Positions 1 to 64,000 of a stretch of 64,000 nucleotides of DNA are shown in pieces. Made by a program: the position numbers and the translations under genes. Position 1 is the stretch's first letter. The number at the start of each line of letters is the position of its first letter. This DNA comes from Streptomyces sp. CBMA291. GTDB lineage: Bacteria > Actinomycetota > Actinomycetes > Streptomycetales > Streptomycetaceae. The notes beneath the pieces are model-generated. The model did not search any database. It was not told the DNA's origin and saw only the letters and a program-made list of their open reading frames with translations. The stretch spans positions 62,001 through 126,000 of the forward strand of contig NZ_MSJP01000031.1 of assembly GCF_014596525.1 (NCBI RefSeq), read 5' to 3'.

Positions 1-741
1 CACGAACTCCACCCGCCGCTTCCGGCACCGCTCGTACACCGCGTCGGCCAGCGCCCGCAGCCCCCCGGCCACGTACCAGCTGCCGAAGGTCTGCTCCATG
101 TACGGCAGGACGGCCGCCGCCGCCGGGGCGGTGACCGGGTCGAAGCCGTAGCTCCACGCGTACCCGTCGAGCAGCGCCGCCAGCCGGGGATCGCGCAGCT
201 CCCGCTCCCCGATCCGGGCGAGCGTCGTCGTCGGGCGCCGCAGGAACCCCGCCTTCGGCGCCGGATACGGGTCGGCGGGCGGCGCCCCCGGCTCCCTCGG
301 CTGCGGCTCTTCGAGCAGCGGACGGCGGGTGCGGTCCCAGGCCTCGCGGGCCCGTACCAGGAAGGCGCCCCAGCGCTCTCCCGCGCCCGCGCCGAGGGCC
401 GCGTCCAGGGCGGCGACCGTACCGGCGCGGGAGGCGTTCGGCAGATCCACCCGGGTGCCGTCGGCGAAGACATGACGGCTCGCCGGATCGACCTGCGTCA
501 GCGTGACGCACTCCTCCAGCGGCTCCTTGCCCGTCTTCACGAACAGGTCCCGGTAGACGGCGGGCAGATGCAGCAGCCCCGGCCCCGTGTCGAAGGCGAA
601 CCCGTCCCGCTCGTACCGGCCGACCGCCCCGCCGTACGTCCCGTTCCGCTCGTACACCGTCACCCGGTGGCCCGCCACGGCCAGTCGCGCCGCCGCCGCC
701 ATGGCGCCGAGTCCCGCGCCGATCACCACAATCCGTGCCAT
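1..741 (-). CDS. Phytoene dehydrogenase-like NAD(P)/FAD-dependent oxidoreductase, C-terminus outside window
   Basis: Only the first 247 codons are present; the gene runs off the left edge. The protein opens with a Rossmann FAD-binding motif (VVIGAGLGAMAAAARLA, residues 5-21) and an acidic residue ending the second strand (VTVYE, about residue 31). The DTGPGLLHLP stretch near residue 51 is a hallmark of carotenoid desaturase and amine-oxidase-like flavoproteins. FGSWYVAGGLRALADA near the break resembles the substrate-site region of CrtI relatives. No carotenoid genes lie alongside, so the substrate is unknown. The start is set by an ATG only 7 bases after a TAGGCT box on the minus strand, which suggests a leaderless mRNA; there is no Shine-Dalgarno sequence. 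Confidence 0.85.
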   Translation of the reverse strand, partial: MARIVVIGAGLGAMAAAARLAVAGHRVTVYERNGTYGGAVGRYERDGFAFDTGPGLLHLPAVYRDLFVKTGKEPLEECVTLTQVDPASRHVFADGTRVDLPNASRAGTVAALDAALGAGAGERWGAFLVRAREAWDRTRRPLLEEPQPREPGAPPADPYPAPKAGFLRRPTTTLARIGERELRDPRLAALLDGYAWSYGFDPVTAPAAAAVLPYMEQTFGSWYVAGGLRALADAVYERCRKRRVEFV

Positions 742-748
742 GCCGGCG

Positions 749-754
749 AGCCTA
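749..754 (-). promoter_or_regulatory. -10 box (TAGGCT) of the flavoprotein gene, leaderless arrangement
   Basis: TAGGCT on the minus strand ends 7 bases before the ATG at 741. A transcript starting 6-8 bases after the box would begin at the start codon. No convincing -35 was identified, so this is inference. Confidence 0.4.
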
Positions 755-784
755 TCCGGCCCGCCGGGGGCGCGAACCGGCCGG

Positions 785-1432
785 TCAGAAGTGCTCGGAG
801 CCATCCCCGGACGGCGGCCGGTCCCGGGCCCTGGCAGCCGCTCCGGCGAGCCGCCGCTCCTCGCTCCGCTGCGACCTGCGGCGCAGAAAACGACGGATCC
901 GGCCCGCGAGGAAGACGAGTATCGCCAGACCGAGGGCGAGCAGCAGCCCCGCCGCCACCGCCGCCGCCACCGGGTGGAAGACCGCGAAGGTGACGAGCCC
1001 CGCCACCCCCAGATCCTCCGCCAGGCTCAGCACCACATTGGAGAACGGCTCGGGCGAGGTGTTGACCGCCATCCGCGTCCCCGCCTTGACCGCATGGCTC
1101 AACAGCGCCGTCGAACCGCCGATCGCCCCCGCCGCCAGCTCGGGGAGCGAGCCGCTCTGCCCGGCGAGCAGCGCCCCGACCACGGCCCCCGCGACCGGCC
1201 GGATCACCGTGTGGACGGCATCCCAGACCGAGTCGACGTACGGGATCTTGTCCGCCACCGCCTCGCACAGGAAGAGCACCCCGGCGACGACGAGGACATC
1301 GGTGCGCTGAAGGGAAGCGGGCACCTCGTCGGTCAGCCCGGTCACGCCGAAGACGCCGAAAAGCAGTACCACCGCGTACGCGTTGATCCCGCTCGCCCAG
1401 CCGCTGGTGAACACCAGGGGAAGTACCGCCAT
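785..1432 (-). CDS. DUF4126 family integral membrane protein
   Basis: A 215-residue hydrophobic protein with about four membrane segments. It starts MAVLPLVFTSGWASGINAYA, which fits the DUF4126 N-terminus. A GAIGGSTALLSHAVKAGTR segment lies near the middle and a highly basic cytoplasmic tail (RIRRFLRRRSQRSEERR) at the C-terminus. The function of the family is not established. The reading frame stays open far upstream, but ATG 1432 is preferred because a TACCAT box (1440-1445, minus) sits 7 bases before it, the leaderless pattern seen elsewhere here. It is separated from the upstream minus-strand operon by a strong hairpin at 1612-1664, so it is probably transcribed alone. Confidence 0.8.
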   Translation of the reverse strand: MAVLPLVFTSGWASGINAYAVVLLFGVFGVTGLTDEVPASLQRTDVLVVAGVLFLCEAVADKIPYVDSVWDAVHTVIRPVAGAVVGALLAGQSGSLPELAAGAIGGSTALLSHAVKAGTRMAVNTSPEPFSNVVLSLAEDLGVAGLVTFAVFHPVAAAVAAGLLLALGLAILVFLAGRIRRFLRRRSQRSEERRLAGAAARARDRPPSGDGSEHF

Positions 1433-1439
1433 GCGGGCG

Positions 1440-1445
1440 ATGGTA
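1440..1445 (-). promoter_or_regulatory. -10 box (TACCAT) of the DUF4126 gene, leaderless arrangement
   Basis: TACCAT on the minus strand is separated by exactly 7 bases from ATG 1432. No ribosome-binding site precedes that ATG, which fits a leaderless start. Confidence 0.35.
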
Positions 1446-1611
1446 GCCAGCCCTGAGTATCCGTACCTAGAGGACGAGATGAGTAGGCGCGCGGATGGGC
1501 GAGGGAGGGCCCGGGGGAGAGAGTGGAGCCCACGGAAGGGGCGCGGCTCCGGAACCGCCGGCACGGGGCTGCGGAACGGGGCCGCGCACCTGCCGTCACG
1601 GGGGAGTGCCG

Positions 1612-1664
1612 GAAGGCCGGTGTCGTGGGGCTCGGGGGGATCGAGCCCCACGACACCGGCCTTC
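1612..1664 (-). terminator. Perfect 23-bp hairpin downstream of the TetR gene
   Basis: Bases 1612-1634 and 1642-1664 are exact reverse complements (23 bp) around a 7-base loop (1635-1641). There is no T-run, which is normal for Streptomyces terminators. It lies downstream of the minus-strand ATPase-YhgE-tetR operon and upstream of the DUF4126 gene, so it probably ends the operon transcript. Confidence 0.75.
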
Positions 1665-1671
1665 TCGGCGT

Positions 1672-1860
1672 TCCTGTACGGCCTCCCTGACGTTCCTGTA
1701 CGGGCCTTCCCGGCGCTGCTGTAGGGGCTTCCGGCGCCGCTGTACGGGACCTCCCGGCCCGGACGCCGCTGTGCGGGCTTTCCCGACGCTGCCGTACGGG
1801 CTTTCCCGGAGGCTTCCGCGCAGGTGTCTCCCGACGTTGCTGTACGGGTTTTCTTTCCCG
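1672..1860. repeat. Degenerate tandem repeat with CTGTACGGG...TTCCCG units
   Basis: About six imperfect units of roughly 30-36 bases, each built on CTGTACGGG followed by TTCCCG-type and CGCTG-type blocks, fill the space between the tetR stop (1864) and the hairpin at 1612-1664. The whole gap 1433-1863 otherwise holds only that hairpin and the DUF4126 promoter; I see no gene in it. The units are too diverged and too closely packed to be CRISPR repeats. Confidence 0.65.
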
Positions 1861-1863
1861 GTC

Positions 1864-2472
1864 TCAGCGCCCGCCGACCCGGCCGTGCAGGAGCCGGGAG
1901 AGGGCGGCGTGGACGTCGTCGAGGGAGCGTTCGCTCTGGAAGGCCTTCCAGTCCAGGGCCGCCACGAGCACCATCCCGACCAGCGCCGCCGCCGTCAGCT
2001 GGACGTCGATCTCCTCGTGCAGCTCCCCGGCCGCCACGCCCTCGCGCAGCACCCCTTCGACCACCGCCACGGCCTCCTGGCGGACCACCAGGAGGGTCGA
2101 GTTCCAGGCGCGGTTGGTGCGCCACAGCTCGGCCACGTACAGCTGGGTGAAGGCCGGGTAGCGGTCGATGAAGACGAGTCCGGCCCTGATCATGGCGTCC
2201 AGGGCCGCCACCCGGCTGCCGCCGCTCGCGGCGGTCTCCTCGGCCGCCGTCCGCAGGGAGGCGGTGAGCAGCGACACCCCGTGGCGCAGCAGCTCCTCGA
2301 AGAGTTCGGTCTTGCTCTTGAAGTTGTAGTAGACCGTGCCCTTGGCCACGCCCGCCCGCTCGGCGATCTCGTCGACGGTCGTCGCCGAGAAGCCCTGCTC
2401 CGCGATGAGGGTGACCGCCGCTTCGTAGAGCTTCGCGCGGGTGGCCTGGCGTCGGGTGCTGCTGCTGTCCAT
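1864..2472 (-). CDS. TetR family transcriptional repressor
   Basis: A 202-residue protein with a classic TetR N-terminal helix-turn-helix (TTVDEIAERAGVAKGTVYYN, about residues 31-50) followed by FKSKTELFEELL, and a divergent ligand-binding C-terminal half. It is the last gene of the operon with the YhgE-like membrane protein (2516-4675) and the ATPase (4647-5597). It therefore probably represses its own operon by binding the palindrome at 5626-5639. ATG 2472 (MDSSSTRRQ) is chosen. An in-frame GTG at 2505 would add 11 residues and cannot be excluded. The ligand is unknown. Confidence 0.9.
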   Translation of the reverse strand: MDSSSTRRQATRAKLYEAAVTLIAEQGFSATTVDEIAERAGVAKGTVYYNFKSKTELFEELLRHGVSLLTASLRTAAEETAASGGSRVAALDAMIRAGLVFIDRYPAFTQLYVAELWRTNRAWNSTLLVVRQEAVAVVEGVLREGVAAGELHEEIDVQLTAAALVGMVLVAALDWKAFQSERSLDDVHAALSRLLHGRVGGR

Positions 2473-2515
2473 GGGCTCGATTCTCACAGGTGCCGCGGCT
2501 CCCACCGGCCGTGTC

Positions 2516-4675
2516 TCACAGGCTCAGCTCCGGGTGGAGCCGGTCGAGCGTCCACACCTGCCGCCTGCGGGCCGAGACGGCGGTCAGGGCGAGCGCGCCG
2601 AGCGTGAACGCGGTCAGGACCGCGCAGGCCTGCCAGACGGGCCCGAGCCCGCCGCCCGTGATCAGCCGGCGCAGCGCGTCGACCACGTAGCTCATCGGCA
2701 GGAAGGGATGGAGGACGTTGAAGAAGGCGGGGCTGGTCTGCACCGGGTACGTGCCGCCCGCCGAGGTCAGCTGGAGCATCAGGACGGCGAGCACCAGGAT
2801 GCGGCCGGCCGCTCCGAAGCGGGCGTTGAGCCACTGGATGATCGCGGCGAAGCAGCAGGTGACCAGGGCGAGGAAGGCGGCGGTCCCGGCGGCCCTGGCC
2901 ATCTGGAGCCCGAGGCCCCAGTGCAGCACCGACAGGAGCGCGGCGACCTGGAGGACACCGATGGCCGCCACCGGGAGCCACCCCGCGAGGGCGATCCGCA
3001 GGGCGGAGCCGCCCGCCGCGAGCGCACGCCGGTTCAACGGCTGGATGATCATGTAGGCGACCATGGCGCCGACCCAGAGGGAGAGCGGGATGAAGTACGG
3101 GGCGAACCCGGTGCCGTAGTTCGGGGCCTTGTGCAGCGACTGGGAGGCGAGCTTCACCGGATCGGCCATGACCTCGGTCCGCCGGTCGCGGTCCTGCTTG
3201 TCGTAGTCCGGGATCCGCCCCACGCCGTCGTGCAGCCCGCCCGCCAGCTCGCCCGAGCCGTCGGCGAGCTTGAACAGACCGCCGTCGAGGTCGCCCGCGC
3301 CCTTCTTCAGCTTGCCGACGCCGGTGTCCAGGTTCACCGAGCCCGTACGCGCGTCGCCGATGCCGGTGCCCAGCCGGTCCACGCCCGCCGCGACCTTCTT
3401 CGCGCCCGCGTTCAGCTCGTTGATCTTCCGGATGGCGCCGGCCACGTCCTCGTCGAGGTGCGGGGCGCGGGCGGCCAGCTCGTCCGCCTGCGTCTTCAGG
3501 GTGACGAGCCGGGTGTCCAGGGTCTTCAGGTCGCCGCCGCTCTCCTTGGTCAGCTCGTGCACGTCGTCGGCGACGAGGGCCACGTCGCCCGCCGTCACGG
3601 AGGCCTCCTTGAGGACTTCGCACATCTCGGCTTCGGGGGCCGGGTTCGCCGGGTTCCCGGGGTTCTCCGGGTTCGCCGGTTTCCCCGCGGTCCCGACGGC
3701 GCCCGGCTTCTCCGCGTTCGCCGTGCAGTGCTCGCGAAGGAGCGTGGCCAGACCGGTGTCGGCCTTGTGCGCGGCGGCGCGGACCGCGGGGGCGCGCCGG
3801 ACCAGGTCGTCGAGGTCGTGGCGGACGGCGGTGGCGGAGTCGGAGACGAGCCGGGCCGTGTCCCGGACGGACCTGCCGTTGTTCGCGAGGTAGGGGCGGA
3901 CCTTGTCGGCGGTGCCGTTGACCTTGTCGGCGAGTGCCTGGGTACCCGCGGCGACCTTGCGGGAACCGCTCTCCAGGTCCTTCGCGCCCTTGTCGAGCTT
4001 CTTCAGGCCAGCGACCAGGTCGCCGCTGCCGGTCTTGGCGTTCCTGAGCCCGTCGGAGAGGTCCTTGGAGCCCTTCTTCGCCTGGTCGACGCCGTCCTTG
4101 AGGTCGTCGGCACCCTTGGCCGCCTTCGCGGTGGCGTCGTGGATGTCGGAGAAGGAGACGAAGATCTTGTCGAGGAAGGTGCGGGAGGACTTGGTGGAGG
4201 CGGCAGTGCGGACCTCGGAGAAGACCGTCCGGGAGATCTGGCCGACGATGTAGTTGTTGGCGTCGTTGGTCCGCACCTGGAGGGCTCCGGTCTCCGGCGA
4301 GTCGCCGGAGTTGGAGGCGATCCGGGAGCTGAAGTCGCCGGGCATGGTCAGGGACAGGTAGTACCTGCCGCTCTCGACGCCCTCGCGCGCCTCGGCGTCG
4401 CTCACCCGGTGCCACTCGAAGGTGTCGCTCTCCAGGAGCCCCTTCGTGATCTCGTCACCGGCGTTGACCCGCTTGCCGTCGGCGGTGGCTCCCCGGTCCT
4501 CGTTGACGAGGGCGACGGGGATCCTGTCGAGCCTGCCGTACGGGTCCCAGAACGAGTACAGGTACAGGGCGCCGTACAGCAGCGGCAGCAGCAGGATCGC
4601 GACGAGCGCGGCGCGCGGCAGCCGCCCCCTGCCGAAGCGCCTCAGCTCAAGCGCGGCCAGTCTCGACGAACGCAC
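2516..4675 (-). CDS. YhgE/Pip family membrane protein (ABC-2-like)
   Basis: A 719-residue protein with one N-terminal membrane helix (about residues 22-42) followed by WDPYGRLDRIPVALVNEDRG, the typical YhgE/Pip opening. A long extracytoplasmic heptad-rich region follows, with many repeated KxxGxxDLxxGL motifs, and a C-terminal block of about six membrane helices resembles an ABC-2 permease. An Asn-Pro-rich patch (KPANPENPGNPANPAPE) lies in the external region. Start GTG 4675 has a GAGAGGG ribosome-binding site. It overlaps the end of the upstream ATPase gene by 29 bases, implying translational coupling. Family members include phage-infection protein and type VII-associated EsaA-like proteins; the cargo here is unknown. 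Confidence 0.88.
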   Translation of the reverse strand: MRSSRLAALELRRFGRGRLPRAALVAILLLPLLYGALYLYSFWDPYGRLDRIPVALVNEDRGATADGKRVNAGDEITKGLLESDTFEWHRVSDAEAREGVESGRYYLSLTMPGDFSSRIASNSGDSPETGALQVRTNDANNYIVGQISRTVFSEVRTAASTKSSRTFLDKIFVSFSDIHDATAKAAKGADDLKDGVDQAKKGSKDLSDGLRNAKTGSGDLVAGLKKLDKGAKDLESGSRKVAAGTQALADKVNGTADKVRPYLANNGRSVRDTARLVSDSATAVRHDLDDLVRRAPAVRAAAHKADTGLATLLREHCTANAEKPGAVGTAGKPANPENPGNPANPAPEAEMCEVLKEASVTAGDVALVADDVHELTKESGGDLKTLDTRLVTLKTQADELAARAPHLDEDVAGAIRKINELNAGAKKVAAGVDRLGTGIGDARTGSVNLDTGVGKLKKGAGDLDGGLFKLADGSGELAGGLHDGVGRIPDYDKQDRDRRTEVMADPVKLASQSLHKAPNYGTGFAPYFIPLSLWVGAMVAYMIIQPLNRRALAAGGSALRIALAGWLPVAAIGVLQVAALLSVLHWGLGLQMARAAGTAAFLALVTCCFAAIIQWLNARFGAAGRILVLAVLMLQLTSAGGTYPVQTSPAFFNVLHPFLPMSYVVDALRRLITGGGLGPVWQACAVLTAFTLGALALTAVSARRRQVWTLDRLHPELSL

Positions 4676-5597
4676 CGGCCGCCCTCTCCTCGGTCGTGAT
4701 CTCGGTCGTGGTCTCGGATGCGCCCTTGGACGTGGTTTCGGGGGTGTCCTTGGACGTGGTCTCGGGCGGGGTCCCGGGCGTGGTTTCGGGGGTGTCCTTG
4801 GACGTGGTCCCGGGCGTGCCCTCGGGCGGGGTCCCGGGCGTGATCTCAGGTGTGTCCTCGGGCGTGGTCTCGGGCCTGGTCCCGGTCGTGGTGATCCGCA
4901 GGGCGTCCTCGGGTGCCTCGCTGCACACGGCGAGGACGGTGGTGCCGGCGGCGGCCACCGAGCGCAGAACTTCCCAGGCCGTGGCCCGGTCGGCGTCCGA
5001 GAGCTTCAGGTCCGTGTCGTCGACGGCGAGCAGCCGGGGCCGGCCGATCAGGGCCAGGGCGAGCGAGAGCCGCAGCGCTTCGAGCCGCTCCAGATCCCGT
5101 ACGCGGGTCCGCTCGCCCTTCGGCAACGCGGCCGGGTCGAGCCCGACGGCGGTCAGCGCCTCCTCGATCCGCTCCCTGGAGGTCGCGGCCCGTTCGCCGG
5201 GGCGGCCCAGCAGGGCCCGGAGGGAGCCGTCGTACCGGCGCTGGAGCAGGGCCCGCTCGCGCAGGTGCTCGGCGACGCTGAAGGCGGGATCGAGTTCGCT
5301 GACGCCGGGGACCTGCCCGAGCGCGCTGATCCGGCGCACCGCCGCCATCTTCCGGGGCAGCGGCAGACCACCGACCTCGGCGGTGCCCTCCCTGGCCTTC
5401 ATCCGGCCGGTGAGCGCGAGCAGCAGACAGGTGCGGCCCGAGCCGGAGGGCCCCTCGATCGCCACCAGCGTCCCGGGAGCGGCCCGGAAGGACACCCCCC
5501 GGAACGCCCAGCCACGCGGTCCCTTCAGGCCGAAGCCGTCCGCGACGACGGCGGCGCCGTGCGGCTCCTCCCCGGCCTCCGTACGTGGGGACCCCAT
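4647..5597 (-). CDS. Degenerate ABC-type ATPase with Thr/Pro/Glu-rich repeat tail
   Basis: A 316-residue protein. The first 215 or so residues have ABC ATPase organisation. However, the Walker A motif is GPSGSGRT, with Arg in place of the invariant Lys; the Walker B end reads LLAVDDTD, with Asp rather than Glu; and no LSGGQ signature is visible (the region reads RDLERLEALRLSLALAL). The last 80 or so residues are tandem TPETTPGTPPE-like repeats encoded by a minisatellite. ATG 5597 (MGSPRTEAG) has a GGTGGA site; the longer upstream frame enters the operator region and is rejected. It is the first gene of the YhgE/TetR operon. It may be a regulatory or weak ATPase rather than a classical transporter motor. 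Confidence 0.8.
   Translation of the reverse strand: MGSPRTEAGEEPHGAAVVADGFGLKGPRGWAFRGVSFRAAPGTLVAIEGPSGSGRTCLLLALTGRMKAREGTAEVGGLPLPRKMAAVRRISALGQVPGVSELDPAFSVAEHLRERALLQRRYDGSLRALLGRPGERAATSRERIEEALTAVGLDPAALPKGERTRVRDLERLEALRLSLALALIGRPRLLAVDDTDLKLSDADRATAWEVLRSVAAAGTTVLAVCSEAPEDALRITTTGTRPETTPEDTPEITPGTPPEGTPGTTSKDTPETTPGTPPETTSKDTPETTSKGASETTTEITTEERAAGAFVETGRA
4700..4890. repeat. Coding minisatellite in the ATPase C-terminus
   Basis: On the plus strand the units are variants of GGACGTGGTCTCGGGC and GGCGTGGTTTCGGGGGTGTC, repeated about 10 times with few changes. In the minus-strand reading frame they encode Thr/Pro/Glu/Lys-Asp repeats. They account for the unusual C-terminal tail and are likely to vary in copy number between strains. 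Confidence 0.8.
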
Positions 5598-5625
5598 GGG
5601 TCCACCCCCCGTTCCCCTTTTTTGA

Positions 5626-5639
5626 ACTGACTGGTCAGT
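5626..5639. promoter_or_regulatory. Palindromic operator candidate for the TetR repressor
   Basis: ACTGAC-TG-GTCAGT is a perfect inverted repeat with 6-bp arms, 29 bases upstream of the first codon of the ATPase-YhgE-tetR operon. It is of the type bound by TetR repressors of many actinobacterial membrane-protein operons. It lies in the 164-bp divergent spacer shared with the HEPN gene, so both directions could be affected. No other good palindrome is in the spacer. Confidence 0.6.
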
Positions 5640-5761
5640 GCAAAAAGTACCGCCGCCCCGAAGTTCAGGCAAAGCCCCAGGTCAGCGGGATTGTCAGTGG
5701 GGCGGTGCACGATGAACACATGCGGCCACCCGGCCGTCACGCGACGACAGGAGGACTCGTC

Positions 5762-6277
5762 ATGGCAAGCCCTTCCGCAGCAGCCGCGCCCCACCGCCGC
5801 CCCGTGCCCGCACAGCCCGGACCCGCGTCCGACATCCACCCCGTCACACGCCGCGCCACCGCCCCGCCCGCCGCCCTCGACCTCCTCGCCAAGGCGACGG
5901 CCGGACTCGCCGAAGCCGCCACCCTCGACCGTCCCCACGAGCGGTACGCCGCCGCGCACCTCGCCGCGCTCCGGGCCGCCGCCGCCGTCCTCGCCGCCCG
6001 CGCCAGGCCCGAGCCCGCCCGCCGGGGCCGCCGGATTCGGAGCGCCTGGGAACTGCTCGCCGAGCTGGCGCCCGAGCTGACCGAGTGGAGCGCCCTCTTC
6101 GCCTCGGGCGCCGAGCGGCGGGCCCGCGCCGAGGCCGGGATACCGAGTGCGGCGACCCGGCGCGAGGCGGACGACCTGCTCAGGGACGCCGCGCTCTTCC
6201 TCCGCCTCGTCGAGCGGCTGCTCGCCCTCCACCCGGAGCCGCCCCGCCCGCGAGGGACGGGCCGGGACGGCGGTTGA
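5762..6277 (+). CDS. SAV_6107-type HEPN domain-containing protein
   Basis: A 171-residue Ala/Arg-rich helical protein. It has the pattern RRATAPPAALDLLAKATAGL, then HERYAAAHLAALRAAAAVL, and a C-terminal READDLLRDAALFLRLVERLL, which I recognise as the Streptomyces SAV_6107-like HEPN family. HEPN domains often bind nucleotides or cleave RNA, but the usual RxxxxH RNase motif is not visible, so catalysis is doubtful. ATG 5762 is preceded by AGGAGG at 5749-5754. It is divergent from the TetR-controlled operon and followed by a methyltransferase 67 bases downstream. No MNT-type nucleotidyltransferase partner is adjacent, so it does not look like a toxin-antitoxin pair. Confidence 0.75.
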   Translation: MASPSAAAAPHRRPVPAQPGPASDIHPVTRRATAPPAALDLLAKATAGLAEAATLDRPHERYAAAHLAALRAAAAVLAARARPEPARRGRRIRSAWELLAELAPELTEWSALFASGAERRARAEAGIPSAATRREADDLLRDAALFLRLVERLLALHPEPPRPRGTGRDGG

Positions 6278-6344
6278 TCCGAAAGGAGGGGGTCAGGCCA
6301 TAGGGTGGGGAGCGTCCGTACCCGTCACCGAGGAGTCAACAGCC

Positions 6345-7133
6345 GTGCCGGACCTTTCCCCCGCTTTCGGTCGAGAGGCGACATCGCGCCCGTCGCGCGC
6401 CTCCCTGCGTACCGCCGTCGTCTGGGACGTCCTCAAGGACGCCCTCGACCGCCGGGTCGAGGCCACCGGGAAAGCCGGGCTCGACGTCCTCGACACGGGC
6501 GGCGGCTCCGGGAACTTCGCGGTGCCGGTGGCCCGCCTCGGCCACCGGGTCACCGTCGTCGACCCCAGCCCCAACGCGCTCTTCGCGCTGGAGCGCCGGG
6601 CCGCCGAAGCCGGGGTCGCCGACCTCGTCACCGGCGTCCAGGGAGACATCAGCGGCCTCTTCGAGGTCGTCGGACGCGAGAGCTACGACACCGTGCTCTG
6701 CCACGGAGTCCTGGAGTACGTCGACGACCCCGTCGAAGGCGTGCGGAACGCCGCCGCGGCCCTCCGGCCCGGCGGCGGCCTCAGCCTGCTCGCGGCCGGA
6801 CTCGGCGGCGCGGTCCTCGCCCGCGCCCTCGCCGGGCACTTCACCGAGGCGCGGCACGCCCTGGGCGACCCGGCGGGCCGCTGGGGCGAGGGCGACCCCG
6901 TGCCCCGCCGCTTCACCGCCGAACAGCTCACCGAGCTGGCCGACGGCGCCGGACTCGCGGTCGGCGCCGTGCACGGCGTGCGGGTCTTCGCCGACCTCGT
7001 CCCCGGCGTCCTGGTCGACACCGAGCCCGGCGCGGCGGAGGCCCTGCTCAAGCTGGAGGCCGCCGCCGCCGAGCTGCCGTCCTTCCACGCCATCGCCACC
7101 CAGCTGCACCTGCTGGGCCGCAAGCGGGCCTGA
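6345..7133 (+). CDS. Class I SAM-dependent methyltransferase
   Basis: A 262-residue protein with SAM-binding motif I (LDVLDTGGGSGNFAVPVA, about residues 45-62), an acidic residue at the end of strand 2 (VTVVDPSPNAL) and a motif VLCHGVLEYVDDP typical of Methyltransf_11/SmtA-like enzymes. The substrate cannot be inferred. GTG 6345 is preceded by AGGAG at 6331-6335. The frame is open upstream into the HEPN gene, but that extension has no plausible domain. It lies 67 bases after the HEPN gene, perhaps with its own promoter: TAGGGT at 6301-6306 is a possible -10. Confidence 0.85.
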   Translation: MPDLSPAFGREATSRPSRASLRTAVVWDVLKDALDRRVEATGKAGLDVLDTGGGSGNFAVPVARLGHRVTVVDPSPNALFALERRAAEAGVADLVTGVQGDISGLFEVVGRESYDTVLCHGVLEYVDDPVEGVRNAAAALRPGGGLSLLAAGLGGAVLARALAGHFTEARHALGDPAGRWGEGDPVPRRFTAEQLTELADGAGLAVGAVHGVRVFADLVPGVLVDTEPGAAEALLKLEAAAAELPSFHAIATQLHLLGRKRA

Positions 7134-7324
7134 GCAGGACGCCACCCGATCGGCGGTGCGAGCCGTGGGCTCCATGGAGTACGGCACGGGCCGCCCGGTC
7201 AGGGGCCGGGCCCCGTATGATCGGGGGACAGCATCCGGCATGACGGGGAAGAGGCTGGGGAATCAAGGCCTCAGCAACCGATCCGCATGGCGGCCCGGAC
7301 TGGCTATACGGCATTGAGGGCGGG

Positions 7325-7353
7325 TTTCACGGGGACGATTCCCTGCCTATCCT
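7325..7353 (+). promoter_or_regulatory. Candidate promoter of the DUF3040 gene
   Basis: TTTCAC (7325-7330), a 17-base spacer and TATCCT (7348-7353) precede the DUF3040 gene. The -35 matches poorly. Another -10-like TATGAT stands at 7216-7221. The rest of the 270-bp spacer 7134-7403 shows GC-rich potential stem structures but no class I recognise. Confidence 0.3.
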
Positions 7354-7403
7354 GAAAGGGCCGCAAACCGGTCGCCCCCGCGACCGACGACTAGGAGGAC
7401 TCC

Positions 7404-7811
7404 GTGCCGCTCTCGGAGCACGAGCAGCGAATGCTCGAGCAGATGGAGCGAGCGCTGTACGCCGAAGATCCCAAGTTCGCGACAGCGCTCGAGGGAAGCG
7501 GACTGCGTACGTACACCCGGCGACGGGTCTACCAGGCAGTCGTCGGCTTCCTGGTGGGTATCGCGCTCCTCATGGCCGGAATGGTCGCACAGCAGATCTG
7601 GATCAGCGTGGTGGGATTCCTCGTCATGCTGGGCTGCGCGGTCCTGGCGGTCACCGGATGGCGCAAGGCGCCCAAGCCGGGGGAGCAGCAGCCCCACGGT
7701 GGGGGAATGGCGGCCGGAGGCCGCCGGACCCGGCAGCGACGCTCGATGATGAACCGCATCGAGGAGCGGTGGCAGCGCCGCCGCGACGAACAGCAGGGCG
7801 GCGGCCACTGA
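7404..7811 (+). CDS. DUF3040 domain-containing membrane protein
   Basis: A 135-residue protein starting MPLSEHEQRMLEQMERALYA, the DUF3040 signature. A conserved DPKFA motif follows, then two membrane helices (about residues 44-86, FLVGIALLMAGMVAQQ and ISVVGFLVMLGCAVLAV) and a basic C-terminal tail. The family is common next to the dcw cluster in actinobacteria and has no proven role. GTG 7404 has a perfect AGGAGG at 7393-7398. It converges on the transglutaminase operon and is followed by a hairpin. Confidence 0.9.
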   Translation: MPLSEHEQRMLEQMERALYAEDPKFATALEGSGLRTYTRRRVYQAVVGFLVGIALLMAGMVAQQIWISVVGFLVMLGCAVLAVTGWRKAPKPGEQQPHGGGMAAGGRRTRQRRSMMNRIEERWQRRRDEQQGGGH

Positions 7812-7856
7812 CGGCCCCCTGAGCGGAGGCCCCGCATTTCTGAGGATTCCCAAGCC

Positions 7857-7904
7857 CGAGCCCCGTGCCACTCCGCGCCAGAACGCGGAATTGCACGGGG
7901 CTCG
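7857..7904. terminator. Hairpin between convergent DUF3040 and transglutaminase genes
   Basis: CGAGCCCCGTGC (7857-7868) pairs perfectly with GCACGGGGCTCG (7893-7904). An inner TCCGCG/CGCGGA helix extends the stem. It sits at the meeting point of two converging transcription units and could stop both. Confidence 0.65.
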
Positions 7905-8282
7905 GTCGTGCGTGGGGCCTGGGTGTGCCCGGGGCTCCATCGCGCGCGCCTGGGGCACGTCGTGCACGGGAGGGGTGGGCGCCGGAGGCACGGGCGGAGA
8001 GGCCAAGACTGCCTGCGGCACCCCGGGCCGTGCCCTGCACTCCGGGCCGTGCCTTGCACCCCGGGCCGTGAGCGTCCCCAGCCGTCGAGCGTTCTCAGCC
8101 CGCTGGCGGTACTCGGGCCCCCTGGCGGCCCTCCGGCCCGCCTCCGGCACCGCTCGGCGGAGGCGCCCACAGCCCGCCCCTCCTCCGAGGGCGCTCCGGT
8201 CCGCCCCCCCACCGACGCCCCTCCAGCCCGTACCGCTCGGCAGGGGGCCGCTACCAGCCACCCCCCGCCGAGCGGTGTCCGC
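7905..8282. other. GC-rich spacer with short tandem repeats
   Basis: This 378-bp stretch between the hairpin and the transglutaminase stop has no convincing gene. It contains 2.5 copies of a 19-base unit (CCGGGCCGTGCCCTGCACT, 8023-8070, copy 2 with two changes) and other loosely repeated CCGGCC/CTCGG blocks. Open frames crossing it on both strands are a by-product of GC content. Confidence 0.6.
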
Positions 8283-10706
8283 TCAGCCCGTCTCCCTCGG
8301 TGACCTGCGGAACACCCCCGCCACCCGGTCCGTCGCCGTCCGCCACCGGAGTGACCACGTGCGGGCCAGGGACACCCGGCGGGCCTCCGCCGACCAGCGC
8401 AGGCGGCGGGCCGAGCGGGGGGCGAGCAGGGCGCGCAGCCGGGTGCGGCGGTCGGCCGTGGCGTGGAAGCCCGCCCTGACCCGGGCGGCCTCCTCCACGA
8501 GGCCCGTGGCGGCGCCCGGCCGGGGCGCGTACAGGACCTCCTCCACGGCTCCCGCGACCCGGTGCACGGCCCGTGCCGACTCCTCGTCCAGCGCGCCGAG
8601 GCGGACGATCCGGTCCGCCGTGTTCCTCGGCGTCCGCGACTCGTCGGGCTCCACGCCGTGGTCCCAGGCGGTGTCGATGATCTCCCGCCAGACCGCGAGC
8701 GTCCGGGCAGCCGTCCCGGCCGGGCTCCGGTCTCCCGCCGGAGCGAGGCGACGGGCCCTGACCCGGGTCCGCCAGAACAGCGGACCCAAGGGGAGCGCGA
8801 GCACCACGAGCACGGCGAGGCCCACGAGGAGCACCGTCGACGGCTCGGGACCCGAGCCGTCCGAGGACGCCCCCGCCACCGCCGCGTCCGGCCCGCAGTC
8901 GCCCTGGCGGCGCATCTGCGGGGTGCAGCTCTCGGAGGCGCTCGGCGCGGCGGACGGCTGCGCCGAAGCGCTCTGCTGCGGCTGCGCGGGGCCGGTGGCC
9001 GAGCCCGAGGGCGTGTCGGGCCGGGTGTACGAGGGGGTGGAGCCCCGCGAGGGGGTCGGCTCGAAGCGGGTCCAGCCGACGCCCTCGAAGTACAGCTCGG
9101 GCCAGGCGTGCGCGTCCCGGATGCCGACCGAGACCGAGCCGTCGGTCTGGGGGGTGCCCGGGGTGAAGCCCACCGCCACCCGTGCCGGGATGCCCAGGGA
9201 GCGGGCCATCGCCGCCATGGAGAAGGAGAAGTGGACGCAGAAGCCCTCCTTGTCCTTCAGGAAGCGGGATATCGCCTGCACTCCGGTGCCGGACTCCACC
9301 TGCACGTCGTAGCGGAAGCCGCCGTCCCGGGCGAACCAGTCCTGGAGCCGCACGGCCCGCTCGTAGTCGTTGGCGGCGCCCTTGGTGACGTCGAGGGCGG
9401 TCGTCTTCACGTCCTGCGGCAGCGTCGGCGGCACCCGCGTGTACTCGCGGCGGATCCGCTCCGGGGCGGGCGGGGCCGTCGCGAGCCGCTCGGAGGTGGG
9501 CCGTACGTCGAGGCTGGTGACCTGGTAGCGGGCGCCCCGGGTGGTCTGCTTGTCGTCGCCGACGAGCATCCGGCCGGCCGGCTCGTACCGCCAGCGTCCG
9601 TCGATGCCGACCCGGGTCGCCGGGTACGGCATCGGCAGCCACTTCTGCTCGTACGCGTCGGCGGCGACGAAGTTCCCCGTCACCTCGGCGGTCTCGACGG
9701 ACGGGTCGAGCCCCTCGGGGGAGGGCAGCCGCTCGGGCACGTCCTCGATGGGGCGGACCGAGGACTTCCAGGAAGTGCCGTCGAACTGGTCGAGCGCGAC
9801 GAGCCGCAGATATCTGCCGGAGATGTCGGTGGCGTTGGTCCGGTAGCGCAGGACCTCGCGGTCCTCCGGCTGGCGCAGGTTGTTCTGGAGGGAGACCAGC
9901 GGGTTCACCGCCGAGATCGTGCCGCCCTTGCCGCCCGGGTCGCCCGCCCCGCCCTTCTCGCCGAACAGGCCGCCGCTGAAGCCGGGCAGCGCCAGCGGCA
10001 CGACCAGCGCGACGCCCATGGCCACGACGCCGATCCGGCGCCCCGTGCGGGCCGGGGAGGAGGCCGTGCCGCCGCTCGCGACGGCCGAACCGGGCCGTCC
10101 GGAGCGGTGGGCCCCGCCGAAGACCCGGCCCCACGCGGCGAGCCGGTCACGGCTCTCGGCGAGGAGCAGCAGCAGATAGCCGGAGGCGGCGAGGAGGAAC
10201 CAGAGCCAGCCCGCGCCGCCGCCGGAGAGCCCGGCGGCGACCGAGTACAGGGCGAGCAGCGGCAGACCGGCCGGGGCGGCCTTGCGGAAGGTGACCGCGA
10301 GGGCGTCCACCAGGAGCCCGATCGCGACGACCCCGCCGACCAGCAGGAGCCGGATGCCCTCGGTGTCGGGGGCGGGGGCCGCGTAGTGCCCGACGTCCGT
10401 GACGCCCGCCCGGAACAGCTCGACGGCGTGCGTCACGGCCTGCGGGCCGGGCAGGAAGCGCAGTACGGCCTGCTCCCCGGCGAAGACCGAGGTCAGCACC
10501 AGGAGCGCCACGGCCAGCTGGGCGAGGACGGTCAGCGGCCGGGCCAGCGGAACCCTTCTGGCCACCGCGCCCACCCCGCTGACCAGGGCGAGGACGAAGG
10601 CGGCGGTGAAGATCCAGGTCGCGGGCCTCACCAGCGGCAGCAGTGCTCCGGAACCCATCAGGGTGGCGGCCCAGGCGGCCAGGGTCAGCCGGGTGCGCCC
10701 GCTCAT
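8283..10706 (-). CDS. Transglutaminase-like membrane protein (DUF3488/TgpA family)
   Basis: An 807-residue protein with about six N-terminal membrane helices (residues 5-210), a large extracytoplasmic domain, a transglutaminase core, one more membrane helix and a C-terminal DUF4129-like region. Catalytic residues are visible: Cys in GFCVHFSFSMAAMARSLGIP, His in IRDAHAWPELYF and an acidic residue shortly after (WTRFEPTP). ATG 10706 overlaps the DUF58 stop by 4 bases (ATGA). With the DUF58 and MoxR genes it forms the widespread MoxR-DUF58-TgpA operon, thought to act on or chaperone envelope proteins; the substrate is unknown. Confidence 0.92.
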   Translation of the reverse strand: MSGRTRLTLAAWAATLMGSGALLPLVRPATWIFTAAFVLALVSGVGAVARRVPLARPLTVLAQLAVALLVLTSVFAGEQAVLRFLPGPQAVTHAVELFRAGVTDVGHYAAPAPDTEGIRLLLVGGVVAIGLLVDALAVTFRKAAPAGLPLLALYSVAAGLSGGGAGWLWFLLAASGYLLLLLAESRDRLAAWGRVFGGAHRSGRPGSAVASGGTASSPARTGRRIGVVAMGVALVVPLALPGFSGGLFGEKGGAGDPGGKGGTISAVNPLVSLQNNLRQPEDREVLRYRTNATDISGRYLRLVALDQFDGTSWKSSVRPIEDVPERLPSPEGLDPSVETAEVTGNFVAADAYEQKWLPMPYPATRVGIDGRWRYEPAGRMLVGDDKQTTRGARYQVTSLDVRPTSERLATAPPAPERIRREYTRVPPTLPQDVKTTALDVTKGAANDYERAVRLQDWFARDGGFRYDVQVESGTGVQAISRFLKDKEGFCVHFSFSMAAMARSLGIPARVAVGFTPGTPQTDGSVSVGIRDAHAWPELYFEGVGWTRFEPTPSRGSTPSYTRPDTPSGSATGPAQPQQSASAQPSAAPSASESCTPQMRRQGDCGPDAAVAGASSDGSGPEPSTVLLVGLAVLVVLALPLGPLFWRTRVRARRLAPAGDRSPAGTAARTLAVWREIIDTAWDHGVEPDESRTPRNTADRIVRLGALDEESARAVHRVAGAVEEVLYAPRPGAATGLVEEAARVRAGFHATADRRTRLRALLAPRSARRLRWSAEARRVSLARTWSLRWRTATDRVAGVFRRSPRETG

Positions 10707-12048
10707 GTCCAGCCTCCAGGGGTGTCGGGGGCGGACTCGGCCCGGATTCCGGCCGCCGCCTGCCACAGGTCGGGGAGCCGGGCGCCGGGCGGTACGGCGA
10801 TCGCCGTCCAGCCGGCCTCCCGGAGCTGCCGCACCCGCTTGTCCACGGCTCCGCTGACGGCGCCGGCGGTCAGCCAGGTCCCGGCGTCCAGGAGGAACGC
10901 GACGGCCCCGCCGCGGCCCCTGCTCCGGGCGAGGAGCGCGGCCTGTTCCTCGTCGAGATCGCCGAGGAAGGCGACGAGCAGCCCCCCGTTGTCGCCGCGC
11001 AGGGCGTCGGAGGCACGGGAGAGGCCGCCGCCCTCGGAGTGGTCGACGACCGCGAGGGTGTCCATCAGGAGCCCCGCCGACTCGGCCGGGTCGTGGGACC
11101 CGGCGAAGCCCTCGGAGCCCTCGCCGGGGACCGTGCTGCCGGTGTCGGTGACGAGCCGGACCGAGTAGCCCCGCTCCAGCATGTGGACCAGTGCGGAGGC
11201 GACGCCGGAGACCGCCCACTCGAAGGCGGAGTCGGGGCCCGCGCCCTGCCAGGCGATGCGGCGGGTGTCGAGGAGGACCGTGCAGCGGGCCCGCTGCGGC
11301 TGTTCCTCGCGGCGGACCATCAGCTCGCCGTAGCGGGCGGTGGAGCGCCAGTGCACCCGGCGCAGGTCGTCGCCGTGGCGGTAGGCGCGCGGGATGATGT
11401 CGTCGTCGCCCGCGAGGGCGAGGGCGCGCTGCTGCCCGTCGCCGTGGCCGGAGGCCTCGCCGGTGAGCTTCACCGGCGGCAGCGGCTCGCTCCTCGGCAC
11501 CACGGTGAGGGTGTCGTACGCGCTGAAGGACCGGGTCAGCTCGCACATCCCGAAGGGGTCGCTGAGTCGTAGCTGGAGCGGCCCGAGCGGGAAGCGTCCG
11601 CGCAGGTCGGAGCGGACCCGGTAGGACACCTCGCGCCGCCCGCCGCCCTCGACCCGGTCGAGCACGAAGCGGGGCCGGGGCCCGAGCGTGTACGGCACGT
11701 GGTCCTGGAGCATGAGGAGGCCGGTGGGCAGTTTGGAGACGTTCTCCATCCGCAGCTGGACCCGGGCCTCCGAGGCGGCCTCGACCCGCTGCGGGGTGAG
11801 CCTTCGGGAGGTCGCGACCCGGTAGCGGGTGCGGTGCAGCACGAGGGCGCAGAGCAGCGGGAGCGAGGCGAGCAGCAGCCCGACGCGCAGCAGGTCGGCC
11901 TGGCCGAGGACGTACGCGCAGACGGCGGCGGCCACCCCGGCGGCGAGGAAGGAGCGGCCCCGGGTGGTGAGACCGCCGAGGGCGGTCCGCAGACCGCCCC
12001 GGTCGTCCTCCTCGCCCCGCTGGCCCTCCGGCACGGCGGAGGCTTCCA

Positions 12049-12052
<4 letters not shown>
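10703..12052 (-). CDS. DUF58 domain-containing protein
   Basis: A 449-residue protein with two N-terminal hydrophobic helices (about residues 35-75) and a vWA-like DUF58 core. The core is marked by [20 protein letters not shown] followed by [10 protein letters not shown], the family hallmark (GDxxRxIxWxxTAR). It sits between moxR and the transglutaminase gene. GTG 12052 gives a GTGA overlap with the moxR stop, and the next codon but one is an ATG (12049), so the first residue is uncertain by one codon. The likely role is as a partner of the MoxR ATPase in assembling an envelope complex. Confidence 0.92.
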
Positions 12053-13062
<1,010 letters not shown>

Positions 13063-13208
13063 CCCGGCCCTCCTCGGCCTTCCGGAACAGGGACACCTGC
13101 CCCCGTGGGATCTTCGGGGGGTGTCACACGGGCATTCTTGTTCGCGGATCCGGCTCGTGTCACTCGCCTGTGGATAACTGCGGGTGCAATGCCGGGGTTT
13201 GGGGGGTG

Positions 13209-13772
13209 TTAGGCCGTTTCGGTCTCGGGGTCTTCGGAGGGGTCGATCTCCCGCAGGAGGCCCGTCGTCACATCGAAGACGAAACCGCGGACGTCGTCGG
13301 AGTGCAGCAGGAAGGGGGAGGTCCGCACCCGCTGCATGGACTGGCGCACGTCCTTGTCCACGTCGCGGAAGGCCTCGACCGCCCACGCCGGGCGCTGTCC
13401 GACCTCGTCCTCGATCTCGTGCCGGAAGTCCTCGGTCAGCGACTCCAGACCGCAGTTCGTGTGGTGCACCAGCATCACGCTGCGGGTGCCCAGGGCACGC
13501 TGGCTGATGGTGAGCGAACGGATGACGTCGTCGGTGACGACCCCGCCCGCGTTGCGGATGGTGTGACAGTCGCCCAGTTCCAGACCGAGGGCCGCGTGCA
13601 GGTCGAGACGGGCGTCCATGCAGGCGACGACGGCGACGCGCAGCACGGGCCTGGCGTCCATTCCGGGATCGGTGAAGTCGGCGGCGTAGTGGGCGTTCGC
13701 GTCGACGAGACGGTCGGTGACCGTGCCGCCGTCGCGTATGGCGTCAACAGAGGAGTGCGCGGAAGTCGACAT
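13209..13772 (-). CDS. Beta-class carbonic anhydrase
   Basis: A 187-residue protein with the beta-carbonic-anhydrase zinc site: C51-x-D53-x-R55 (ACMDARLDL) and H104-x-x-C107 (LVHHTNCGL). It should interconvert CO2 and bicarbonate in the cytoplasm. The length is typical of the short actinobacterial type. ATG 13772 is followed by [11 protein letters not shown]. It is transcribed away from the dcw cluster and lies 146 bp upstream of the moxR operon, probably with its own promoter in the 325-bp spacer 13773-14097. Confidence 0.92.
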
Positions 13773-13946
13773 GGTTCCGACGTTAGTGGCCGCGACCCCT
13801 CGTGGCCCGCTGTGGGAGCGGACAAATTACGTCGACGAGCCTTGTTGTGAGGTAACCCACACGTGTCGGCGACATGCCCCGAACGAGTGAGGCGCCCGGA
13901 AATGTCCCCCGGCCTCCCACCTCCGGGCGACGCGCCAGCGGGTTGA

Positions 13947-13974
13947 TTGACCGGCGCGTCCGGTGGACTAAAGT
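13947..13974 (+). promoter_or_regulatory. Candidate dcw-cluster promoter upstream of rsmH
   Basis: TTGACC (13947-13952), a 16-base spacer and TAAAGT (13969-13974) lie 124 bases upstream of rsmH. The divergent 325-bp spacer 13773-14097 contains no mraZ gene and no mraZ-like repeat box that I could identify. Confidence 0.45.
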
Positions 13975-14097
13975 GGCGCGGAGTTCCTGGAGACAACGAG
14001 CGATTTCCGCGGTTTCTCCCCCGTGTGTGCGGCGGTACCTACGGCTCGGCCTCCTCCCGCTCGCCGGTAACCTCCGCGCCCGATCTGAGAGGGCGCA

Positions 14098-15054
14098 TTG
14101 AGCAACGACCGACACGTCCCGGTCATGCTCCAGCGGTGCCTGGACATGTTGGCCCCCGCCCTGGAGCGCCCCGGCGCGGTCGTCGTCGACTGCACCCTGG
14201 GCCTCGGCGGCCACAGCGAGGCACTCCTGAAGCGGTTCCCCGAGGTGCGGCTCGTCGCCCTCGACCGCGACAAGGAGGCCCTGCGGCTCTCCGGCGAGCG
14301 GCTCGCCCCGTACGGGGAGCGCGCCACTCTCGTGCACGCCGTCTACGACGAGCTGCCCGAGGTCCTCGACCGGCTCGGCATCCCCGCCGCCGACGGCGTC
14401 CTCTTCGACCTGGGCGTCTCCTCCATGCAGCTGGACGAGGCCGACCGGGGCTTCGCCTACGCCCAGGACGCGCCGCTCGACATGCGCATGGACCAGACGA
14501 CCGGCATCAGTGCCGCCGAGGTCCTCAACACCTACCCGGCCGGCGAACTGGTCCGCATCCTGCGCGCCTACGGCGAGGAGAAGCAGGCCAAGCGGATCGT
14601 CTCCGCGATCGTGCGCGAACGCGAGAAGGAGCCCTTCGACCACAGCGCCCGGCTCGTCGAGCTGATCCGCGACGCGCTGCCGCAGGCCGCCAAGCGCACC
14701 GGCGGCAACCCGGCCAAGCGCACCTTCCAGGCCCTGCGCATCGAGGTCAACGGCGAGCTGTCCGTCCTGGAGCGGGCGATCCCGGCCGCCGTCAAGGCCC
14801 TCGCCGTCAACGGCCGCATCGCCGTCCTCTCGTACCACTCCCTGGAAGACCGGCTGGTCAAGCAGGTGTTCGCGGCCGGCGCCGCGAACACCGCCCCGCC
14901 CGGCCTGCCCGTCGTCCCCGAGAAGTACCAGCCCCGTCTGAAGCTGCTCACCCGAGGCGCCGAGCTGCCCACCGAGGAGGAGGTCGCCGAGAACCGGCGC
15001 GCCGCCCCCGCCCGGCTCCGCGGCGTCGAACGCATCCGGGAAGACGTCCGGTGA
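14098..15054 (+). CDS. rsmH: 16S rRNA (cytosine-1402-N4)-methyltransferase RsmH (MraW)
   Basis: A 318-residue methyltransferase. It opens [21 protein letters not shown], then motif I as [18 protein letters not shown], then [22 protein letters not shown] and the C-terminal [13 protein letters not shown], all diagnostic for RsmH. It N4-methylates C1402 of 16S rRNA at the P site. The only start that fits is TTG 14098 (leader GAGAGGG at 14087-14093); an ATG start would delete conserved sequence. It is the first gene of the dcw cluster and overlaps ftsL by 4 bases (GTGA). Confidence 0.95.
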
Positions 15055-15602
15055 GCACGGCGAAGGGGCCCCTCAAAGGACGGGCCGCACGGCTCGGTCG
15101 GCTTCTGCCCGCCGGGCCGAGCCAGGCGGCCCGCACCCCCTTCGTCCTGCTCGTCGTGGTGCTGCTCGGCGGCGGCCTGATCACCCTGCTCGTGCTGAAC
15201 TCGGCCCTCAACCAGGGCTCCTTCCGGCTGAACGAGCTGAAGAACAGGACCACCGAGCTGACCGACGAGGAGCAGGCGCTCCAGCGGGACGTCGACGACT
15301 ACGCGGCCCCCGACGCCCTGGCCCGCCGGGCCCGCCAGCTGGGCATGGTCCCGGGCGGCAGCCCCGCCTTCCTCGGCCAGGACGGAAAGGTGCTCGGCGA
15401 GCCGTCCAAGGCCGCCGCCGCCCCCAAGCCGAGCCCCGCCCCGACGGGGAAGACCACGCCGACGCAGGACCCGACGCCCACGGCGACGGCCACCCCCTCC
15501 ACCGCCGGCACCCGGAACCCGCCCACCACCCCGGACCCCGCCACCACCGGCACCACGGGCCCGAAGACGACCGCGCCCGACCCGACGACCTCCGGCAGGT
15601 GA
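15051..15602 (+). CDS. ftsL: Cell division protein FtsL
   Basis: A 183-residue bitopic membrane protein: a basic cytoplasmic N-terminus, one helix ([20 protein letters not shown], about residues 33-52), then a short coiled coil ([21 protein letters not shown]) ending at the ARQLGMVP motif seen in actinobacterial FtsL. A Thr/Pro-rich tail of about 80 residues follows. It links FtsQ/DivIC with FtsW-FtsI in the septal complex. GTG 15051 overlaps the rsmH stop. The position between rsmH and ftsI is itself diagnostic. Confidence 0.88.
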
Positions 15603-15609
15603 CCGAGCA

Positions 15610-17589
15610 GTGCCCCCCAAGGAGCCCCCGCGCCGACGCGTCCCCGGCCCCGCCAGGCCCGTACGCCCCCGGCCCGCCTCCGCCGGAGCCCGCCCGAACC
15701 GACCCGCCCCCCGCCCGGCGGGGAAGCGGACCGCGCCCCGCCCCCCGGCCCGGCGCGCCCGCACCATCCGGCTCGGCAGCCCCCGGCCCCGGCTGCGGCT
15801 GATCTCCTTCGCCCTGACGCTCGTCATGCTGGTCTTCGTGGTCCGGCTGCTCCAGGTCCAGGCCGTCGACGCCGACGCCTACGCGGCCAAGGCCGACCGG
15901 TACCGCTTCCAGGAGTACACGCTCTCCGCCGAACGCGGCGAGATCACCGACCGCAACGGCATCGCCCTCGCCGCCAGCGTCGACGCGTACGACATCACCG
16001 CCGACCCCAAGCTCTTCACCCCCGAGGAGTCCAAGGTCCCCGACGCCCCCGAACAGGCTGCCGCCCTCCTCGCCCCCCTCCTCGGCAAGGAGCCCGCGGA
16101 ACTGGCGAAGAAGCTGCGCACCCCCAAGTCCCGCTACACCCTCCTGGCCCGCAAGCAGACCCCGCAGGTCTGGAACCAGATCAAGGACCTCAAGCGGGTC
16201 TACGGGCAGAAGTCCCAGTCCTCCGAGGGCGGCAACGGCGTCAACCTGCTCGGCGGCATCCTCAGCGAACCCAGCACCAAGCGCGTCTACCCCAACGGCG
16301 AACTGGCCGCCGGAATACTGGGCTACGTCAACGCCGAGGGCAAGGGCGCGGGCGGCGTCGAATCCATGCTCGACCCGGCGCTGGCCGGCAAGGACGGCAA
16401 GATCCGCTTCACCCAGTCCGGCGGCCGTCAGGTGCCCACCGCGGGCTCCCAGGGCACCCCCGCCGTCCCCGGCTCCGACATCGAGCTGACCATCGACCGG
16501 GACATCCAGTGGGCCGCCCAGCAGGCCATCACCGAACAGGTCCGCAAGTCCAAGGCCGACCGCGGCTACGTCATCGTCCAGAACGCCAGGACCGGCGAGG
16601 TCCTCGCCATGGCCAACGCCCCCGGCTTCGACCCCAACGACCTCTCCGCCGCCAACTCCGCCGCCATGGGCAACGCCGCCCTCCAGGACGCCTTCGAACC
16701 CGGCTCCACCAGCAAGGTCATCTCCATGGCCGCCGTCCTGGAAGAGGGCAAGGCCGCCGCCGATACCCATGTCACCGTCCCCAACCGGCTCCACCGGGGC
16801 GACCGGCTCTTCAAGGACGACATCGACCACGAGACCTGGCACCTGACGCTCAACGGCGTCCTCGCCCGGTCCAGCAACATCGGCACCATCCTCGCCACCG
16901 GCCAGCTCGGCACCACCCAGGCACAGGCCAACCAGGTGCTCTACTCCTACCTGCGCAAGTTCGGCCTCGGCAGCCCCACGGGCCTCGACTACCCCGGCGA
17001 GACCTCCGGCCTCCTCGCCAAACCCCAGGACTGGTCCACCTCCCAGCAGTACACGATCCCCTTCGGACAGGGCCTCTCCCTCAACGCCATGCAGGCGGCC
17101 TCGGTCTACTCGACCATCGCCAACGGAGGCGTACGCGTCGAACCCACCCTCGTCCGCGGCAGCAAGGGACCCGACGGGCGCTTCGCCCCCGCCGCCAAGC
17201 CCGAGGAGACCCGGGTCGTCAGCGAGAAGACCGCCCGCACCCTCGCCGCCATGCTGGAATCCGTCGTCGGCGGCGAGGGCACCGGCGTCAAGGCGGCCAT
17301 CCCCGGCTACCGCGTCGCGGGCAAGACCGGCACCGCCAACCGCGTCGACCCCGAACTCGGCCGCTACAAGGGCTACACCGCCTCCTTCGCCGGTTTCGCC
17401 CCCTCCGACGACCCCCAGATCACCGTCTACTGCGCCATCCAGAACCCCACATCCGGCAGCTACTTCGGCGGCCAGATCTGCGGGCCCATCTACAAGCAGG
17501 TCATGGAGTTCTCCCTCAAGACCCTCCACGTCGCCCCCACGGGCAACCCCCCCGGCCGACTGCCGGTCACCTTCGACCCCACCCCGTGA
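15610..17589 (+). CDS. ftsI: Septal peptidoglycan transpeptidase FtsI (PBP3-type)
   Basis: A 659-residue class B penicillin-binding protein with an Arg/Pro-rich N-terminus of about 55 residues, one membrane helix (LISFALTLVMLVFVVRLLQV), a dimerisation domain and a transpeptidase domain. The active-site motifs are SxxK (GSTSKV), SxN (RSSNIG) and KTG (AGKTGTANR). It cross-links septal murein together with FtsW. GTG 15610 lies 7 bases after the ftsL stop. The N-terminal extension is longer than in E. coli but usual in Streptomyces. Confidence 0.95.
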   Translation: MPPKEPPRRRVPGPARPVRPRPASAGARPNRPAPRPAGKRTAPRPPARRARTIRLGSPRPRLRLISFALTLVMLVFVVRLLQVQAVDADAYAAKADRYRFQEYTLSAERGEITDRNGIALAASVDAYDITADPKLFTPEESKVPDAPEQAAALLAPLLGKEPAELAKKLRTPKSRYTLLARKQTPQVWNQIKDLKRVYGQKSQSSEGGNGVNLLGGILSEPSTKRVYPNGELAAGILGYVNAEGKGAGGVESMLDPALAGKDGKIRFTQSGGRQVPTAGSQGTPAVPGSDIELTIDRDIQWAAQQAITEQVRKSKADRGYVIVQNARTGEVLAMANAPGFDPNDLSAANSAAMGNAALQDAFEPGSTSKVISMAAVLEEGKAAADTHVTVPNRLHRGDRLFKDDIDHETWHLTLNGVLARSSNIGTILATGQLGTTQAQANQVLYSYLRKFGLGSPTGLDYPGETSGLLAKPQDWSTSQQYTIPFGQGLSLNAMQAASVYSTIANGGVRVEPTLVRGSKGPDGRFAPAAKPEETRVVSEKTARTLAAMLESVVGGEGTGVKAAIPGYRVAGKTGTANRVDPELGRYKGYTASFAGFAPSDDPQITVYCAIQNPTSGSYFGGQICGPIYKQVMEFSLKTLHVAPTGNPPGRLPVTFDPTP

Positions 17590-17605
17590 CACTCCGGGAG
17601 CACCA

Positions 17606-19294
17606 GTGACAACGATCACCCCCCATTCCGGGAACCGGAAATCGAACTCCGGCGAGGCCCCGGGCTCTTTTGGCCCCCCACAGGGTGCGCCCGGTACGCT
17701 CACCGCCGTGCCACACGCTGATCAGTACCGAACCACCCCGCCCCGGCCGGAGCAGGCCCGCCCGACACCCCTGGGCGACCTGGCCGCACAACTGGGGACC
17801 ACCGCCCCCGGGACCGCAGGGATCTCCGGCATCACCCACGACTCCCGGGCCGTACGCCCCGGCGACCTGTACGCGGCCCTCCCCGGCGCCCGCGCGCACG
17901 GCGCCGACTTCGTGGCCCAGGCCGCCGGACTCGGCGCCGCCGCCGTCCTCACCGACCCGACCGGCGCCGACCGCGCCGCCGCGACCGGCCTGCCGGTCCT
18001 GGTCGTCGAGAACCCGCGCGCCCGGATGGGGGAACTCGCGGCCCGCATCTACGGCCGCCCCGGCGACGACCTCCTCCAGATCGGCATCACCGGCACCTCC
18101 GGCAAGACCACCACCGCCTACCTCGTCGAGGGCGGACTGCGCGGCACCGGACACCACACCGGGCTCGTCGGCACCGTCGAGATGCGGATCGGCGACGAAC
18201 GCGTCAAGTCCGAGCGCACCACCCCCGAGGCCACCGACCTCCAGGCCCTCTTCGCCGTCATGCGCGAACGAGGCGTCGAGGCCGTCGCCATGGAGGTCTC
18301 CAGCCACGCCCTGGTGCTCGGCCGGGTCGACGGCTGCGTCTTCGACGTCGCCGTCTTCAACAACCTCAGCCCGGAGCACATGGAGTTCCACTCCGGCATG
18401 GAGGACTACTTCCAGGCCAAGGCCTCCCTCTTCACCCCCGAGCGCAGCCGCCTCGGCGTGGTCAACCTCGACGACGCCTACGGCCGCAGGCTCGCCAAGG
18501 AGGCCACCGTCCCGGTCCTCACCTTCTCCGCCGAAGGCCGCGCCGAAGCCGACTGGCGCGCCGAGGACGTCGTCCTCGGCTCCCACGACTCGACGTTCAC
18601 CGCCGTCGGCCCCGAGGGCGCCCGCATCCCCGCCACCGCCCCGCTGCCCGGCCCCTTCAACGTCGCCAACACCCTCGCCGCCATCGCCACCCTCGCCGCC
18701 ACCGGCGTCGACCCCCGGCGCGCCGCCGAGGGCGTCGCGGCCGTCCCCGGCGTCCCCGGCCGCCTGGAGCGCGTCGACGCGGGCCAGCCGTACCTCGCCG
18801 TCGTCGACTACGCGCACAAGACCGACGCCGTCGAGTCGGTCCTGCGCTCCCTGCGCGAGGTCACCGAGGGACGGCTGCACGTGGTCATCGGCTGCGGCGG
18901 CGACCGGGACACCACCAAACGCGGCCCGATGGGCGCCGCCGCCGCCCGGCTCGCCGACACCACCGTCCTCACCTCCGACAACCCCCGCTCCGAGGACCCC
19001 CTCGCGATCCTCACCGCCATGCTCGCGGGCGCCGCGGAGGTGCCCGCGGAGGAACGCGGCGAGGTGCTCGTCCTCGCCGACCGCGCCGCGGCCATCGCCG
19101 CGGCCGTCGCCCGCGCCGAGCCCGGGGACACCGTCCTCGTCGCGGGCAAGGGCCACGAGCAGGGCCAGGAGATCGCCGGAGTGGTCCGCCCCTTCGACGA
19201 CCGTCAGGTCCTGCGGGCCGCCATCACCGGCCGCCCGCACCCCCAGGCCCCCGCGCCGAGCGGAACAGACAGCCACCAGAACAGTCAGGGATGA
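17606..19294 (+). CDS. murE: UDP-MurNAc-tripeptide synthetase MurE
   Basis: Up to 562 residues. Mur-ligase motifs are the ATP loop GITGTSGKTTTAYLVEGG, EVSSHALVLGRV, the lysine-region NNLSPEHMEFH and the diaminopimelate-selecting DNPRSEDPL near the C-terminus. It adds diaminopimelate (LL-DAP in Streptomyces) to UDP-MurNAc-L-Ala-D-Glu. Two starts compete. GTG 17606 has GGGAG at 17596-17600. GTG 17708 stands 7 bases after a TACGCT box and would make a 528-residue protein from a leaderless mRNA. The first 34 residues of the long form have no recognisable domain. Confidence 0.93.
   Translation: MTTITPHSGNRKSNSGEAPGSFGPPQGAPGTLTAVPHADQYRTTPPRPEQARPTPLGDLAAQLGTTAPGTAGISGITHDSRAVRPGDLYAALPGARAHGADFVAQAAGLGAAAVLTDPTGADRAAATGLPVLVVENPRARMGELAARIYGRPGDDLLQIGITGTSGKTTTAYLVEGGLRGTGHHTGLVGTVEMRIGDERVKSERTTPEATDLQALFAVMRERGVEAVAMEVSSHALVLGRVDGCVFDVAVFNNLSPEHMEFHSGMEDYFQAKASLFTPERSRLGVVNLDDAYGRRLAKEATVPVLTFSAEGRAEADWRAEDVVLGSHDSTFTAVGPEGARIPATAPLPGPFNVANTLAAIATLAATGVDPRRAAEGVAAVPGVPGRLERVDAGQPYLAVVDYAHKTDAVESVLRSLREVTEGRLHVVIGCGGDRDTTKRGPMGAAAARLADTTVLTSDNPRSEDPLAILTAMLAGAAEVPAEERGEVLVLADRAAAIAAAVARAEPGDTVLVAGKGHEQGQEIAGVVRPFDDRQVLRAAITGRPHPQAPAPSGTDSHQNSQG
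17695..17700 (+). promoter_or_regulatory. murE: Internal -10 box (TACGCT) before the second murE start
   Basis: TACGCT is separated by 7 bases from GTG 17708. A weak TTGGCC at 17670-17675 could serve as -35 with a 19-base spacer. It would provide an internal dcw promoter and a leaderless murE transcript. Confidence 0.4.
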
Positions 19295-19298
19295 AGCA

Positions 19299-20723
19299 GT
19301 GATCGCCCTCTCCCTCGCCGAGATCGCCGAAATCGTCGGCGGGCAGGCGCACGACATACCGGATCCGGACGCCCGGATCACCGGGCCCGTCGTCATCGAC
19401 TCCCGCGAAGTGCGGGCCGGCAGCCTCTTCGCGGCCTTCACCGGCGAGCACGTCGACGGCCACGACTACGCGGCACGCGCGGTCGAGGCCGGAGCCGTGG
19501 CCGTACTGGCCGCCCGGCCCGTCGGCGTCCCCGCCCTCGTCGTCGACGACGTCCAGACCGCGCTCGGGGCCCTCGCCCGCGCGGTCGTCGAGCGGCTCGG
19601 CACCGATGTCGTCGCCCTCACCGGCTCGGCAGGCAAGACCTCCACCAAGGACCTGATCGCCCAGGTCCTCGACCGGCACGCGCCCACGGTGTGGACGCCC
19701 GGCTCGCTCAACAACGAGATCGGACTGCCCCTCACCGCGCTCCGCGCGAGCGACGAGACCCGGCACCTGGTCCTGGAGATGGGCGCCCGGGGCATCGGCC
19801 ACATCCGCTACCTCACCGGCCTCACCCCGCCCCGTATCGGCCTCGTCCTCAACGTGGGCACCGCCCACATCGGCGAGTTCGGCGGCCGGGAGCAGATCGC
19901 CGAGGCGAAGGGCGAACTGGTCGAGGCGCTGCCGTCGGCCGAGGACGGCGGAGTGGCGGTCCTCAACATCGACGATCCGCTCGTCCGCGCGATGGCGAGC
20001 CGCACCAAGGCCCGCGTCCTGTTCTTCGGCGAAGCGGACGAAGCGGCCGTACGGGCCGAGAACGTGCGTCTCACCGAGACCGGACGGCCTTCTTTCCGCC
20101 TTCACACACCCACCGGGTGCAGCGACGTGACCTTGCGCCTGTACGGTGAGCACCACGTGTCGAACGCGCTCGCAGCGGCCGCCGTCGCGCACGAGCTGGG
20201 CATGCCCGTCGAAGAGATCGCCACCGCGCTCTCCGAAGCGGGCACCCTGTCGCGCTGGCGCATGGAGGTCACCGAGCGTCCGGACGGCGTGACGATCGTC
20301 AACGACGCCTACAACGCGAACCCCGAGTCCATGCGAGCCGCCCTGCGCGCGCTCGCGGCCATGGGCAGGGCCGCACAGGCCCGAGGGGCTCGTACGTGGG
20401 CGGTGCTCGGCAAGATGGCCGAGCTGGGTGACGCATCGCTCGTCGAGCACGACGCGGTCGGACGGCTCGCCGTCCGGCTCAACGTCAGCAAGCTCGTCGC
20501 GGTCGGGGACAGGGAAGCGTCCTGGCTGCAACTGGGCGCATATAACGAGGGTTCGTGGGGTGAGGAGTCGGTGCACGTGTCCGACGCGCAGGCGGCTGTC
20601 GACCTGTTGCGCAGTGAGCTGCGCCCGGGGGACGTCGTCCTTGTGAAGGCTTCCAGGTCGGTCGGTCTCGAACAGGTCGCCCTGGCTCTCCTGGACACCG
20701 AGGGCGAGGTCACCGGCCGATGA
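19299..20723 (+). CDS. murF: UDP-MurNAc-tripeptide D-alanyl-D-alanine ligase MurF
   Basis: A 474-residue Mur ligase with N-terminal [22 protein letters not shown] loop [19 protein letters not shown], the conserved [12 protein letters not shown] and [11 protein letters not shown] segments and a C-terminal [15 protein letters not shown]. It adds D-Ala-D-Ala to complete the UDP-MurNAc-pentapeptide. GTG 19299 follows the murE stop by 4 bases. It overlaps mraY by 4 bases (ATGA). Confidence 0.96.
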
Positions 20724-21790
20724 GGCAAATCCTCTTCGCGGGGGCCATCGGGCTCTTCCTGACCCTGATCGGCACCCCGCTGCTGATCAAGCTCCTCGCC
20801 CGCAAGGGATACGGTCAGTTCATCCGCGACGACGGCCCGCGCGGCCACGCCGGGAAGAAGGGCACGCCCACCATGGGCGGCATCTCCTTCATCCTGGCCA
20901 CGCTCATCGCGTACGCACTGGCCAAGGTGATCACCGGCGAGTCCGTCACGTACTCCGGTCTGCTGGTCCTCTTCCTGATGACCGGCATGGGCCTGGTCGG
21001 CTTCCTCGACGACTACATCAAGATCGTCAAGCAGCGTTCGCTCGGCCTGCGGGCCAAGGCGAAGATGGCCGGACAGCTGATCGTCGGCATCGCCTTCGCG
21101 GTGCTCTCGCTCCAGTTCGCCGACTCGCGCGGACTCGCCCCGGCCTCCACGAAGCTCTCCTTCATCACGGACTTCGGCTGGGCCATCGGCCCCGTCCTCT
21201 TCGTGGTCTGGGCGCTCTTCATGATCCTGGCCATGTCCAACGGCGTGAACCTGACGGACGGTCTGGACGGCCTGGCCACCGGCGCCTCCGTGATGGTCTT
21301 CGGCGCCTACACCTTCATCGGCCTCTGGCAGTTCCAGGAGTCCTGCGCCAACGCGCTGACCCTCACCAACCCGAGCGCCTGCTTCGAGGTCCGCGATCCG
21401 CTCGACCTCGCGGTCGTCGCCTCCGCCCTGATGGGCGCCTGCTTCGGCTTCCTCTGGTGGAACACCTCGCCCGCCAAGATCTTCATGGGCGACACCGGCT
21501 CCCTCGCCCTCGGCGGCGCCCTCGCCGGTCTCGCCATCTGCTCCCGCACGGAGCTGCTCATCGCGCTGCTCGGCGGCCTGTTCGTGCTGATCACGATGTC
21601 CGTGGTCATCCAGGTCGGCTCGTTCAAGATGACCGGCAAGCGCGTCTTCCGGATGGCCCCGCTCCAGCACCACTTCGAACTCAAGGGGTGGTCGGAAGTC
21701 CTGGTCGTCGTCCGGTTCTGGATCATCCAGGGCATGTGCGTGATCGTGGGCCTGGGCCTCTTCTACGCGGGATGGGCAGCGGACAAGTGA
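20720..21790 (+). CDS. mraY: Phospho-MurNAc-pentapeptide transferase MraY
   Basis: A 356-residue polytopic membrane enzyme (about 10 helices) with diagnostic sequences [20 protein letters not shown] near the N-terminus, the catalytic-Asp motifs GFLDDYIKI and [12 protein letters not shown], and the C-terminal [14 protein letters not shown]. It makes lipid I from UDP-MurNAc-pentapeptide and undecaprenyl phosphate. ATG 20720 overlaps the murF stop. The end overlaps murD. Confidence 0.97.
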
Positions 21791-23211
21791 CGGAACAGCT
21801 CGACTGGAACGGCAAGAAGGTCACCGTCGCGGGGCTCGGCGTCTCCGGCATCCCGGCCGCCCGCGCCCTGCACCGCCTCGGCGCGCACGTGACCGTCGTC
21901 AACGACGGCGACGACGAGCGCTCCCGGGCCCAGGCCGCGGAGCTGGAGGCGGAGGGCGTCACCGTCCGCCTCGGCGACGGCGACACCCTGCCGACCGGCA
22001 CCGAGCTGATCGTCACCGCCCCGGGCTGGCGGCCCGACAAGCCGCTCTTCGCCGTCGCCGGTGCGGCGGGCGTGGAGATCTGGGGCGACGTCGAACTCGC
22101 CTGGCGGCTCCGGGGCCCGGACGCCGCCCCCTGGCTCGCGGTCACCGGCACCAACGGCAAGACCACGACCGTCCGGATGCTCGTCTCGATCCTGGAGGCG
22201 GCCGGACTGCGGACCGCCGCCGTCGGCAACATCGGCGTCTCGCTCCTCGACGCCGTCCTCGGCGAGGAGCCGTACGACGTCCTCGCCGTCGAACTCTCCA
22301 GCTACCAGCTGCACTGGGCGCCCTCGGTCCGGGTCCACTCGGCCGCCGTGCTGAACCTGGCCCCGGACCACCTCGACTGGCACGGCTCCATGGAGGCGTA
22401 CGCCGCCGACAAGGGCCGGATCTACGAGGGCAACCAGGTCGCCTGCGTCTACAACGTGGCCGACAAGGTCACCGAGGACCTGGTCCGCGAGGCCGACGTC
22501 GAGGAGGGCTGCCGGGCCATCGGCTTCACCCTCGGCACCCCCGGCCCCTCCGAACTCGGCGTCGTGGAGGGCATCCTCGTCGACCGCGCCTTCGTCGAGG
22601 ACCGGCAGAAGAACGCCCAGGAACTCGCCGAGGTCGCCGACGTCCAGCCGCCGGCCCCGCACAACATCGCCAACGCGCTCGCCGCCGCCGCCCTCGCCCG
22701 CGCCTTCGGCGTCGACGCCAGGGCCGTACGGGACGGGCTGAAGGCCTTCCGGCCCGACCCGCACCGCATCGAACTGGTCGAGGAGGTCGGGGGAGTCGCC
22801 TACGTGGACGACTCCAAGGCCACCAACACCCACGCCGCGGAAGCCTCGTTGGCGGCCTACGACCCGATCGTCTGGATCGCCGGGGGCCTCGCCAAGGGCG
22901 CGACCTTCGACGAGCTGGTCGGGAAGTCGGCCAAGCACCTGCGCGCCGCCGTCCTGATGGGCGCCGACCGGGCCCTGATCCGCGAAGCCCTCGCGCGACA
23001 CGCCCCGGAAGTCCCGGTGGTGGACCTCGACCGGACCGACACTGGGGCGATGTCCGAGGCGGTCCGCGAAGCGGCCCGGCTCGCCCGCCCGGGGGACACC
23101 GTCCTCCTCGCCCCGGCCTGTGCCTCGATGGACATGTTCACCAACTACAACAAGCGGGGCGAGGCCTTCGCGGACGCGGTCCGCGCCCTCGCCGCGACCG
23201 GGAACGCCTGA
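21772..23211 (+). CDS. murD: UDP-MurNAc-L-alanine--D-glutamate ligase MurD
   Basis: A 479-residue Mur ligase with an N-terminal Rossmann motif ([16 protein letters not shown]), ATP loop [29 protein letters not shown] and the C-terminal [16 protein letters not shown] and [11 protein letters not shown] motifs. It adds D-Glu to UDP-MurNAc-L-Ala. ATG 21772 overlaps mraY by 19 bases. An in-frame GTG at 21787 ([11 protein letters not shown]), with the usual 4-base GTGA overlap, is nearly as likely. Confidence 0.95.
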
Positions 23212-23266
23212 CCGCCCAGGGGAAGGGTCCGGCAGGACCGGGCACGACCTGAGGGGATCAGCGACC

Positions 23267-24604
23267 ATGCCGAGCAAGATCGTCGGGACACGCCGTCCTT
23301 CCGCCGTACGCGGCGGAGGGCGGGTTCCCGCGACCCCGCGGCCACGCGGCGGAGGTCTCCGGGGCCTCCTCGACCAGGCGCGGAAGGCCTGGGACCGGCC
23401 CCTCACCGCGTATTACGTGATCATCGGTGCGGGCCTGCTCATCACCACGCTCGGCCTCGTGATGGTCTACTCCGCCTCGATGATCACGGCGCTCCGCTAC
23501 GACCTGGCGCCCTCCTACTTCTTCCGCAAACAGTTCCTCGCCGCGCTGATCGGCACCGTACTGCTCCTGGCCGCCTCCCGGATGCCGGTCCGGCTGCACC
23601 GGGCCCTGGCCTACCCGATACTGGTCGGCGCGGTCTTCCTGATGGTGCTCGTCCAGATCCCCGGGATAGGGCACGCGGTCAACGGCAACCAGAACTGGAT
23701 CTCCCTCGGCGGGCCCTTCCAGCTCCAGCCCAGCGAGTTCGGCAAACTGGCGCTCATCCTCTGGGGCGCCGACCTGCTCGCCCGTAAACAGGACATGAAA
23801 CTGCTCACGCAGTGGAAGCACATGCTGGTGCCGCTGGTACCCGGCGCCTTCATGCTGCTCGGGCTGATCATGCTCGGCGGCGACATGGGCACCTCGATCA
23901 TCCTCGCCGCGATCCTCTTCGGTCTGCTGTGGACCGCGGGGGCGCCCACCCGGCTCTTCGCCGGAGTGCTCTCCGTGGCCGGTGCGATCGGCTTCCTGCT
24001 GATCAAGACGAGTGCCAACCGGATGCGGCGCTTCGAGTGCATCGGCGCCTCCGACCCCGGCGGCGAGGGAGCCCCCTGCCTCCAGGCGGCGCACGGAATC
24101 TACGCGCTGGCCTCGGGCGGCTGGTTCGGATCCGGACTCGGTGCGAGCGTCGAGAAATGGGGCCAACTCCCCGAAGCCCACACCGACTTCATCTTCGCGG
24201 TCACCGGTGAGGAACTGGGCCTCGCGGGGACGCTGTCGGTGCTGGCCCTGTTCGCGGCCCTAGGCTATGCGGGTATCCGCGTGGCCGGAAACACGGAGGA
24301 TCCCTTCGTGAGGTTCGCCGCGGGAGGCGTGACCACCTGGATCACGGCCCAGGCCGTGATCAACATCGGTGCGGTGCTCGGTCTGCTGCCGATCGCCGGT
24401 GTCCCGCTCCCGCTGTTCTCCTACGGAGGATCGGCCCTGTTGCCGACCATGTTCGCCGTCGGGCTCCTCATCGCCTTCGCGCGACAGGAACCCGCCGCGA
24501 AAGCGGCCCTGGCCATGCGCCGCCCCGGCTGGGGCAAGCGGGCCGGGGTGAGATGGAAGTCGATGCGACGGCGCGTCAAGAAGCGCCCGTCCGGAGAGCG
24601 GTGA
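23267..24604 (+). CDS. ftsW: Septal peptidoglycan polymerase FtsW (SEDS family)
   Basis: A 445-residue SEDS protein with about 10 membrane helices. Landmarks are TTLGLVMVYSAS in helix 1, PSEFGKLALILW, GLGASVEKWGQLPEAHTDFIFA (containing the catalytic Asp) and PLPLFSYGGSALL. It polymerises lipid II at the septum with FtsI. ATG 23267 is preceded by GAGGGGA (23251-23257). The C-terminus is rich in Lys/Arg. The gene lies between murD and murG as in other Streptomyces. Confidence 0.95.
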   Translation: MPSKIVGTRRPSAVRGGGRVPATPRPRGGGLRGLLDQARKAWDRPLTAYYVIIGAGLLITTLGLVMVYSASMITALRYDLAPSYFFRKQFLAALIGTVLLLAASRMPVRLHRALAYPILVGAVFLMVLVQIPGIGHAVNGNQNWISLGGPFQLQPSEFGKLALILWGADLLARKQDMKLLTQWKHMLVPLVPGAFMLLGLIMLGGDMGTSIILAAILFGLLWTAGAPTRLFAGVLSVAGAIGFLLIKTSANRMRRFECIGASDPGGEGAPCLQAAHGIYALASGGWFGSGLGASVEKWGQLPEAHTDFIFAVTGEELGLAGTLSVLALFAALGYAGIRVAGNTEDPFVRFAAGGVTTWITAQAVINIGAVLGLLPIAGVPLPLFSYGGSALLPTMFAVGLLIAFARQEPAAKAALAMRRPGWGKRAGVRWKSMRRRVKKRPSGER

Positions 24605-24610
24605 ATTTCG

Positions 24611-25705
24611 GTGCATGTCGTACTCGCCGGCGGGGGGACCGCCGGTCATATCGAGCCGGCGCTGGCCCTCGCGGACGCCCTGCGCAGGCAGGACCCCAGC
24701 GTGGGAATCACGGCGCTCGGCACGGAGAAGGGTCTGGAGACCCGGCTCGTGCCCGAGCGGGGCTATGAGCTGGCGCTCATCCCCGCCGTACCGCTGCCCC
24801 GCAAGCCGACCCCCGAGCTGATCACCGTCCCCGGACGGCTGCGCGGCACGATCAAGGCGGCCGAGCAGATCCTCGAACGCACCCAGGCGGACTGCGTGGT
24901 CGGCTTCGGCGGCTACGTCGCGCTGCCCGGCTATCTCGCGGCCAAGCGCCGAGGGGTGCCGATCGTGGTCCACGAGGCCAACGCACGGCCCGGTCTGGCC
25001 AACAAGATCGGTTCGCGGTACGCCGCCGGGGTCGCCGTCGCCACCCCGGACAGCAAGCTCCGCAACGCCCGCTACATCGGCATCCCGCTGCGGCACACCA
25101 TCGCCACCCTGGACCGGGCGCGCGTACGGCCCGAGGCGCGCGCGGCGTTCGGACTCGACCCGAACCTGCCGACGCTCCTCGTCTCCGGCGGCTCGCAGGG
25201 CGCCCGGCGGCTCAACGAGGTGATCCAGCAGATCGCCCCGGTGCTCCAGCGCTCGGGCATCCAGATCCTGCACGCGGTCGGCCCGAAGAACGAAATGCCG
25301 CGCGTCGACAATATGCCCGGAATGCCGCCCTATGTGCCGGTACCGTATGTGGACCGGATGGATCTCGCGTACGCCGCCGCCGACATGATGCTCTGCCGCG
25401 CGGGCGCGATGACCGTCGCCGAGCTTTCCGCCGTCGGACTGCCCGCCGCCTACGTCCCGCTGCCGATCGGCAACGGCGAACAGCGGCTCAACGCGCAGCC
25501 GGTGGTGAAGGCGGGCGGCGGACTCCTCGTCGACGACGCGGAGCTGACGCCGCAGTGGGTGCAGGGCAACGTTCTGCCCGTACTGGCCGATCCGCACCGT
25601 TTGTACGAGATGTCCCGGTCTGCGGCCGAGTTCGGCCGCCGGGACGCCGACGAGCTGCTCGTCGGCATGGTGTACGAGGCGATCGCCGCCCGCCGTCAGG
25701 CGTAG
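24611..25705 (+). CDS. murG: UDP-GlcNAc transferase MurG (lipid II synthase)
   Basis: A 364-residue GT-B glycosyltransferase beginning HVVLAGGGTAGHIEPALALA, with GFGGYVALPGYLAA, VVHEANARPGLANK, the C-terminal-domain VSGGSQGARRLNE and LCRAGAMTVAELSAVGLP. It adds GlcNAc to lipid I to give lipid II at the inner face of the membrane. GTG 24611 is 6 bases after the ftsW stop, with GGAGAG upstream inside ftsW. murC does not follow, unlike in many bacteria. Confidence 0.97.
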   Translation: MHVVLAGGGTAGHIEPALALADALRRQDPSVGITALGTEKGLETRLVPERGYELALIPAVPLPRKPTPELITVPGRLRGTIKAAEQILERTQADCVVGFGGYVALPGYLAAKRRGVPIVVHEANARPGLANKIGSRYAAGVAVATPDSKLRNARYIGIPLRHTIATLDRARVRPEARAAFGLDPNLPTLLVSGGSQGARRLNEVIQQIAPVLQRSGIQILHAVGPKNEMPRVDNMPGMPPYVPVPYVDRMDLAYAAADMMLCRAGAMTVAELSAVGLPAAYVPLPIGNGEQRLNAQPVVKAGGGLLVDDAELTPQWVQGNVLPVLADPHRLYEMSRSAAEFGRRDADELLVGMVYEAIAARRQA

Positions 25706-25733
25706 CGCGGCGGCAGAGGGCAGGAGGCGCCAG

Positions 25734-26537
25734 GTGGCAGCCGGACCGACGACCGCCGAGAAGAGCGGCGAGCGCAGGACGAGGGGGTCGTCGGACGGTC
25801 CCTCCGGCGGGGGCGCCCGGGGGCGCGTGCTCCGGGTGCCCCGCACCCGAACGCTCCTGATCGCCCTCGGCGTTCTCGTCCTCGTGGCGGGCGGGATCTG
25901 GGCGCTCTACGGCTCCTCCTGGTTCCGTGTGGAAGGTGTGAAGACTTCCGGCACCTCGGTGCTGACCCCGGCCGAGGTCGAGAAGGCCGCCGCCGTACCC
26001 GTGGGCGCCCCGCTGGTCTCGGTCGACACCGACGCCATCGGGGCGCGGCTGCGGTCCGCGCTGCCGCGCATCGAGTCGGTGGACGTGGTCCGGTCATGGC
26101 CGCACGGAATCGGTCTGAAAGTGACGGAGAGGCAGCCCGTCCTCCTGCTGGAAAAGGGCGGAAAGTTTATCGAAGTGGACGCGACCGGTATGCGGTTCGC
26201 CACGGTCGCCACCGCCCCCAAGGGCGTCCCCCGGCTGGTCCTGGACACCTCCGCCTCGCCCAGCCTCCGCCGCTTCGACGCGGACCGGCTGATGTCGGAG
26301 GCGGTACGCGTCCGGGGTGAACTCCCGCCCGAAATCGCCCGGGACACTCGTGTCGTACGCGTCACCTCGTACGACTCCGTCACTCTGGAGCTGACCAAGG
26401 GGCGCACCGTCTACTGGGGCAGTGGCGAACACGGTCCGGTCAAGGCTCGGGTCCTCGTCGCCCTGATGAAGGCCACGCCCAAAGCGGGGCACTTCGATGT
26501 AAGTGCCCCCACGGCGCCCGCCTCGTCCGGAAGTTGA
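25734..26537 (+). CDS. ftsQ: Cell division protein FtsQ (DivIB)
   Basis: A 267-residue bitopic protein: a cytoplasmic tail, one helix (LLIALGVLVLVAGGIWALYG, about residues 41-60), then a POTRA domain (SSWFRVEGVKTSGTSVLTPAE) and an FtsQ domain with ALPRIESVDVVRSWPHGIGLKVTE. It is a scaffold of the divisome. GTG 25734 has CAGGAGG at 25721-25727. It is followed by the 276-bp ftsZ promoter region. Confidence 0.93.
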   Translation: MAAGPTTAEKSGERRTRGSSDGPSGGGARGRVLRVPRTRTLLIALGVLVLVAGGIWALYGSSWFRVEGVKTSGTSVLTPAEVEKAAAVPVGAPLVSVDTDAIGARLRSALPRIESVDVVRSWPHGIGLKVTERQPVLLLEKGGKFIEVDATGMRFATVATAPKGVPRLVLDTSASPSLRRFDADRLMSEAVRVRGELPPEIARDTRVVRVTSYDSVTLELTKGRTVYWGSGEHGPVKARVLVALMKATPKAGHFDVSAPTAPASSGS

Positions 26538-26590
26538 CGTGTATCGCCCCTGGCCAGCACCCTGGTTGGCCAGCGCTACGGGTGATCACA

Positions 26591-26596
26591 TAGGGT
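26591..26596 (+). promoter_or_regulatory. ftsZ: Candidate -10 box in the ftsZ promoter region
   Basis: TAGGGT stands 19 bases after a TTGGCC sequence (26566-26571), the same weak -35 and spacing as before murE. Streptomyces ftsZ is known to have several promoters, but which of them this matches cannot be told from sequence alone. Confidence 0.3.
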
Positions 26597-26653
26597 GAAA
26601 AGAAAAACGGGAGGTTCGGCGTGTTCGTTGAACGTGCGCCACTTGTCGACTTA

Positions 26654-26689
26654 GTGTCCTGTCCGGAAGAGTCCAGCGAACAGAGACAC
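26654..26689. promoter_or_regulatory. ftsZ: Paired GACAC motifs upstream of ftsZ (WhiA/WhiB-type sites)
   Basis: GTGTC at 26654-26658 and GACAC at 26685-26689 form an inverted pair. GACAC is the motif reported for the sporulation regulators WhiA/WhiB, and ftsZ is a known member of their regulon in Streptomyces. Assigning these two sites to WhiA is inference. Confidence 0.5.
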
Positions 26690-26693
26690 TGGT

Positions 26694-26718
26694 AACCCTA
26701 AACTTCAACGTTAGGGTT
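26694..26718. promoter_or_regulatory. ftsZ: Inverted repeat AACCCTAA/TTAGGGTT upstream of ftsZ
   Basis: Two perfect 8-base arms (26694-26701 and 26711-26718) around a 9-base spacer, immediately after the GACAC motif and about 95 bases before the ftsZ start. It is unusually AT-rich for this DNA. It could be an operator or an mRNA hairpin. Confidence 0.5.
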
Positions 26719-26813
26719 CGGGTCGGCGTTTCGGACCGTCCCAATCGGCATCCGTCGGAGCGGCGCTACAACGCGCGGCGACGACACGTAACTCGAGGCG
26801 AGAGGCCTTCGAC

Positions 26814-28022
26814 GTGGCAGCACCGCAGAACTACCTCGCAGTCATCAAGGTCATCGGTGTCGGCGGCGGTGGTGTCAATGCCATCAACCGAATGATCGAG
26901 GTCGGTCTCAAGGGCGTCGAGTTCATCGCGATCAACACCGACGCGCAAGCGCTGTTGATGAGCGACGCCGACGTCAAGCTCGACGTCGGCCGTGAACTCA
27001 CCCGCGGCCTCGGGGCCGGGGCCAACCCGGCCGTCGGTCGCAAGGCGGCAGAGGACCACCGTGAGGAGATCGAGGAGGTCCTCAAGGGGGCCGACATGGT
27101 CTTCGTCACCGCAGGCGAAGGCGGCGGCACCGGCACCGGCGGCGCGCCCGTCGTCGCCAACATCGCGCGCTCGCTCGGCGCCCTGACGATCGGTGTGGTC
27201 ACCCGGCCGTTCACCTTCGAAGGCCGCCGTCGCGCCAACCAGGCGGAGGACGGCATCGCCGAACTCCGCGAAGAGGTCGACACCCTCATCGTCATCCCCA
27301 ACGACCGGCTCCTGTCGATCTCGGACCGTCAGGTCTCCGTGCTCGACGCCTTCAAGTCGGCCGACCAGGTGCTGCTGAGCGGTGTCCAGGGCATCACCGA
27401 CCTCATCACCACCCCGGGCCTGATCAACCTCGACTTCGCCGACGTCAAGTCGGTCATGTCCGAGGCCGGATCGGCGCTCATGGGCATCGGCTCCGCCCGG
27501 GGCGACGACCGCGCGGTGGCCGCCGCGGAGATGGCGATCTCCTCGCCGCTCCTGGAGGCCTCCATCGACGGCGCCCGCGGCGTGCTGCTCTCCATCTCCG
27601 GCGGCAGCGACCTCGGTCTCTTCGAGATCAACGAGGCCGCGCAGCTGGTCAGCGAGGCGGCCCACCCCGAGGCCAACATCATCTTCGGCGCCGTCATCGA
27701 CGACGCCCTCGGCGACGAGGTCCGGGTCACCGTCATCGCGGCGGGCTTCGACGGCGGTCAGCCGCCGGCCCGCCGGGACACCATGATGGGCTCGGCCGCC
27801 AAGCGCGAGGAGCCCGCCCCGGCGCCCCGTCACATCGAGCCCCCCCGCCCGCTGGGCGGCCTCGGCACCGTCGCCCCGCGCGACGAGCCGGTGCACATCC
27901 CGGCCGAGTCGGCCTCGGTCAACGAGGCTCCGCTGCCGCCCGCGCCCCCGGCCGTCCCGCCCGCCCGCCCGTACGCGGACTCCCAGGCCGAGGAGCTGGA
28001 CGTCCCGGACTTCCTGAAGTGA
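26814..28022 (+). CDS. ftsZ: Cell division GTPase FtsZ
   Basis: A 402-residue tubulin homologue: nucleotide-binding glycines [15 protein letters not shown] (about residues 13-27), the GTP signature GGGTGTG (residues 103-109), the T7 loop with [11 protein letters not shown], and a C-terminal tail ending ELDVPDFLK that binds SepF and other partners. It polymerises into the Z ring and, in aerial hyphae, into ladders of rings. GTG 26814 is the start. The end overlaps pgeF by 4 bases. Transcription probably depends on the 276-bp upstream region as well as read-through from ftsQ. Confidence 0.98.
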
Positions 28023-28747
28023 TAGGCCAACGCCTCGACGCGAACGGCGCCCACTTCGCCTTCACCGACCGGTGGGGCGGGGTGAGCGCCGTTCCGTACG
28101 AGGAGCTGAACCTCGGCGGCGCGGTGGGTGACGACCCCGAGGCCGTGCGCGCCAACCGGGCGCTGGCCGCCGGAGCCCTCGGGCTCGCTCCGGACCGGGT
28201 GGTCTGGATGAACCAGGTCCACGGCGCCGGTGTCGCCGAAGTCGACGGGCCCTGGACCACCGGTGACGTCCCGTCGGTCGACGCGCTCGTCACCGCCCGG
28301 CGGGGCCTCGGCCTCGCCGTCCTGACCGCGGACTGCGTCCCGGTCCTGCTCGCGGACCCCGTCGCCGGGGTCGTCGCCGCCGCCCACGCCGGACGACCCG
28401 GGATGGTGGCGGGGGTCGTCCCCGCCGCCCTCGCGGCCATGGTCCGGCTGGGCGCCGAGCCCGCCCGTGTCGTCGCCCGCACCGGCCCCGCCGTCTGCGG
28501 GCGTTGTTACGAGGTGCCGGAGGCGATGCGCGCCGAGGTCGCGGCGGTCGAACCGGCCGCCTGGGCCGAGACTTCCTGGGGCACCCCGGCCGTCGACGTC
28601 GCCGCGGGCGTGCTCGCCCAGCTCGAACGGCTCGGTGTCGCCGACCGGCAGGCCAGTGGCGTCTGCACCCGGGAGTCCGGTGACCACTACTCGTACCGTC
28701 GCGATCGCATCACAGGGCGACTCGCGGGATATGTCTGGTTGGACTGA
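28019..28747 (+). CDS. pgeF: Peptidoglycan editing factor PgeF (YlmD/YfiH family)
   Basis: A 242-residue protein with the YfiH-family metal ligands: His in [17 protein letters not shown], Cys in [15 protein letters not shown] and His in [16 protein letters not shown]. The last motif reads HAGRPG where HAGWRG is usual. Characterised relatives are purine nucleosidases/laccase-fold enzymes, and E. coli PgeF removes mis-incorporated L-Ser from murein precursors. GTG 28019 overlaps the ftsZ stop (GTGA). Confidence 0.9.
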
Positions 28748-28755
28748 GAAGAGAC

Positions 28756-29478
28756 ATGACGACGGACCGCACGTCGGAACTCGCCGAGAACCTGGCCGGG
28801 GTGGAGGCGCGCATCGCCGCCGCCTGCGCCGCCGCCGGTCGCCCCCGGGAGGAGGTGACTCTCATCGTGGTCACCAAGACCTATCCCGCGAGCGACGTCA
28901 GAATCCTCCATGGCCTCGGAGTTCGGCACGTCGCCGAGAACCGGGACCAGGACGCCGCACCCAAGGCCGCGGCCTGTGCGGACCTCGATCTCACCTGGCA
29001 CTTTGTCGGTCAATTGCAGACCAACAAGGTCAGATCGGTGGTCGGTTATGCAGATGTCGTGCAGTCAGTCGACCGTTTGAAGCTCGTTTCCTCTCTCTCC
29101 GCAGCTGCGGAGAAGTCGGGCCGCGAGCTGGGCTGCCTCCTCCAGGTCGCGCTCGACGCCGAGTCCGGCGAGCGGGGCGAGCGCGGCGGTGTCGCGCCGG
29201 ACGGGATCGAGGAGTTGGCGGCGGCGGTGGACGCCGCCGCCGGGCTGCGCCTCGACGGTCTGATGACCGTCGCCCCGCTGGCCGGTCCGTACGCCGGACG
29301 GCAACGCGCCGCCTTCGACCGGCTGATGGATTTGTCGTCCGCGCTGCGCGCGACACGCCCGGCTGCGAACATGGTGTCAGCAGGCATGAGTGCGGACCTG
29401 GAAGAGGCCGTGGCGGCCGGGGCGACACACGTACGCGTCGGTACTGCGGTACTCGGAGTCCGCCCGAAGCTCGGGTAA
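28756..29478 (+). CDS. YggS family pyridoxal phosphate-binding protein (YlmE)
   Basis: A 240-residue PLP-binding barrel protein. The PLP lysine is in VTLIVVTKTYPASDV; NRDQDAAPK, DLTWHFVGQLQTNKVR and the phosphate-binding MVSAGMSADLEEAVAAGATHVRVG follow. These proteins have no catalytic activity and help keep PLP and amino-acid pools balanced. ATG 28756 lies 8 bases after the pgeF stop. It belongs to the ylmD-ylmE-sepF-ylmG-divIVA stretch conserved in Gram-positive bacteria. Confidence 0.93.
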   Translation: MTTDRTSELAENLAGVEARIAAACAAAGRPREEVTLIVVTKTYPASDVRILHGLGVRHVAENRDQDAAPKAAACADLDLTWHFVGQLQTNKVRSVVGYADVVQSVDRLKLVSSLSAAAEKSGRELGCLLQVALDAESGERGERGGVAPDGIEELAAAVDAAAGLRLDGLMTVAPLAGPYAGRQRAAFDRLMDLSSALRATRPAANMVSAGMSADLEEAVAAGATHVRVGTAVLGVRPKLG

Positions 29479-29598
29479 CGTCGCGAAGCAAGTCGGACCA
29501 CAGCAGAAAATATGGTCATTCCGCAGAATGGCGGGACGACCCGTGGATCGCACACTTGGTGACGAGGCCGATCCACCACAGAGCGGAGGACTCAGAGA

Positions 29599-30219
29599 AT
29601 GGCCGGCGCGATGCGCAAGATGGCGGTCTACCTCGGCCTCGTGGAGGACGATGGGTACGACGGCCGGGGGTTCGACCCCGACGACGACTTCGAGCCCGAA
29701 CTGGAGCCGGAGCCCGAGCGCGACCGGCGCCAGGTGCCTCCTCGTCAGGTGGAACGCGAGGAACCGGTACGGGTGGTTCAGCCTCCCGCACCCCGCGAAC
29801 CGGTCGCCCATTCCGTCCCGGTAGCTGCCGAAAGCGGACGTCCGGCCCGAATTGCCCCCGTGGCATCCATCACACCCGAACGTCCGAGCCTGGAGAAGAA
29901 CGCACCGGTGATCATGCCCAAGGTCGTGTCCGAGCGGGAGCCCTACCGCATCACCACGCTGCACCCGCGGACCTACAACGAGGCCCGTACCATCGGGGAA
30001 CACTTCCGTGAGGGCACTCCGGTGATCATGAACCTCACGGAGATGGACGACACGGATGCGAAGCGACTTGTCGACTTTGCCGCCGGACTCGTCTTCGGAC
30101 TCCATGGCAGCATTGAGCGTGTGACACAGAAGGTGTTCCTGTTGTCGCCTGCTAACGTCGATGTCACGGCGGAGGACAAGGCCCGGATCGCAGAGGGCGG
30201 ATTCTTCAACCAGAGCTGA
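29599..30219 (+). CDS. sepF: Cell division protein SepF
   Basis: A 206-residue protein. The N-terminal membrane-targeting segment [16 protein letters not shown] is followed by an acidic/proline-rich linker and the C-terminal SepF core ([39 protein letters not shown]). SepF anchors FtsZ to the membrane, which matters here because ftsA is absent. ATG 29599 has CGGAGGA at 29584-29590; a second ATG at 29611 is possible. The 120-bp spacer before it may hold its own promoter. Confidence 0.95.
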
Positions 30220-30299
30220 CAAAACGAAAAACGGACGGGCCGGTCGCGAAGCGGCCGGACCAGTGAGAGCACGAAAGCCAGGGGAGAGGGAAACGCGGG

Positions 30300-30590
30300 A
30301 TGGGCGTCGCACTACAGGTGGTCTACATCGTGTTGATGTGCTTCCTCGTCCTCCTGATCGTCCGGCTTGTCATGGACTACGTCTTCCAGTTCGCCCGTTC
30401 ATGGCAACCCGGCAAGGCGATGGTGGTGGTCCTTGAGGCCACCTACACTGTCACCGATCCACCGCTCAAGCTTCTGCGGCGGCTGATTCCGCCGCTGCGT
30501 CTCGGGGGCGTGGCACTCGACCTGTCCTTCTTCGTTCTGATGATCATCGTCTACATCCTGATCTCCATCGTGAGCAGCTTCGCGAGGTGA
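30300..30590 (+). CDS. sepG: YggT family membrane protein SepG (YlmG)
   Basis: A 96-residue protein with two membrane helices (VVYIVLMCFLVLLIVRLVMD and ALDLSFFVLMIIVYILISIV) linked by the YggT motif VTDPPLKLLRRLIPPLRLGG. In S. coelicolor the protein at this position (SepG) helps place FtsZ and compact nucleoids during sporulation. ATG 30300 follows a GGGGAGAGGG site. It lies between sepF and divIVA. Confidence 0.9.
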   Translation: MGVALQVVYIVLMCFLVLLIVRLVMDYVFQFARSWQPGKAMVVVLEATYTVTDPPLKLLRRLIPPLRLGGVALDLSFFVLMIIVYILISIVSSFAR

Positions 30591-30645
30591 ATGTGGACGA
30601 TACGGTCTTGCCGACTGCCGACGACTACGTAGAGGTGAAGAAGAG

Positions 30646-31749
30646 ATGCCGCTGACTCCCGAGGACGTGCGGAACAAGCAGTTCACGACCGTCCGCCTTC
30701 GAGAAGGCTATGACGAGGACGAGGTGGATGCGTTCCTCGACGAGGTCGAGGCCGAGCTGACCCGCCTGCTCCGCGAGAACGAGGACCTGCGCGCCAAGCT
30801 GGCCGCCGCGACGCGTGCCGCCGCGCAGAACCAGCAGCAGCAGGGCATGCGCAAGCCCCCGGAGCCGCAGGACCGTCCGGTCGCTCCCGGCGCGCCGGTG
30901 CCCGCCGCCATATCGGGCCCGCCCGTACAGCAGCAGCCGCCCCAGATGGGGCCCCCGCAGCTGCCGTCCGGTGCCCCTCAGCTTCCCGCCGGCCCCATGC
31001 AGGGCGGACCGATGGGCCCCGGCCCGATGCAGGGCGGTCCCATGCAGGGTGGGCCGATGGGTCCCGGCCCGATGCAGGGCGGCCCCATGGGTCACCCGCA
31101 GCAGCAGATGCAGCCGCCGCAGATGCAGCAGCAGCCTCCGCAGCAGGCGCCCGGTGGAGACAGTGCCGCCCGTGTCCTCTCGCTGGCCCAGCAGACCGCC
31201 GACCAGGCGATCGCCGAGGCCCGCTCCGAGGCCAACAAGATTGTCGGCGAGGCCCGTTCGCGCGCCGAGGGTCTGGAGCGGGACGCCCGCGCCAAGGCCG
31301 ACGCCCTGGAGCGGGACGCGCAGGAGAAGCACCGTGTCGCGATGGGCTCCCTGGAGTCCGCCCGCGCCACGCTTGAGCGCAAGGTCGAGGACCTGCGCGG
31401 CTTCGAGCGCGAGTACCGCACGCGTCTGAAGTCGTATCTGGAGTCCCAGCTGCGTCAGCTGGAGACGCAGGCCGACGACTCGCTGGCCCCGCCGCGGACC
31501 CCGGCGACGGCCTCGCTGCCGCCGGCCCCGTCGATGGCCTCGGCCGGTGCGGGTGCCCCGTCCTACGGTGGCAACGGCGCGATGGGCGGTGCTCCGTCCA
31601 TGGGCGGCGGCCCCTCCTACGGCGGTCAGCAGCAGATGTCTCCGGCGATGACCCAGCCGATGGCTCCGGTCCGTCCGCAGGCTCCGCAGCCGATGCAGCA
31701 GGCGCCCGCGCCGATGCGCGGTTTCCTCATCGACGAGGACGACAACTGA
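30646..31749 (+). CDS. divIVA: Polar growth determinant DivIVA
   Basis: A 367-residue coiled-coil protein. The N-terminal membrane-binding domain is diagnostic (PLTPEDVRNKQFTTVRLREG then YDEDEVDAFLDEVEAELTRL). A Gln/Pro/Gly/Met-rich linker (residues 60-170, with PMQGGPMGPG repeats) is followed by a long coiled coil (about 175-280) and a disordered Gly/Pro/Met tail ending RGFLIDEDDN. It marks hyphal tips and branch points and directs apical wall growth. The start is ATG 30646. It is followed by a strong terminator, closing the dcw cluster. Confidence 0.96.
   Translation: MPLTPEDVRNKQFTTVRLREGYDEDEVDAFLDEVEAELTRLLRENEDLRAKLAAATRAAAQNQQQQGMRKPPEPQDRPVAPGAPVPAAISGPPVQQQPPQMGPPQLPSGAPQLPAGPMQGGPMGPGPMQGGPMQGGPMGPGPMQGGPMGHPQQQMQPPQMQQQPPQQAPGGDSAARVLSLAQQTADQAIAEARSEANKIVGEARSRAEGLERDARAKADALERDAQEKHRVAMGSLESARATLERKVEDLRGFEREYRTRLKSYLESQLRQLETQADDSLAPPRTPATASLPPAPSMASAGAGAPSYGGNGAMGGAPSMGGGPSYGGQQQMSPAMTQPMAPVRPQAPQPMQQAPAPMRGFLIDEDDN
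30994..31095 (+). repeat. divIVA: In-frame repeat in the DivIVA linker
   Basis: About five imperfect copies of a block encoding PMQGGPMGPG lie between the N-terminal domain and the second coiled coil. Copy number is likely to vary among strains. Confidence 0.8.
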
Positions 31750-31795
31750 CGGCGGGCGGTCGCGCGTTGAGCGCGTAGCCGTCGGCAGGCTGCGA

Positions 31796-31831
31796 GGCCG
31801 GGCCCCCGGGAAACCGGGGGCCCGGCCTTTT
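31796..31831 (+). terminator. Rho-independent terminator after divIVA
   Basis: Perfect 14-bp stem GGCCGGGCCCCCGG (31796-31809)/CCGGGGGCCCGGCC (31814-31827), a GAAA loop and TTTT directly after. Confidence 0.9.
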
Positions 31832-31950
31832 GCCGTGCGCGCTGCCGGGGTCGGCGTACGGGCTGCCGGGTCGCCGTGCGCGCTGCCGGGGTCGGCGTAC
31901 GCACTCCACGGCGGCCCGTACGCACTCCACGGCGGCGGCGCGCGCACTCC
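31832..31950. repeat. Tandem repeats between the divIVA and ileS terminators
   Basis: A 29-base block (from GCCGTGCGCGCTGCCGGGGT to GTACG) occurs at 31832-31860 and again at 31873-31901, a 41-base period. It is followed by two copies of GTACGCACTCCACGGCGGC. The spacer 31750-32121 contains these repeats and the two terminators and no gene. Confidence 0.75.
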
Positions 31951-32070
31951 ACCGGGAGCCTTCCCTGAGGGAGCCCCGGTCTCATCGTCCTTTCGTCGTA
32001 CGGGACTTGGGAGGCATTCCCTACCAGCCCTGTCCCGCAAGGGACTTCACGGACCGGCCCGGGAAACGCC

Positions 32071-32109
32071 AGAGGCCCGGCCCCCCGGGGAAAGGGGGGC
32101 CGGGCCTCT
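32071..32109 (-). terminator. Terminator after ileS
   Basis: Perfect 16-bp stem (32071-32086 with 32094-32109, AGAGGCCCGGCCCCCC and its complement) around a 7-base loop, 12 bases past the ileS stop. It may act in both directions. Confidence 0.85.
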
Positions 32110-32121
32110 CACTCGTGCGGG

Positions 32122-35100
32122 TTACGCCTTGCGCAGACGGAACGTCAGGGAGAGCGAATCGTCCGTGAACGGCGTCCCGTAGCTCTCGTCGGCCTCGCCC
32201 TGGGCGTACTCCGTGGCCAGGACCTCGTCCGCGATGAGTTCCGCGTGGGCGGTCAGGGCCTGCGCCGTCTCCGGGGAGTCCGTCGCCCAGCGCAGGGCGA
32301 TCCGGTCGGCCACGTCCAGACCGCTGTTCTTGCGGGCTTCCTGGATGAGCCGGATCGCGTCACGGGCCAGACCCGCCTTGCGCAGCTCCGGGGTGATCTC
32401 CAGGTCGAGGGCGACCGTGGCGCCCGAGTCCGAGGCGACCGACCAGCCTTCGCGGGGGGTCTCCGTGATGATGACCTCCTCGGGGGTGACGGTGATCGTC
32501 TCGCCGTTGACCTCAAGGGTGGCCTCGCCGGAGCGCAGGGCGAGCGAGAGCGCCGCCGCGTCGGCCGCGGCCACCGCCTTCGCCACGTCCTGGACGCCCT
32601 TGCCGAAACGCTTGCCCAGGGAACGGAAGTTGGCCTTCGCCGTCGTGTCGACGAGCGAACCGCCCACCTCCGAGAGGGAGGCCAGGGCGGAGACGTTCAG
32701 CTCCTCGGTGATCTGCGCCTGGAGTTCCTCGGAGAGGGCCGCGAAGCCCGTCGCCGCCACCAGGGCCCGGGAGAGCGGCTGGCGGGTCTTCACACCGGAC
32801 TCCGCGCGCGTGGCGCGGCCCAGCTCGACCAGGCGCCGGACGAGCAGCATCTGCTCGGAGAGCTTCGGGTCGATCAGCTCCCGGTCGGCCTCCGGCCAGG
32901 CGGAGAGGTGGACCGACTCCGGGGCGTCCGGCGTCACCGTGACGACCAGGTCCTGCCAGACCCGTTCGGTGATGAACGGGGTCAGCGGGGCCATCAGCCG
33001 GGTGACGGTCTCCACGACGTCGTGGAGGGTGCGCAGGGCCGCCGCGTCACCCTGCCAGAAGCGGCGGCGGGAGCGGCGCACGTACCAGTTCGACAGGTCG
33101 TCGACGAAGGCGGAGAGCAGCTTGCCCGCGCGCTGGGTGTCGTACGCCTCCATCGCCTCGGTGACCTCGGCGACGAGGGTGTGCAGCTCGGACAGGAGCC
33201 ACTTGTCGAGGACCGGGCGGTCGGCCGGGGCCGGGTCGGCGGCGCTGGGTGCCCAGCCGGCGGTGCGCGCGTACAGCGCCTGGAAGGCGACCGTGTTCCA
33301 GTACGTCAGGAGGGTCTTGCGGACGACCTCCTGGATGGTGCCGTGGCCGACCCGGCGGGCCGCCCACGGCGAGCCGCCGGCCGCCATGAACCAGCGGACG
33401 GCGTCGGCGCCGTGCTGGTCCATCAGGGGGATCGGCTGGAGGATGTTGCCCAGGTGCTTGGACATCTTGCGGCCGTCCTCGGCGAGGATGTGGCCCAGAC
33501 AGACCACGTTCTCGTACGAGGACTTGTCGAACACCAGCGTGCCGACGGCCATCAGGGTGTAGAACCAGCCGCGGGTCTGGTCGATCGCCTCGGAGATGAA
33601 CTGCGCCGGGTACCGGCTCTCGAACAGCTCCTTGTTCCGGTACGGGTAGCCGTACTGCGCGAACGGCATCGAGCCCGAGTCGTACCAGGCGTCGATGACC
33701 TCGGGGACGCGGGTCGCGGTCTTCTCGCAGCCCTCGGCCGTACAGGTGAACGTGACGGCGTCGATGTACGGGCGGTGCGGGTCGAGTTCCGACTGGTCGC
33801 TGCCGGTCAGCTCGGTCAGCTGGGCGCGCGAGCCGACGCAGGTCAGGTGGCCTTCCTCGCAGCGCCAGATGGGCAGCGGGGTGCCCCAGTAGCGGTTGCG
33901 GGAGAGCGCCCAGTCGACGTTGTTGGTGAGCCAGTCGCCGAAGCGGCCGTGCTTGACCGAGTCGGGGAACCAGTTGGTCCGCTCGTTCTCCGCGAGCAGC
34001 CGGTCCTTGACGGCGGTCGTACGGATGTACCAGGACGGCTGCGCGTAGTAGAGCAGGGCCGTGTGGCAGCGCCAGCAGTGCGGGTAGCTGTGCTCGTACG
34101 CGATGTGCTTGAAGAGCAGTCCGCGCGCGTCCAGGTCGGCGGTGAGCGCCTCGTCCGCCTTCTTGAAGAAGACGCCGCCGACCAGCGGCAGGTCCTCCTC
34201 GAAGGTGCCGTCAGGGCGGACCGGGTTGACGACCGGCAGACCGTACGCCTTGCAGACCCTGAGGTCGTCCTCGCCGAAGGCGGGGGACTGGTGGACCAGA
34301 CCCGTGCCGTCCTCGGTCGTCACGTACTCGGCGTTGACGACGTAGTGCGCGGAGGGGGAGCCGTCCTCGGTGACGGGGAACTCGACCAGGTCGAAGGGGC
34401 GCCGGTAGGTCCAGCGCTCCATCTCGGCGCCGGTGAAGGACTCGCCGGTGGTCACCCAGCCCTCGCCGAGGGCCTTCTCCACCAGCGGCTGGGCGACGAC
34501 CACCCGCTCGTCGCCGTCGGTGGCGACGACATAGGTGACCTCGGGGTGCGCGGCGACCGCCGTGTTGGACACCAGGGTCCACGGGGTCGTCGTCCAGATC
34601 AGGAGCGCCGCCTTGCCCGCGAGGGGGCCGGAGGTCAGCGGGAAGCGGACGTACACCGAGGGGTCGACGACCGTCTCGTAGCCCTGCGCCAGCTCGTGGT
34701 CGGAGAGACCGGTGCCGCAGCGGGGGCACCAGGGGGCGACGCGGTGGTCCTGGACGAGCAGGTCCTTGTCGAAGATCTGCTGGAGCGACCACCAGACCGA
34801 GTCGATGTACTCGGGGTCCATCGTCCGGTACGCGTCGTCGAGGTCCACCCAGTAGCCCATGCGGGTGGTCAGCTCGGCGAAGGCGTCCGTGTGCCGGGTC
34901 ACGGAGTCGCGGCACTTGTCGTTGAACGCGGCGATGCCGTACGCCTCGATGTCCTTCTTGCCGGAGAAGCCCAGCTCCTTCTCCACGGCCAGTTCGACCG
35001 GCAGACCGTGGCAGTCCCAGCCCGCCTTGCGGGCCACGTGGTAGCCGCGCATCGTCCGGAAGCGGGGGAAGACGTCCTTGAAGACGCGGGCTTCGATGTG

Positions 35101-35283
35101 GTGGGCACCGGGCATGCCGTTGGCGGTCGGCGGGCCCTCGTAGAACACCCACTCGGGGCGTCCCTCGGACTGTTCGAGCGACTTGGCGAAGATCTTGTTC
35201 TCCTGCCAGAGATCGAGCACGGCGTGCTCCATCGCGGACAGGTCGACCTGGGCGGGCACCTGGCGGTACTGCGGCGGTGTCAT
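32122..35283 (-). CDS. ileS: Isoleucyl-tRNA synthetase IleS (eukaryote-like type 2)
   Basis: A 1053-residue class I synthetase. The HIGH-type site reads [20 protein letters not shown] (about residues 50-69) and KMSKS reads [10 protein letters not shown] (about residue 607). The editing domain, anticodon-binding domain and a C-terminal DUF5915-like region are present. The ANGxPGxHH pattern belongs to the IleRS2 class, which is generally resistant to mupirocin. ATG 35283 (MTPPQYRQV) is preceded by GGAGGAACCG. The longer frame upstream is the T-box leader and not protein. Expression should be controlled by that leader. Confidence 0.96.
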
Positions 35284-35552
35284 CGGTTCCTCCGGCGGAC
35301 TGGCGTCGTTCCGTCGGAGGGACGAGAGCACTGCTCCCGCGGTACCACCCTCCTTGGCCCGGGGCGCGCACGCCCCGAGCCCCCTCATTGGGGCGCGACG
35401 CCGGGTCTAGTCACCGCGCTGTGCTGCGGCTTTCTTCCGACGGCTCCGGGGTGATGCTTCACATCGGGCTCGCCCCCGGGCTCTCACCGTCCCCGGGTCG
35501 CTCATGGCTGCGTACGACGCTACTCGTCCCCATCCAAGCCTTTCGCTTCGCC
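35284..35552 (-). ncRNA. T-box riboswitch leader of ileS (translational type)
   Basis: The minus strand carries the T-box core AGGGTGGTACCGCGGGAGC (35333-35351), whose TGGT can pair with the ACCA end of uncharged tRNA-Ile. A likely specifier codon AUC followed by A lies at 35455-35452 in a short stem I. Two helices exclude each other. In the antisequestrator, GGAGGG (35353-35348) pairs with CCCTCC (35321-35316) across the T-box bulge. In the sequestrator, CCTCCG (35320-35315) pairs with CGGAGG (35294-35289), which contains the ileS ribosome-binding site. Uncharged tRNA-Ile should therefore free the site and raise translation. TACACT at 35559-35554 may be the promoter -10. Confidence 0.9.
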
Positions 35553-35811
35553 CAGTGTAAGGGCCCCGGCGCGATACGGCGGACCGGTTTTCCCGTGACC
35601 CGAATGGGCATACGGGGCGGTCCGGAGTCGGTGTGCGGCCATGTGGGGGAGGGCGGGAGGCATTACCCGGCGGGGAGCTGGGCACAACGGATGCGGGTCC
35701 GCTGTGCGGGGCGCGGGAACGGCGGCGTGCCCCGTTGCCGAGGACCTTGGGCCGATTTATCGTCCCAGCACGGTGCGCGAGCAAGATCACAAAATGTGAA
35801 GGGGCCGCGAC

Positions 35812-36612
35812 ATGGTGGCGAAGAAGACGGCGACGCGGCACTCCCCGGCCGGGGAGACCGCCGCCGGGACGGACGCGGCCCGGACGCCGGACGCCGACAA
35901 GGCCCCCGCGAAGAAGGCTCCGGCCGAGGCTCCCGCGAAGAAGGCCGCCGCCGGGAAGGCCCCTGCGAAGAAGGCCCCGGCCGAGGCTCCCGCGAAGAAG
36001 GCCGCCGCCAGGAAGACGGCTGCCAGGAAGACCCCGGCGAGGAAGACCGCCGCAGGGGAGACCGCGGCGAAGGAGGCCCCCGCGAAGAGGGCGGCGGCCG
36101 GGAAGACCCCCGCGAAGAAGACCGCGCCCGGGGCGAGGAAGCAGACGGGAGCCAGGACGGTGGCAGCGCAGAGGACCGCGCCCGGGGAGACGGCCGGGGT
36201 GCCCGCGGCCGGGTCCTGGGAGCTGGCGGTACGCCCCGGCGAGGAGCCGTGGACCCCGGCGGAGGTCGCCGAGGCCCGCACCGGGCTCCAGGCGGAGGTA
36301 CTGCGGCTGCGCAGCGAGCTGGCCCACTCGCGGGAGGAGCTGACCGGTCTGATGCGGGACTCCGGCGACGGCGCGGGCGACGACCAGGCCGACACCGGCA
36401 CCAAGAACATCACCCGGGAGCACGAGCTGTCCCTCGCCGCCAACGCGCGGGAGATGCTGGAGCAGACCGAGCACGCCCTGGAACGGCTCGACGCGGGCAC
36501 GTACGGCCTGTGCGAGGTGTGCGGGAAGCCGATCGGCAAGGCGCGGATGCAGGCCTTCCCCCGGGCCACGCTCTGCGTCGAGGACAAGCAGCGTCAGGAG
36601 CGGCGCGGCTGA
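35812..36612 (+). CDS. DksA/TraR-type protein with histone-like Lys/Ala/Pro repeat N-terminus
   Basis: A 266-residue protein. Residues 1-125 are [17 protein letters not shown]-type repeats resembling H1-like DNA-binding tails. Residues 140-266 form a DksA-like coiled coil ([40 protein letters not shown]) and a zinc-finger region ([16 protein letters not shown]...TLCVEDK). The fourth finger position is Asp where Cys is expected, so zinc binding is CxxC-C-D or impaired. It may act at RNA polymerase or on DNA. ATG 35812 is used. It is divergent from ileS; the 250 bp between its start and the T-box promoter show nothing else definite. lspA follows 80 bases later. Confidence 0.85.
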
Positions 36613-36646
36613 CGGTCTCGGCTGCCGGTCTCGTACGCCTGTGCCG

Positions 36647-36652
36647 TACGCT
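36647..36652 (+). promoter_or_regulatory. lspA: Candidate -10 box (TACGCT) of lspA
   Basis: TACGCT lies 40 bases before the lspA start in the short gap after the DksA-like gene. A transcript from here would keep the GAGGGA site used by lspA. Confidence 0.35.
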
Positions 36653-36692
36653 CGGTGCACGGTCAGGCATCGAGGTCGAGGGACTCACTCAC

Positions 36693-37424
36693 GTGGCAGA
36701 GGCGGAGCGCATCATCGGTACGCCGGATTCAGCAGGGGCCGAAGAGCCGGAGGGCACGACCGGCGCGGACCCGGCAGCGAAGGCCGCCGAGACCGAGGCC
36801 GAGGGTACGGCCGGGGATGCGGACACCGCGGTCTCCGGCCCCGCCGCCGCGACCGCCCCCGTCGCCGCGACCGCCCCTGCCGACGCGGAGACCTCCCGGA
36901 CCGGCCCCGCCGACGCGGACGCCGTCGCGCCCCCCAAGGGCCGTCGCAGGATCCTCGCGCTCTTCGTCGTCGCCGTCCTCGCGTACCTGCTCGACCTGGG
37001 CAGCAAGATGCTGGTCGTGGCGAAGCTGGAGGGGCACGAGCCGATCGAGCTGGTCGGCGATCTGCTCCGGCTCGACGCCATCCGGAACGCGGGCGCCGCC
37101 TTCGGCATGGGCGAGGCCTTCACCATCATCTTCACCTGCATCGCCGCCGCCGTGATCCTGGTGATCGTCCGGCTGGCCCGGAAGCTCTACAGCCTGCCCT
37201 GGGCCATCGCGCTCGGGCTGCTCCTCGGCGGCGCGCTCGGCAACCTCACGGACCGGATCTTCCGCTCGCCGGGCGTCTTCGAGGGCGCCGTGGTCGACTT
37301 CATCGCCCCCGCGCACTTCGCCGTCTTCAACCTCGCGGACTCCGCGATCGTCTGCGGCGGCATCCTCATCGTGATCCTCTCCTTCCGCGGTCTGGACCCC
37401 GACGGCACCGTCCACAAGGACTGA
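36693..37424 (+). CDS. lspA: Lipoprotein signal peptidase (signal peptidase II)
   Basis: A 243-residue protein with a roughly 90-residue Ala/Thr/Glu-rich cytoplasmic extension, common in Streptomyces, followed by a four-helix LspA core. Family motifs are [10 protein letters not shown] in helix 1, [21 protein letters not shown] (first catalytic Asp) and [12 protein letters not shown] (second catalytic Asp). It cleaves prolipoproteins after lipidation. GTG 36693 (VAEAERIIG) has GAGGGA upstream. No domain supports a longer start. Confidence 0.93.
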
Positions 37425-37527
37425 GCAGGGACGACGCGGGACCGGCGCGGGGCCGGGAAGGTCCGGAACGACCCGGTCCGGCGGTCGTGGAAGACGAGGC
37501 GGCCTCCGCACAAGGCATACTCGACGG

Positions 37528-38469
37528 GTGAGCACGAGTCCCGAGATCCGCACCCTGCCCGTTCCCGATGGCCTGGAGGGCGAGCGCGTCGACGCCGCCA
37601 TCGCCCGTATGTTCGGGTTCTCCCGTACGAAGGCGGCCGAGCTGGCCGCGGCGGGGAAGGTCCACGTCGACGGCTCCGTCGTCGGCAAGTCCGAGCGGGT
37701 CATCGGCGGTGCCTGGCTGGAGGTCGAGATGCCGGGGGCCGCCGCTCCCGTGCAGATCGTCGCGGAGCCCGTCGAGGGCATGGAGATCGTCCACGACGAC
37801 GACGACATCGTCGTGATCATGAAGCCGATCGGGGTGGCCGCGCACCCCAGCCCCGGCTGGACCGGCACCACCGTCATCGGCGGGCTCGCCGCCGCCGGGT
37901 ACCGCATCTCCACCTCCGGCGCCGCCGAGCGCCAGGGCATCGTGCACCGCCTCGACGTCGGCACCTCCGGTCTGATGGTGGTCGCCAAGTCCGAGTACGC
38001 GTACACCTCGCTCAAGCGCCAGTTCAAGGAGCGCACGGTCGACAAGCGCTACAACGCGCTGGTCCAGGGGCACCCCGACCCGATGAGCGGCACCATCGAC
38101 GCCCCCATCGGCCGGCACCCCCAGCACGACTACAAGTGGGCGGTCACCGCCGACGGCAAGCCCTCGGTCACCCACTACGACCTCATCGAGGCGTACCGGT
38201 CGGCCTCGCTGCTCGACATCAAGCTGGAGACGGGCCGCACCCACCAGATCCGGGTGCACATGTCCGCCCACCGGCACCCCTGCGTCGGCGACCTCACCTA
38301 CGGCGCCGACCCCACCCTCGCCAAGCGCCTCGGGCTGACCCGGCAGTGGCTGCACGCCGTCCGGCTCGGCTTCGAGCACCCGGGGGACGGCTCCTGGGTC
38401 GAATTCAGCAGCACCTACCCCGAGGACCTCCAGCGGGCCCTCGACCGGATCGCGTCGGAGAGCCGATGA
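37528..38469 (+). CDS. RluA family pseudouridine synthase (RluD-like)
   Basis: A 313-residue enzyme: an N-terminal S4 RNA-binding domain ([20 protein letters not shown]), then the synthase domain with catalytic Asp in [19 protein letters not shown] and the [19 protein letters not shown] motif. By family it modifies uridines in 23S rRNA; the exact sites are not deducible. GTG 37528 has no ribosome-binding site but a CATACT box 6 bases upstream (37516-37521), suggesting a leaderless start. It overlaps the next gene by 4 bases. Confidence 0.92.
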
Positions 38470-38933
38470 CCGCCGCGTACACCGTGCGCCGTGCGGACGT
38501 CGACGAGGACCGGGAGGCGTGCTTCGCGGTGCGCCGCGAGGTCTTCGTCGAGGAGCAGGGCGTGCCCACGGAGATGGAGTACGACGACTGCGACGCGACC
38601 GCCCTGCACGTCCTCGCGGTCGGCGCGGACGGGCGCCCGCTGGGCACCGGGCGGCTGCTGTTCGGCGCGGACGCGGCCGACAGGACCGGCGCGGACGCCT
38701 CGGTGGGCTCCCTCGGCCGGCTCGCGGTCTCCCGTGCGGCGCGCGGGCTCGGCGTCGGCGCCGCCCTGGTCCGGGGCATCGAGGAGGCGGCGCGCGCCCA
38801 GGGTCTGACCGCCGTCGACCTGCACGCCCAGACCCACGCCCTCGGCTTCTACGAGCGTCTCGGCTACGAGGCGTACGGCCCCGAGTTCCCGGACGCGGGC
38901 ATGCCGCACCGGGCGATGCGCAGGGTCCTGTAG
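38466..38933 (+). CDS. GNAT family N-acetyltransferase (ElaA-like)
   Basis: A 155-residue acetyltransferase with [19 protein letters not shown] near the N-terminus, an acetyl-CoA pyrophosphate loop [14 protein letters not shown] (about residues 92-105) and the C-terminal [20 protein letters not shown]. The substrate is unknown. ATG 38466 overlaps the pseudouridine synthase stop (ATGA), so the two are co-translated. The FVEEQGVP pattern is seen in ElaA and related YjcF proteins. Confidence 0.88.
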
Positions 38934-39011
38934 GGGCCCTCCGGTAGCAGCCGCCGCGCGCGAAGACGCACAGGGGGCAGTCGCAGCCAAACCGGACATA
39001 CATGGCAGGGT

Positions 39012-40604
39012 GTGGCCGTGGATCAATTGGCCCTGTTGTTCTTGCTGCTGCTCGGCGCCCTGCTCACCGTGCCCCTCGGTGAGCGGCTCGGACTGCCCGC
39101 GCCCGTCCTGATGACCCTCATCGGGATCGTGCTGGCCCTCCTGCCCTTCGTGCCGAACGTCGAGGTCCCGCCGGAGTTCATCCTCCCGCTGGTGCTGCCA
39201 CCGCTGCTCTACGCCTCGGTGCAACGCACCTCGTGGCGCCAGTTCACGGCGAACAAGCGGCCCATCTTCCTCCTCGCGGTCGCGCTCGTCTTCGTCACCA
39301 CGGCGGCCGTCGGCGCGGTCGCGAACGCGCTGGTGCCGGGGCTGCCGCTGGCCGCCGCGATCGCGCTCGGCGCCCTCGTCGCACCCCCCGACCCGGTCGC
39401 GGCGACCGCCGTGGCCGGATCGCTGGGGCTGCCGAGGCGCCTTGTGTCGATCCTGGAGGGCGAGGGCCTCTTCAACGACGTGACCGCGATCGTGCTCTAC
39501 CACGTGGCGATCGCCGCCGCCGTGAGCGGGGCGTTCTCCTGGCCTGAGGCGGTCGGCGCGCTGGTGCTGTCCGCCGTGGTCGCCGTGATCGTCGGACTGC
39601 TGCTCGGCTGGCTCTCCAACAAGCTCATCGGACTCCTCGGCGACGCCACCCTCCAGACCGGGCTCACCCTCCTCGTGCCCTTCGTGAGCTACGTCCTCGC
39701 CGAGGAGCTGCACGGCTCCGGCGTCCTCGCGGTCCTCGTCGTCGCCCTCTTCCTGGCCGAGCACGCGGCCGACGCCGACGACGTCATGGGACGGCTCGCC
39801 GGGCAGACCTTCTGGCAGATCGTGGACACCCTCGTCACCGGCATCGCGTTCGGGCTCATCGGCCTGGAGATGATCCATGTCTTCGCGGTGGCCGAGGGGC
39901 ACGGCAGGGAGATGTTCGGCTGGGGCGCCGCAGTTGTCGGGGTGGTCGTCGGGGTCCGGCTGCTGTGGCTGCTGCCGGCCACCTGGCTGGCGAAACGGCT
40001 GCACACCCGCAGGGACGTGGAGGAGGACATCCCGACGAGCTGGCGGGAGACCATCGTCATGTGGTGGGCGGGGATGCGCGGAGTGGCCTCGGTGGCCCTC
40101 GCGCTCGCCATCCCGCTGCGCACCGACGACGGGACGCCGTTCCCCGGCCGTGACGAGATCGTCTTCATCGCCTTCTGCGTGATCATCAGCACCCTGGTCT
40201 TCCAGGGCCTCACCCTGCCCTGGCTGGTCAGGAAGCTCGGCGTACGGGCCGACACGGACGCCGAGCGGGCCCTTGAGCGCGATCTCGCGATCCGGGCGGC
40301 GAAGGCGGCCCGGCGCAGGCTCAAGGAGATCGAGGAGGTCGAGGAGCTGCCGGAGGAGGTGCAGGAACGGCTCCAGCGCGGCGCCTACGACATCGGGGCC
40401 AGGATCAGCCCGGACGTCGTCGACGAGGAGCGCAGGGCGGCCTTCGTGGAGCGGACCCAGCGGTTCAAGGCGGTGCAGCGGATCCAGCGGGAGCTGATGT
40501 CGGCCGCCCGGCACGAGGTGCTGGCCGCGCGCAACGAGCCGGGCGCCGACCCGGAGGTGGTGGACCGGGTGCTGCGACAGCTGGACGTACGCAGCATGCG
40601 GTGA
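39012..40604 (+). CDS. CPA1-type Na+/H+ antiporter
   Basis: A 530-residue transporter with about 12 membrane helices. LVAPPDPVAATAVAGSLGLP and LEGEGLFNDVTAIVLYHVAI carry the Asp residues of the ion site of CPA1 exchangers. A cytoplasmic C-terminal tail of about 110 residues is rich in Arg/Glu. It probably exports Na+ for H+ to keep pH and sodium balance. GTG 39012 follows the GNAT gene by 78 bases. The stop overlaps a possible GTG of the next frame by 4 bases. Confidence 0.9.
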   Translation: MAVDQLALLFLLLLGALLTVPLGERLGLPAPVLMTLIGIVLALLPFVPNVEVPPEFILPLVLPPLLYASVQRTSWRQFTANKRPIFLLAVALVFVTTAAVGAVANALVPGLPLAAAIALGALVAPPDPVAATAVAGSLGLPRRLVSILEGEGLFNDVTAIVLYHVAIAAAVSGAFSWPEAVGALVLSAVVAVIVGLLLGWLSNKLIGLLGDATLQTGLTLLVPFVSYVLAEELHGSGVLAVLVVALFLAEHAADADDVMGRLAGQTFWQIVDTLVTGIAFGLIGLEMIHVFAVAEGHGREMFGWGAAVVGVVVGVRLLWLLPATWLAKRLHTRRDVEEDIPTSWRETIVMWWAGMRGVASVALALAIPLRTDDGTPFPGRDEIVFIAFCVIISTLVFQGLTLPWLVRKLGVRADTDAERALERDLAIRAAKAARRRLKEIEEVEELPEEVQERLQRGAYDIGARISPDVVDEERRAAFVERTQRFKAVQRIQRELMSAARHEVLAARNEPGADPEVVDRVLRQLDVRSMR

Positions 40605-40678
40605 GCCCGGCCGAGGCGGCGGCCTCGCCCCGGCCGCCCTCGCCTCGACTGTCGGTGGCGGGTGGCAGGATGTCCCGT

Positions 40679-41248
40679 ATGGACATCATGCTTTTCCACT
40701 CGGTCTACGGGCCCCGGCCCGCCGTCGAGGCCGCCGCCGGGCGGCTGCGGGCCGCCGGACACCGGGTGTGGGTGCCGGACCTCTTCGAAGGCTGGACCAC
40801 CGACTCGGTGGAGGAGGGCATGGCGAAGCGGGACGAGATCGGCAAGGACGAGCTGCTCAAGCGCGCGATCCTGGCCGCCGCCCCCTACTCGGAGCGCGGT
40901 CTGGTCTACGCGGGCTTCTCCTTCGGCGCCTCCGTCGCGCAGACCCTGGCCCTCGGCGACGAGCGGGCGCGTGGCCTGCTGCTGCTCCACGGCACCTCGG
41001 ACCTCGCGCCGAACGCCTCGGTGGACGACCTGCCCGTGCAGCTGCACGTGGCGGAGCCGGACCCCTTCGAGACGGACGACTGGCTGTCCTCCTGGTACCT
41101 CCAGATGGGCAAGGCGGGGGCGGACGTGGAGATCTACCGCTACCGGGGCGCCGGTCACCTCTACACGGACCCGGAGCTGCCCGACTGGGACGAGGAGGCG
41201 GCCGAGCGGACCTGGTCGGTGGCGCTCTCGTTCCTGGAGGAGCTGTAG
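40679..41248 (+). CDS. Dienelactone hydrolase family protein
   Basis: A 189-residue alpha/beta hydrolase: MDIMLFHSVYG, nucleophile elbow GFSFGASVAQ (Ser, about residue 79), ELHVAEPDPFE-type acid region (actually QLHVAEPDPF) and His in YRGAGHLYTD. The reaction is unknown. ATG 40679 is chosen because a CAGGAT box lies 7 bases before it. A GTG at 40601, overlapping the antiporter stop, would add 26 low-complexity residues and is less likely. The gene ends just before a strong hairpin. Confidence 0.85.
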   Translation: MDIMLFHSVYGPRPAVEAAAGRLRAAGHRVWVPDLFEGWTTDSVEEGMAKRDEIGKDELLKRAILAAAPYSERGLVYAGFSFGASVAQTLALGDERARGLLLLHGTSDLAPNASVDDLPVQLHVAEPDPFETDDWLSSWYLQMGKAGADVEIYRYRGAGHLYTDPELPDWDEEAAERTWSVALSFLEEL

Positions 41249-41260
41249 GACCGGCACGGA

Positions 41261-41308
41261 CACACGGGTGTGGCCCCGGGGACCGATCCCCGGGGCCACA
41301 CCCGTGTG
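41261..41308. terminator. Strong bidirectional hairpin between convergent genes
   Basis: A perfect 22-bp stem (41261-41282 with 41287-41308) and a 4-base loop CCGA lie between the hydrolase stop (41248) and the metalloprotease stop (41321). It should end transcription from both sides. Confidence 0.9.
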
Positions 41309-41320
41309 CGGGCGCTCGCG

Positions 41321-42334
41321 TCAGGCGCGGTACGCCGTCCAGGAGCTGCTCATCCGGGCCACCTGGCCCGAGGTGAACTGGTACATGCAGGAGTCGTACG
41401 TGTAGTCCATGAAGTTGTGGATCGGGTCGACGCCCGTCTTGCCGGTGCAGGAGTCACGGCCGGTGGGGCACTCGTAGGCCGGGCTGGCCTCGGCCGGGGT
41501 GTCGGAGACGTAGTCGCCGTTGCCGTTACAGCCGCCCTGGAAGGTGTGGTAGAGGCCCATCCAATGGCCGACTTCATGGGTGGCGGTGTCGCCCTGGTTG
41601 TAGTTGGTCGCCGAGCCGCCCGGGAGGGAGGCGTCGAGGATGACGACGCCGTCCATCAGGGGGCTTGAGGTGTACGAGGACGGGAAGGTGGCCCAGCCGA
41701 GGAGACCGCCGCCCAGGTTCGCGGTGTAGACGTTGAGCGCACCCGCGCCGCCCTTGCGGAGGGTCTGCTTCATCTGCTTCTCGGCGGTGGAGCCGTCGGT
41801 GAGGTTGTACCAGGTGGCGTTGTCCGTGTAGTCGGTGCCGGCCAGCTTGAACTGGAAGTTGGTGTTGGCGTTCCCGGTGCCCTGGCCGCCGTAGGCGGCG
41901 TTGAGCACCGCCATCTGGCCGCTGATGGCGGCGGCGGAGAGCTTGCCGGTCGTGCCGGAGTGGACGACGTGGAAGTAGACGGGGATGCTCACGGCGGCGG
42001 CGGCGGTGGTGCCCGCCTCGGCGCCGAGGCGGCCCGAGGCGCGGGCGGCGGAGAGCTTCTTCCGCAGGTCCTCGTCCATCGCCTTGGCCTTGGCGGCGGT
42101 GACCTCGTTCGGATCGGCGGTCTTGGTGTCCGCGCCGCGTGCCTTGCGGGCGGTGGCGGAGGTGGCGGCCTCCGCGTCCGGCGCGCACTTCTCGGCGGAG
42201 GCTCCGGCCAGGGTGGCGGTGCCGCCGAGGGCGACCGGGGCGGAGAGCGGGGCAAGGGCCAGGGTTCCGGCCATCACGGCGGTACCGAGCATCCGGCGGG
42301 ACGTACGCGGGGATATCCGGGCAAGAGCACGCAT
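41321..42334 (-). CDS. Secreted zinc metalloprotease (M43, pappalysin-type)
   Basis: A 337-residue protein with a signal peptide (Arg-rich n-region, then [22 protein letters not shown]), a propeptide-like Ala/Lys-rich segment (about residues 45-110) and a metallopeptidase domain with the extended zinc motif [13 protein letters not shown] (HExxHxxGxxH). A Met-turn-like [15 protein letters not shown] and four or more Cys suggest disulfides. The n-region contains twin arginines (SPRTSRRM), so Tat export is possible but not clear. ATG 42334 is the start. The inverted repeat at 42415-42440 may regulate it. Confidence 0.92.
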
Positions 42335-42414
42335 GGTGACTCCTCGTGGGGGGTGTGCGGAGGTCCTTCCTCCGCCACGCCGGGGAGATTACGCGTTCAT
42401 GTCAGATCCTGTTG

Positions 42415-42440
42415 AGGAATGATCAAGCCCATTCATTCCT
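42415..42440. promoter_or_regulatory. Inverted repeat upstream of the metalloprotease gene
   Basis: AGGAATGA (42415-42422) and TCATTCCT (42433-42440) are perfect arms with a 10-base spacer, in AT-rich DNA 80 bases upstream of the protease start. It is a possible operator. The remaining spacer 42441-42690 holds nothing I recognise. Confidence 0.4.
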
Positions 42441-42694
42441 GCGGCAATTCGGGGCATCGGGAAGAAAAACTGATGTGCTTCTCGGAGTTTGAGATCCCGA
42501 CGTCATGGATGGGGTGACGGAGGCGGGTGGTGTGTCCGGATTCGATCGGCGCGAATCGCCACCCGCCGTAGCGATGTGATCTTCCGTCAACGGAAGCGTC
42601 CATGGCTGAAAAGCATCGCTGTGGGGGCCGTAGGGGTACTCAGGAGGTACGCCGGAGGACCGGTTGGCCCCTCGTGTGGCGCCGCCAAGACGTC

Positions 42695-42737
42695 CGGCCC
42701 CGGTCCGTTCCCGCGGGAAGCGGGGGGACCGGGGCCG
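42695..42737 (-). terminator. Hairpin after the DsbA-like gene
   Basis: CGGCCCCGGTCC (42695-42706) pairs with GGACCGGGGCCG (42726-42737). An inner TTCCCGCGGGAA palindrome strengthens the loop. It lies 24 bases past the stop of the minus-strand gene. Confidence 0.75.
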
Positions 42738-42760
42738 AAGGTGTGGGCCGGGCGGAGGGG

Positions 42761-43576
42761 TCAGGCCTTGAGCGCGGCGGCGATCGACGCCTCGAAGTCG
42801 GCGGCCGTCATCGGGGCGTTCTCACTGCCCGGCGCCGTCAGCGGCTTGCCGTCCATCTTCAGGGTCGGCGTCCCCGTGACCCCGCTCGCGTCGAAGGTCT
42901 TGGACATCTTCATGGCCCAGGCGTCGAAGGTGCCGTCCTCGACGTTCTTCTTGAAGGCGGCGTTCCCCTTGAGCGCCGGAACCGAGTCCGCCACCTTCAG
43001 GAGGTAGGAGTCCTTGGCGAACTTGTCGTCGTTCTCCTCCGGGTGGAACTCCGTCGAGTACAGCGCGGCCTTGTACTTGAGGAAGGCCTCGGGGCTCACG
43101 TCCAGGGCCGCGCCGAGCGCCGACAGGGCGTTCTTCGAGCCCTCGCCGTTGGTGGCGTTGTCGATGAAGGTGGCACCGATGTACTTGATCTTGTACTTGC
43201 CCGCCTCGACGTCCTTCTCGACCGAGGCGCCCGCGCCCTGCTCGAAGGTGGCGCAGACCGGGCAGCGGGAGTCCTCGTACAGCTCCAGGGTCTTCTTCGC
43301 CGACTCCTTGCCGATGACGACCGTCGTGCCGTCGGTGCCCGTGGTGTTCTTCGGCGCGGTCACCGTCTTGGCGTCCGCCGCCGCCTCCCAGGCGGACGGC
43401 TTGTTGGCCTGGACGATCGCGTAGCCGATGCCACCGGCGGCGGCCAGGACCGCCACCGCCGAGACGCCGACGACCAGCTGCCGACGGGCCCGGTCCTTCT
43501 TCGCCTGACGCTCGCGCTCGACGCGCAGCCGCTCGCGGGCGGCGGCCTTGTTGGACTGGGTGTTGCGTGCGCTCAT
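42761..43576 (-). CDS. DsbA-like thioredoxin-fold protein, membrane-anchored
   Basis: A 271-residue protein: a highly charged cytoplasmic N-terminus (KAAARERLRVERERQAKKD), one membrane helix (about residues 34-54), then a thioredoxin-fold domain with active site CPVC (LYEDSRCPVCATFEQ) and a cis-Pro loop GVTGTPTLKMDG. It likely forms or rearranges disulfides of exported proteins. ATG 43576 (MSARNTQSNK) has GGAGA about 8 bases upstream. The longer upstream reading has no support. It is 62 bases downstream of a membrane protein gene. Confidence 0.9.
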   Translation of the reverse strand: MSARNTQSNKAAARERLRVERERQAKKDRARRQLVVGVSAVAVLAAAGGIGYAIVQANKPSAWEAAADAKTVTAPKNTTGTDGTTVVIGKESAKKTLELYEDSRCPVCATFEQGAGASVEKDVEAGKYKIKYIGATFIDNATNGEGSKNALSALGAALDVSPEAFLKYKAALYSTEFHPEENDDKFAKDSYLLKVADSVPALKGNAAFKKNVEDGTFDAWAMKMSKTFDASGVTGTPTLKMDGKPLTAPGSENAPMTAADFEASIAAALKA

Positions 43577-43638
43577 GATCGTGATCTCCGTGAAAGTGAG
43601 GAAGACGAGGGGGACTGCGTGCCGGGGGCGCGCTTCGC

Positions 43639-44343
43639 TCAGACGAGGGCGAAGCGCGGGCACGGCGGTCCCCGCCGTCCCACGGAGTGGGTGAGGAGCC
43701 GGGCGCGGGAGAGCCGGGGCCGCGCCACCGGGCGGCCGGTGCGCCGGGGCGCGGGACCGGCGGTCCGCAGCAGGGCCGCGAGCAGCAGCAGCGGCCGGAA
43801 CGCGAAGGCGGCCACCGCGCCGAGCAGCCGGGCGAGGGCCCGCTCCCCGCCGCGCAGCCAGAGCGCCGCCGAGAGGCCGACGGTCACATGGAGCCCGAGC
43901 AGCAGCCAGGGCAGCGCCGGATCGGCGGAGGAGAGGACGGCGCCCACGGCCCCGCCCTCGGGGTCCGCCACGCCGGGCAGCGGGGTGCCGAGGGCGCCGC
44001 CGCAGAAGACCTCCACGCCCACCGAGCGCAGCGAACCGGCGACCGGGCCGCCTGCGGGGCCGTAACAGATCGTCTGGCCGCTGGTGAACAGGGTGTCGGC
44101 GGCCAGCTCCAGCGGGATCAGGAGCCCGGCGATCGGGCCGAACCCCCGCTCGCGCCCGGCCAGCGCGTACGCCGTGGCGAAGACGCCGGCCGCGACCGGG
44201 ACGACCGCCCCGAGCGGCAGCGGCACGCCGGAGAGCAGCACGTGGGACGCCACGGACAGCGTCACGACCACTGCCGTGAAGAACGCCGCCCGCAGCGCCC
44301 TCAGCTGCGTCCCTGCCATGTCCATTGCCCGGAAGTCTGTCAT
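43639..44343 (-). CDS. Integral membrane protein of unknown function next to the dsbA-like gene
   Basis: A 234-residue protein with about five hydrophobic helices (including LGAVVPVAAGVFATAYALAG and WLLLGLHVTVGLSAALWLRG) and a C-terminal Arg/Pro-rich tail. I do not recognise a family. It lies directly upstream of the thioredoxin-fold gene on the same strand, so a partner role in the same redox step is possible. Two cysteines in the second loop (QTICYGPAGG and VEVFCGGALG) could be redox-active, but this is inference. ATG 44343 is used; an ATG at 44325 is an alternative. Confidence 0.7.
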   Translation of the reverse strand: MTDFRAMDMAGTQLRALRAAFFTAVVVTLSVASHVLLSGVPLPLGAVVPVAAGVFATAYALAGRERGFGPIAGLLIPLELAADTLFTSGQTICYGPAGGPVAGSLRSVGVEVFCGGALGTPLPGVADPEGGAVGAVLSSADPALPWLLLGLHVTVGLSAALWLRGGERALARLLGAVAAFAFRPLLLLAALLRTAGPAPRRTGRPVARPRLSRARLLTHSVGRRGPPCPRFALV

Positions 44344-44562
44344 GCCGGGCCGTAAGGGGTGACTAAGGGGAACCTGTGGGCGGCCTCACGGGCCCCGGGG
44401 GGCCGGGGACGGCACGGACGCGCTCGCCGGGGGCCCGGCGGCGGGGTGTCTTCCGGCTCCTGGGAACCGGCGGGAATGTTCACGACAATTCGGGCGGGTG
44501 TCCGCTCCCGGCCCGCGGGCGACCCCGGCTCCCGGTACCCGTCGTCCGTCCCTCGCGCGACG

Positions 44563-44568
44563 TAGACT
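44563..44568 (+). promoter_or_regulatory. dnaE: Candidate -10 box (TAGACT) of dnaE
   Basis: TAGACT stands 63 bases upstream of the dnaE start in the 288-bp divergent spacer. No good -35 is visible. Confidence 0.35.
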
Positions 44569-44631
44569 TCCACGCTGTCCCCCCAGACTGTCCGCAGCCT
44601 GTAGTCCGTCGTTTCCCGGAGGCCTTCCGCC

Positions 44632-47600
44632 GTGACCAAGCCGCCCTTCACGCACCTCCACGTCCACACCCAGTACTCGCTGCTGGACGGGGCCGCGCGG
44701 CTGAAGGACATGTTCAACGCGTGCAACGAGATGGGCATGACGCACATCGCCATGTCCGACCACGGCAACCTGCACGGGGCGTACGACTTCTTCCACTCGG
44801 CCAAGAAGGCCGGGGTGACGCCGATCATCGGCATCGAGGCGTACGTCGCCCCCGAGTCCCGCCGCAACAAGCGGAAGATCCAGTGGGGCCAGCCGCACCA
44901 GAAGCGCGACGACGTCTCCGGCTCCGGCGGCTACACCCACAAGACGATCTGGGCGGCGAACGCCACCGGACTCCACAACCTCTTCAAGCTCTCCTCCGAC
45001 GCCTACGCCGAGGGCTGGCTCCAGAAGTGGCCCCGGATGGACAAGGAGACCATCTCCCAGTGGTCCGAGGGCCTGATCGCCTCCACCGGCTGCCCCTCCG
45101 GCGAACTCCAGACCCGGCTGCGCCTCGGCCAGTTCGACGAGGCCCTGAAGGCGGCCTCCGAGTACCAGGACATCTTCGGCAAGGAGCGGTACTTCCTGGA
45201 GCTGATGGACCACGGCATCGAGATCGAGCGCCGGGTCCGCGACGGCCTCCTGGAGATCGGCAAGAAGCTCGGCATCCCGCCGCTCGTCACCAACGACTCC
45301 CACTACACGTACGCGCACGAGGCGGGCGCGCACGACGCCCTGCTCTGCATCCAGACCGGCAAGAACCTCTCCGACCCGGACCGCTTCAGGTTCGACGGCA
45401 CCGGCTACTACCTGAAGTCCACGGACGAGATGTACGCCGTCGACTCCTCGGACGCCTGGCAGGAGGGCTGCCGCAACACCCTCCTGGTCGCCGAGCAGGT
45501 CACCACCGAGGGCATGTTCGTGGAGAAGAACCTCATGCCGAGGTTCGACATCCCGGAGGGCTACACCGAGGTCACCTGGTTCCGCGCGGAGACCATGAAG
45601 GGCATGCACCGGCGCTTCCCCGGCGGCATCCCCGAGGACCGCATGAAGCAGGTCGAGTACGAGATGGACACCATCATCTCGATGGGCTTCCCCGGCTACT
45701 TCCTCGTCGTCGCCGACTTCATCATGTGGGCGAAGAGCCAGGGCATCGCCGTGGGCCCCGGCCGAGGCTCCGCGGCCGGTTCGATCGTCGCGTACGCCAT
45801 GGGCATCACCGACCTCGACCCCATCCCGCACGGTCTGATCTTCGAGCGCTTCCTCAACCCCGAGCGCATCTCCATGCCCGATGTCGACATCGACTTCGAC
45901 GAGCGCCGGCGCGTCGAGGTCATCCGGTACGTCACGGAGAAGTACGGCGCCGACAAGGTCGCCATGATCGGCACCTACGGCAAGATCAAGGCCAAGAACG
46001 CGATCAAGGACTCCGCCCGCGTCCTCGGCTACCCCTACGCGATGGGCGACCGGCTCACCAAGGCCATGCCCGCCGACGTCCTCGGCAAGGGCATCGACCT
46101 CGACGGCATCACCAACCCCTCGCACCCGCGCTACAGCGAGGCGGGCGAGATCCGGTCGATGTACGAGAACGAGCCGGACGTCAAGAAGGTCATCGACACC
46201 GCCAGGGGCGTCGAGGGCCTGGTCCGCCAGATGGGTGTGCACGCGGCCGGCGTGATCATGTCCAGCGAGCCGATCGTCGACCACGCGCCCGTCTGGGTGC
46301 GGCACACCGACGGCGTCACCATCACCCAGTGGGACTACCCCCAGTGCGAGTCGCTTGGCCTGCTCAAGATGGACTTCCTGGGCCTGCGCAACCTCACGAT
46401 CATGGACGACGCCGTCAAGATGGTGAAGGCGAACAAGGGGATCGAACTCGACCTCCTCGCCCTGCCGCTCGACGACCCGAAGACCTTCGACCTGCTCCAG
46501 CGCGGTGACACCCTCGGCGTCTTCCAGTTCGACGGCGGCCCCATGCGCTCGCTGCTGCGGCTGATGAAGCCCGACAACTTCGAAGACATCTCCGCCGTGT
46601 CCGCCCTGTACCGGCCGGGCCCGATGGGCATGAACTCGCACACGAACTACGCCCTGCGCAAGAACGCGCAGCAGGAGATCACCCCGATCCACCCCGAGCT
46701 GGAGAAGCCGCTCGAAGAGGTGCTCGCGGTCACCTACGGCCTCATCGTCTACCAGGAGCAGGTCCAGAAGGCCGCCCAGATCATCGCCGGGTACTCCCTG
46801 GGCGAGGCCGACATCCTCCGCCGCGTGATGGGCAAGAAGAAGCCCGACGAGCTGGCGAAGAACTTCGTCATCTTCGAGGCGGGAGCCAAGAAGAAGGGCT
46901 TCAGCGACGAGGCGATCAAGGCACTCTGGGACGTCCTGGTCCCCTTCGCCGGATACGCCTTCAACAAGGCGCACTCCGCCGCGTACGGCCTGGTGTCCTA
47001 CTGGACCGCCTACCTCAAGGCCAACCACCCGGCCGAGTACATGGCGGGACTGCTCACCTCGGTCAAGGACGACAAGGACAAGTCCGCCGTCTATCTGAAC
47101 GAGTGCCGCCGCATGGGCATCAAGGTGCTCCCGCCGAACGTCAACGAGTCCGAGTCGAACTTCGCCGCCCAGGGTGACGACGTGATCCTCTTCGGCCTCT
47201 CCGCCGTCCGGAACGTCGGCACCAACGTCGTCGAGTCGATCATCAAGTCGCGCAAGGCCAAGGGGAAGTACTCCTCCTTCCCGGACTTCCTCGACAAGGT
47301 CGAGGCCGTCGTCTGCAACAAGCGGACGATCGAGTCGCTGATCAAGGCCGGCGCGTTCGACGAGATGGGCCACACCCGCAAGGGTCTGGTCGCCCACCAC
47401 GAACCGATGATCGACAACGTGGTGGCGGTCAAGCGCAAGGAGGCCGAGGGACAGTTCGACCTGTTCGGCGGCATGGGCGAGGAGAGCACCGACGAACCGG
47501 GCTTCGGCCTCGACGTCGAGTTCTCCGACGTCGAGTGGGAGAAGTCCTACCTGCTCGCCCAGGAGCGCGAGATGCTCGGCCTCTACGTCTCCGACCACCC

Positions 47601-48171
47601 GCTCTTCGGCATCGAGCACGTCCTGTCCGACAAGTCGGACGCGGCGATCTCCCAGCTCACCGGCGGCGAGCACTCCGACGGCGCGGTCGTCACCATCGGC
47701 GGCATCATCTCCGGCCTCCAGCGCAAGATGACCAAGCAGGGCAACGCCTGGGCCATCGCCACCGTCGAGGACCTGGCCGGCTCCATCGAATGCATGTTCT
47801 TCCCCGCCACCTATCAGCTGGTCTCCACCCAGCTGGTCGAGGACACGGTCGTCTTCGTCAAGGGACGCCTGGACAAGCGCGAGGACGTGCCCCGGCTCGT
47901 CGCCATGGAGCTGATGGTCCCCGACCTGTCGAACGCCGGGACCAACGCGCCCGTGATCCTCACCATCCCCACCGTGAAGGTCACCCCGCCGATGATCACC
48001 CGGCTCGGCGAGATCCTCGGCCACCACAAGGGCAACACCGAGGTACGGATCAAGCTCCAGGGCCCCCGCACCACCACCGTGCTCCGGCTCGACCGCCACC
48101 GGGTCCAGGCCGATCCGGCGCTCTTCGGCGACCTGAAGGTCCTGCTCGGACCGTCCTGCCTGGCCGGATAA
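44632..48171 (+). CDS. dnaE: DNA polymerase III alpha subunit DnaE
   Basis: A 1179-residue replicative polymerase. The N-terminal PHP domain (FTHLHVHTQYSLLDGAARL, then MSDHGNLHGAYDFF) is followed by the PolIII palm with GPGRGSAAGSIVAYAMGITD and the catalytic PDVDIDFDERRR. The tandem HhH region and a C-terminal OB domain (GAVVTIGGIISGLQRKMTK) follow. It copies both DNA strands with the clamp and clamp loader. GTG 44632 has GGAGG at 44618-44622. The length and domain order match DnaE1 of actinobacteria. A terminator hairpin follows. Confidence 0.97.
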   Translation: MTKPPFTHLHVHTQYSLLDGAARLKDMFNACNEMGMTHIAMSDHGNLHGAYDFFHSAKKAGVTPIIGIEAYVAPESRRNKRKIQWGQPHQKRDDVSGSGGYTHKTIWAANATGLHNLFKLSSDAYAEGWLQKWPRMDKETISQWSEGLIASTGCPSGELQTRLRLGQFDEALKAASEYQDIFGKERYFLELMDHGIEIERRVRDGLLEIGKKLGIPPLVTNDSHYTYAHEAGAHDALLCIQTGKNLSDPDRFRFDGTGYYLKSTDEMYAVDSSDAWQEGCRNTLLVAEQVTTEGMFVEKNLMPRFDIPEGYTEVTWFRAETMKGMHRRFPGGIPEDRMKQVEYEMDTIISMGFPGYFLVVADFIMWAKSQGIAVGPGRGSAAGSIVAYAMGITDLDPIPHGLIFERFLNPERISMPDVDIDFDERRRVEVIRYVTEKYGADKVAMIGTYGKIKAKNAIKDSARVLGYPYAMGDRLTKAMPADVLGKGIDLDGITNPSHPRYSEAGEIRSMYENEPDVKKVIDTARGVEGLVRQMGVHAAGVIMSSEPIVDHAPVWVRHTDGVTITQWDYPQCESLGLLKMDFLGLRNLTIMDDAVKMVKANKGIELDLLALPLDDPKTFDLLQRGDTLGVFQFDGGPMRSLLRLMKPDNFEDISAVSALYRPGPMGMNSHTNYALRKNAQQEITPIHPELEKPLEEVLAVTYGLIVYQEQVQKAAQIIAGYSLGEADILRRVMGKKKPDELAKNFVIFEAGAKKKGFSDEAIKALWDVLVPFAGYAFNKAHSAAYGLVSYWTAYLKANHPAEYMAGLLTSVKDDKDKSAVYLNECRRMGIKVLPPNVNESESNFAAQGDDVILFGLSAVRNVGTNVVESIIKSRKAKGKYSSFPDFLDKVEAVVCNKRTIESLIKAGAFDEMGHTRKGLVAHHEPMIDNVVAVKRKEAEGQFDLFGGMGEESTDEPGFGLDVEFSDVEWEKSYLLAQEREMLGLYVSDHPLFGIEHVLSDKSDAAISQLTGGEHSDGAVVTIGGIISGLQRKMTKQGNAWAIATVEDLAGSIECMFFPATYQLVSTQLVEDTVVFVKGRLDKREDVPRLVAMELMVPDLSNAGTNAPVILTIPTVKVTPPMITRLGEILGHHKGNTEVRIKLQGPRTTTVLRLDRHRVQADPALFGDLKVLLGPSCLAG

Positions 48172-48208
48172 CCGAAGAGCCGGGCCCCGGGGGCCCGCCG
48201 CACGCGCC

Positions 48209-48240
48209 AGGGGCGCGCCCGTCGTCACGGGCGCGCCCCT
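48209..48240. terminator. Hairpin between dnaE and the convergent small gene
   Basis: Perfect 14-bp stem AGGGGCGCGCCCGT (48209-48222)/ACGGGCGCGCCCCT (48227-48240) with a CGTC loop, 38 bases after dnaE. It can serve both convergent genes. Confidence 0.85.
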
Positions 48241-48271
48241 TCGCCGTACCGCGAGGTGCGTCAGAGGTGCG

Positions 48272-48442
48272 TCAGTTGTGACCGAAGCGCTTTTGACGCC
48301 CCTTGCGCGCCACGTCGCCCGGGGTGACCTGGCTCGCGCGCTGGTCGGCCTGCGACTCCAGGGACGACTGCTGCGCCTGCTGGGCGCCGCGCTCGGCCTG
48401 GGAGTGCTTCGGACCGCGGGTCTGGTTGCGGTTCTTCGCCAT
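48272..48442 (-). CDS. Small basic conserved protein (56 aa)
   Basis: A 56-residue hydrophilic protein beginning MAKNRNQTRGPKHSQAERG and rich in Gln, Ala, Arg and Lys (AQQAQQSSLESQADQ). It has no membrane segment or cysteine. ATG 48442 has a good GGAGG site 8 bases upstream. The reading frame, hairpin-bounded 3' end and own ribosome-binding site support a real gene. The sequence recalls small spore- or nucleic-acid-associated proteins of Streptomyces, but I cannot assign it to a family. Confidence 0.75.
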   Translation of the reverse strand: MAKNRNQTRGPKHSQAERGAQQAQQSSLESQADQRASQVTPGDVARKGRQKRFGHN

Positions 48443-48666
48443 GGGGGTCGCCTCCAAAGGGACCTAGGGGCCAGGGCCGCTGTCAGACTCACATACCGGA
48501 TGAACCGACGCATTTTGGATCATTGCGGAACGTGACGGCCCCCCAGGAGTGACATCCGCCACGCCGATGATCCAGTTCCGACCGTCCGGCCCCCGGCCTT
48601 CGGGCAGACTCGAAGGAAATCCGAAGCAACTTCCGTTCCCGAGGTTCCCGAAAGAGGGTGGAACAC

Positions 48667-49968
48667 GTGGACCGCTGCGTCGTTCTGGTGGACGCCGGCT
48701 ACCTGCTGGGTGCCGCTGCCAGCCTTCTCGCCGGGGAACCGGCCCGCTCCCGGATCACCGTCGACCACGCCGGGCTCATCCAGCAGCTGCGCCACCGCGC
48801 CGAGGCCGAGACGGCCCTGCCCCTGCTGCGGATCTACTGGTTCGACGGCGCCCCCGACCGGGTCCCCCAGCCGGAGCACCGCAGACTCCGGGTCATGCCC
48901 CGGGTCACCGTCCGGCTCGGCGCCCTCACCCGAAGCGAGGGACGCTGGGCCCAGAAGGGCGTCGACGCGGCCATGCACGCCGAACTCACCGAGCTGGCGA
49001 GGAACCGCGCCTGCTCCGACATCGTGCTCGTCACCGGCGACGGCGATCTGCTCCCCGGCCTCATGTCGGCCAAGGAACACGGCGTCGCCGTGCACCTCTG
49101 GGCCGTCCAGGCGGCCGACGGCGACTACAACCAGTCCGAGGACCTCGTCGCCGAGGCCGACGAACGACGGGTCCTCGACCGCGCCTGGATCACCCGAGCC
49201 ATCCGCGCCAAGGACCTCAACGGCATCTGCTCCCCGTCGCCCGCGCCCCGCCCCGAGATCGCCGCCATCCTCTCGGCGCCCCTGCCGGAGGCGGCCCTCG
49301 CCGCCTCCGGCGAACGGGCCGGGCAGTCCCCGCCGCCCCCCTCCGAGACCACGCCCGCCCCCGCCGCCACCCCCGACGCCACCGCCGGACTCGCCCACGA
49401 GGACGCGCACCCGCTCACCCCCGGCGTCCCCGCCCCCGCCACCGGCAAGGGCGTCCCCACCCCCAAGGACCTGGCGGGGCTGCGCGGCCCGGGAACCACC
49501 GGCCCCGCCACCGCGCCCCCGGGCAACAGCGCGCTCCGCTGGTCCTCCGACCGGGGCTGGGTCGAGCGCCCGGCCCCCGCCCTCGGCGAACCGCCCGAGA
49601 CCGCCTCCCTGCCCACCCTCGCCACCCTCACCAGCGCCGAGCAGCGCTGGGCCGACCGCGAGGAGGACATCACCACCGTCGGCGGCGACCCCTTCGAGGT
49701 CGGCCAGGTGTTCGCCCGCCGATGGATGGAACGCCTCCACGAACAGAGCCACGTCCAGAACCTCTCCGTCCTCTACCCCCGCATCCCGCACCGCATCGAC
49801 GGCGAACTCCTCCGCTACGCGGCCCGGTTCGGCCTGCTCGCCCACAAGGACGACCAGATCGACGAACACGACCGGTACGCGATCCGGGCGGGCTTCTGGC
49901 GCGAGATCGACGTCCGGGCCGCCGCCGAACCCGCCCCCGCGCCCGGCACCGGCCCGACGACCCCGTAG
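48667..49968 (+). CDS. NYN domain (PIN-like) putative RNase
   Basis: A 433-residue protein. The N-terminal NYN domain has acidic residues in CVVLVDAGYLLGAAA, KGVDAAMHAELTELA and IVLVTGDGDLLPGL, the expected metal-binding set of PIN/NYN nucleases. A Pro/Ala-rich linker of about 120 residues separates it from a C-terminal domain (WADREEDITTVGGDPFEVGQ, LYPRIPHRIDGELLRYAARF, AIRAGFWREI). GTG 48667 is preceded by AGAGGGTGG; a GTG at 48658 is less likely. The likely role is RNA cleavage; the target is unknown. Confidence 0.85.
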   Translation: MDRCVVLVDAGYLLGAAASLLAGEPARSRITVDHAGLIQQLRHRAEAETALPLLRIYWFDGAPDRVPQPEHRRLRVMPRVTVRLGALTRSEGRWAQKGVDAAMHAELTELARNRACSDIVLVTGDGDLLPGLMSAKEHGVAVHLWAVQAADGDYNQSEDLVAEADERRVLDRAWITRAIRAKDLNGICSPSPAPRPEIAAILSAPLPEAALAASGERAGQSPPPPSETTPAPAATPDATAGLAHEDAHPLTPGVPAPATGKGVPTPKDLAGLRGPGTTGPATAPPGNSALRWSSDRGWVERPAPALGEPPETASLPTLATLTSAEQRWADREEDITTVGGDPFEVGQVFARRWMERLHEQSHVQNLSVLYPRIPHRIDGELLRYAARFGLLAHKDDQIDEHDRYAIRAGFWREIDVRAAAEPAPAPGTGPTTP

Positions 49969-49971
49969 GCT
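49966..49971 (+). promoter_or_regulatory. -10 box (TAGGCT) overlapping the NYN stop codon
   Basis: TAGGCT begins at the TAG stop of the NYN gene and ends 8 bases before GTG 49980 of the ABC ATPase, with no ribosome-binding site between. This fits a leaderless start. Confidence 0.4.
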
Positions 49972-49979
49972 CTTCCCCC

Positions 49980-50960
49980 GTGAGTACGGTGTGCGCGGTG
50001 CGGGAACTGGTCAAGACGTACCCCGCCACGCGCGGCGGGCGCGGTACGCCCGCGACCCCCGAGGTGCGGGCCACCGACGGGATCGACCTCGATGTGCGCG
50101 GCGGCGAGATCTTCGGCCTGCTCGGCCCCAACGGGGCGGGCAAGTCCACCCTCGTACGCCAGCTCACCGGACTGATGCGCCCCGACTCCGGAACCGTCCG
50201 GGTCCTCGGCCACGACCTGGTGCGCCACCCCGAGCGGGCCGCCCGGCTCCTCGCCTACCTCGGCCAGGAGTCCACCGCCCTCGACGAGCTGACCGTCTCC
50301 CTCGCCGCCGAGACCACCGCACGGCTCCGGGGCCTGACCGCCCCCGAGGCCCGCGCCGAGCGTGACGCCGTCCTCGACGAGCTGGGCCTCGGCCCCCTCG
50401 CCTCCCGGCCCCTCAAGAAGCTCTCCGGCGGACAGCGCAGGCTCGCCTGCTTCGCCACCACCCTCGTCGGACGCCGCTCCCTGCTCGTCCTCGACGAGCC
50501 CACCACCGGCATGGACCCCGTCGCCCGCCGCGCCGTCTGGGCCGCCGTCGACCGGCGCCGCGCCGAACAGGGCACCACCGTGCTCCTCGTCACCCACAAC
50601 GTCATCGAGGCCGAGACCGTCCTCGACCGCGTCGCCGTCCTCGACCGGGGCCGGGTCATCGCCTGCGACACGCCCACCGGACTCAAGGAACGCGTCGCGG
50701 GGGAGGTCCGCGTCGAACTGCTCTGGCGCGAGTCGGCCCCCCTCCACCTGCCCGAGATCGCCGCGCTGAGCGGCCTCGCCCAGGAGACCGGCCGCCGCTG
50801 GGCCCTCCGGCTCGCCCCCGACCAGGCACGCGCCGCCGTCGCCACCGTCACCGGCGGCGCCGCCTTCGCCGCCCTCGACGACTTCACCCTGGCCACCCCC
50901 AGCCTGGAGGACGTCTACCTGGCCCTCGGCGGCGCCACGGAGGGACTGGTGAAGGCGTGA
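49980..50960 (+). CDS. ABC transporter ATP-binding protein
   Basis: A 326-residue ATPase with complete motifs: Walker A GPNGAGKST (about residue 48), Q-loop YLGQES, signature LSGGQRR, Walker B LLVLDEPTTGMD and H-loop LVTHN. It is of the drug/antibiotic exporter (DrrA-like) type. GTG 49980 follows a -10-like box, so a leaderless mRNA is likely. Its permease (51316-52143) comes after a repetitive 355-bp spacer whose frame is joined by 4-base overlaps at both ends. The substrate is unknown. Confidence 0.92.
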   Translation: MSTVCAVRELVKTYPATRGGRGTPATPEVRATDGIDLDVRGGEIFGLLGPNGAGKSTLVRQLTGLMRPDSGTVRVLGHDLVRHPERAARLLAYLGQESTALDELTVSLAAETTARLRGLTAPEARAERDAVLDELGLGPLASRPLKKLSGGQRRLACFATTLVGRRSLLVLDEPTTGMDPVARRAVWAAVDRRRAEQGTTVLLVTHNVIEAETVLDRVAVLDRGRVIACDTPTGLKERVAGEVRVELLWRESAPLHLPEIAALSGLAQETGRRWALRLAPDQARAAVATVTGGAAFAALDDFTLATPSLEDVYLALGGATEGLVKA

Positions 50961-51315
50961 CCGGAACCACACCCGCACCCGCACGGATCTCCGCACCCTC
51001 CGTACGAGGGGCCATGCCCGCACCCGCGGGGACCTCCGTGTCCGTGCCGGGGACAGCGTCCGCGCCCGCACGGGCTTCCACACTGGTACGAGGGACCACG
51101 CCCGTACGAGCCTCCGCGCCTTCCGTACGAGGGGCCGCGCCCGCAGCCGCACGAGCCTCCGCCTCCGTACGAGGGGCCACGCCCGCACCCGCGCGGATCT
51201 CCGCCTCCGGGCGAGGGCCCGTGCCCGCGCCCGTACGAGTGGGCTCGCTCGCGTACGATCCGGGGGCCGGCTCCGTACCCCCGCCCGAGCCCGTGACCCC
51301 CAGGAGCTGTCCGCA
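50961..51315 (+). repeat. Repetitive spacer inside the ABC operon, with an open frame coupled to both genes
   Basis: The 355-bp interval is filled with copies of TCCGTACGAGGGGCCACGCC and CCGCACCCGCGCGGATCTCC variants. A frame at 50957-51319 (120 codons) starts by a GTGA overlap with the ATPase stop and ends by a GTGA overlap with the permease start. It encodes Ala/Pro/Arg/Ser/Val repeats (APARISA, SVRGA). It may be translated only as a coupling bridge, or not at all. There is no recognisable domain. Confidence 0.7.
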
Positions 51316-52143
51316 GTGAGCACCGTGCCCGCCGAGGTCCTGCCGACCGGCGCGCCCGCCGTCCGGACCCGCGACGACGAGGACACCGCCGCGCCCCTCG
51401 CCCCCCGCGCCCGGCTGCTGCCGGCCCTGGCCGCCGTCTACCGGGCGCAGCTCTCCCGCGCCCGGGTCGCCCGCATCCCGCTGCTCTTCGTCGCCACCTT
51501 CCAGTCCGTCGGGATCATGATCCTGATGCGCGGGGTGGTCGACGGCGGCTCCGAGGCGCGGGCCGTCGTGGCCGGATCCACCGTCCTCGTCGTCGCCTTC
51601 GTCGCGCTCAACCTGCTCGCCCAGTACTTCGGGCAGCTACGGGCCACCGGCGGGCTCGACCACTACGCCACCCTGCCCGTGCCGCCCGCCGCCGTCGTGC
51701 TCGGCGCCGCCGGGGCGTACGCCTCCTTCACCGTGCCCGGCACCGCCGTCACCGCCGTCGCCGGATCCGTCCTCTTCGGGCTGCCGCTCGGCAACCTGTG
51801 GATCCTCGCCGCCGTCGTCCCGCTCTCCGGAGCGGCCCTCGCCGGTCTCGGCGCGGCCCTCGGCCTCCTCGCTCCCCGTCAGGAACTGGCCACCCTCCTC
51901 GGCCAGCTCGGCATGTCGGCGGCGCTGCTCCTCGGCGTCCTCCCGGCCGAACGGATGCCGGAGCCGATCGGCTGGGCCCGGGACCTGCTGCCCTCGACGT
52001 ACGGCGTGGAAGCCCTCGCCCGCACCTTCGACGCGCGCCCCGACTGGGCCGTCGTCGCCCTCGACCTCGGGGTCTGCGCCGTGGTCGGCGCGGTCTCCCT
52101 CGCGGTCGCCACCTGGGCGTACCGGCGGGCCGCCGTCCGCTGA
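51316..52143 (+). CDS. ABC-2 type transporter permease
   Basis: A 275-residue membrane protein with about six helices (including IPLLFVATFQSVGIMILMRG, STVLVVAFVALNLLAQYFGQ and LWILAAVVPLSGAALAGLGA), matching ABC-2 exporters of the DrrB type. The motif DLLPSTYGVEALARTFDARP near the end is typical. GTG 51316 overlaps the end of the repetitive frame by 4 bases. It pairs with the ATPase at 49980-50960. Confidence 0.9.
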   Translation: MSTVPAEVLPTGAPAVRTRDDEDTAAPLAPRARLLPALAAVYRAQLSRARVARIPLLFVATFQSVGIMILMRGVVDGGSEARAVVAGSTVLVVAFVALNLLAQYFGQLRATGGLDHYATLPVPPAAVVLGAAGAYASFTVPGTAVTAVAGSVLFGLPLGNLWILAAVVPLSGAALAGLGAALGLLAPRQELATLLGQLGMSAALLLGVLPAERMPEPIGWARDLLPSTYGVEALARTFDARPDWAVVALDLGVCAVVGAVSLAVATWAYRRAAVR

Positions 52144-52177
52144 GGCGGGCCGCGGGGACACCTGGCACGATGGCGGG

Positions 52178-52804
52178 GTGACCGCACCCCTTACGCCGCC
52201 TCACCAGCCCTCGTCGCACGATCCCGGCTGGCCCCCGCCGCCTCCGCCGGTGTCCGGTCCCGCCGGGGACCCGATCACGGCAGCCGAGGTGCTCCAGGGG
52301 GTCCTGGTGGCCCTGGTGTCGACGATCGCGGGCGCGGTGCTCGGCGTACTGTGGCTGAATCTCGCCCCGCGCGTGCTGCTCGTCTCCGACGGCAAGGGCG
52401 TCTACCTCCGCGACTCCGAGGGCGAGGCGGCCATCGGCTCCGACGGCACGTTCGTCCTCCTCGCCCTGGCCTTCGGGGCCCTCGCCGCGCTCGTCGTCTT
52501 CCTGCTCAAGCGCCGGGGCGGCATCCCGCTGGTGCTGGGGCTCGCCCTCGGCGGCGGACTCGGCTCCCTGCTCGCCTGGGGCCTCGGCGTCTACTTCGGC
52601 CCCACCCGGGACGTGGTCGCCCACGCCAAGGCGGTCGGCCCCGAAGTCGTCTTCGACGCGCCGCTGGAACTGCACCTGGGGGCCGCCGCGATGCTGGCCT
52701 GGCCGCTCGCCGCGATGGCCGTGCACCTGGTGCTCACGGGTCTCCTCGGCCCGCGCGACCCGGAACCGGAACCCTGGGGCGCGCCGCAGCCGCACGAGAG
52801 CTGA
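52178..52804 (+). CDS. DUF2567-type membrane protein
   Basis: A 208-residue protein with a Pro-rich N-terminus (PPHQPSSHDPGWPPPPPP) and four hydrophobic helices, the second preceded by a soluble loop (LLVSDGKGVYLRDSEGEAAI). It resembles the actinobacterial DUF2567 family, whose role is unknown. GTG 52178 is 34 bases after the permease stop, with a CACGAT box 6 bases upstream. It may be co-transcribed with the ABC genes. Confidence 0.75.
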   Translation: MTAPLTPPHQPSSHDPGWPPPPPPVSGPAGDPITAAEVLQGVLVALVSTIAGAVLGVLWLNLAPRVLLVSDGKGVYLRDSEGEAAIGSDGTFVLLALAFGALAALVVFLLKRRGGIPLVLGLALGGGLGSLLAWGLGVYFGPTRDVVAHAKAVGPEVVFDAPLELHLGAAAMLAWPLAAMAVHLVLTGLLGPRDPEPEPWGAPQPHES

Positions 52805-52949
52805 GAGAACGCCAGGGAGGCCGACCGGGGCCCGGGGCGGGGGGACGTCAGGGGCCCGAGGCGGGGGAGCCGGGGGAGGCCTGGGGCCTTCCGCCGGACG
52901 TTCTCCGGTCCTGCCCGCCGTTCTCCGCGAGGCGCCCGGGGAGCCTTCG

Positions 52950-53447
52950 TCAGGCGCGGCCGATCGGCGCCAGCACCGCGGCGGTGAGCGTGGCCAGATC
53001 GGCGGGGGAGAGTTCCACCTCAAGACCCCGGCGGCCCGCCGAGACGCAGATCGTCGGGTGGCCGGAGGCCGAGGCGTCGAGGACCGTACGCAGCCGCTTG
53101 CGCTGCCCGAGCGGGGAGATCCCGCCCCGGACGTACCCCGTGGTGCGCTCCGCCGCCGCGGGATCGGCCATCGCCGCCCGCTTGCCGCCGACCGCAGAGG
53201 CCAGCGCCTTCAGATCGAGCTGCCCCGCCACCGGCACCACCGCCACGGTCAGCTCTCCGTCGACGTCCGCGACCAGCGTCTTGAAGACCCGGTCGGGGGA
53301 GACGCCGAGGGCCTCCGCCGCCTCCTCGCCGTACGAGGGGGAGGCCGGGTCGTGCTCGTAGGAGTGCAGGGTGAACGGGGTGCCCGCGGCCGTCAGGGCC
53401 ACCGTCGCCGGGGTGCCGCCGGTGTTCTTCTTCTGCTTCTTCGTCAC
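52950..53447 (-). CDS. ybaK: Cys-tRNA(Pro)/Cys-tRNA(Cys) deacylase YbaK
   Basis: A 165-residue protein of the YbaK/EbsC family: YEHDPASPSYGEEAAEALGV, VFKTLVADVDGELTVAVVPV (with the catalytic Lys) and GYVRGGISPLGQRKRLRTVL, which includes the conserved GGxSPxG loop. It hydrolyses mischarged Cys-tRNA(Pro). GTG 53447 is preceded by GAGGAAGAG. The 145-bp gap to the DUF2567 gene contains no clear terminator. Confidence 0.92.
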   Translation of the reverse strand: MTKKQKKNTGGTPATVALTAAGTPFTLHSYEHDPASPSYGEEAAEALGVSPDRVFKTLVADVDGELTVAVVPVAGQLDLKALASAVGGKRAAMADPAAAERTTGYVRGGISPLGQRKRLRTVLDASASGHPTICVSAGRRGLEVELSPADLATLTAAVLAPIGRA

Positions 53448-53508
53448 GTGCTCTTCCTCGGCTCGGCCGGCCGGCCCGTCCGCCGTGCGGCGCGGTTCCG
53501 CCGTGCGG

Positions 53509-54246
53509 TCAGTTCGGATACGTCGGGGCCTGTGTGAGTTCCACCGCCGGAAGCGAGGGCAGGTGCCGCAGCATCGCCGTCTCCGCGCGCAGCAGCGCCA
53601 GCTCCTCGCGCAGCCGGGTCGCCGTGTCCGGAGCCTGGAGCAGCCGCTGCCGCGCCGGGACGTCGAGCACGGCGGCTGCGGCCACCAGATACGACACCAC
53701 CGAGGGGTCGTCGGGCAGCTCGCTCGTCGTCAGGGACCGCTCCCGGGCGCCCGCGAGACGCTTCTGGTACGAGCGGAAGGCCCGCAGCACCCCCTCGGAG
53801 AGCGCCTCGGCCTCCTCGCCCTGCTCCTCGGGTACGTCCTCGACCTCGGCCACCAGGAACGGGCCGCTCGCGTCGACGGACAGCAGCCGCACCCGGGTCG
53901 TGCCGGTGGCCACCACCTCGAAGGTGCCGTCCGCGCGCTCCCGGATCGTCGCCGCGTCGGCGACACAGCCCACCCGGTGGAAGGCCTGGATCGGATCGGG
54001 GCCGAAACCCGCCGCCGGACCCTTCTCCGGCAGCGCCGTCTGGTCCGGCAGACCGGGCAGGGTGGGCGCGATCTCGCGTCCGTCACGGATGGCGACGACG
54101 ACGAAGCGGCGCGGTTCCTCCTCGTCGAGGGTCAGCAGGGAGCGCATCATGGCGCGATAACGCTGCTCGAAGACGTTCAGCGGCAGCACGAGGCCGGGGA
54201 ACAGCACCGCGTTGAGCGGGAAGAGAGGCAGGCGAGCGGTCGTCAC
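53509..54246 (-). CDS. Lon N-terminal-like substrate-binding domain protein
   Basis: A 245-residue protein with only the Lon substrate-binding domain: RLPLFPLNAVLFPGLVLPLN at residues 5-24, FEQRYRAMMRSL, and VGCVADAATIRERADGTFEV. There is no ATPase or protease domain. The C-terminal half is helical. The function of such stand-alone domains is unknown. GTG 54246 lies 8 bases after a TAGTCT box (54255-54260 on the minus strand), a leaderless arrangement. The longer frame upstream overlaps the next gene and is rejected. Confidence 0.88.
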   Translation of the reverse strand: MTTARLPLFPLNAVLFPGLVLPLNVFEQRYRAMMRSLLTLDEEEPRRFVVVAIRDGREIAPTLPGLPDQTALPEKGPAAGFGPDPIQAFHRVGCVADAATIRERADGTFEVVATGTTRVRLLSVDASGPFLVAEVEDVPEEQGEEAEALSEGVLRAFRSYQKRLAGARERSLTTSELPDDPSVVSYLVAAAAVLDVPARQRLLQAPDTATRLREELALLRAETAMLRHLPSLPAVELTQAPTYPN

Positions 54247-54257
54247 AGCGCCCAAGA

Positions 54258-55283
54258 CTAATGGCCGCCGGGCCCGCCCCGTCCTGCCCGTCCCCGTCCG
54301 GCGCCCCACCAGAGGCCCCGGCGGGCCGGTTCGCGCCGGGTCCGGTCCCGCGCGGCGAGGAAACCCCGCAGCGGATCCACCCCGCCGGCCCCCCACGGGA
54401 ACGAGGTCGCGTGCGCCCCGATCCGCCCGAACTCCTCCCGCGCCTCCTCCCACCGGGCCCGCTCCATCAGCACGTGCGCGAGGAGGTTGCGGACCTCGGC
54501 CGGCCAGGGGTCGCCGACCGCGAAGGACTGGGACAGGGCCCGCCCCCGGTCCACCGCCCGGTCGATCCGCTCCTCGGGGACCGTGCCGTCCCGGGGCGGC
54601 ACCCTCAGCCGGTCGTAGGCCGCGCGGACCGGCAGCGCCCGGACGAGCGAACGCGGGGCGGCGTCGTCGGCCGCCTGCTCGGCGAAGTCGAAGGCGGCCC
54701 GGTGCGAGCCGTACCACTGGGCGGAGAGGTACTTCAGGGCCGCCACATGACTGCCGTAGTGGTGCGGGGAGCGGCGCACCGCCTGCTCCCACAGCGACTC
54801 GAAGACCGTGTGCCCGACGTGGGCCCCCCGCGCGTGGTCGAGGGCGAGCCGCCAGGGCACCGGGTCCTGCGGCGCCGCCTCGGCGACGGCACGCACCAGC
54901 GGGTCGAGCTCGCGCAGCCGCTCCGCCCGCGCGGGCGACTCCCAGGCCCTGCGCACGGCGAGCTGCGCGGTGACGAGCAGCGCGTCCGGGTCGCGGGGGG
55001 CGGCCGTCAGCCAGTGGGTCAGCCAGCCGTCCCTGCGGTGCGCGAAGGTGGCGAGGCGGGTGACGTACCGGTCGCGGTCCTCCCACTCCCGCGCGTCGCG
55101 GGTGGTGGCCAGCAGTTTCGCGGCGGGCTCCGGATCGGCGTAGGCGGCCGCGACGAGGGCGGGGGCCAGCCGCTCGTCGGGGGCGTCGAGCAGCACGTCG
55201 TCGTCCGGCACGCACTCGGCGGTGGGCTCCGGCGCGGGCCGGGCCGAACGAACGGCGCCGGTCAGGGCGCGGAGCAAGGACAT
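54258..55283 (-). CDS. Helical repeat protein of unknown function
   Basis: A 341-residue soluble helical protein with TPR-like pairs (LVTAQLAVRRAWESPARAER, VLMERARWEEAREEFGRIGA) and motifs such as RDGWLTHWLTAAPRDPDALL and HHYGSHVAALKYLSAQWYGS. I do not recognise a named family with certainty. It ends 11 bases upstream of the Lon-N gene on the same strand, suggesting a shared transcript. ATG 55283 (MSLLRALTG) is the best start, although the nearest GGAGAG is about 17 bases away. The upstream frame is repeat DNA. Confidence 0.7.
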   Translation of the reverse strand: MSLLRALTGAVRSARPAPEPTAECVPDDDVLLDAPDERLAPALVAAAYADPEPAAKLLATTRDAREWEDRDRYVTRLATFAHRRDGWLTHWLTAAPRDPDALLVTAQLAVRRAWESPARAERLRELDPLVRAVAEAAPQDPVPWRLALDHARGAHVGHTVFESLWEQAVRRSPHHYGSHVAALKYLSAQWYGSHRAAFDFAEQAADDAAPRSLVRALPVRAAYDRLRVPPRDGTVPEERIDRAVDRGRALSQSFAVGDPWPAEVRNLLAHVLMERARWEEAREEFGRIGAHATSFPWGAGGVDPLRGFLAARDRTRREPARRGLWWGAGRGRAGRGGPGGH

Positions 55284-55383
55284 GATGCGACATATTCTCT
55301 CCTGGCACCCGCCTCCTCGGCAGCCCGTCTCACCTCTGAGCCACAGCTCTCTCACACCGTGGGCACCGGTCGGTACCGTCCGC

Positions 55384-55646
55384 TCACCACACGCCCACAG
55401 GAGCCCCCGAGCACCCCCACCGGTCCGCCCGGCTCCACCCCCGCCGGTCCACCCGCTGCACCCGCCGGTCCGCCCGGCCCGCTCCCTCCGGTGGCCCCCC
55501 CTCGCGCTCCCGCCGGGTCCGCCCGGCCCACCCCCTCCGGTGGCCACCCCGAGTGCCCCGCCGGTCCGCCCGGCTCATCCGGCTCACCCGGCCAACCCCG
55601 GCTCGCCCCGGCCAACCCCGGCTCACCCCCGCCGAAGCAGCCCCCC
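55384..55646. repeat. Pro-codon-rich minisatellite spacer
   Basis: This GC-rich stretch, part of the 363-bp spacer 55284-55646, contains repeated CCGGTCCGCCCGGCTC-like units, two copies of CCCTCCGGTGGCC and two near-identical 20-base units CGGCCAACCCCGGCTCGCCC (55589-55628). I see no gene. It separates two minus-strand genes. Confidence 0.7.
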
Positions 55647-57275
55647 TCACCCCCTGCTGAGCAGCCGGGTCGCGCCCGCCGCCACCGTCGTCGCCAGGAT
55701 CCAGCCCAGCATGATCAGCACCGCCGCCGCCCACTGCCACATCCCGTGCAGCCGCCAGTAGCCGTCCTGGCCCAGGTTGATCACCGGGATCAGCAGGTCG
55801 AGGGCGTACAGCGTGGCGCTCCACTCGGGGGCCTCGTCCGCCTTCAGCGGTATCGGCCGGTAGTGGGAGAAGGCCACCGTGCCCGCGCCCCACAGGATCG
55901 CCATCCACAGCGCCGCCCGGCCGGGCCGGTAGCCGTAGGCCACGGCCAGGTCCTGGAGGTAGCCCCACAGCTTCCCCGCCACCGGCAGGGTCTCCCGTCT
56001 GCGCCGCTGCTTGGCGAGCAGCACCTCGCGGGCGTCGGCGTCCTCCCCGCTGTTGCGCAGCACCGCCGCCAGCCGCTCGTACGGCTCCGGGGCGTACTCC
56101 GGCGTCGCGGCGGCCACCCATTCGAGCCGTCGGGTCAGCGGGAAGTGTCCGTACGGCACCAGGTTCTCGTAGACGAAGCCGCCCATGGCGAGGCCGCCGG
56201 GCCCCGGCCAGCTCGTCGACAGGTCGATCAGGGTGACGACCTTCGCGCCGTTGAGCACCACCCGGCCCTCCTCCGGGCGCTCCCCGCTGAACCGCAGCTC
56301 AGGGGTGACGATTCGGCGCAGCGAGACCTCCTCGCGGCGCGCGCCGTTCAGCAGGAAGCGGGCGTGGTGCAGGTCCACCGCGTCGCCGAACCTCCCGTCG
56401 TCGAGCCGCACCCCGCCGTGGCACTCCACCGGTCTGCGGCGGGCGCCCTGGTCGGGCGTCACCCCGTAGGGCGGAGTGGCCGAGGACTCGCCGGGGGAGC
56501 CGGGGGTCTCCCCGTACACCCACGTCGCGTTGAGGTAGAGGGAGCGCTCGACGGTCAGCTGCGGGGCGTTGAGCGCGCGGCGGCCCTGGGCGCCGCGCAG
56601 CACGCTGCCCCGCAGGCTGAGCGAGACCCCGACCTTCGCGCCGCGCAGGCTCAGCTCGCCGTGCGTCTCGATCAGCTCGGCCTGGAGGTCCTGGGCGACC
56701 GCGAGCCCGTCCGCCGCGATGGCCCGGCCCCGCCGGTCCGGCCACACCTGGATCTGGTTGACGAGCAGGTCGGTGCCGATCTGCGCGTCGGTGAGCCGGA
56801 TGCCGTGCCGCACCCGGCACCGGGGCAGATGCAGATCGCCCTCGGTGTGCAGCCGGGCCGCCTCCAGCCGGGGCAGCGAACAGCCCACGATCCGCAGCGT
56901 CCCGAAGCGGGCCTCGGGCAGGACGACCTCGCCGTCGAAGCGGCAGCCGTGCAGCTCCACGTACGGGCCTATCGTCCCGCCCGCGAGGTTCAGCACGCCG
57001 GTGATCCGGGCGCCGCGCAGCTTCAGCGCGGCGACGCGCCCGGTGCGGGCCGGCGGGCCGGCGAGCAGCAGCAGCGCCATCACATCCGCGCGGACGGTCC
57101 GCTGCTCCCCCCACTCCCGTCCCCCGAAAGGGTCGTCGATCTCGGCGATCCCCTCCGTCAGATCGCATGTCCTGCCGATCCGGAACGACCGCCACATGGT
57201 CCGCTCGGGACCCGTGAGACCTTCCGGCATCCCGTCCTCGTGCGGCTCGGTCAACGCCGCCCCCTCGCTCTCCAC
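55647..57275 (-). CDS. Beta-helix membrane protein (family often named membrane-associated oxidoreductase)
   Basis: A 542-residue protein. Residues 80-390 or so are repeats of about 20 residues that look like a pentapeptide- or polymer-type beta-helix (for example GARITGVLNLAGGTIGPYVE, CRFDGEVVLPEARFGTLRIV and ETHGELSLRGAKVGVSLSL). The C-terminus has three or four helices (ALWMAILWGAGTVAFSHYRP, WAAAVLIMLGWILATTVAAG). Streptomyces proteins of this kind are commonly annotated as oxidoreductases, but no flavin or NAD motif is visible. GTG 57275 follows GGGGAATGGATC. It is divergent from hisD. Confidence 0.8.
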   Translation of the reverse strand: MESEGAALTEPHEDGMPEGLTGPERTMWRSFRIGRTCDLTEGIAEIDDPFGGREWGEQRTVRADVMALLLLAGPPARTGRVAALKLRGARITGVLNLAGGTIGPYVELHGCRFDGEVVLPEARFGTLRIVGCSLPRLEAARLHTEGDLHLPRCRVRHGIRLTDAQIGTDLLVNQIQVWPDRRGRAIAADGLAVAQDLQAELIETHGELSLRGAKVGVSLSLRGSVLRGAQGRRALNAPQLTVERSLYLNATWVYGETPGSPGESSATPPYGVTPDQGARRRPVECHGGVRLDDGRFGDAVDLHHARFLLNGARREEVSLRRIVTPELRFSGERPEEGRVVLNGAKVVTLIDLSTSWPGPGGLAMGGFVYENLVPYGHFPLTRRLEWVAAATPEYAPEPYERLAAVLRNSGEDADAREVLLAKQRRRRETLPVAGKLWGYLQDLAVAYGYRPGRAALWMAILWGAGTVAFSHYRPIPLKADEAPEWSATLYALDLLIPVINLGQDGYWRLHGMWQWAAAVLIMLGWILATTVAAGATRLLSRG

Positions 57276-57401
57276 GATCCATTCCCCGCGATGTCCCGGC
57301 CCCGGAAGCCGGGCTTCGTAGATTCGTACAGTCGTTCTTCCCGCTGAGTGACGGGCTGAACGCTAACGGTCAGGAGTGGCGACTAGACGCCAGTGGGGTG
57401 T

Positions 57402-57418
57402 GTATCAGCCAGTGATAC
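57402..57418. promoter_or_regulatory. Inverted repeat GTATCA-N5-TGATAC upstream of the his operon
   Basis: Perfect 6-base arms (57402-57407, 57413-57418) stand 40 bases upstream of hisD in the 182-bp divergent spacer. It is an operator candidate. No histidine attenuator (leader peptide with a His run) is visible in this spacer. Confidence 0.45.
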
Positions 57419-57457
57419 GGGCGTCCGGCGCTGTGGGCCGTCTGAGAGAATTGACCC

Positions 57458-58801
57458 GTGATCTCTCGAATCGATCTGCGCGGCGAGGCCCTCCCCGAGG
57501 GTTCCGCCCTGCGCGACCTGCTGCCCCGTGCCGAGTTCGACGTGGAAGCCGCCCTGGAGAAGGTGCGGCCCATCTGCGAGGACGTCCGGCATCATGGCGC
57601 GGCCGCGGTGATCGACTACGGAGAGAAGTTCGACGGCGTCCGCGTCCCGGCCCTCCGCGTCCCCGCCGAGGCCCTGGCCCGTGCCCTCGACGAACTCGAC
57701 CCGGCCGTCCGCGCCGCCCTGGAGGAGTCCATCCGGCGCGCCCGGCTCGTCCACCGCGACCAGCGCCGCACCACCCACACCACCCAGGTCGTCCCCGGCG
57801 GCACGGTCACCGAGAAGTGGATCCCGGTCGAGCGCGTCGGTCTCTACGTGCCCGGCGGCCGCTCCGTCTACCCGTCCTCCGTCGTGATGAACGTCGTCCC
57901 GGCCCAGGAGGCCGGCGTCGAGGGCATCGCCATCGCCTCGCCCCCGCAGCGCGACTTCCAGGGCCTGCCGCACCCCACCATCCTCGCCGCCTGCGCCCTC
58001 CTCGGCGTCGACGAGGTCTACGCGGCGGGCGGCGCCCAGGCCATCGCCATGTTCGCCTACGGCACCGCCGACGAGGGCGACACGCCCGGCTGCGCCCCCG
58101 TCAACCTGGTCACCGGCCCCGGCAACATCTACGTGGCCGCCGCCAAGCGCCTCCTCAAGGGCCGTATCGGCATCGACGCGGAGGCCGGACCGACGGAGAT
58201 CGCGATCCTCGCGGACTCCACCGCCGACCCCGTGCACGTCGCCGCCGACCTCGTCAGCCAGGCCGAGCACGACCCGATGGCCGCCTCCGTCCTCGTCACC
58301 GACTCCGAGGCCCTCGCCGCCGCCACCGAGGCCGAGCTGAAGACCCAGGTCGCCGCCTCCAAGCACATCGACGACCGGATCGTCCCGGCCCTCGCCGGAC
58401 GCCAGTCCGCGATCGTCCTGGTCCGCGACCTCGCCGACGGCCTCAAGGTCGTCGACGCCTACGGCGCCGAGCACCTGGAGATCCAGACCGAGGACGCCGC
58501 CGCCGTCGCCGACCGGGTCCGCAACGCGGGCGCGATCTTCGTCGGCCCCTGGGCCCCGGTCTCCCTCGGCGACTACTGCGCCGGCTCCAACCACGTCCTG
58601 CCCACCGGCGGCTGCGCCTGCCACTCCTCGGGCCTCTCCGTGCAGTCCTTCCTGCGCGGAGTGCACATCGTGGACTACACCCGTGACGCCCTCGCCGACG
58701 TCGCCCACCACGTGGTGACCCTCGCCGAGGCCGAGGACCTGCCCGCGCACGGCGCGGCGGTCAAGGCACGGTTCGGATGGAAGGTACCCCAGAGCAAGTG
58801 A
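57458..58801 (+). CDS. hisD: Histidinol dehydrogenase HisD
   Basis: A 447-residue enzyme with [40 protein letters not shown], the zinc/catalytic region [15 protein letters not shown] and [20 protein letters not shown]. It catalyses the last two oxidations from histidinol to histidine. GTG 57458 begins the operon; a GAGAGAA segment is just upstream. It overlaps hisC by 4 bases. Confidence 0.97.
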
Positions 58802-59904
58802 CCGGCATCGACGACCTCCCCATCCGCGACGAGCTGCGCGGCAAGTCCCCGTACGGCGCGCCGCAGCTCGACGTCCCCGTCCAGCTGAACACCAACGAGA
58901 ACCCCTACCCGCTGCCCGAGCCCCTGGTGGCCCGGATCGCGGAGCGGGTCGCCGAGGCCGCCCGCCACCTCAACCGCTACCCCGACCGGGACGCGGTCGA
59001 GCTGCGCACCGAGCTGGCCCGCTACCTCACCCGCACCACCGGCCACCCGGTCGCCACCGAGAACGTCTGGGCGGCCAACGGCTCCAACGAAGTCCTCCAG
59101 CAACTGCTCCAGGCCTTCGGCGGCCCCGGCCGCACCGCGATCGGCTTCGAGCCCTCGTACTCGATGCACGCCCTGATCGCCCGGGGCACCGGCACCGGCT
59201 GGGTCTCCGGCCCGCGCGCCGAGGACTTCACCATCGACCTGCCCGCCGCCGAGCGGACCATCGCCGAGCGGCGCCCGCACGTCGTCTTCATCACCTCGCC
59301 CAACAACCCCACCGGCACCGCCGTCTCCGCCGAGACCGTCCTCGCCCTGTACGAGGCGGCCCAGACGGCCCGGCCCTCCCTGGTGGTCGTCGACGAGGCG
59401 TACGTGGAGTTCAGCCACCGCGACTCGCTGCTGCCCCTCCTGGAGGGCCGCCCCCGCCTGGTGATCTCCCGCACCATGTCCAAGGCCTTCGGCGCCGCCG
59501 GACTCCGCCTCGGCTACCTCGCCGCCCACCCGGCCGTGGTCGACGCCGTCCAGCTGGTCCGGCTGCCGTACCACCTCTCCGCCGTCACCCAGGCGACCGC
59601 CCTCGCCGCCCTTGAGCACACCGACACCCTCCTCGGGTACGTCGAACAGCTCAAGGCCGAACGGGACCGGCTCGTCACCGAGCTGCGCGGGATCGGATAC
59701 GAGGTCACCGACTCGGACGCCAACTTCGTGCAGTTCGGGAAGTTCCCCGACACCCACGCGGCCTGGCGGTCCCTCCTCGACCGGGGCGTCCTGGTCCGGG
59801 ACAACGGCGTACCGGGATGGCTGCGGGTGACCGCCGGCACCCCCGAAGAGAACGACGCGTTCCTCGACGCGGTTCGTGAACTGAAGAAGGAGCAGAGCGC
59901 ATGA
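58798..59904 (+). CDS. hisC: Histidinol-phosphate aminotransferase HisC
   Basis: A 368-residue class I/II PLP aminotransferase starting [20 protein letters not shown], with [27 protein letters not shown], the [11 protein letters not shown] motif, [10 protein letters not shown] and the PLP lysine in [17 protein letters not shown]. It converts imidazole acetol phosphate to histidinol phosphate. GTG 58798 gives the 4-base overlap with hisD; ATG 58777 is an alternative that would add seven residues. Confidence 0.96.
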
Positions 59905-60494
59905 GCCGCGTAGGCCGCGTTGAGCGCACCACCAAGGAGACCTCCGTCGTCGTCGAGATCGACCTCGACGGCACCGGAAAGGTCGACGTGTCCACCGGGG
60001 TCGGCTTCTACGACCACATGCTCGACCAGCTCGGCCGGCACGGTCTGTTCGACCTCACCGTCAAGACCGACGGCGATCTGCACATCGACTCCCACCACAC
60101 CATCGAGGACACCGCCCTCGCCCTCGGCGCCGCCTTCAAGCAGGCCCTCGGCGACAAGGTCGGCATCTACCGCTTCGGCAACTGCACCGTCCCCCTCGAC
60201 GAGTCGCTCGCCCAGGTCACCGTCGACCTCTCCGGCCGCCCCTACCTCGTGCACACCGAGCCCGAGAACATGGCGCCGATGATCGGCTCGTACGACACGA
60301 CGATGACCCGGCACATCCTGGAGTCCTTCGTCGCCCAGGCCCAGATCGCCCTGCACGTCCACGTCCCGTACGGGCGCAACGCCCACCACATCGTGGAGTG
60401 CCAGTTCAAGGCCCTCGCCCGCGCCCTCCGCTACGCCTCCGAGCGCGACTCCCGCGCCGCCGGAATCCTCCCCTCCACGAAGGGCGCGCTCTAG
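59901..60494 (+). CDS. hisB: Imidazoleglycerol-phosphate dehydratase HisB
   Basis: A 197-residue single-domain dehydratase (no phosphatase domain) with [34 protein letters not shown], and the second metal-binding pair [20 protein letters not shown]. It dehydrates IGP to imidazole acetol phosphate. ATG 59901 overlaps hisC by 4 bases. Confidence 0.97.
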
Positions 60495-60496
60495 TC

Positions 60497-60661
60497 GTGA
60501 ACGGCCTCTCCACCATCCTGATCGTCGTCGGGCTCTTCCTGCTCGGCGGCATCTACTCCTTCGCCAAGCAGCAGATGCCCAAGAGCCTCATCGTGCTCCT
60601 CACCATCGGCGCCGTCATGTGCCTCTCCGCCGGAGTGCTCCGACTGGACGTGTGGGCATGA
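60497..60661 (+). CDS. Small membrane protein between hisB and hisH (54 aa)
   Basis: A 54-residue protein with two hydrophobic helices ([20 protein letters not shown] and [20 protein letters not shown]) joined by KQQMPK. GTG 60497 is 2 bases after the hisB stop. Its stop overlaps the hisH ATG by 4 bases, so it is translationally coupled on its downstream side. It has no known role. The coupling and the clean two-helix design argue that it is real. Confidence 0.8.
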
Positions 60662-61305
60662 GCACGACCGCCCCCAAGAAGATCGTCGTCTTCGACTACG
60701 GCTTCGGCAACGTCCGCTCCGCCGAGCGCGCCCTCGCCCGGGTCGGCGCCGACGTCGAGATCACCCGCGACTACGACACCGCCATGAACGCCGACGGACT
60801 CCTCGTCCCCGGCGTCGGCGCCTTCTCCGCCTGCATGCGCGGACTCAAGGAAGCCCGCGGCGACTGGATCGTCGGCCGCAGGCTCGCCGGTGGCCGTCCC
60901 GTCCTGGGCATCTGCGTCGGCATGCAGATCCTCTTCGCGCACGGCATCGAGCACGGCGTGGAGAGCGAGGGCCTCGACGAGTGGCCCGGCACGGTCGAGC
61001 CGCTGAACGCCCCCGTCGTCCCCCACATGGGCTGGAACACCGTCGACGCCCCCGAGGACAGCGAACTGTTCGCCGGCATGGACGCCGACACCCGCTACTA
61101 CTTCGTGCACTCCTACGCGATGCGCAAGTGGAGCCTGGAGGTCGGCAACCCCAACCTCCGCGCCCCCAAGGTCACCTGGGCCACCCACGGCGAGCCCTTC
61201 GTCGCCGCCGTCGAGAACGGCGCCCTGTGGGCCACCCAGTTCCACCCCGAGAAGTCCGGCGACGCCGGAGCCCAGCTCCTCACCAACTGGATCGGAACCC
61301 TGTGA
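60658..61305 (+). CDS. hisH: Imidazole glycerol phosphate synthase glutaminase subunit HisH
   Basis: A 215-residue class I glutamine amidotransferase. It has the GAT sequence [19 protein letters not shown], an oxyanion loop [10 protein letters not shown], catalytic Cys in [11 protein letters not shown], and His/Glu in [11 protein letters not shown]. It supplies ammonia to HisF (62419-63174). ATG 60658 overlaps the small membrane protein stop. It overlaps priA by 4 bases. Confidence 0.97.
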
Positions 61306-62027
61306 GCACTCTCGAACTCCTCCCCGCCGTGGACGTCCGCGACGGTCAGGCCGTCCGCCTCGTGCACGGCGAGTCCGGCACCGAGACCTCCTACGGCTCC
61401 CCGCTCGAAGCGGCGCTCGCCTGGCAGCGCTCCGGCGCCGAGTGGCTGCACCTCGTCGACCTCGACGCCGCCTTCGGCACCGGCGACAACCGGGACCTCA
61501 TCGCCGAGGTCGCCCGCGCCATGGACATCAAGGTCGAACTCTCCGGCGGCATCCGCGACGACGCCTCCCTGGCCGCCGCCCTCGCCACCGGCTGCACCCG
61601 CGTCAACCTCGGCACCGCCGCCCTGGAGACCCCCGAGTGGGTCGCCAAGGTCATCGCCGAGTACGGCGACCGCATCGCCGTCGGCCTCGACGTCCGCGGC
61701 ACCACCCTGCGCGGCCGCGGCTGGACCCGCGACGGCGGCGACCTCTACGAGACCCTCGCCCGCCTCGACTCCGAGGGCTGCTCCCGCTACGTCGTCACCG
61801 ACATCGCCAAGGACGGCACCCTCCAGGGCCCCAACCTGGAACTCCTGAAGAACGTCTGCGCCGCCACCGACAAGCCCGTCGTCGCCTCCGGCGGCGTGTC
61901 CTCCCTGGACGACCTGCGGGCCCTGTCCGGCCTCGTCCCGCTCGGCGTCGAGGGCGCCATCGTCGGCAAGGCGCTCTACGCCAAGGCCTTCACCCTCGAA
62001 GAGGCGCTCGCGGCGGTGGCGTCGTGA
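61302..62027 (+). CDS. priA: Phosphoribosyl isomerase PriA (HisA/TrpF bifunctional type)
   Basis: A 241-residue TIM barrel opening [20 protein letters not shown], with [16 protein letters not shown], and [20 protein letters not shown] containing the Arg-rich loop of actinobacterial PriA. The catalytic acids are in PAVDVRDG and [10 protein letters not shown]. In Streptomyces this enzyme isomerises both ProFAR (histidine) and PRA (tryptophan) and replaces trpF. GTG 61302 overlaps hisH by 4 bases. Confidence 0.95.
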
Positions 62028-62422
62028 CCTCCGGCGTCCGCAGGGTCGTCACCGGCGCCCCCTGGGAGGAGCAGTTCGGCTACTCCCGCGCGGTCGAACT
62101 GCCGGGCGGCCTGGTCCTGGTCTCCGGCTGTACGTCGGTGGTCGACGGCCAGATCGCCGAGGGCGGCCCCTACGAGCAGACGGTCAACGCCTTCCGGGTC
62201 GCCTTCGACGCCCTGGAGAAGCTCGGCCTCGGCCCGGAGCACGTCGTCCGCACCCGTATGTACCTCACCCACGCCCGGGACGTGGACGACGTCGGCCGCG
62301 CCCACAAGGAACTGTTCGACGCCGCCCGGCCCGCCGCCACCCTGCTCATCGTCTCCGGCCTCGTCGACCCCCGCCTGGTCGTCGAGGTCGAGGTCGAGGC
62401 CTACCGGGAGAGTGCCGCATGA
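62024..62422 (+). CDS. RidA family protein (YjgF/YER057c type)
   Basis: A 132-residue protein with [19 protein letters not shown], the arginine motif [18 protein letters not shown] and a conserved end [10 protein letters not shown]. RidA proteins hydrolyse reactive enamine/imine intermediates. GTG 62024 and the end overlap priA and hisF by 4 bases each, making it a real operon member. RidA may protect PLP enzymes such as HisC, but this role is inferred. Confidence 0.92.
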
Positions 62423-63174
62423 GCCTCGCCGTACGTGTGATCCCCTGCCTGGACGTCGACAACGGCCGGGTCGTCAAGGGCGTCAACTTCCAGAACCTGC
62501 GGGACGCGGGCGACCCCGTCGAGATGGCCAAGCTGTACGACGCCGAGGGCGCCGACGAGCTGACCTTCCTCGACATCACCGCCTCCTCGGGCAACCGGGA
62601 GACCACCTACGACGTGGTGCGCCGCACCGCCGAACAGGTCTTCATCCCGCTCACGGTCGGCGGCGGCGTCCGCTCCACCGAGGACGTCGACAAGCTGCTG
62701 CGGGCCGGTGCCGACAAGGTCGGCGTCAACACCGCCGCCATCGCCCGCCCCGAACTCATCCGGGAGATCGCGGAGCGCTTCGGCAGCCAGGTGCTCGTCC
62801 TCTCGGTCGACGCCCGGCGCACCCCCGCGGGCTCCTTCGAGGTGACGACGCACGGCGGCCGCAAGGGCACCGGCATCGACGCCGTCGAATGGGCCCACCG
62901 GGCCGCCGAGCTGGGCGCCGGGGAGATCCTGCTCAACTCGATGGACGCCGACGGCACCAAGGACGGCTACGACACCGAGATGATCACGGCCGTGCGCGAG
63001 CACGTCACCGTCCCGGTGATCGCCTCCGGCGGCGCGGGCCGCCTCGCCGACTTCCCGCCGGCCGTGGCGGCGGGCGCGGACGCGGTCCTCGCCGCCTCCG
63101 TCTTCCACTTCGGCGACCTGCGGATCTCCCAGGTCAAGGACGAACTGCGACAGGCGGGCCACCCGGTCCGCTGA
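62419..63174 (+). CDS. hisF: Imidazole glycerol phosphate synthase cyclase subunit HisF
   Basis: A 251-residue TIM barrel with [57 protein letters not shown] and [16 protein letters not shown]; Asp residues of the first and fourth motifs are catalytic. Together with HisH it makes IGP and AICAR. ATG 62419 overlaps the RidA stop. A hairpin with a T-run follows the operon. Confidence 0.97.
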
Positions 63175-63461
63175 CGGCCGCCGCACGCACGGGCCGAGGG
63201 GGCTCCTCAGGGACCCCCTCGCCGTACGCGCGGACTCTCCGCATACGCGAGACTCGCCGTACGCGCGAAAGGGGCTCCGCGAAGGGGCCCCTTTTCCCGT
63301 ACCCGGGGGCGGCGGGTCCTCCCGGTGGGCGGGTCCGCCCAGGGCCCGGGTCCGCCCGTAGGCCAGGTCCGCCTGTACGTCGGGTCCGCCCGTAGGCCAG
63401 GTCCGCCCAGGCGCCGGGCCCACAGGGGGCAGGTCCTCCCAGGCGCCGGGTCCGACCGGGC
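63175..63461. repeat. Repetitive spacer after hisF
   Basis: This 287-bp gap holds GCCGTACGCGCG repeats (63221-63266), the terminator, and then about five CAGGTCCGCC/CGGGTCCGCC units (63330-63440), including two copies of CGGGTCCGCCCGTAGGCCAG. No gene is visible. Confidence 0.7.
63268..63295 (+). terminator. Terminator of the his operon
   Basis: AAAGGGGC (63268-63275) pairs with GCCCCTTT (63287-63294) around an 11-base loop, with TTTT at 63292-63295. It lies 94 bases past hisF. Confidence 0.65.
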
Positions 63462-64000
63462 TCAGATCCCCAGCTGCTTCGTCTCCCGCAGCCGCTCGAT
63501 CGCGTCCGGCTCGCCCTCCAGGTCCACCTTGGCCGTCGCCTGCCGGCCGAACAGGTACATCACCAGCTCGCCCGGCTCCCCGGAGACCGTCACCACCGGG
63601 GTCCCCTTGTGCGCGACCACCGTCTGACCGTTCGGCCGCCGCAGCACCAGACCCACCGGCGCCTTCCGCCCGAGCAGCCGCGCCGTCCGCTCCAGACGGG
63701 ACCACAGGGCGTCCGCGAAGACCGGGTCCAGCTCCCGCGCCGACCAGTGCGGCTGCGCCCGGCGCACATCCTCCGCGTGGACGTAGAACTCGACGGTGTT
63801 CGCCCCCTCGTCCACCTGCTTGACGGCGAACGGCGAGAACCGGGGCGGCCCCGTCCGCACCAGCTGGACCAGCTCCTCGTACGGCTTGGCGGAGAACTCC
63901 GCGAGCACCCGGTCCCCGCGCTCCTTCAGCATCGGCACGAGGGTGGCCGCCGCCGCGTCGGGGCGCCGCTCCCGCACCACCACATGGGCCGCGAGGTCCC
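63462..64000 (-). CDS. TIGR03085 family metal-binding protein (MDMPI-like), N-terminus outside window
   Basis: The last 179 or so residues of a mycothiol-dependent maleylpyruvate isomerase-like protein. The visible part starts DLAAHVVVRERRPDAA, the conserved segment with a metal-ligand His, and includes NTVEFYVHAEDVRRAQPHWS with two more His residues in the HAED motif. The C-terminal VVTVSGEPGELVMYLFGRQA is typical of TIGR03085. The frame remains open to base 64000, so the true start lies beyond the right edge. Its role may be thiol-dependent chemistry; the substrate is unknown. Confidence 0.88.
   Translation of the reverse strand, partial: DLAAHVVVRERRPDAAAATLVPMLKERGDRVLAEFSAKPYEELVQLVRTGPPRFSPFAVKQVDEGANTVEFYVHAEDVRRAQPHWSARELDPVFADALWSRLERTARLLGRKAPVGLVLRRPNGQTVVAHKGTPVVTVSGEPGELVMYLFGRQATAKVDLEGEPDAIERLRETKQLGI

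Follow-up and report, generated by a model that had tools for sequence, protein, structure and literature searches.

A repetitive frame between the ATPase and permease genes of a Streptomyces ABC exporter as a probable ribosome relay

In Streptomyces sp. CBMA291, the ATPase gene of an ABC exporter and its permease gene are separated by repetitive DNA, through which a single open frame runs and overlaps both neighbors by four bases. Is this frame kept for its peptide, for the sake of its translation, or not kept at all? We address this question using the window (i.e., the whole stretch of 64,000 nucleotides that was analyzed, positions 62,001 to 126,000 of the forward strand of contig NZ_MSJP01000031.1) and the corresponding junction in related genomes. 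The features of the locus are the following:

49980..50960, + strand: ABC transporter ATPase, upstream cistron (open frame; Pfam ABC_tran, 3.3e-29)
50939..50944, + strand: GGAGGG within the ATPase 3' end, possible Shine-Dalgarno (SD) sequence of the relay start (12 nt spacing)
50957..50960, + strand: GTGA, relay start codon overlapping the ATPase stop (read from the sequence)
50957..51319, + strand: relay frame of 120 codons, GTG start, TGA stop (list of open reading frames and comparison of loci)
50972..51239, + strand: degenerate minisatellite within the relay frame, unit of about 42 bp, a multiple of 3 (Tandem Repeats Finder)
51302..51306, + strand: AGGAG, SD-like site of the permease, 9 nt 5' of its GTG
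51316..51319, + strand: GTGA, permease start overlapping the relay stop (read from the sequence)
51316..52143, + strand: ABC-2 type permease, downstream cistron (Pfam ABC2_membrane, 3.8e-12; ABC2_membrane_3, 8.3e-12)

The ATPase gene ends in AAG GCG TGA, and the interval between the two genes (50961-51315) measures 355 bp. The position that the earlier note had given for the frame, 50957-51319 with a GTGA overlap at each end, is exact, and both junctions thus show the closeness of stop and start (overlapping or at most about 10 nt apart) that characterizes termination-reinitiation pairs. Tandem Repeats Finder reports the array at 50972-51239 with a period of 42 (6.4 copies, score 169) and a second one at 50989-51217 with a period of 123 (score 258). 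The ABC_tran and ABC2_membrane domains give the gene pair the make-up of an ABC-2 exporter (ATPase plus ABC-2 permease), the products of which we take, from knowledge of the family, to form one physical complex. DrrA is the best NCBIfam model for the ATPase (7.9e-66), but because its 222 bits fall short of the 312-bit cut-off of that model, we withhold the name. Other minisatellite-like arrays were found in the window by the same program at 55405-55574, 63307-63460, 4689-4892, and 35892-36126.

By itself, an open frame in GC-rich DNA is weak evidence. The permease frame is likewise without stops through the spacer of the window, and minus-strand frames of 98 and 523 aa overlap it. Because GC-rich DNA yields long chance frames, the significance of this one rests on the comparison with relatives.

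For that comparison, a search of the genus gave an ATPase match in 284 of 295 genomes, 130 of which (our own included) supplied intervals. Named genomes contributed 80 loci, three of which carry a title other than Streptomyces, and a family-level permease search that matched 98 of 101 genomes gave 30, followed by 20 further matches. The resulting 260 loci reduce to 241 distinct ones; without the two whose interval contains N, 239 remain, of which 207 count as Streptomyces and 32 belong to 14 further genera of the Streptomycetaceae (by the genus labels of the family-level search). Each chain was traced from the start codon overlapping the ATPase stop through that frame to its end and on to an overlapping start, and any start codon in the permease frame counts as arrival.

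An unbroken chain of 4-base stop/start overlaps leads from the ATPase stop to the permease in 235 of the 239 loci: directly in 78, via one relay frame in 155, and via two relays in series in two (L164 and L183), where every junction is again a 4-base overlap. Every one of the 239 loci has a start-like codon that overlaps the ATPase stop (GTG in 157, ATG in 62, TTG in 18, and CTG in 2). The final overlap measures four bases in each of the 157 relay chains, and in the 155 single-relay loci it reads GTGA (144), ATGA (6), or TTGA (5). L040 and L157, both connected, carry CTG at the ATPase stop, with an in-frame ATG 5 nt beyond that stop. In L183, the second junction derives from a duplicated copy of the ATPase end, as is visible in the sequence. 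The true permease start is uncertain in 33 of the 78 direct loci because the permease frame contains another xTGA start at most 200 nt downstream. All 32 loci from the other genera are connected, 22 directly and 10 (in four genera) via relays.

The four remaining loci each fail in their own way. The relay stops 5 nt before the permease start in L099, a gap of 22 nt remains in L193, and the frame of L162 overlaps the permease start by 20 nt. In L172 the relay does reach GTGA, yet the permease frame is disrupted in that draft genome, which may be a sequencing error.

What these chains span varies widely. Spacers measure from nothing to about 1 kb (L059) and contain differing repeats, and the single relays of Streptomyces range from 6 to 343 codons (median 32), with 6 of 145 reaching at least 100 codons; the longest occur in L059 (343 codons), L140 (247), and L048 (246). 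The spacer thus expands and contracts between species, as the earlier note had anticipated. The relays of L059 and L048 consist of tandem repeats whose units are multiples of three (66/132/264 bp in L059 and 27/54/81 bp in L048), and 155 of the 156 loci in relay phase are open as far as the permease start. A short interval without an open frame in relatives had been proposed as a sign against coupling. The interval is indeed often short or absent, so that the first half of this expectation is borne out in form, but such loci have either a permease frame that begins right at the overlap with the ATPase stop or a short bridging frame, and the coupling architecture is kept.

How much of this could arise by chance? 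The ATPase-permease junction is in relay phase in 156 loci, in frame in 79, and in neither phase in four, two of which are the double relays L164 and L183. Among the 160 spacer-bearing loci, 157 connect, against 76.1 +/- 6.0 (maximum 91, 100 runs) when spacers are shuffled and the phase is randomized, and 106.0 +/- 5.9 (maximum 120) in shuffles that keep the length. Because shuffled spacers connect in about half of the cases, one connected locus alone means little. Shared ancestry was handled by drawing 109 independent sister pairs on a 218-locus tree built from the flanking genes. Both members carry a spacer in 73 pairs, the lengths differ in 53 of these, and 49 of the 53 differences are multiples of three (p=2.5e-19 versus one third); with the two N-bearing loci included, the count is 48 of 52. 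A distance that is free of start choice, from the ATPase stop to a permease residue, differs by a multiple of three in 76 of 91 differing pairs. Eleven of the 109 pairs switch between the in-frame and relay phases, keeping coupling in both and standing outside the multiple-of-three count, and the third phase is involved in four.

The neighboring spacers do not follow this phase rule and are near uniform in phase. Before the ATPase, where the spacer is variable in length, the relay, in-frame, and neither phases number 36, 53, and 32 (n=121 of 221 loci with enough flank; this control retains a few odd pairings, with gaps between -984 and 2049). Behind the permease, 146 of 207 loci share a single spacer length of 34 bp, and an apparent excess of relay phase between the permease and its downstream gene (159 of 215) was dismissed as an artifact of this fixed length; among the 61 spacers of other lengths, the counts are 13, 26, and 22, with relay phase the rarest. 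In this region (52144-52180 of the window), a conserved TGGCACGATGG-like motif lies directly 5' of the GTG of the next gene and may be the -10 element of a leaderless promoter.

A habit of the whole genome was considered as well. Spaced co-directional gene pairs (n=305) were collected with simple-script gene calls from about 800 kb of our own and a second genome. Over all gaps, their phases do not depart significantly from uniform, whether a start lies at the upstream stop (29/30/21 for relay, in-frame, and neither, p=0.19) or not (81/80/64, p=0.14), and such a habit was rejected as the explanation. At gaps below 100 bp, on the other hand, the neither phase is low both with a start at the stop (5 of 39, p=0.006) and without one (20 of 88, p=0.04). 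The contrast with other genes is therefore one of degree, and the near-absence of the third phase at the ATPase-permease junction (4 of 239) is not general, while milder versions may occur elsewhere. In 20 of the 80 control pairs with a start at the stop, the downstream frame is open back to that start, probably owing to start codons called too late by the script.

The claim of the earlier note that translation of the repeat preserves the coupling of the two genes is thereby strongly supported on comparative grounds: the chain is complete in 235 of 239 loci, spacer lengths differ by multiples of three in 49 of 53 cases, and the neighboring spacers show no such rule. Its interpretation stands in this part and in the expansion and contraction of the spacer. 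What persists at this junction is phase, not sequence.

We consider it highly probable that the 120-codon frame serves as a ribosome relay, indifferent to sequence, by which the ATPase and the permease remain translationally coupled. On reaching the end of the ATPase, ribosomes would start anew at the GTG that overlaps its stop and read through the repetitive spacer. Terminating at the TGA that overlaps the permease start, they would initiate once more, now on the permease, and the relay peptide would be a by-product. We infer that the frame is translated and that each handover is a termination-reinitiation event, for which balanced supply of the two subunits would be the selected benefit. A direct 4-base overlap, which would couple the two subunits by itself, is the probable ancestral state because it is the commonest one in the other genera (22 of 32), and relays would have been gained repeatedly. 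After a gain of DNA or a frame shift between the genes, the variants that last would be those that are open and in a phase ending at the start overlap.

In published work on coupled genes, a gap of about 20 nt nearly abolished reinitiation in six tested pairs (Escherichia coli and Haloferax volcanii), and short (4-base) overlaps are enriched among complex subunits (PMC10666635). If so small a gap has this effect, coupling across a longer spacer should require its translation as far as a start overlap, which is the arrangement observed here. Reports on distance disagree, as a section of a review cites reporters in which coupling is undiminished from -4 to +25 nt (PMC12548453).

Initiation signals accompany both ends of the relay. 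SD-like matches of at least 4 nt occur within the 15 nt before the start codon at the ATPase stop in 149 of 155 relay loci and before the permease start in 152 of 155, both as raw counts. SD help at each handover is possible, and so is independent initiation of the permease, since an SD-like site precedes it in 152 of the 155 relay loci.

The alternatives to a relay can be ranked by how well they survive these data. The best placed, although very unlikely, is that translation of the spacer shields transcription from Rho before the permease (anti-polarity) and does not serve to deliver ribosomes. Long C-rich untranslated stretches are typical Rho targets, and spacers here extend to about 1 kb (L059). 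However, the phase rule also applies to spacers of 6-40 codons, which are probably too short to need protection, and a phase in which the frame overruns the permease start would shield just as effectively but is almost never seen (4 of 239). Moreover, neither of the two neighboring spacers stays in frame. Long spacers could be under additional pressure from Rho, but the exact phase of short ones would be left unexplained.

Marginally less likely is that ribosomes on the spacer unfold a hairpin in which the ribosome-binding site of the permease is buried. A stem is indeed predicted in the window over the permease start and part of its SD sequence, but the fold is no stronger than that of shuffled sequences (z 0.43). 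For a random sample of 45 relay loci with at least 20 codons (6 shuffles each), the openness of the initiation region is 0.452 versus 0.455 with shuffled upstream sequence (p=0.85). An exact 4-base ending would also be unnecessary for unfolding. A structured RNA was sought in Rfam over 49900-52300, with no match.

A shade less probable again is that the spacer frame encodes a functional small protein, such as a third subunit or a regulator of the exporter. It has an open frame with a start overlap and an SD-like site, and relays of at least 20 codons show a modest codon-position bias (GC1-3 of 0.647/0.702/0.796). The composition of our own copy is not coding-like, however (0.739/0.831/0.737, against 0.786/0.537/0.945 for the permeases of relay loci). 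The frames range from 6 to 343 codons with sequences that differ among loci, and 78 of the 239 loci have no separate frame at all. Our own relay peptide resembles others only weakly and in a repeat-like manner (best E 1.7e-6, 32% identity, L140), and the 120-aa frame has no match in Pfam (E up to 0.001) or NCBIfam.

Twenty pairs of relays, equal in length and 70-99% identical, have 68, 79, and 63 substitutions at codon positions 1, 2, and 3, while the final 100 codons of their ATPases have 31, 35, and 277; among the changed relay codons, 126 are nonsynonymous and 28 synonymous. Purifying selection on the relay peptide was not found in these pairs, and we rejected a peptide function in view of the flat substitutions, the differing sequences, and the missing family match. 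What is conserved is the relay frame; its peptide is not. Among the 129 single relays of at least 20 codons, whose relay frame is open by definition, 102 also have an open permease frame and 30 an open third frame, where shuffles expect 62.2; that the permease frame is so often open is probably due to a scarcity of T at third positions of the relay.

Less probable than these three is that the spacer persists on other grounds, for instance as an internal permease promoter, and that its frame is incidental. The senX3-regX3 spacer, which bears a mycobacterial interspersed repetitive unit (MIRU), reportedly has promoter activity (in a passage of PMC4213456), but a promoter would impose no phase rule, and a simple consensus (sigma-70) scan of 50850-51450, which covers Streptomyces promoters poorly, found neither a promoter-like site nor a terminator. 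Coincidence, a GC-rich minisatellite open in one frame by chance, is scarcely credible: long chance frames do occur in such DNA, as the permease frame and the two minus-strand frames of the window illustrate, but the comparative results on chains, length differences, and neighboring spacers given above refute it.

The relay reading thus remains, and a bolder version of it is conceivable, one toward which we lean less than halfway. Here the ribosome path would be the sole target of selection: at this one gene pair, throughout the family, arbitrary DNA of 0 to about 1 kb would be tolerated between the subunit genes only if translated and ending on a start overlap, two-relay chains could rescue a wrong phase, and repeat-driven relay length would tune the ATPase:permease ratio by lineage, in line with the change in subunit ratio that the earlier note had suggested.

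The closest known system is that of the mycobacterial MIRUs (e.g., between senX3 and regX3; Supply et al. 1997), as described in passages of PMC12548453, PMC4473831, and PMC4213456. In those passages, a MIRU is a small frame in repeated intergenic DNA, oriented like its neighbors, with ends overlapping the contiguous frames; it is coupled at -4 nt spacing and is thought to leave gene expression nearly intact after insertion. A small frame in repeat DNA that overlaps both flanking frames is likewise found at 50957-51319. MIRUs, however, are described there as one genome-dispersed, apparently mobile repeat family. By description, the Streptomyces spacers are set apart from them, as they differ between species, seem locally grown, and belong to one gene pair; here phase persists through many independent length changes, relays occur in four other genera, and double relays exist. 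In our own genome, where 40 of 383 candidates were scored, the spacer repeat gives one full match, and the other five reported are pieces of 36-65 bp at 80-86%; a dispersed homologous repeat family was not found among these.

Termination-reinitiation at ATGA/GTGA shares with our locus the motif and the subunits of one complex, and its strong dependence on distance would make a spacer expensive to leave untranslated (PMC10666635; see also PMC6728339). There, two genes are joined directly, whereas here one or two frames without a conserved product are interposed, and two or three serial reinitiations are therefore implied. Leader peptides and bicistronic designs also have a short frame that hands ribosomes to the next gene (PMC4833913 and PMC12548453), but they precede a gene, whereas a relay links two structural genes and may comprise hundreds of repeat codons. 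Among the matches listed from the open-licence PMC literature, no earlier report of a frame-conserved spacer without conserved sequence was found; one may exist elsewhere.

If the relay reading is correct, selection on translation can be separated from selection on its product, as a frame is kept beyond the genus without a conserved peptide. The 155 single-relay spacers, with their 6-343 codons, form a natural series for testing the reach of ribosome handover. This series bears on repeated reinitiation within one operon and on the stoichiometry of exporter subunits as a reason for overlaps. It also carries a warning for the annotation of small proteins, since an open frame and a conserved position can belong to a peptide that is irrelevant.

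Short relays may also be present at other genes, as the shortage of the neither phase at gaps below 100 bp hints (L247-L286). In single genomes, a relay is found in 12 of the 80 control pairs with a start at the stop; our own locus has the longest, and the others measure 7-33 codons. Relay-like frames of 33 and 31 codons bridge other spaced gene pairs at positions of about 13983 and 47425 of the joined stretch of genome G209 (L267-L286).
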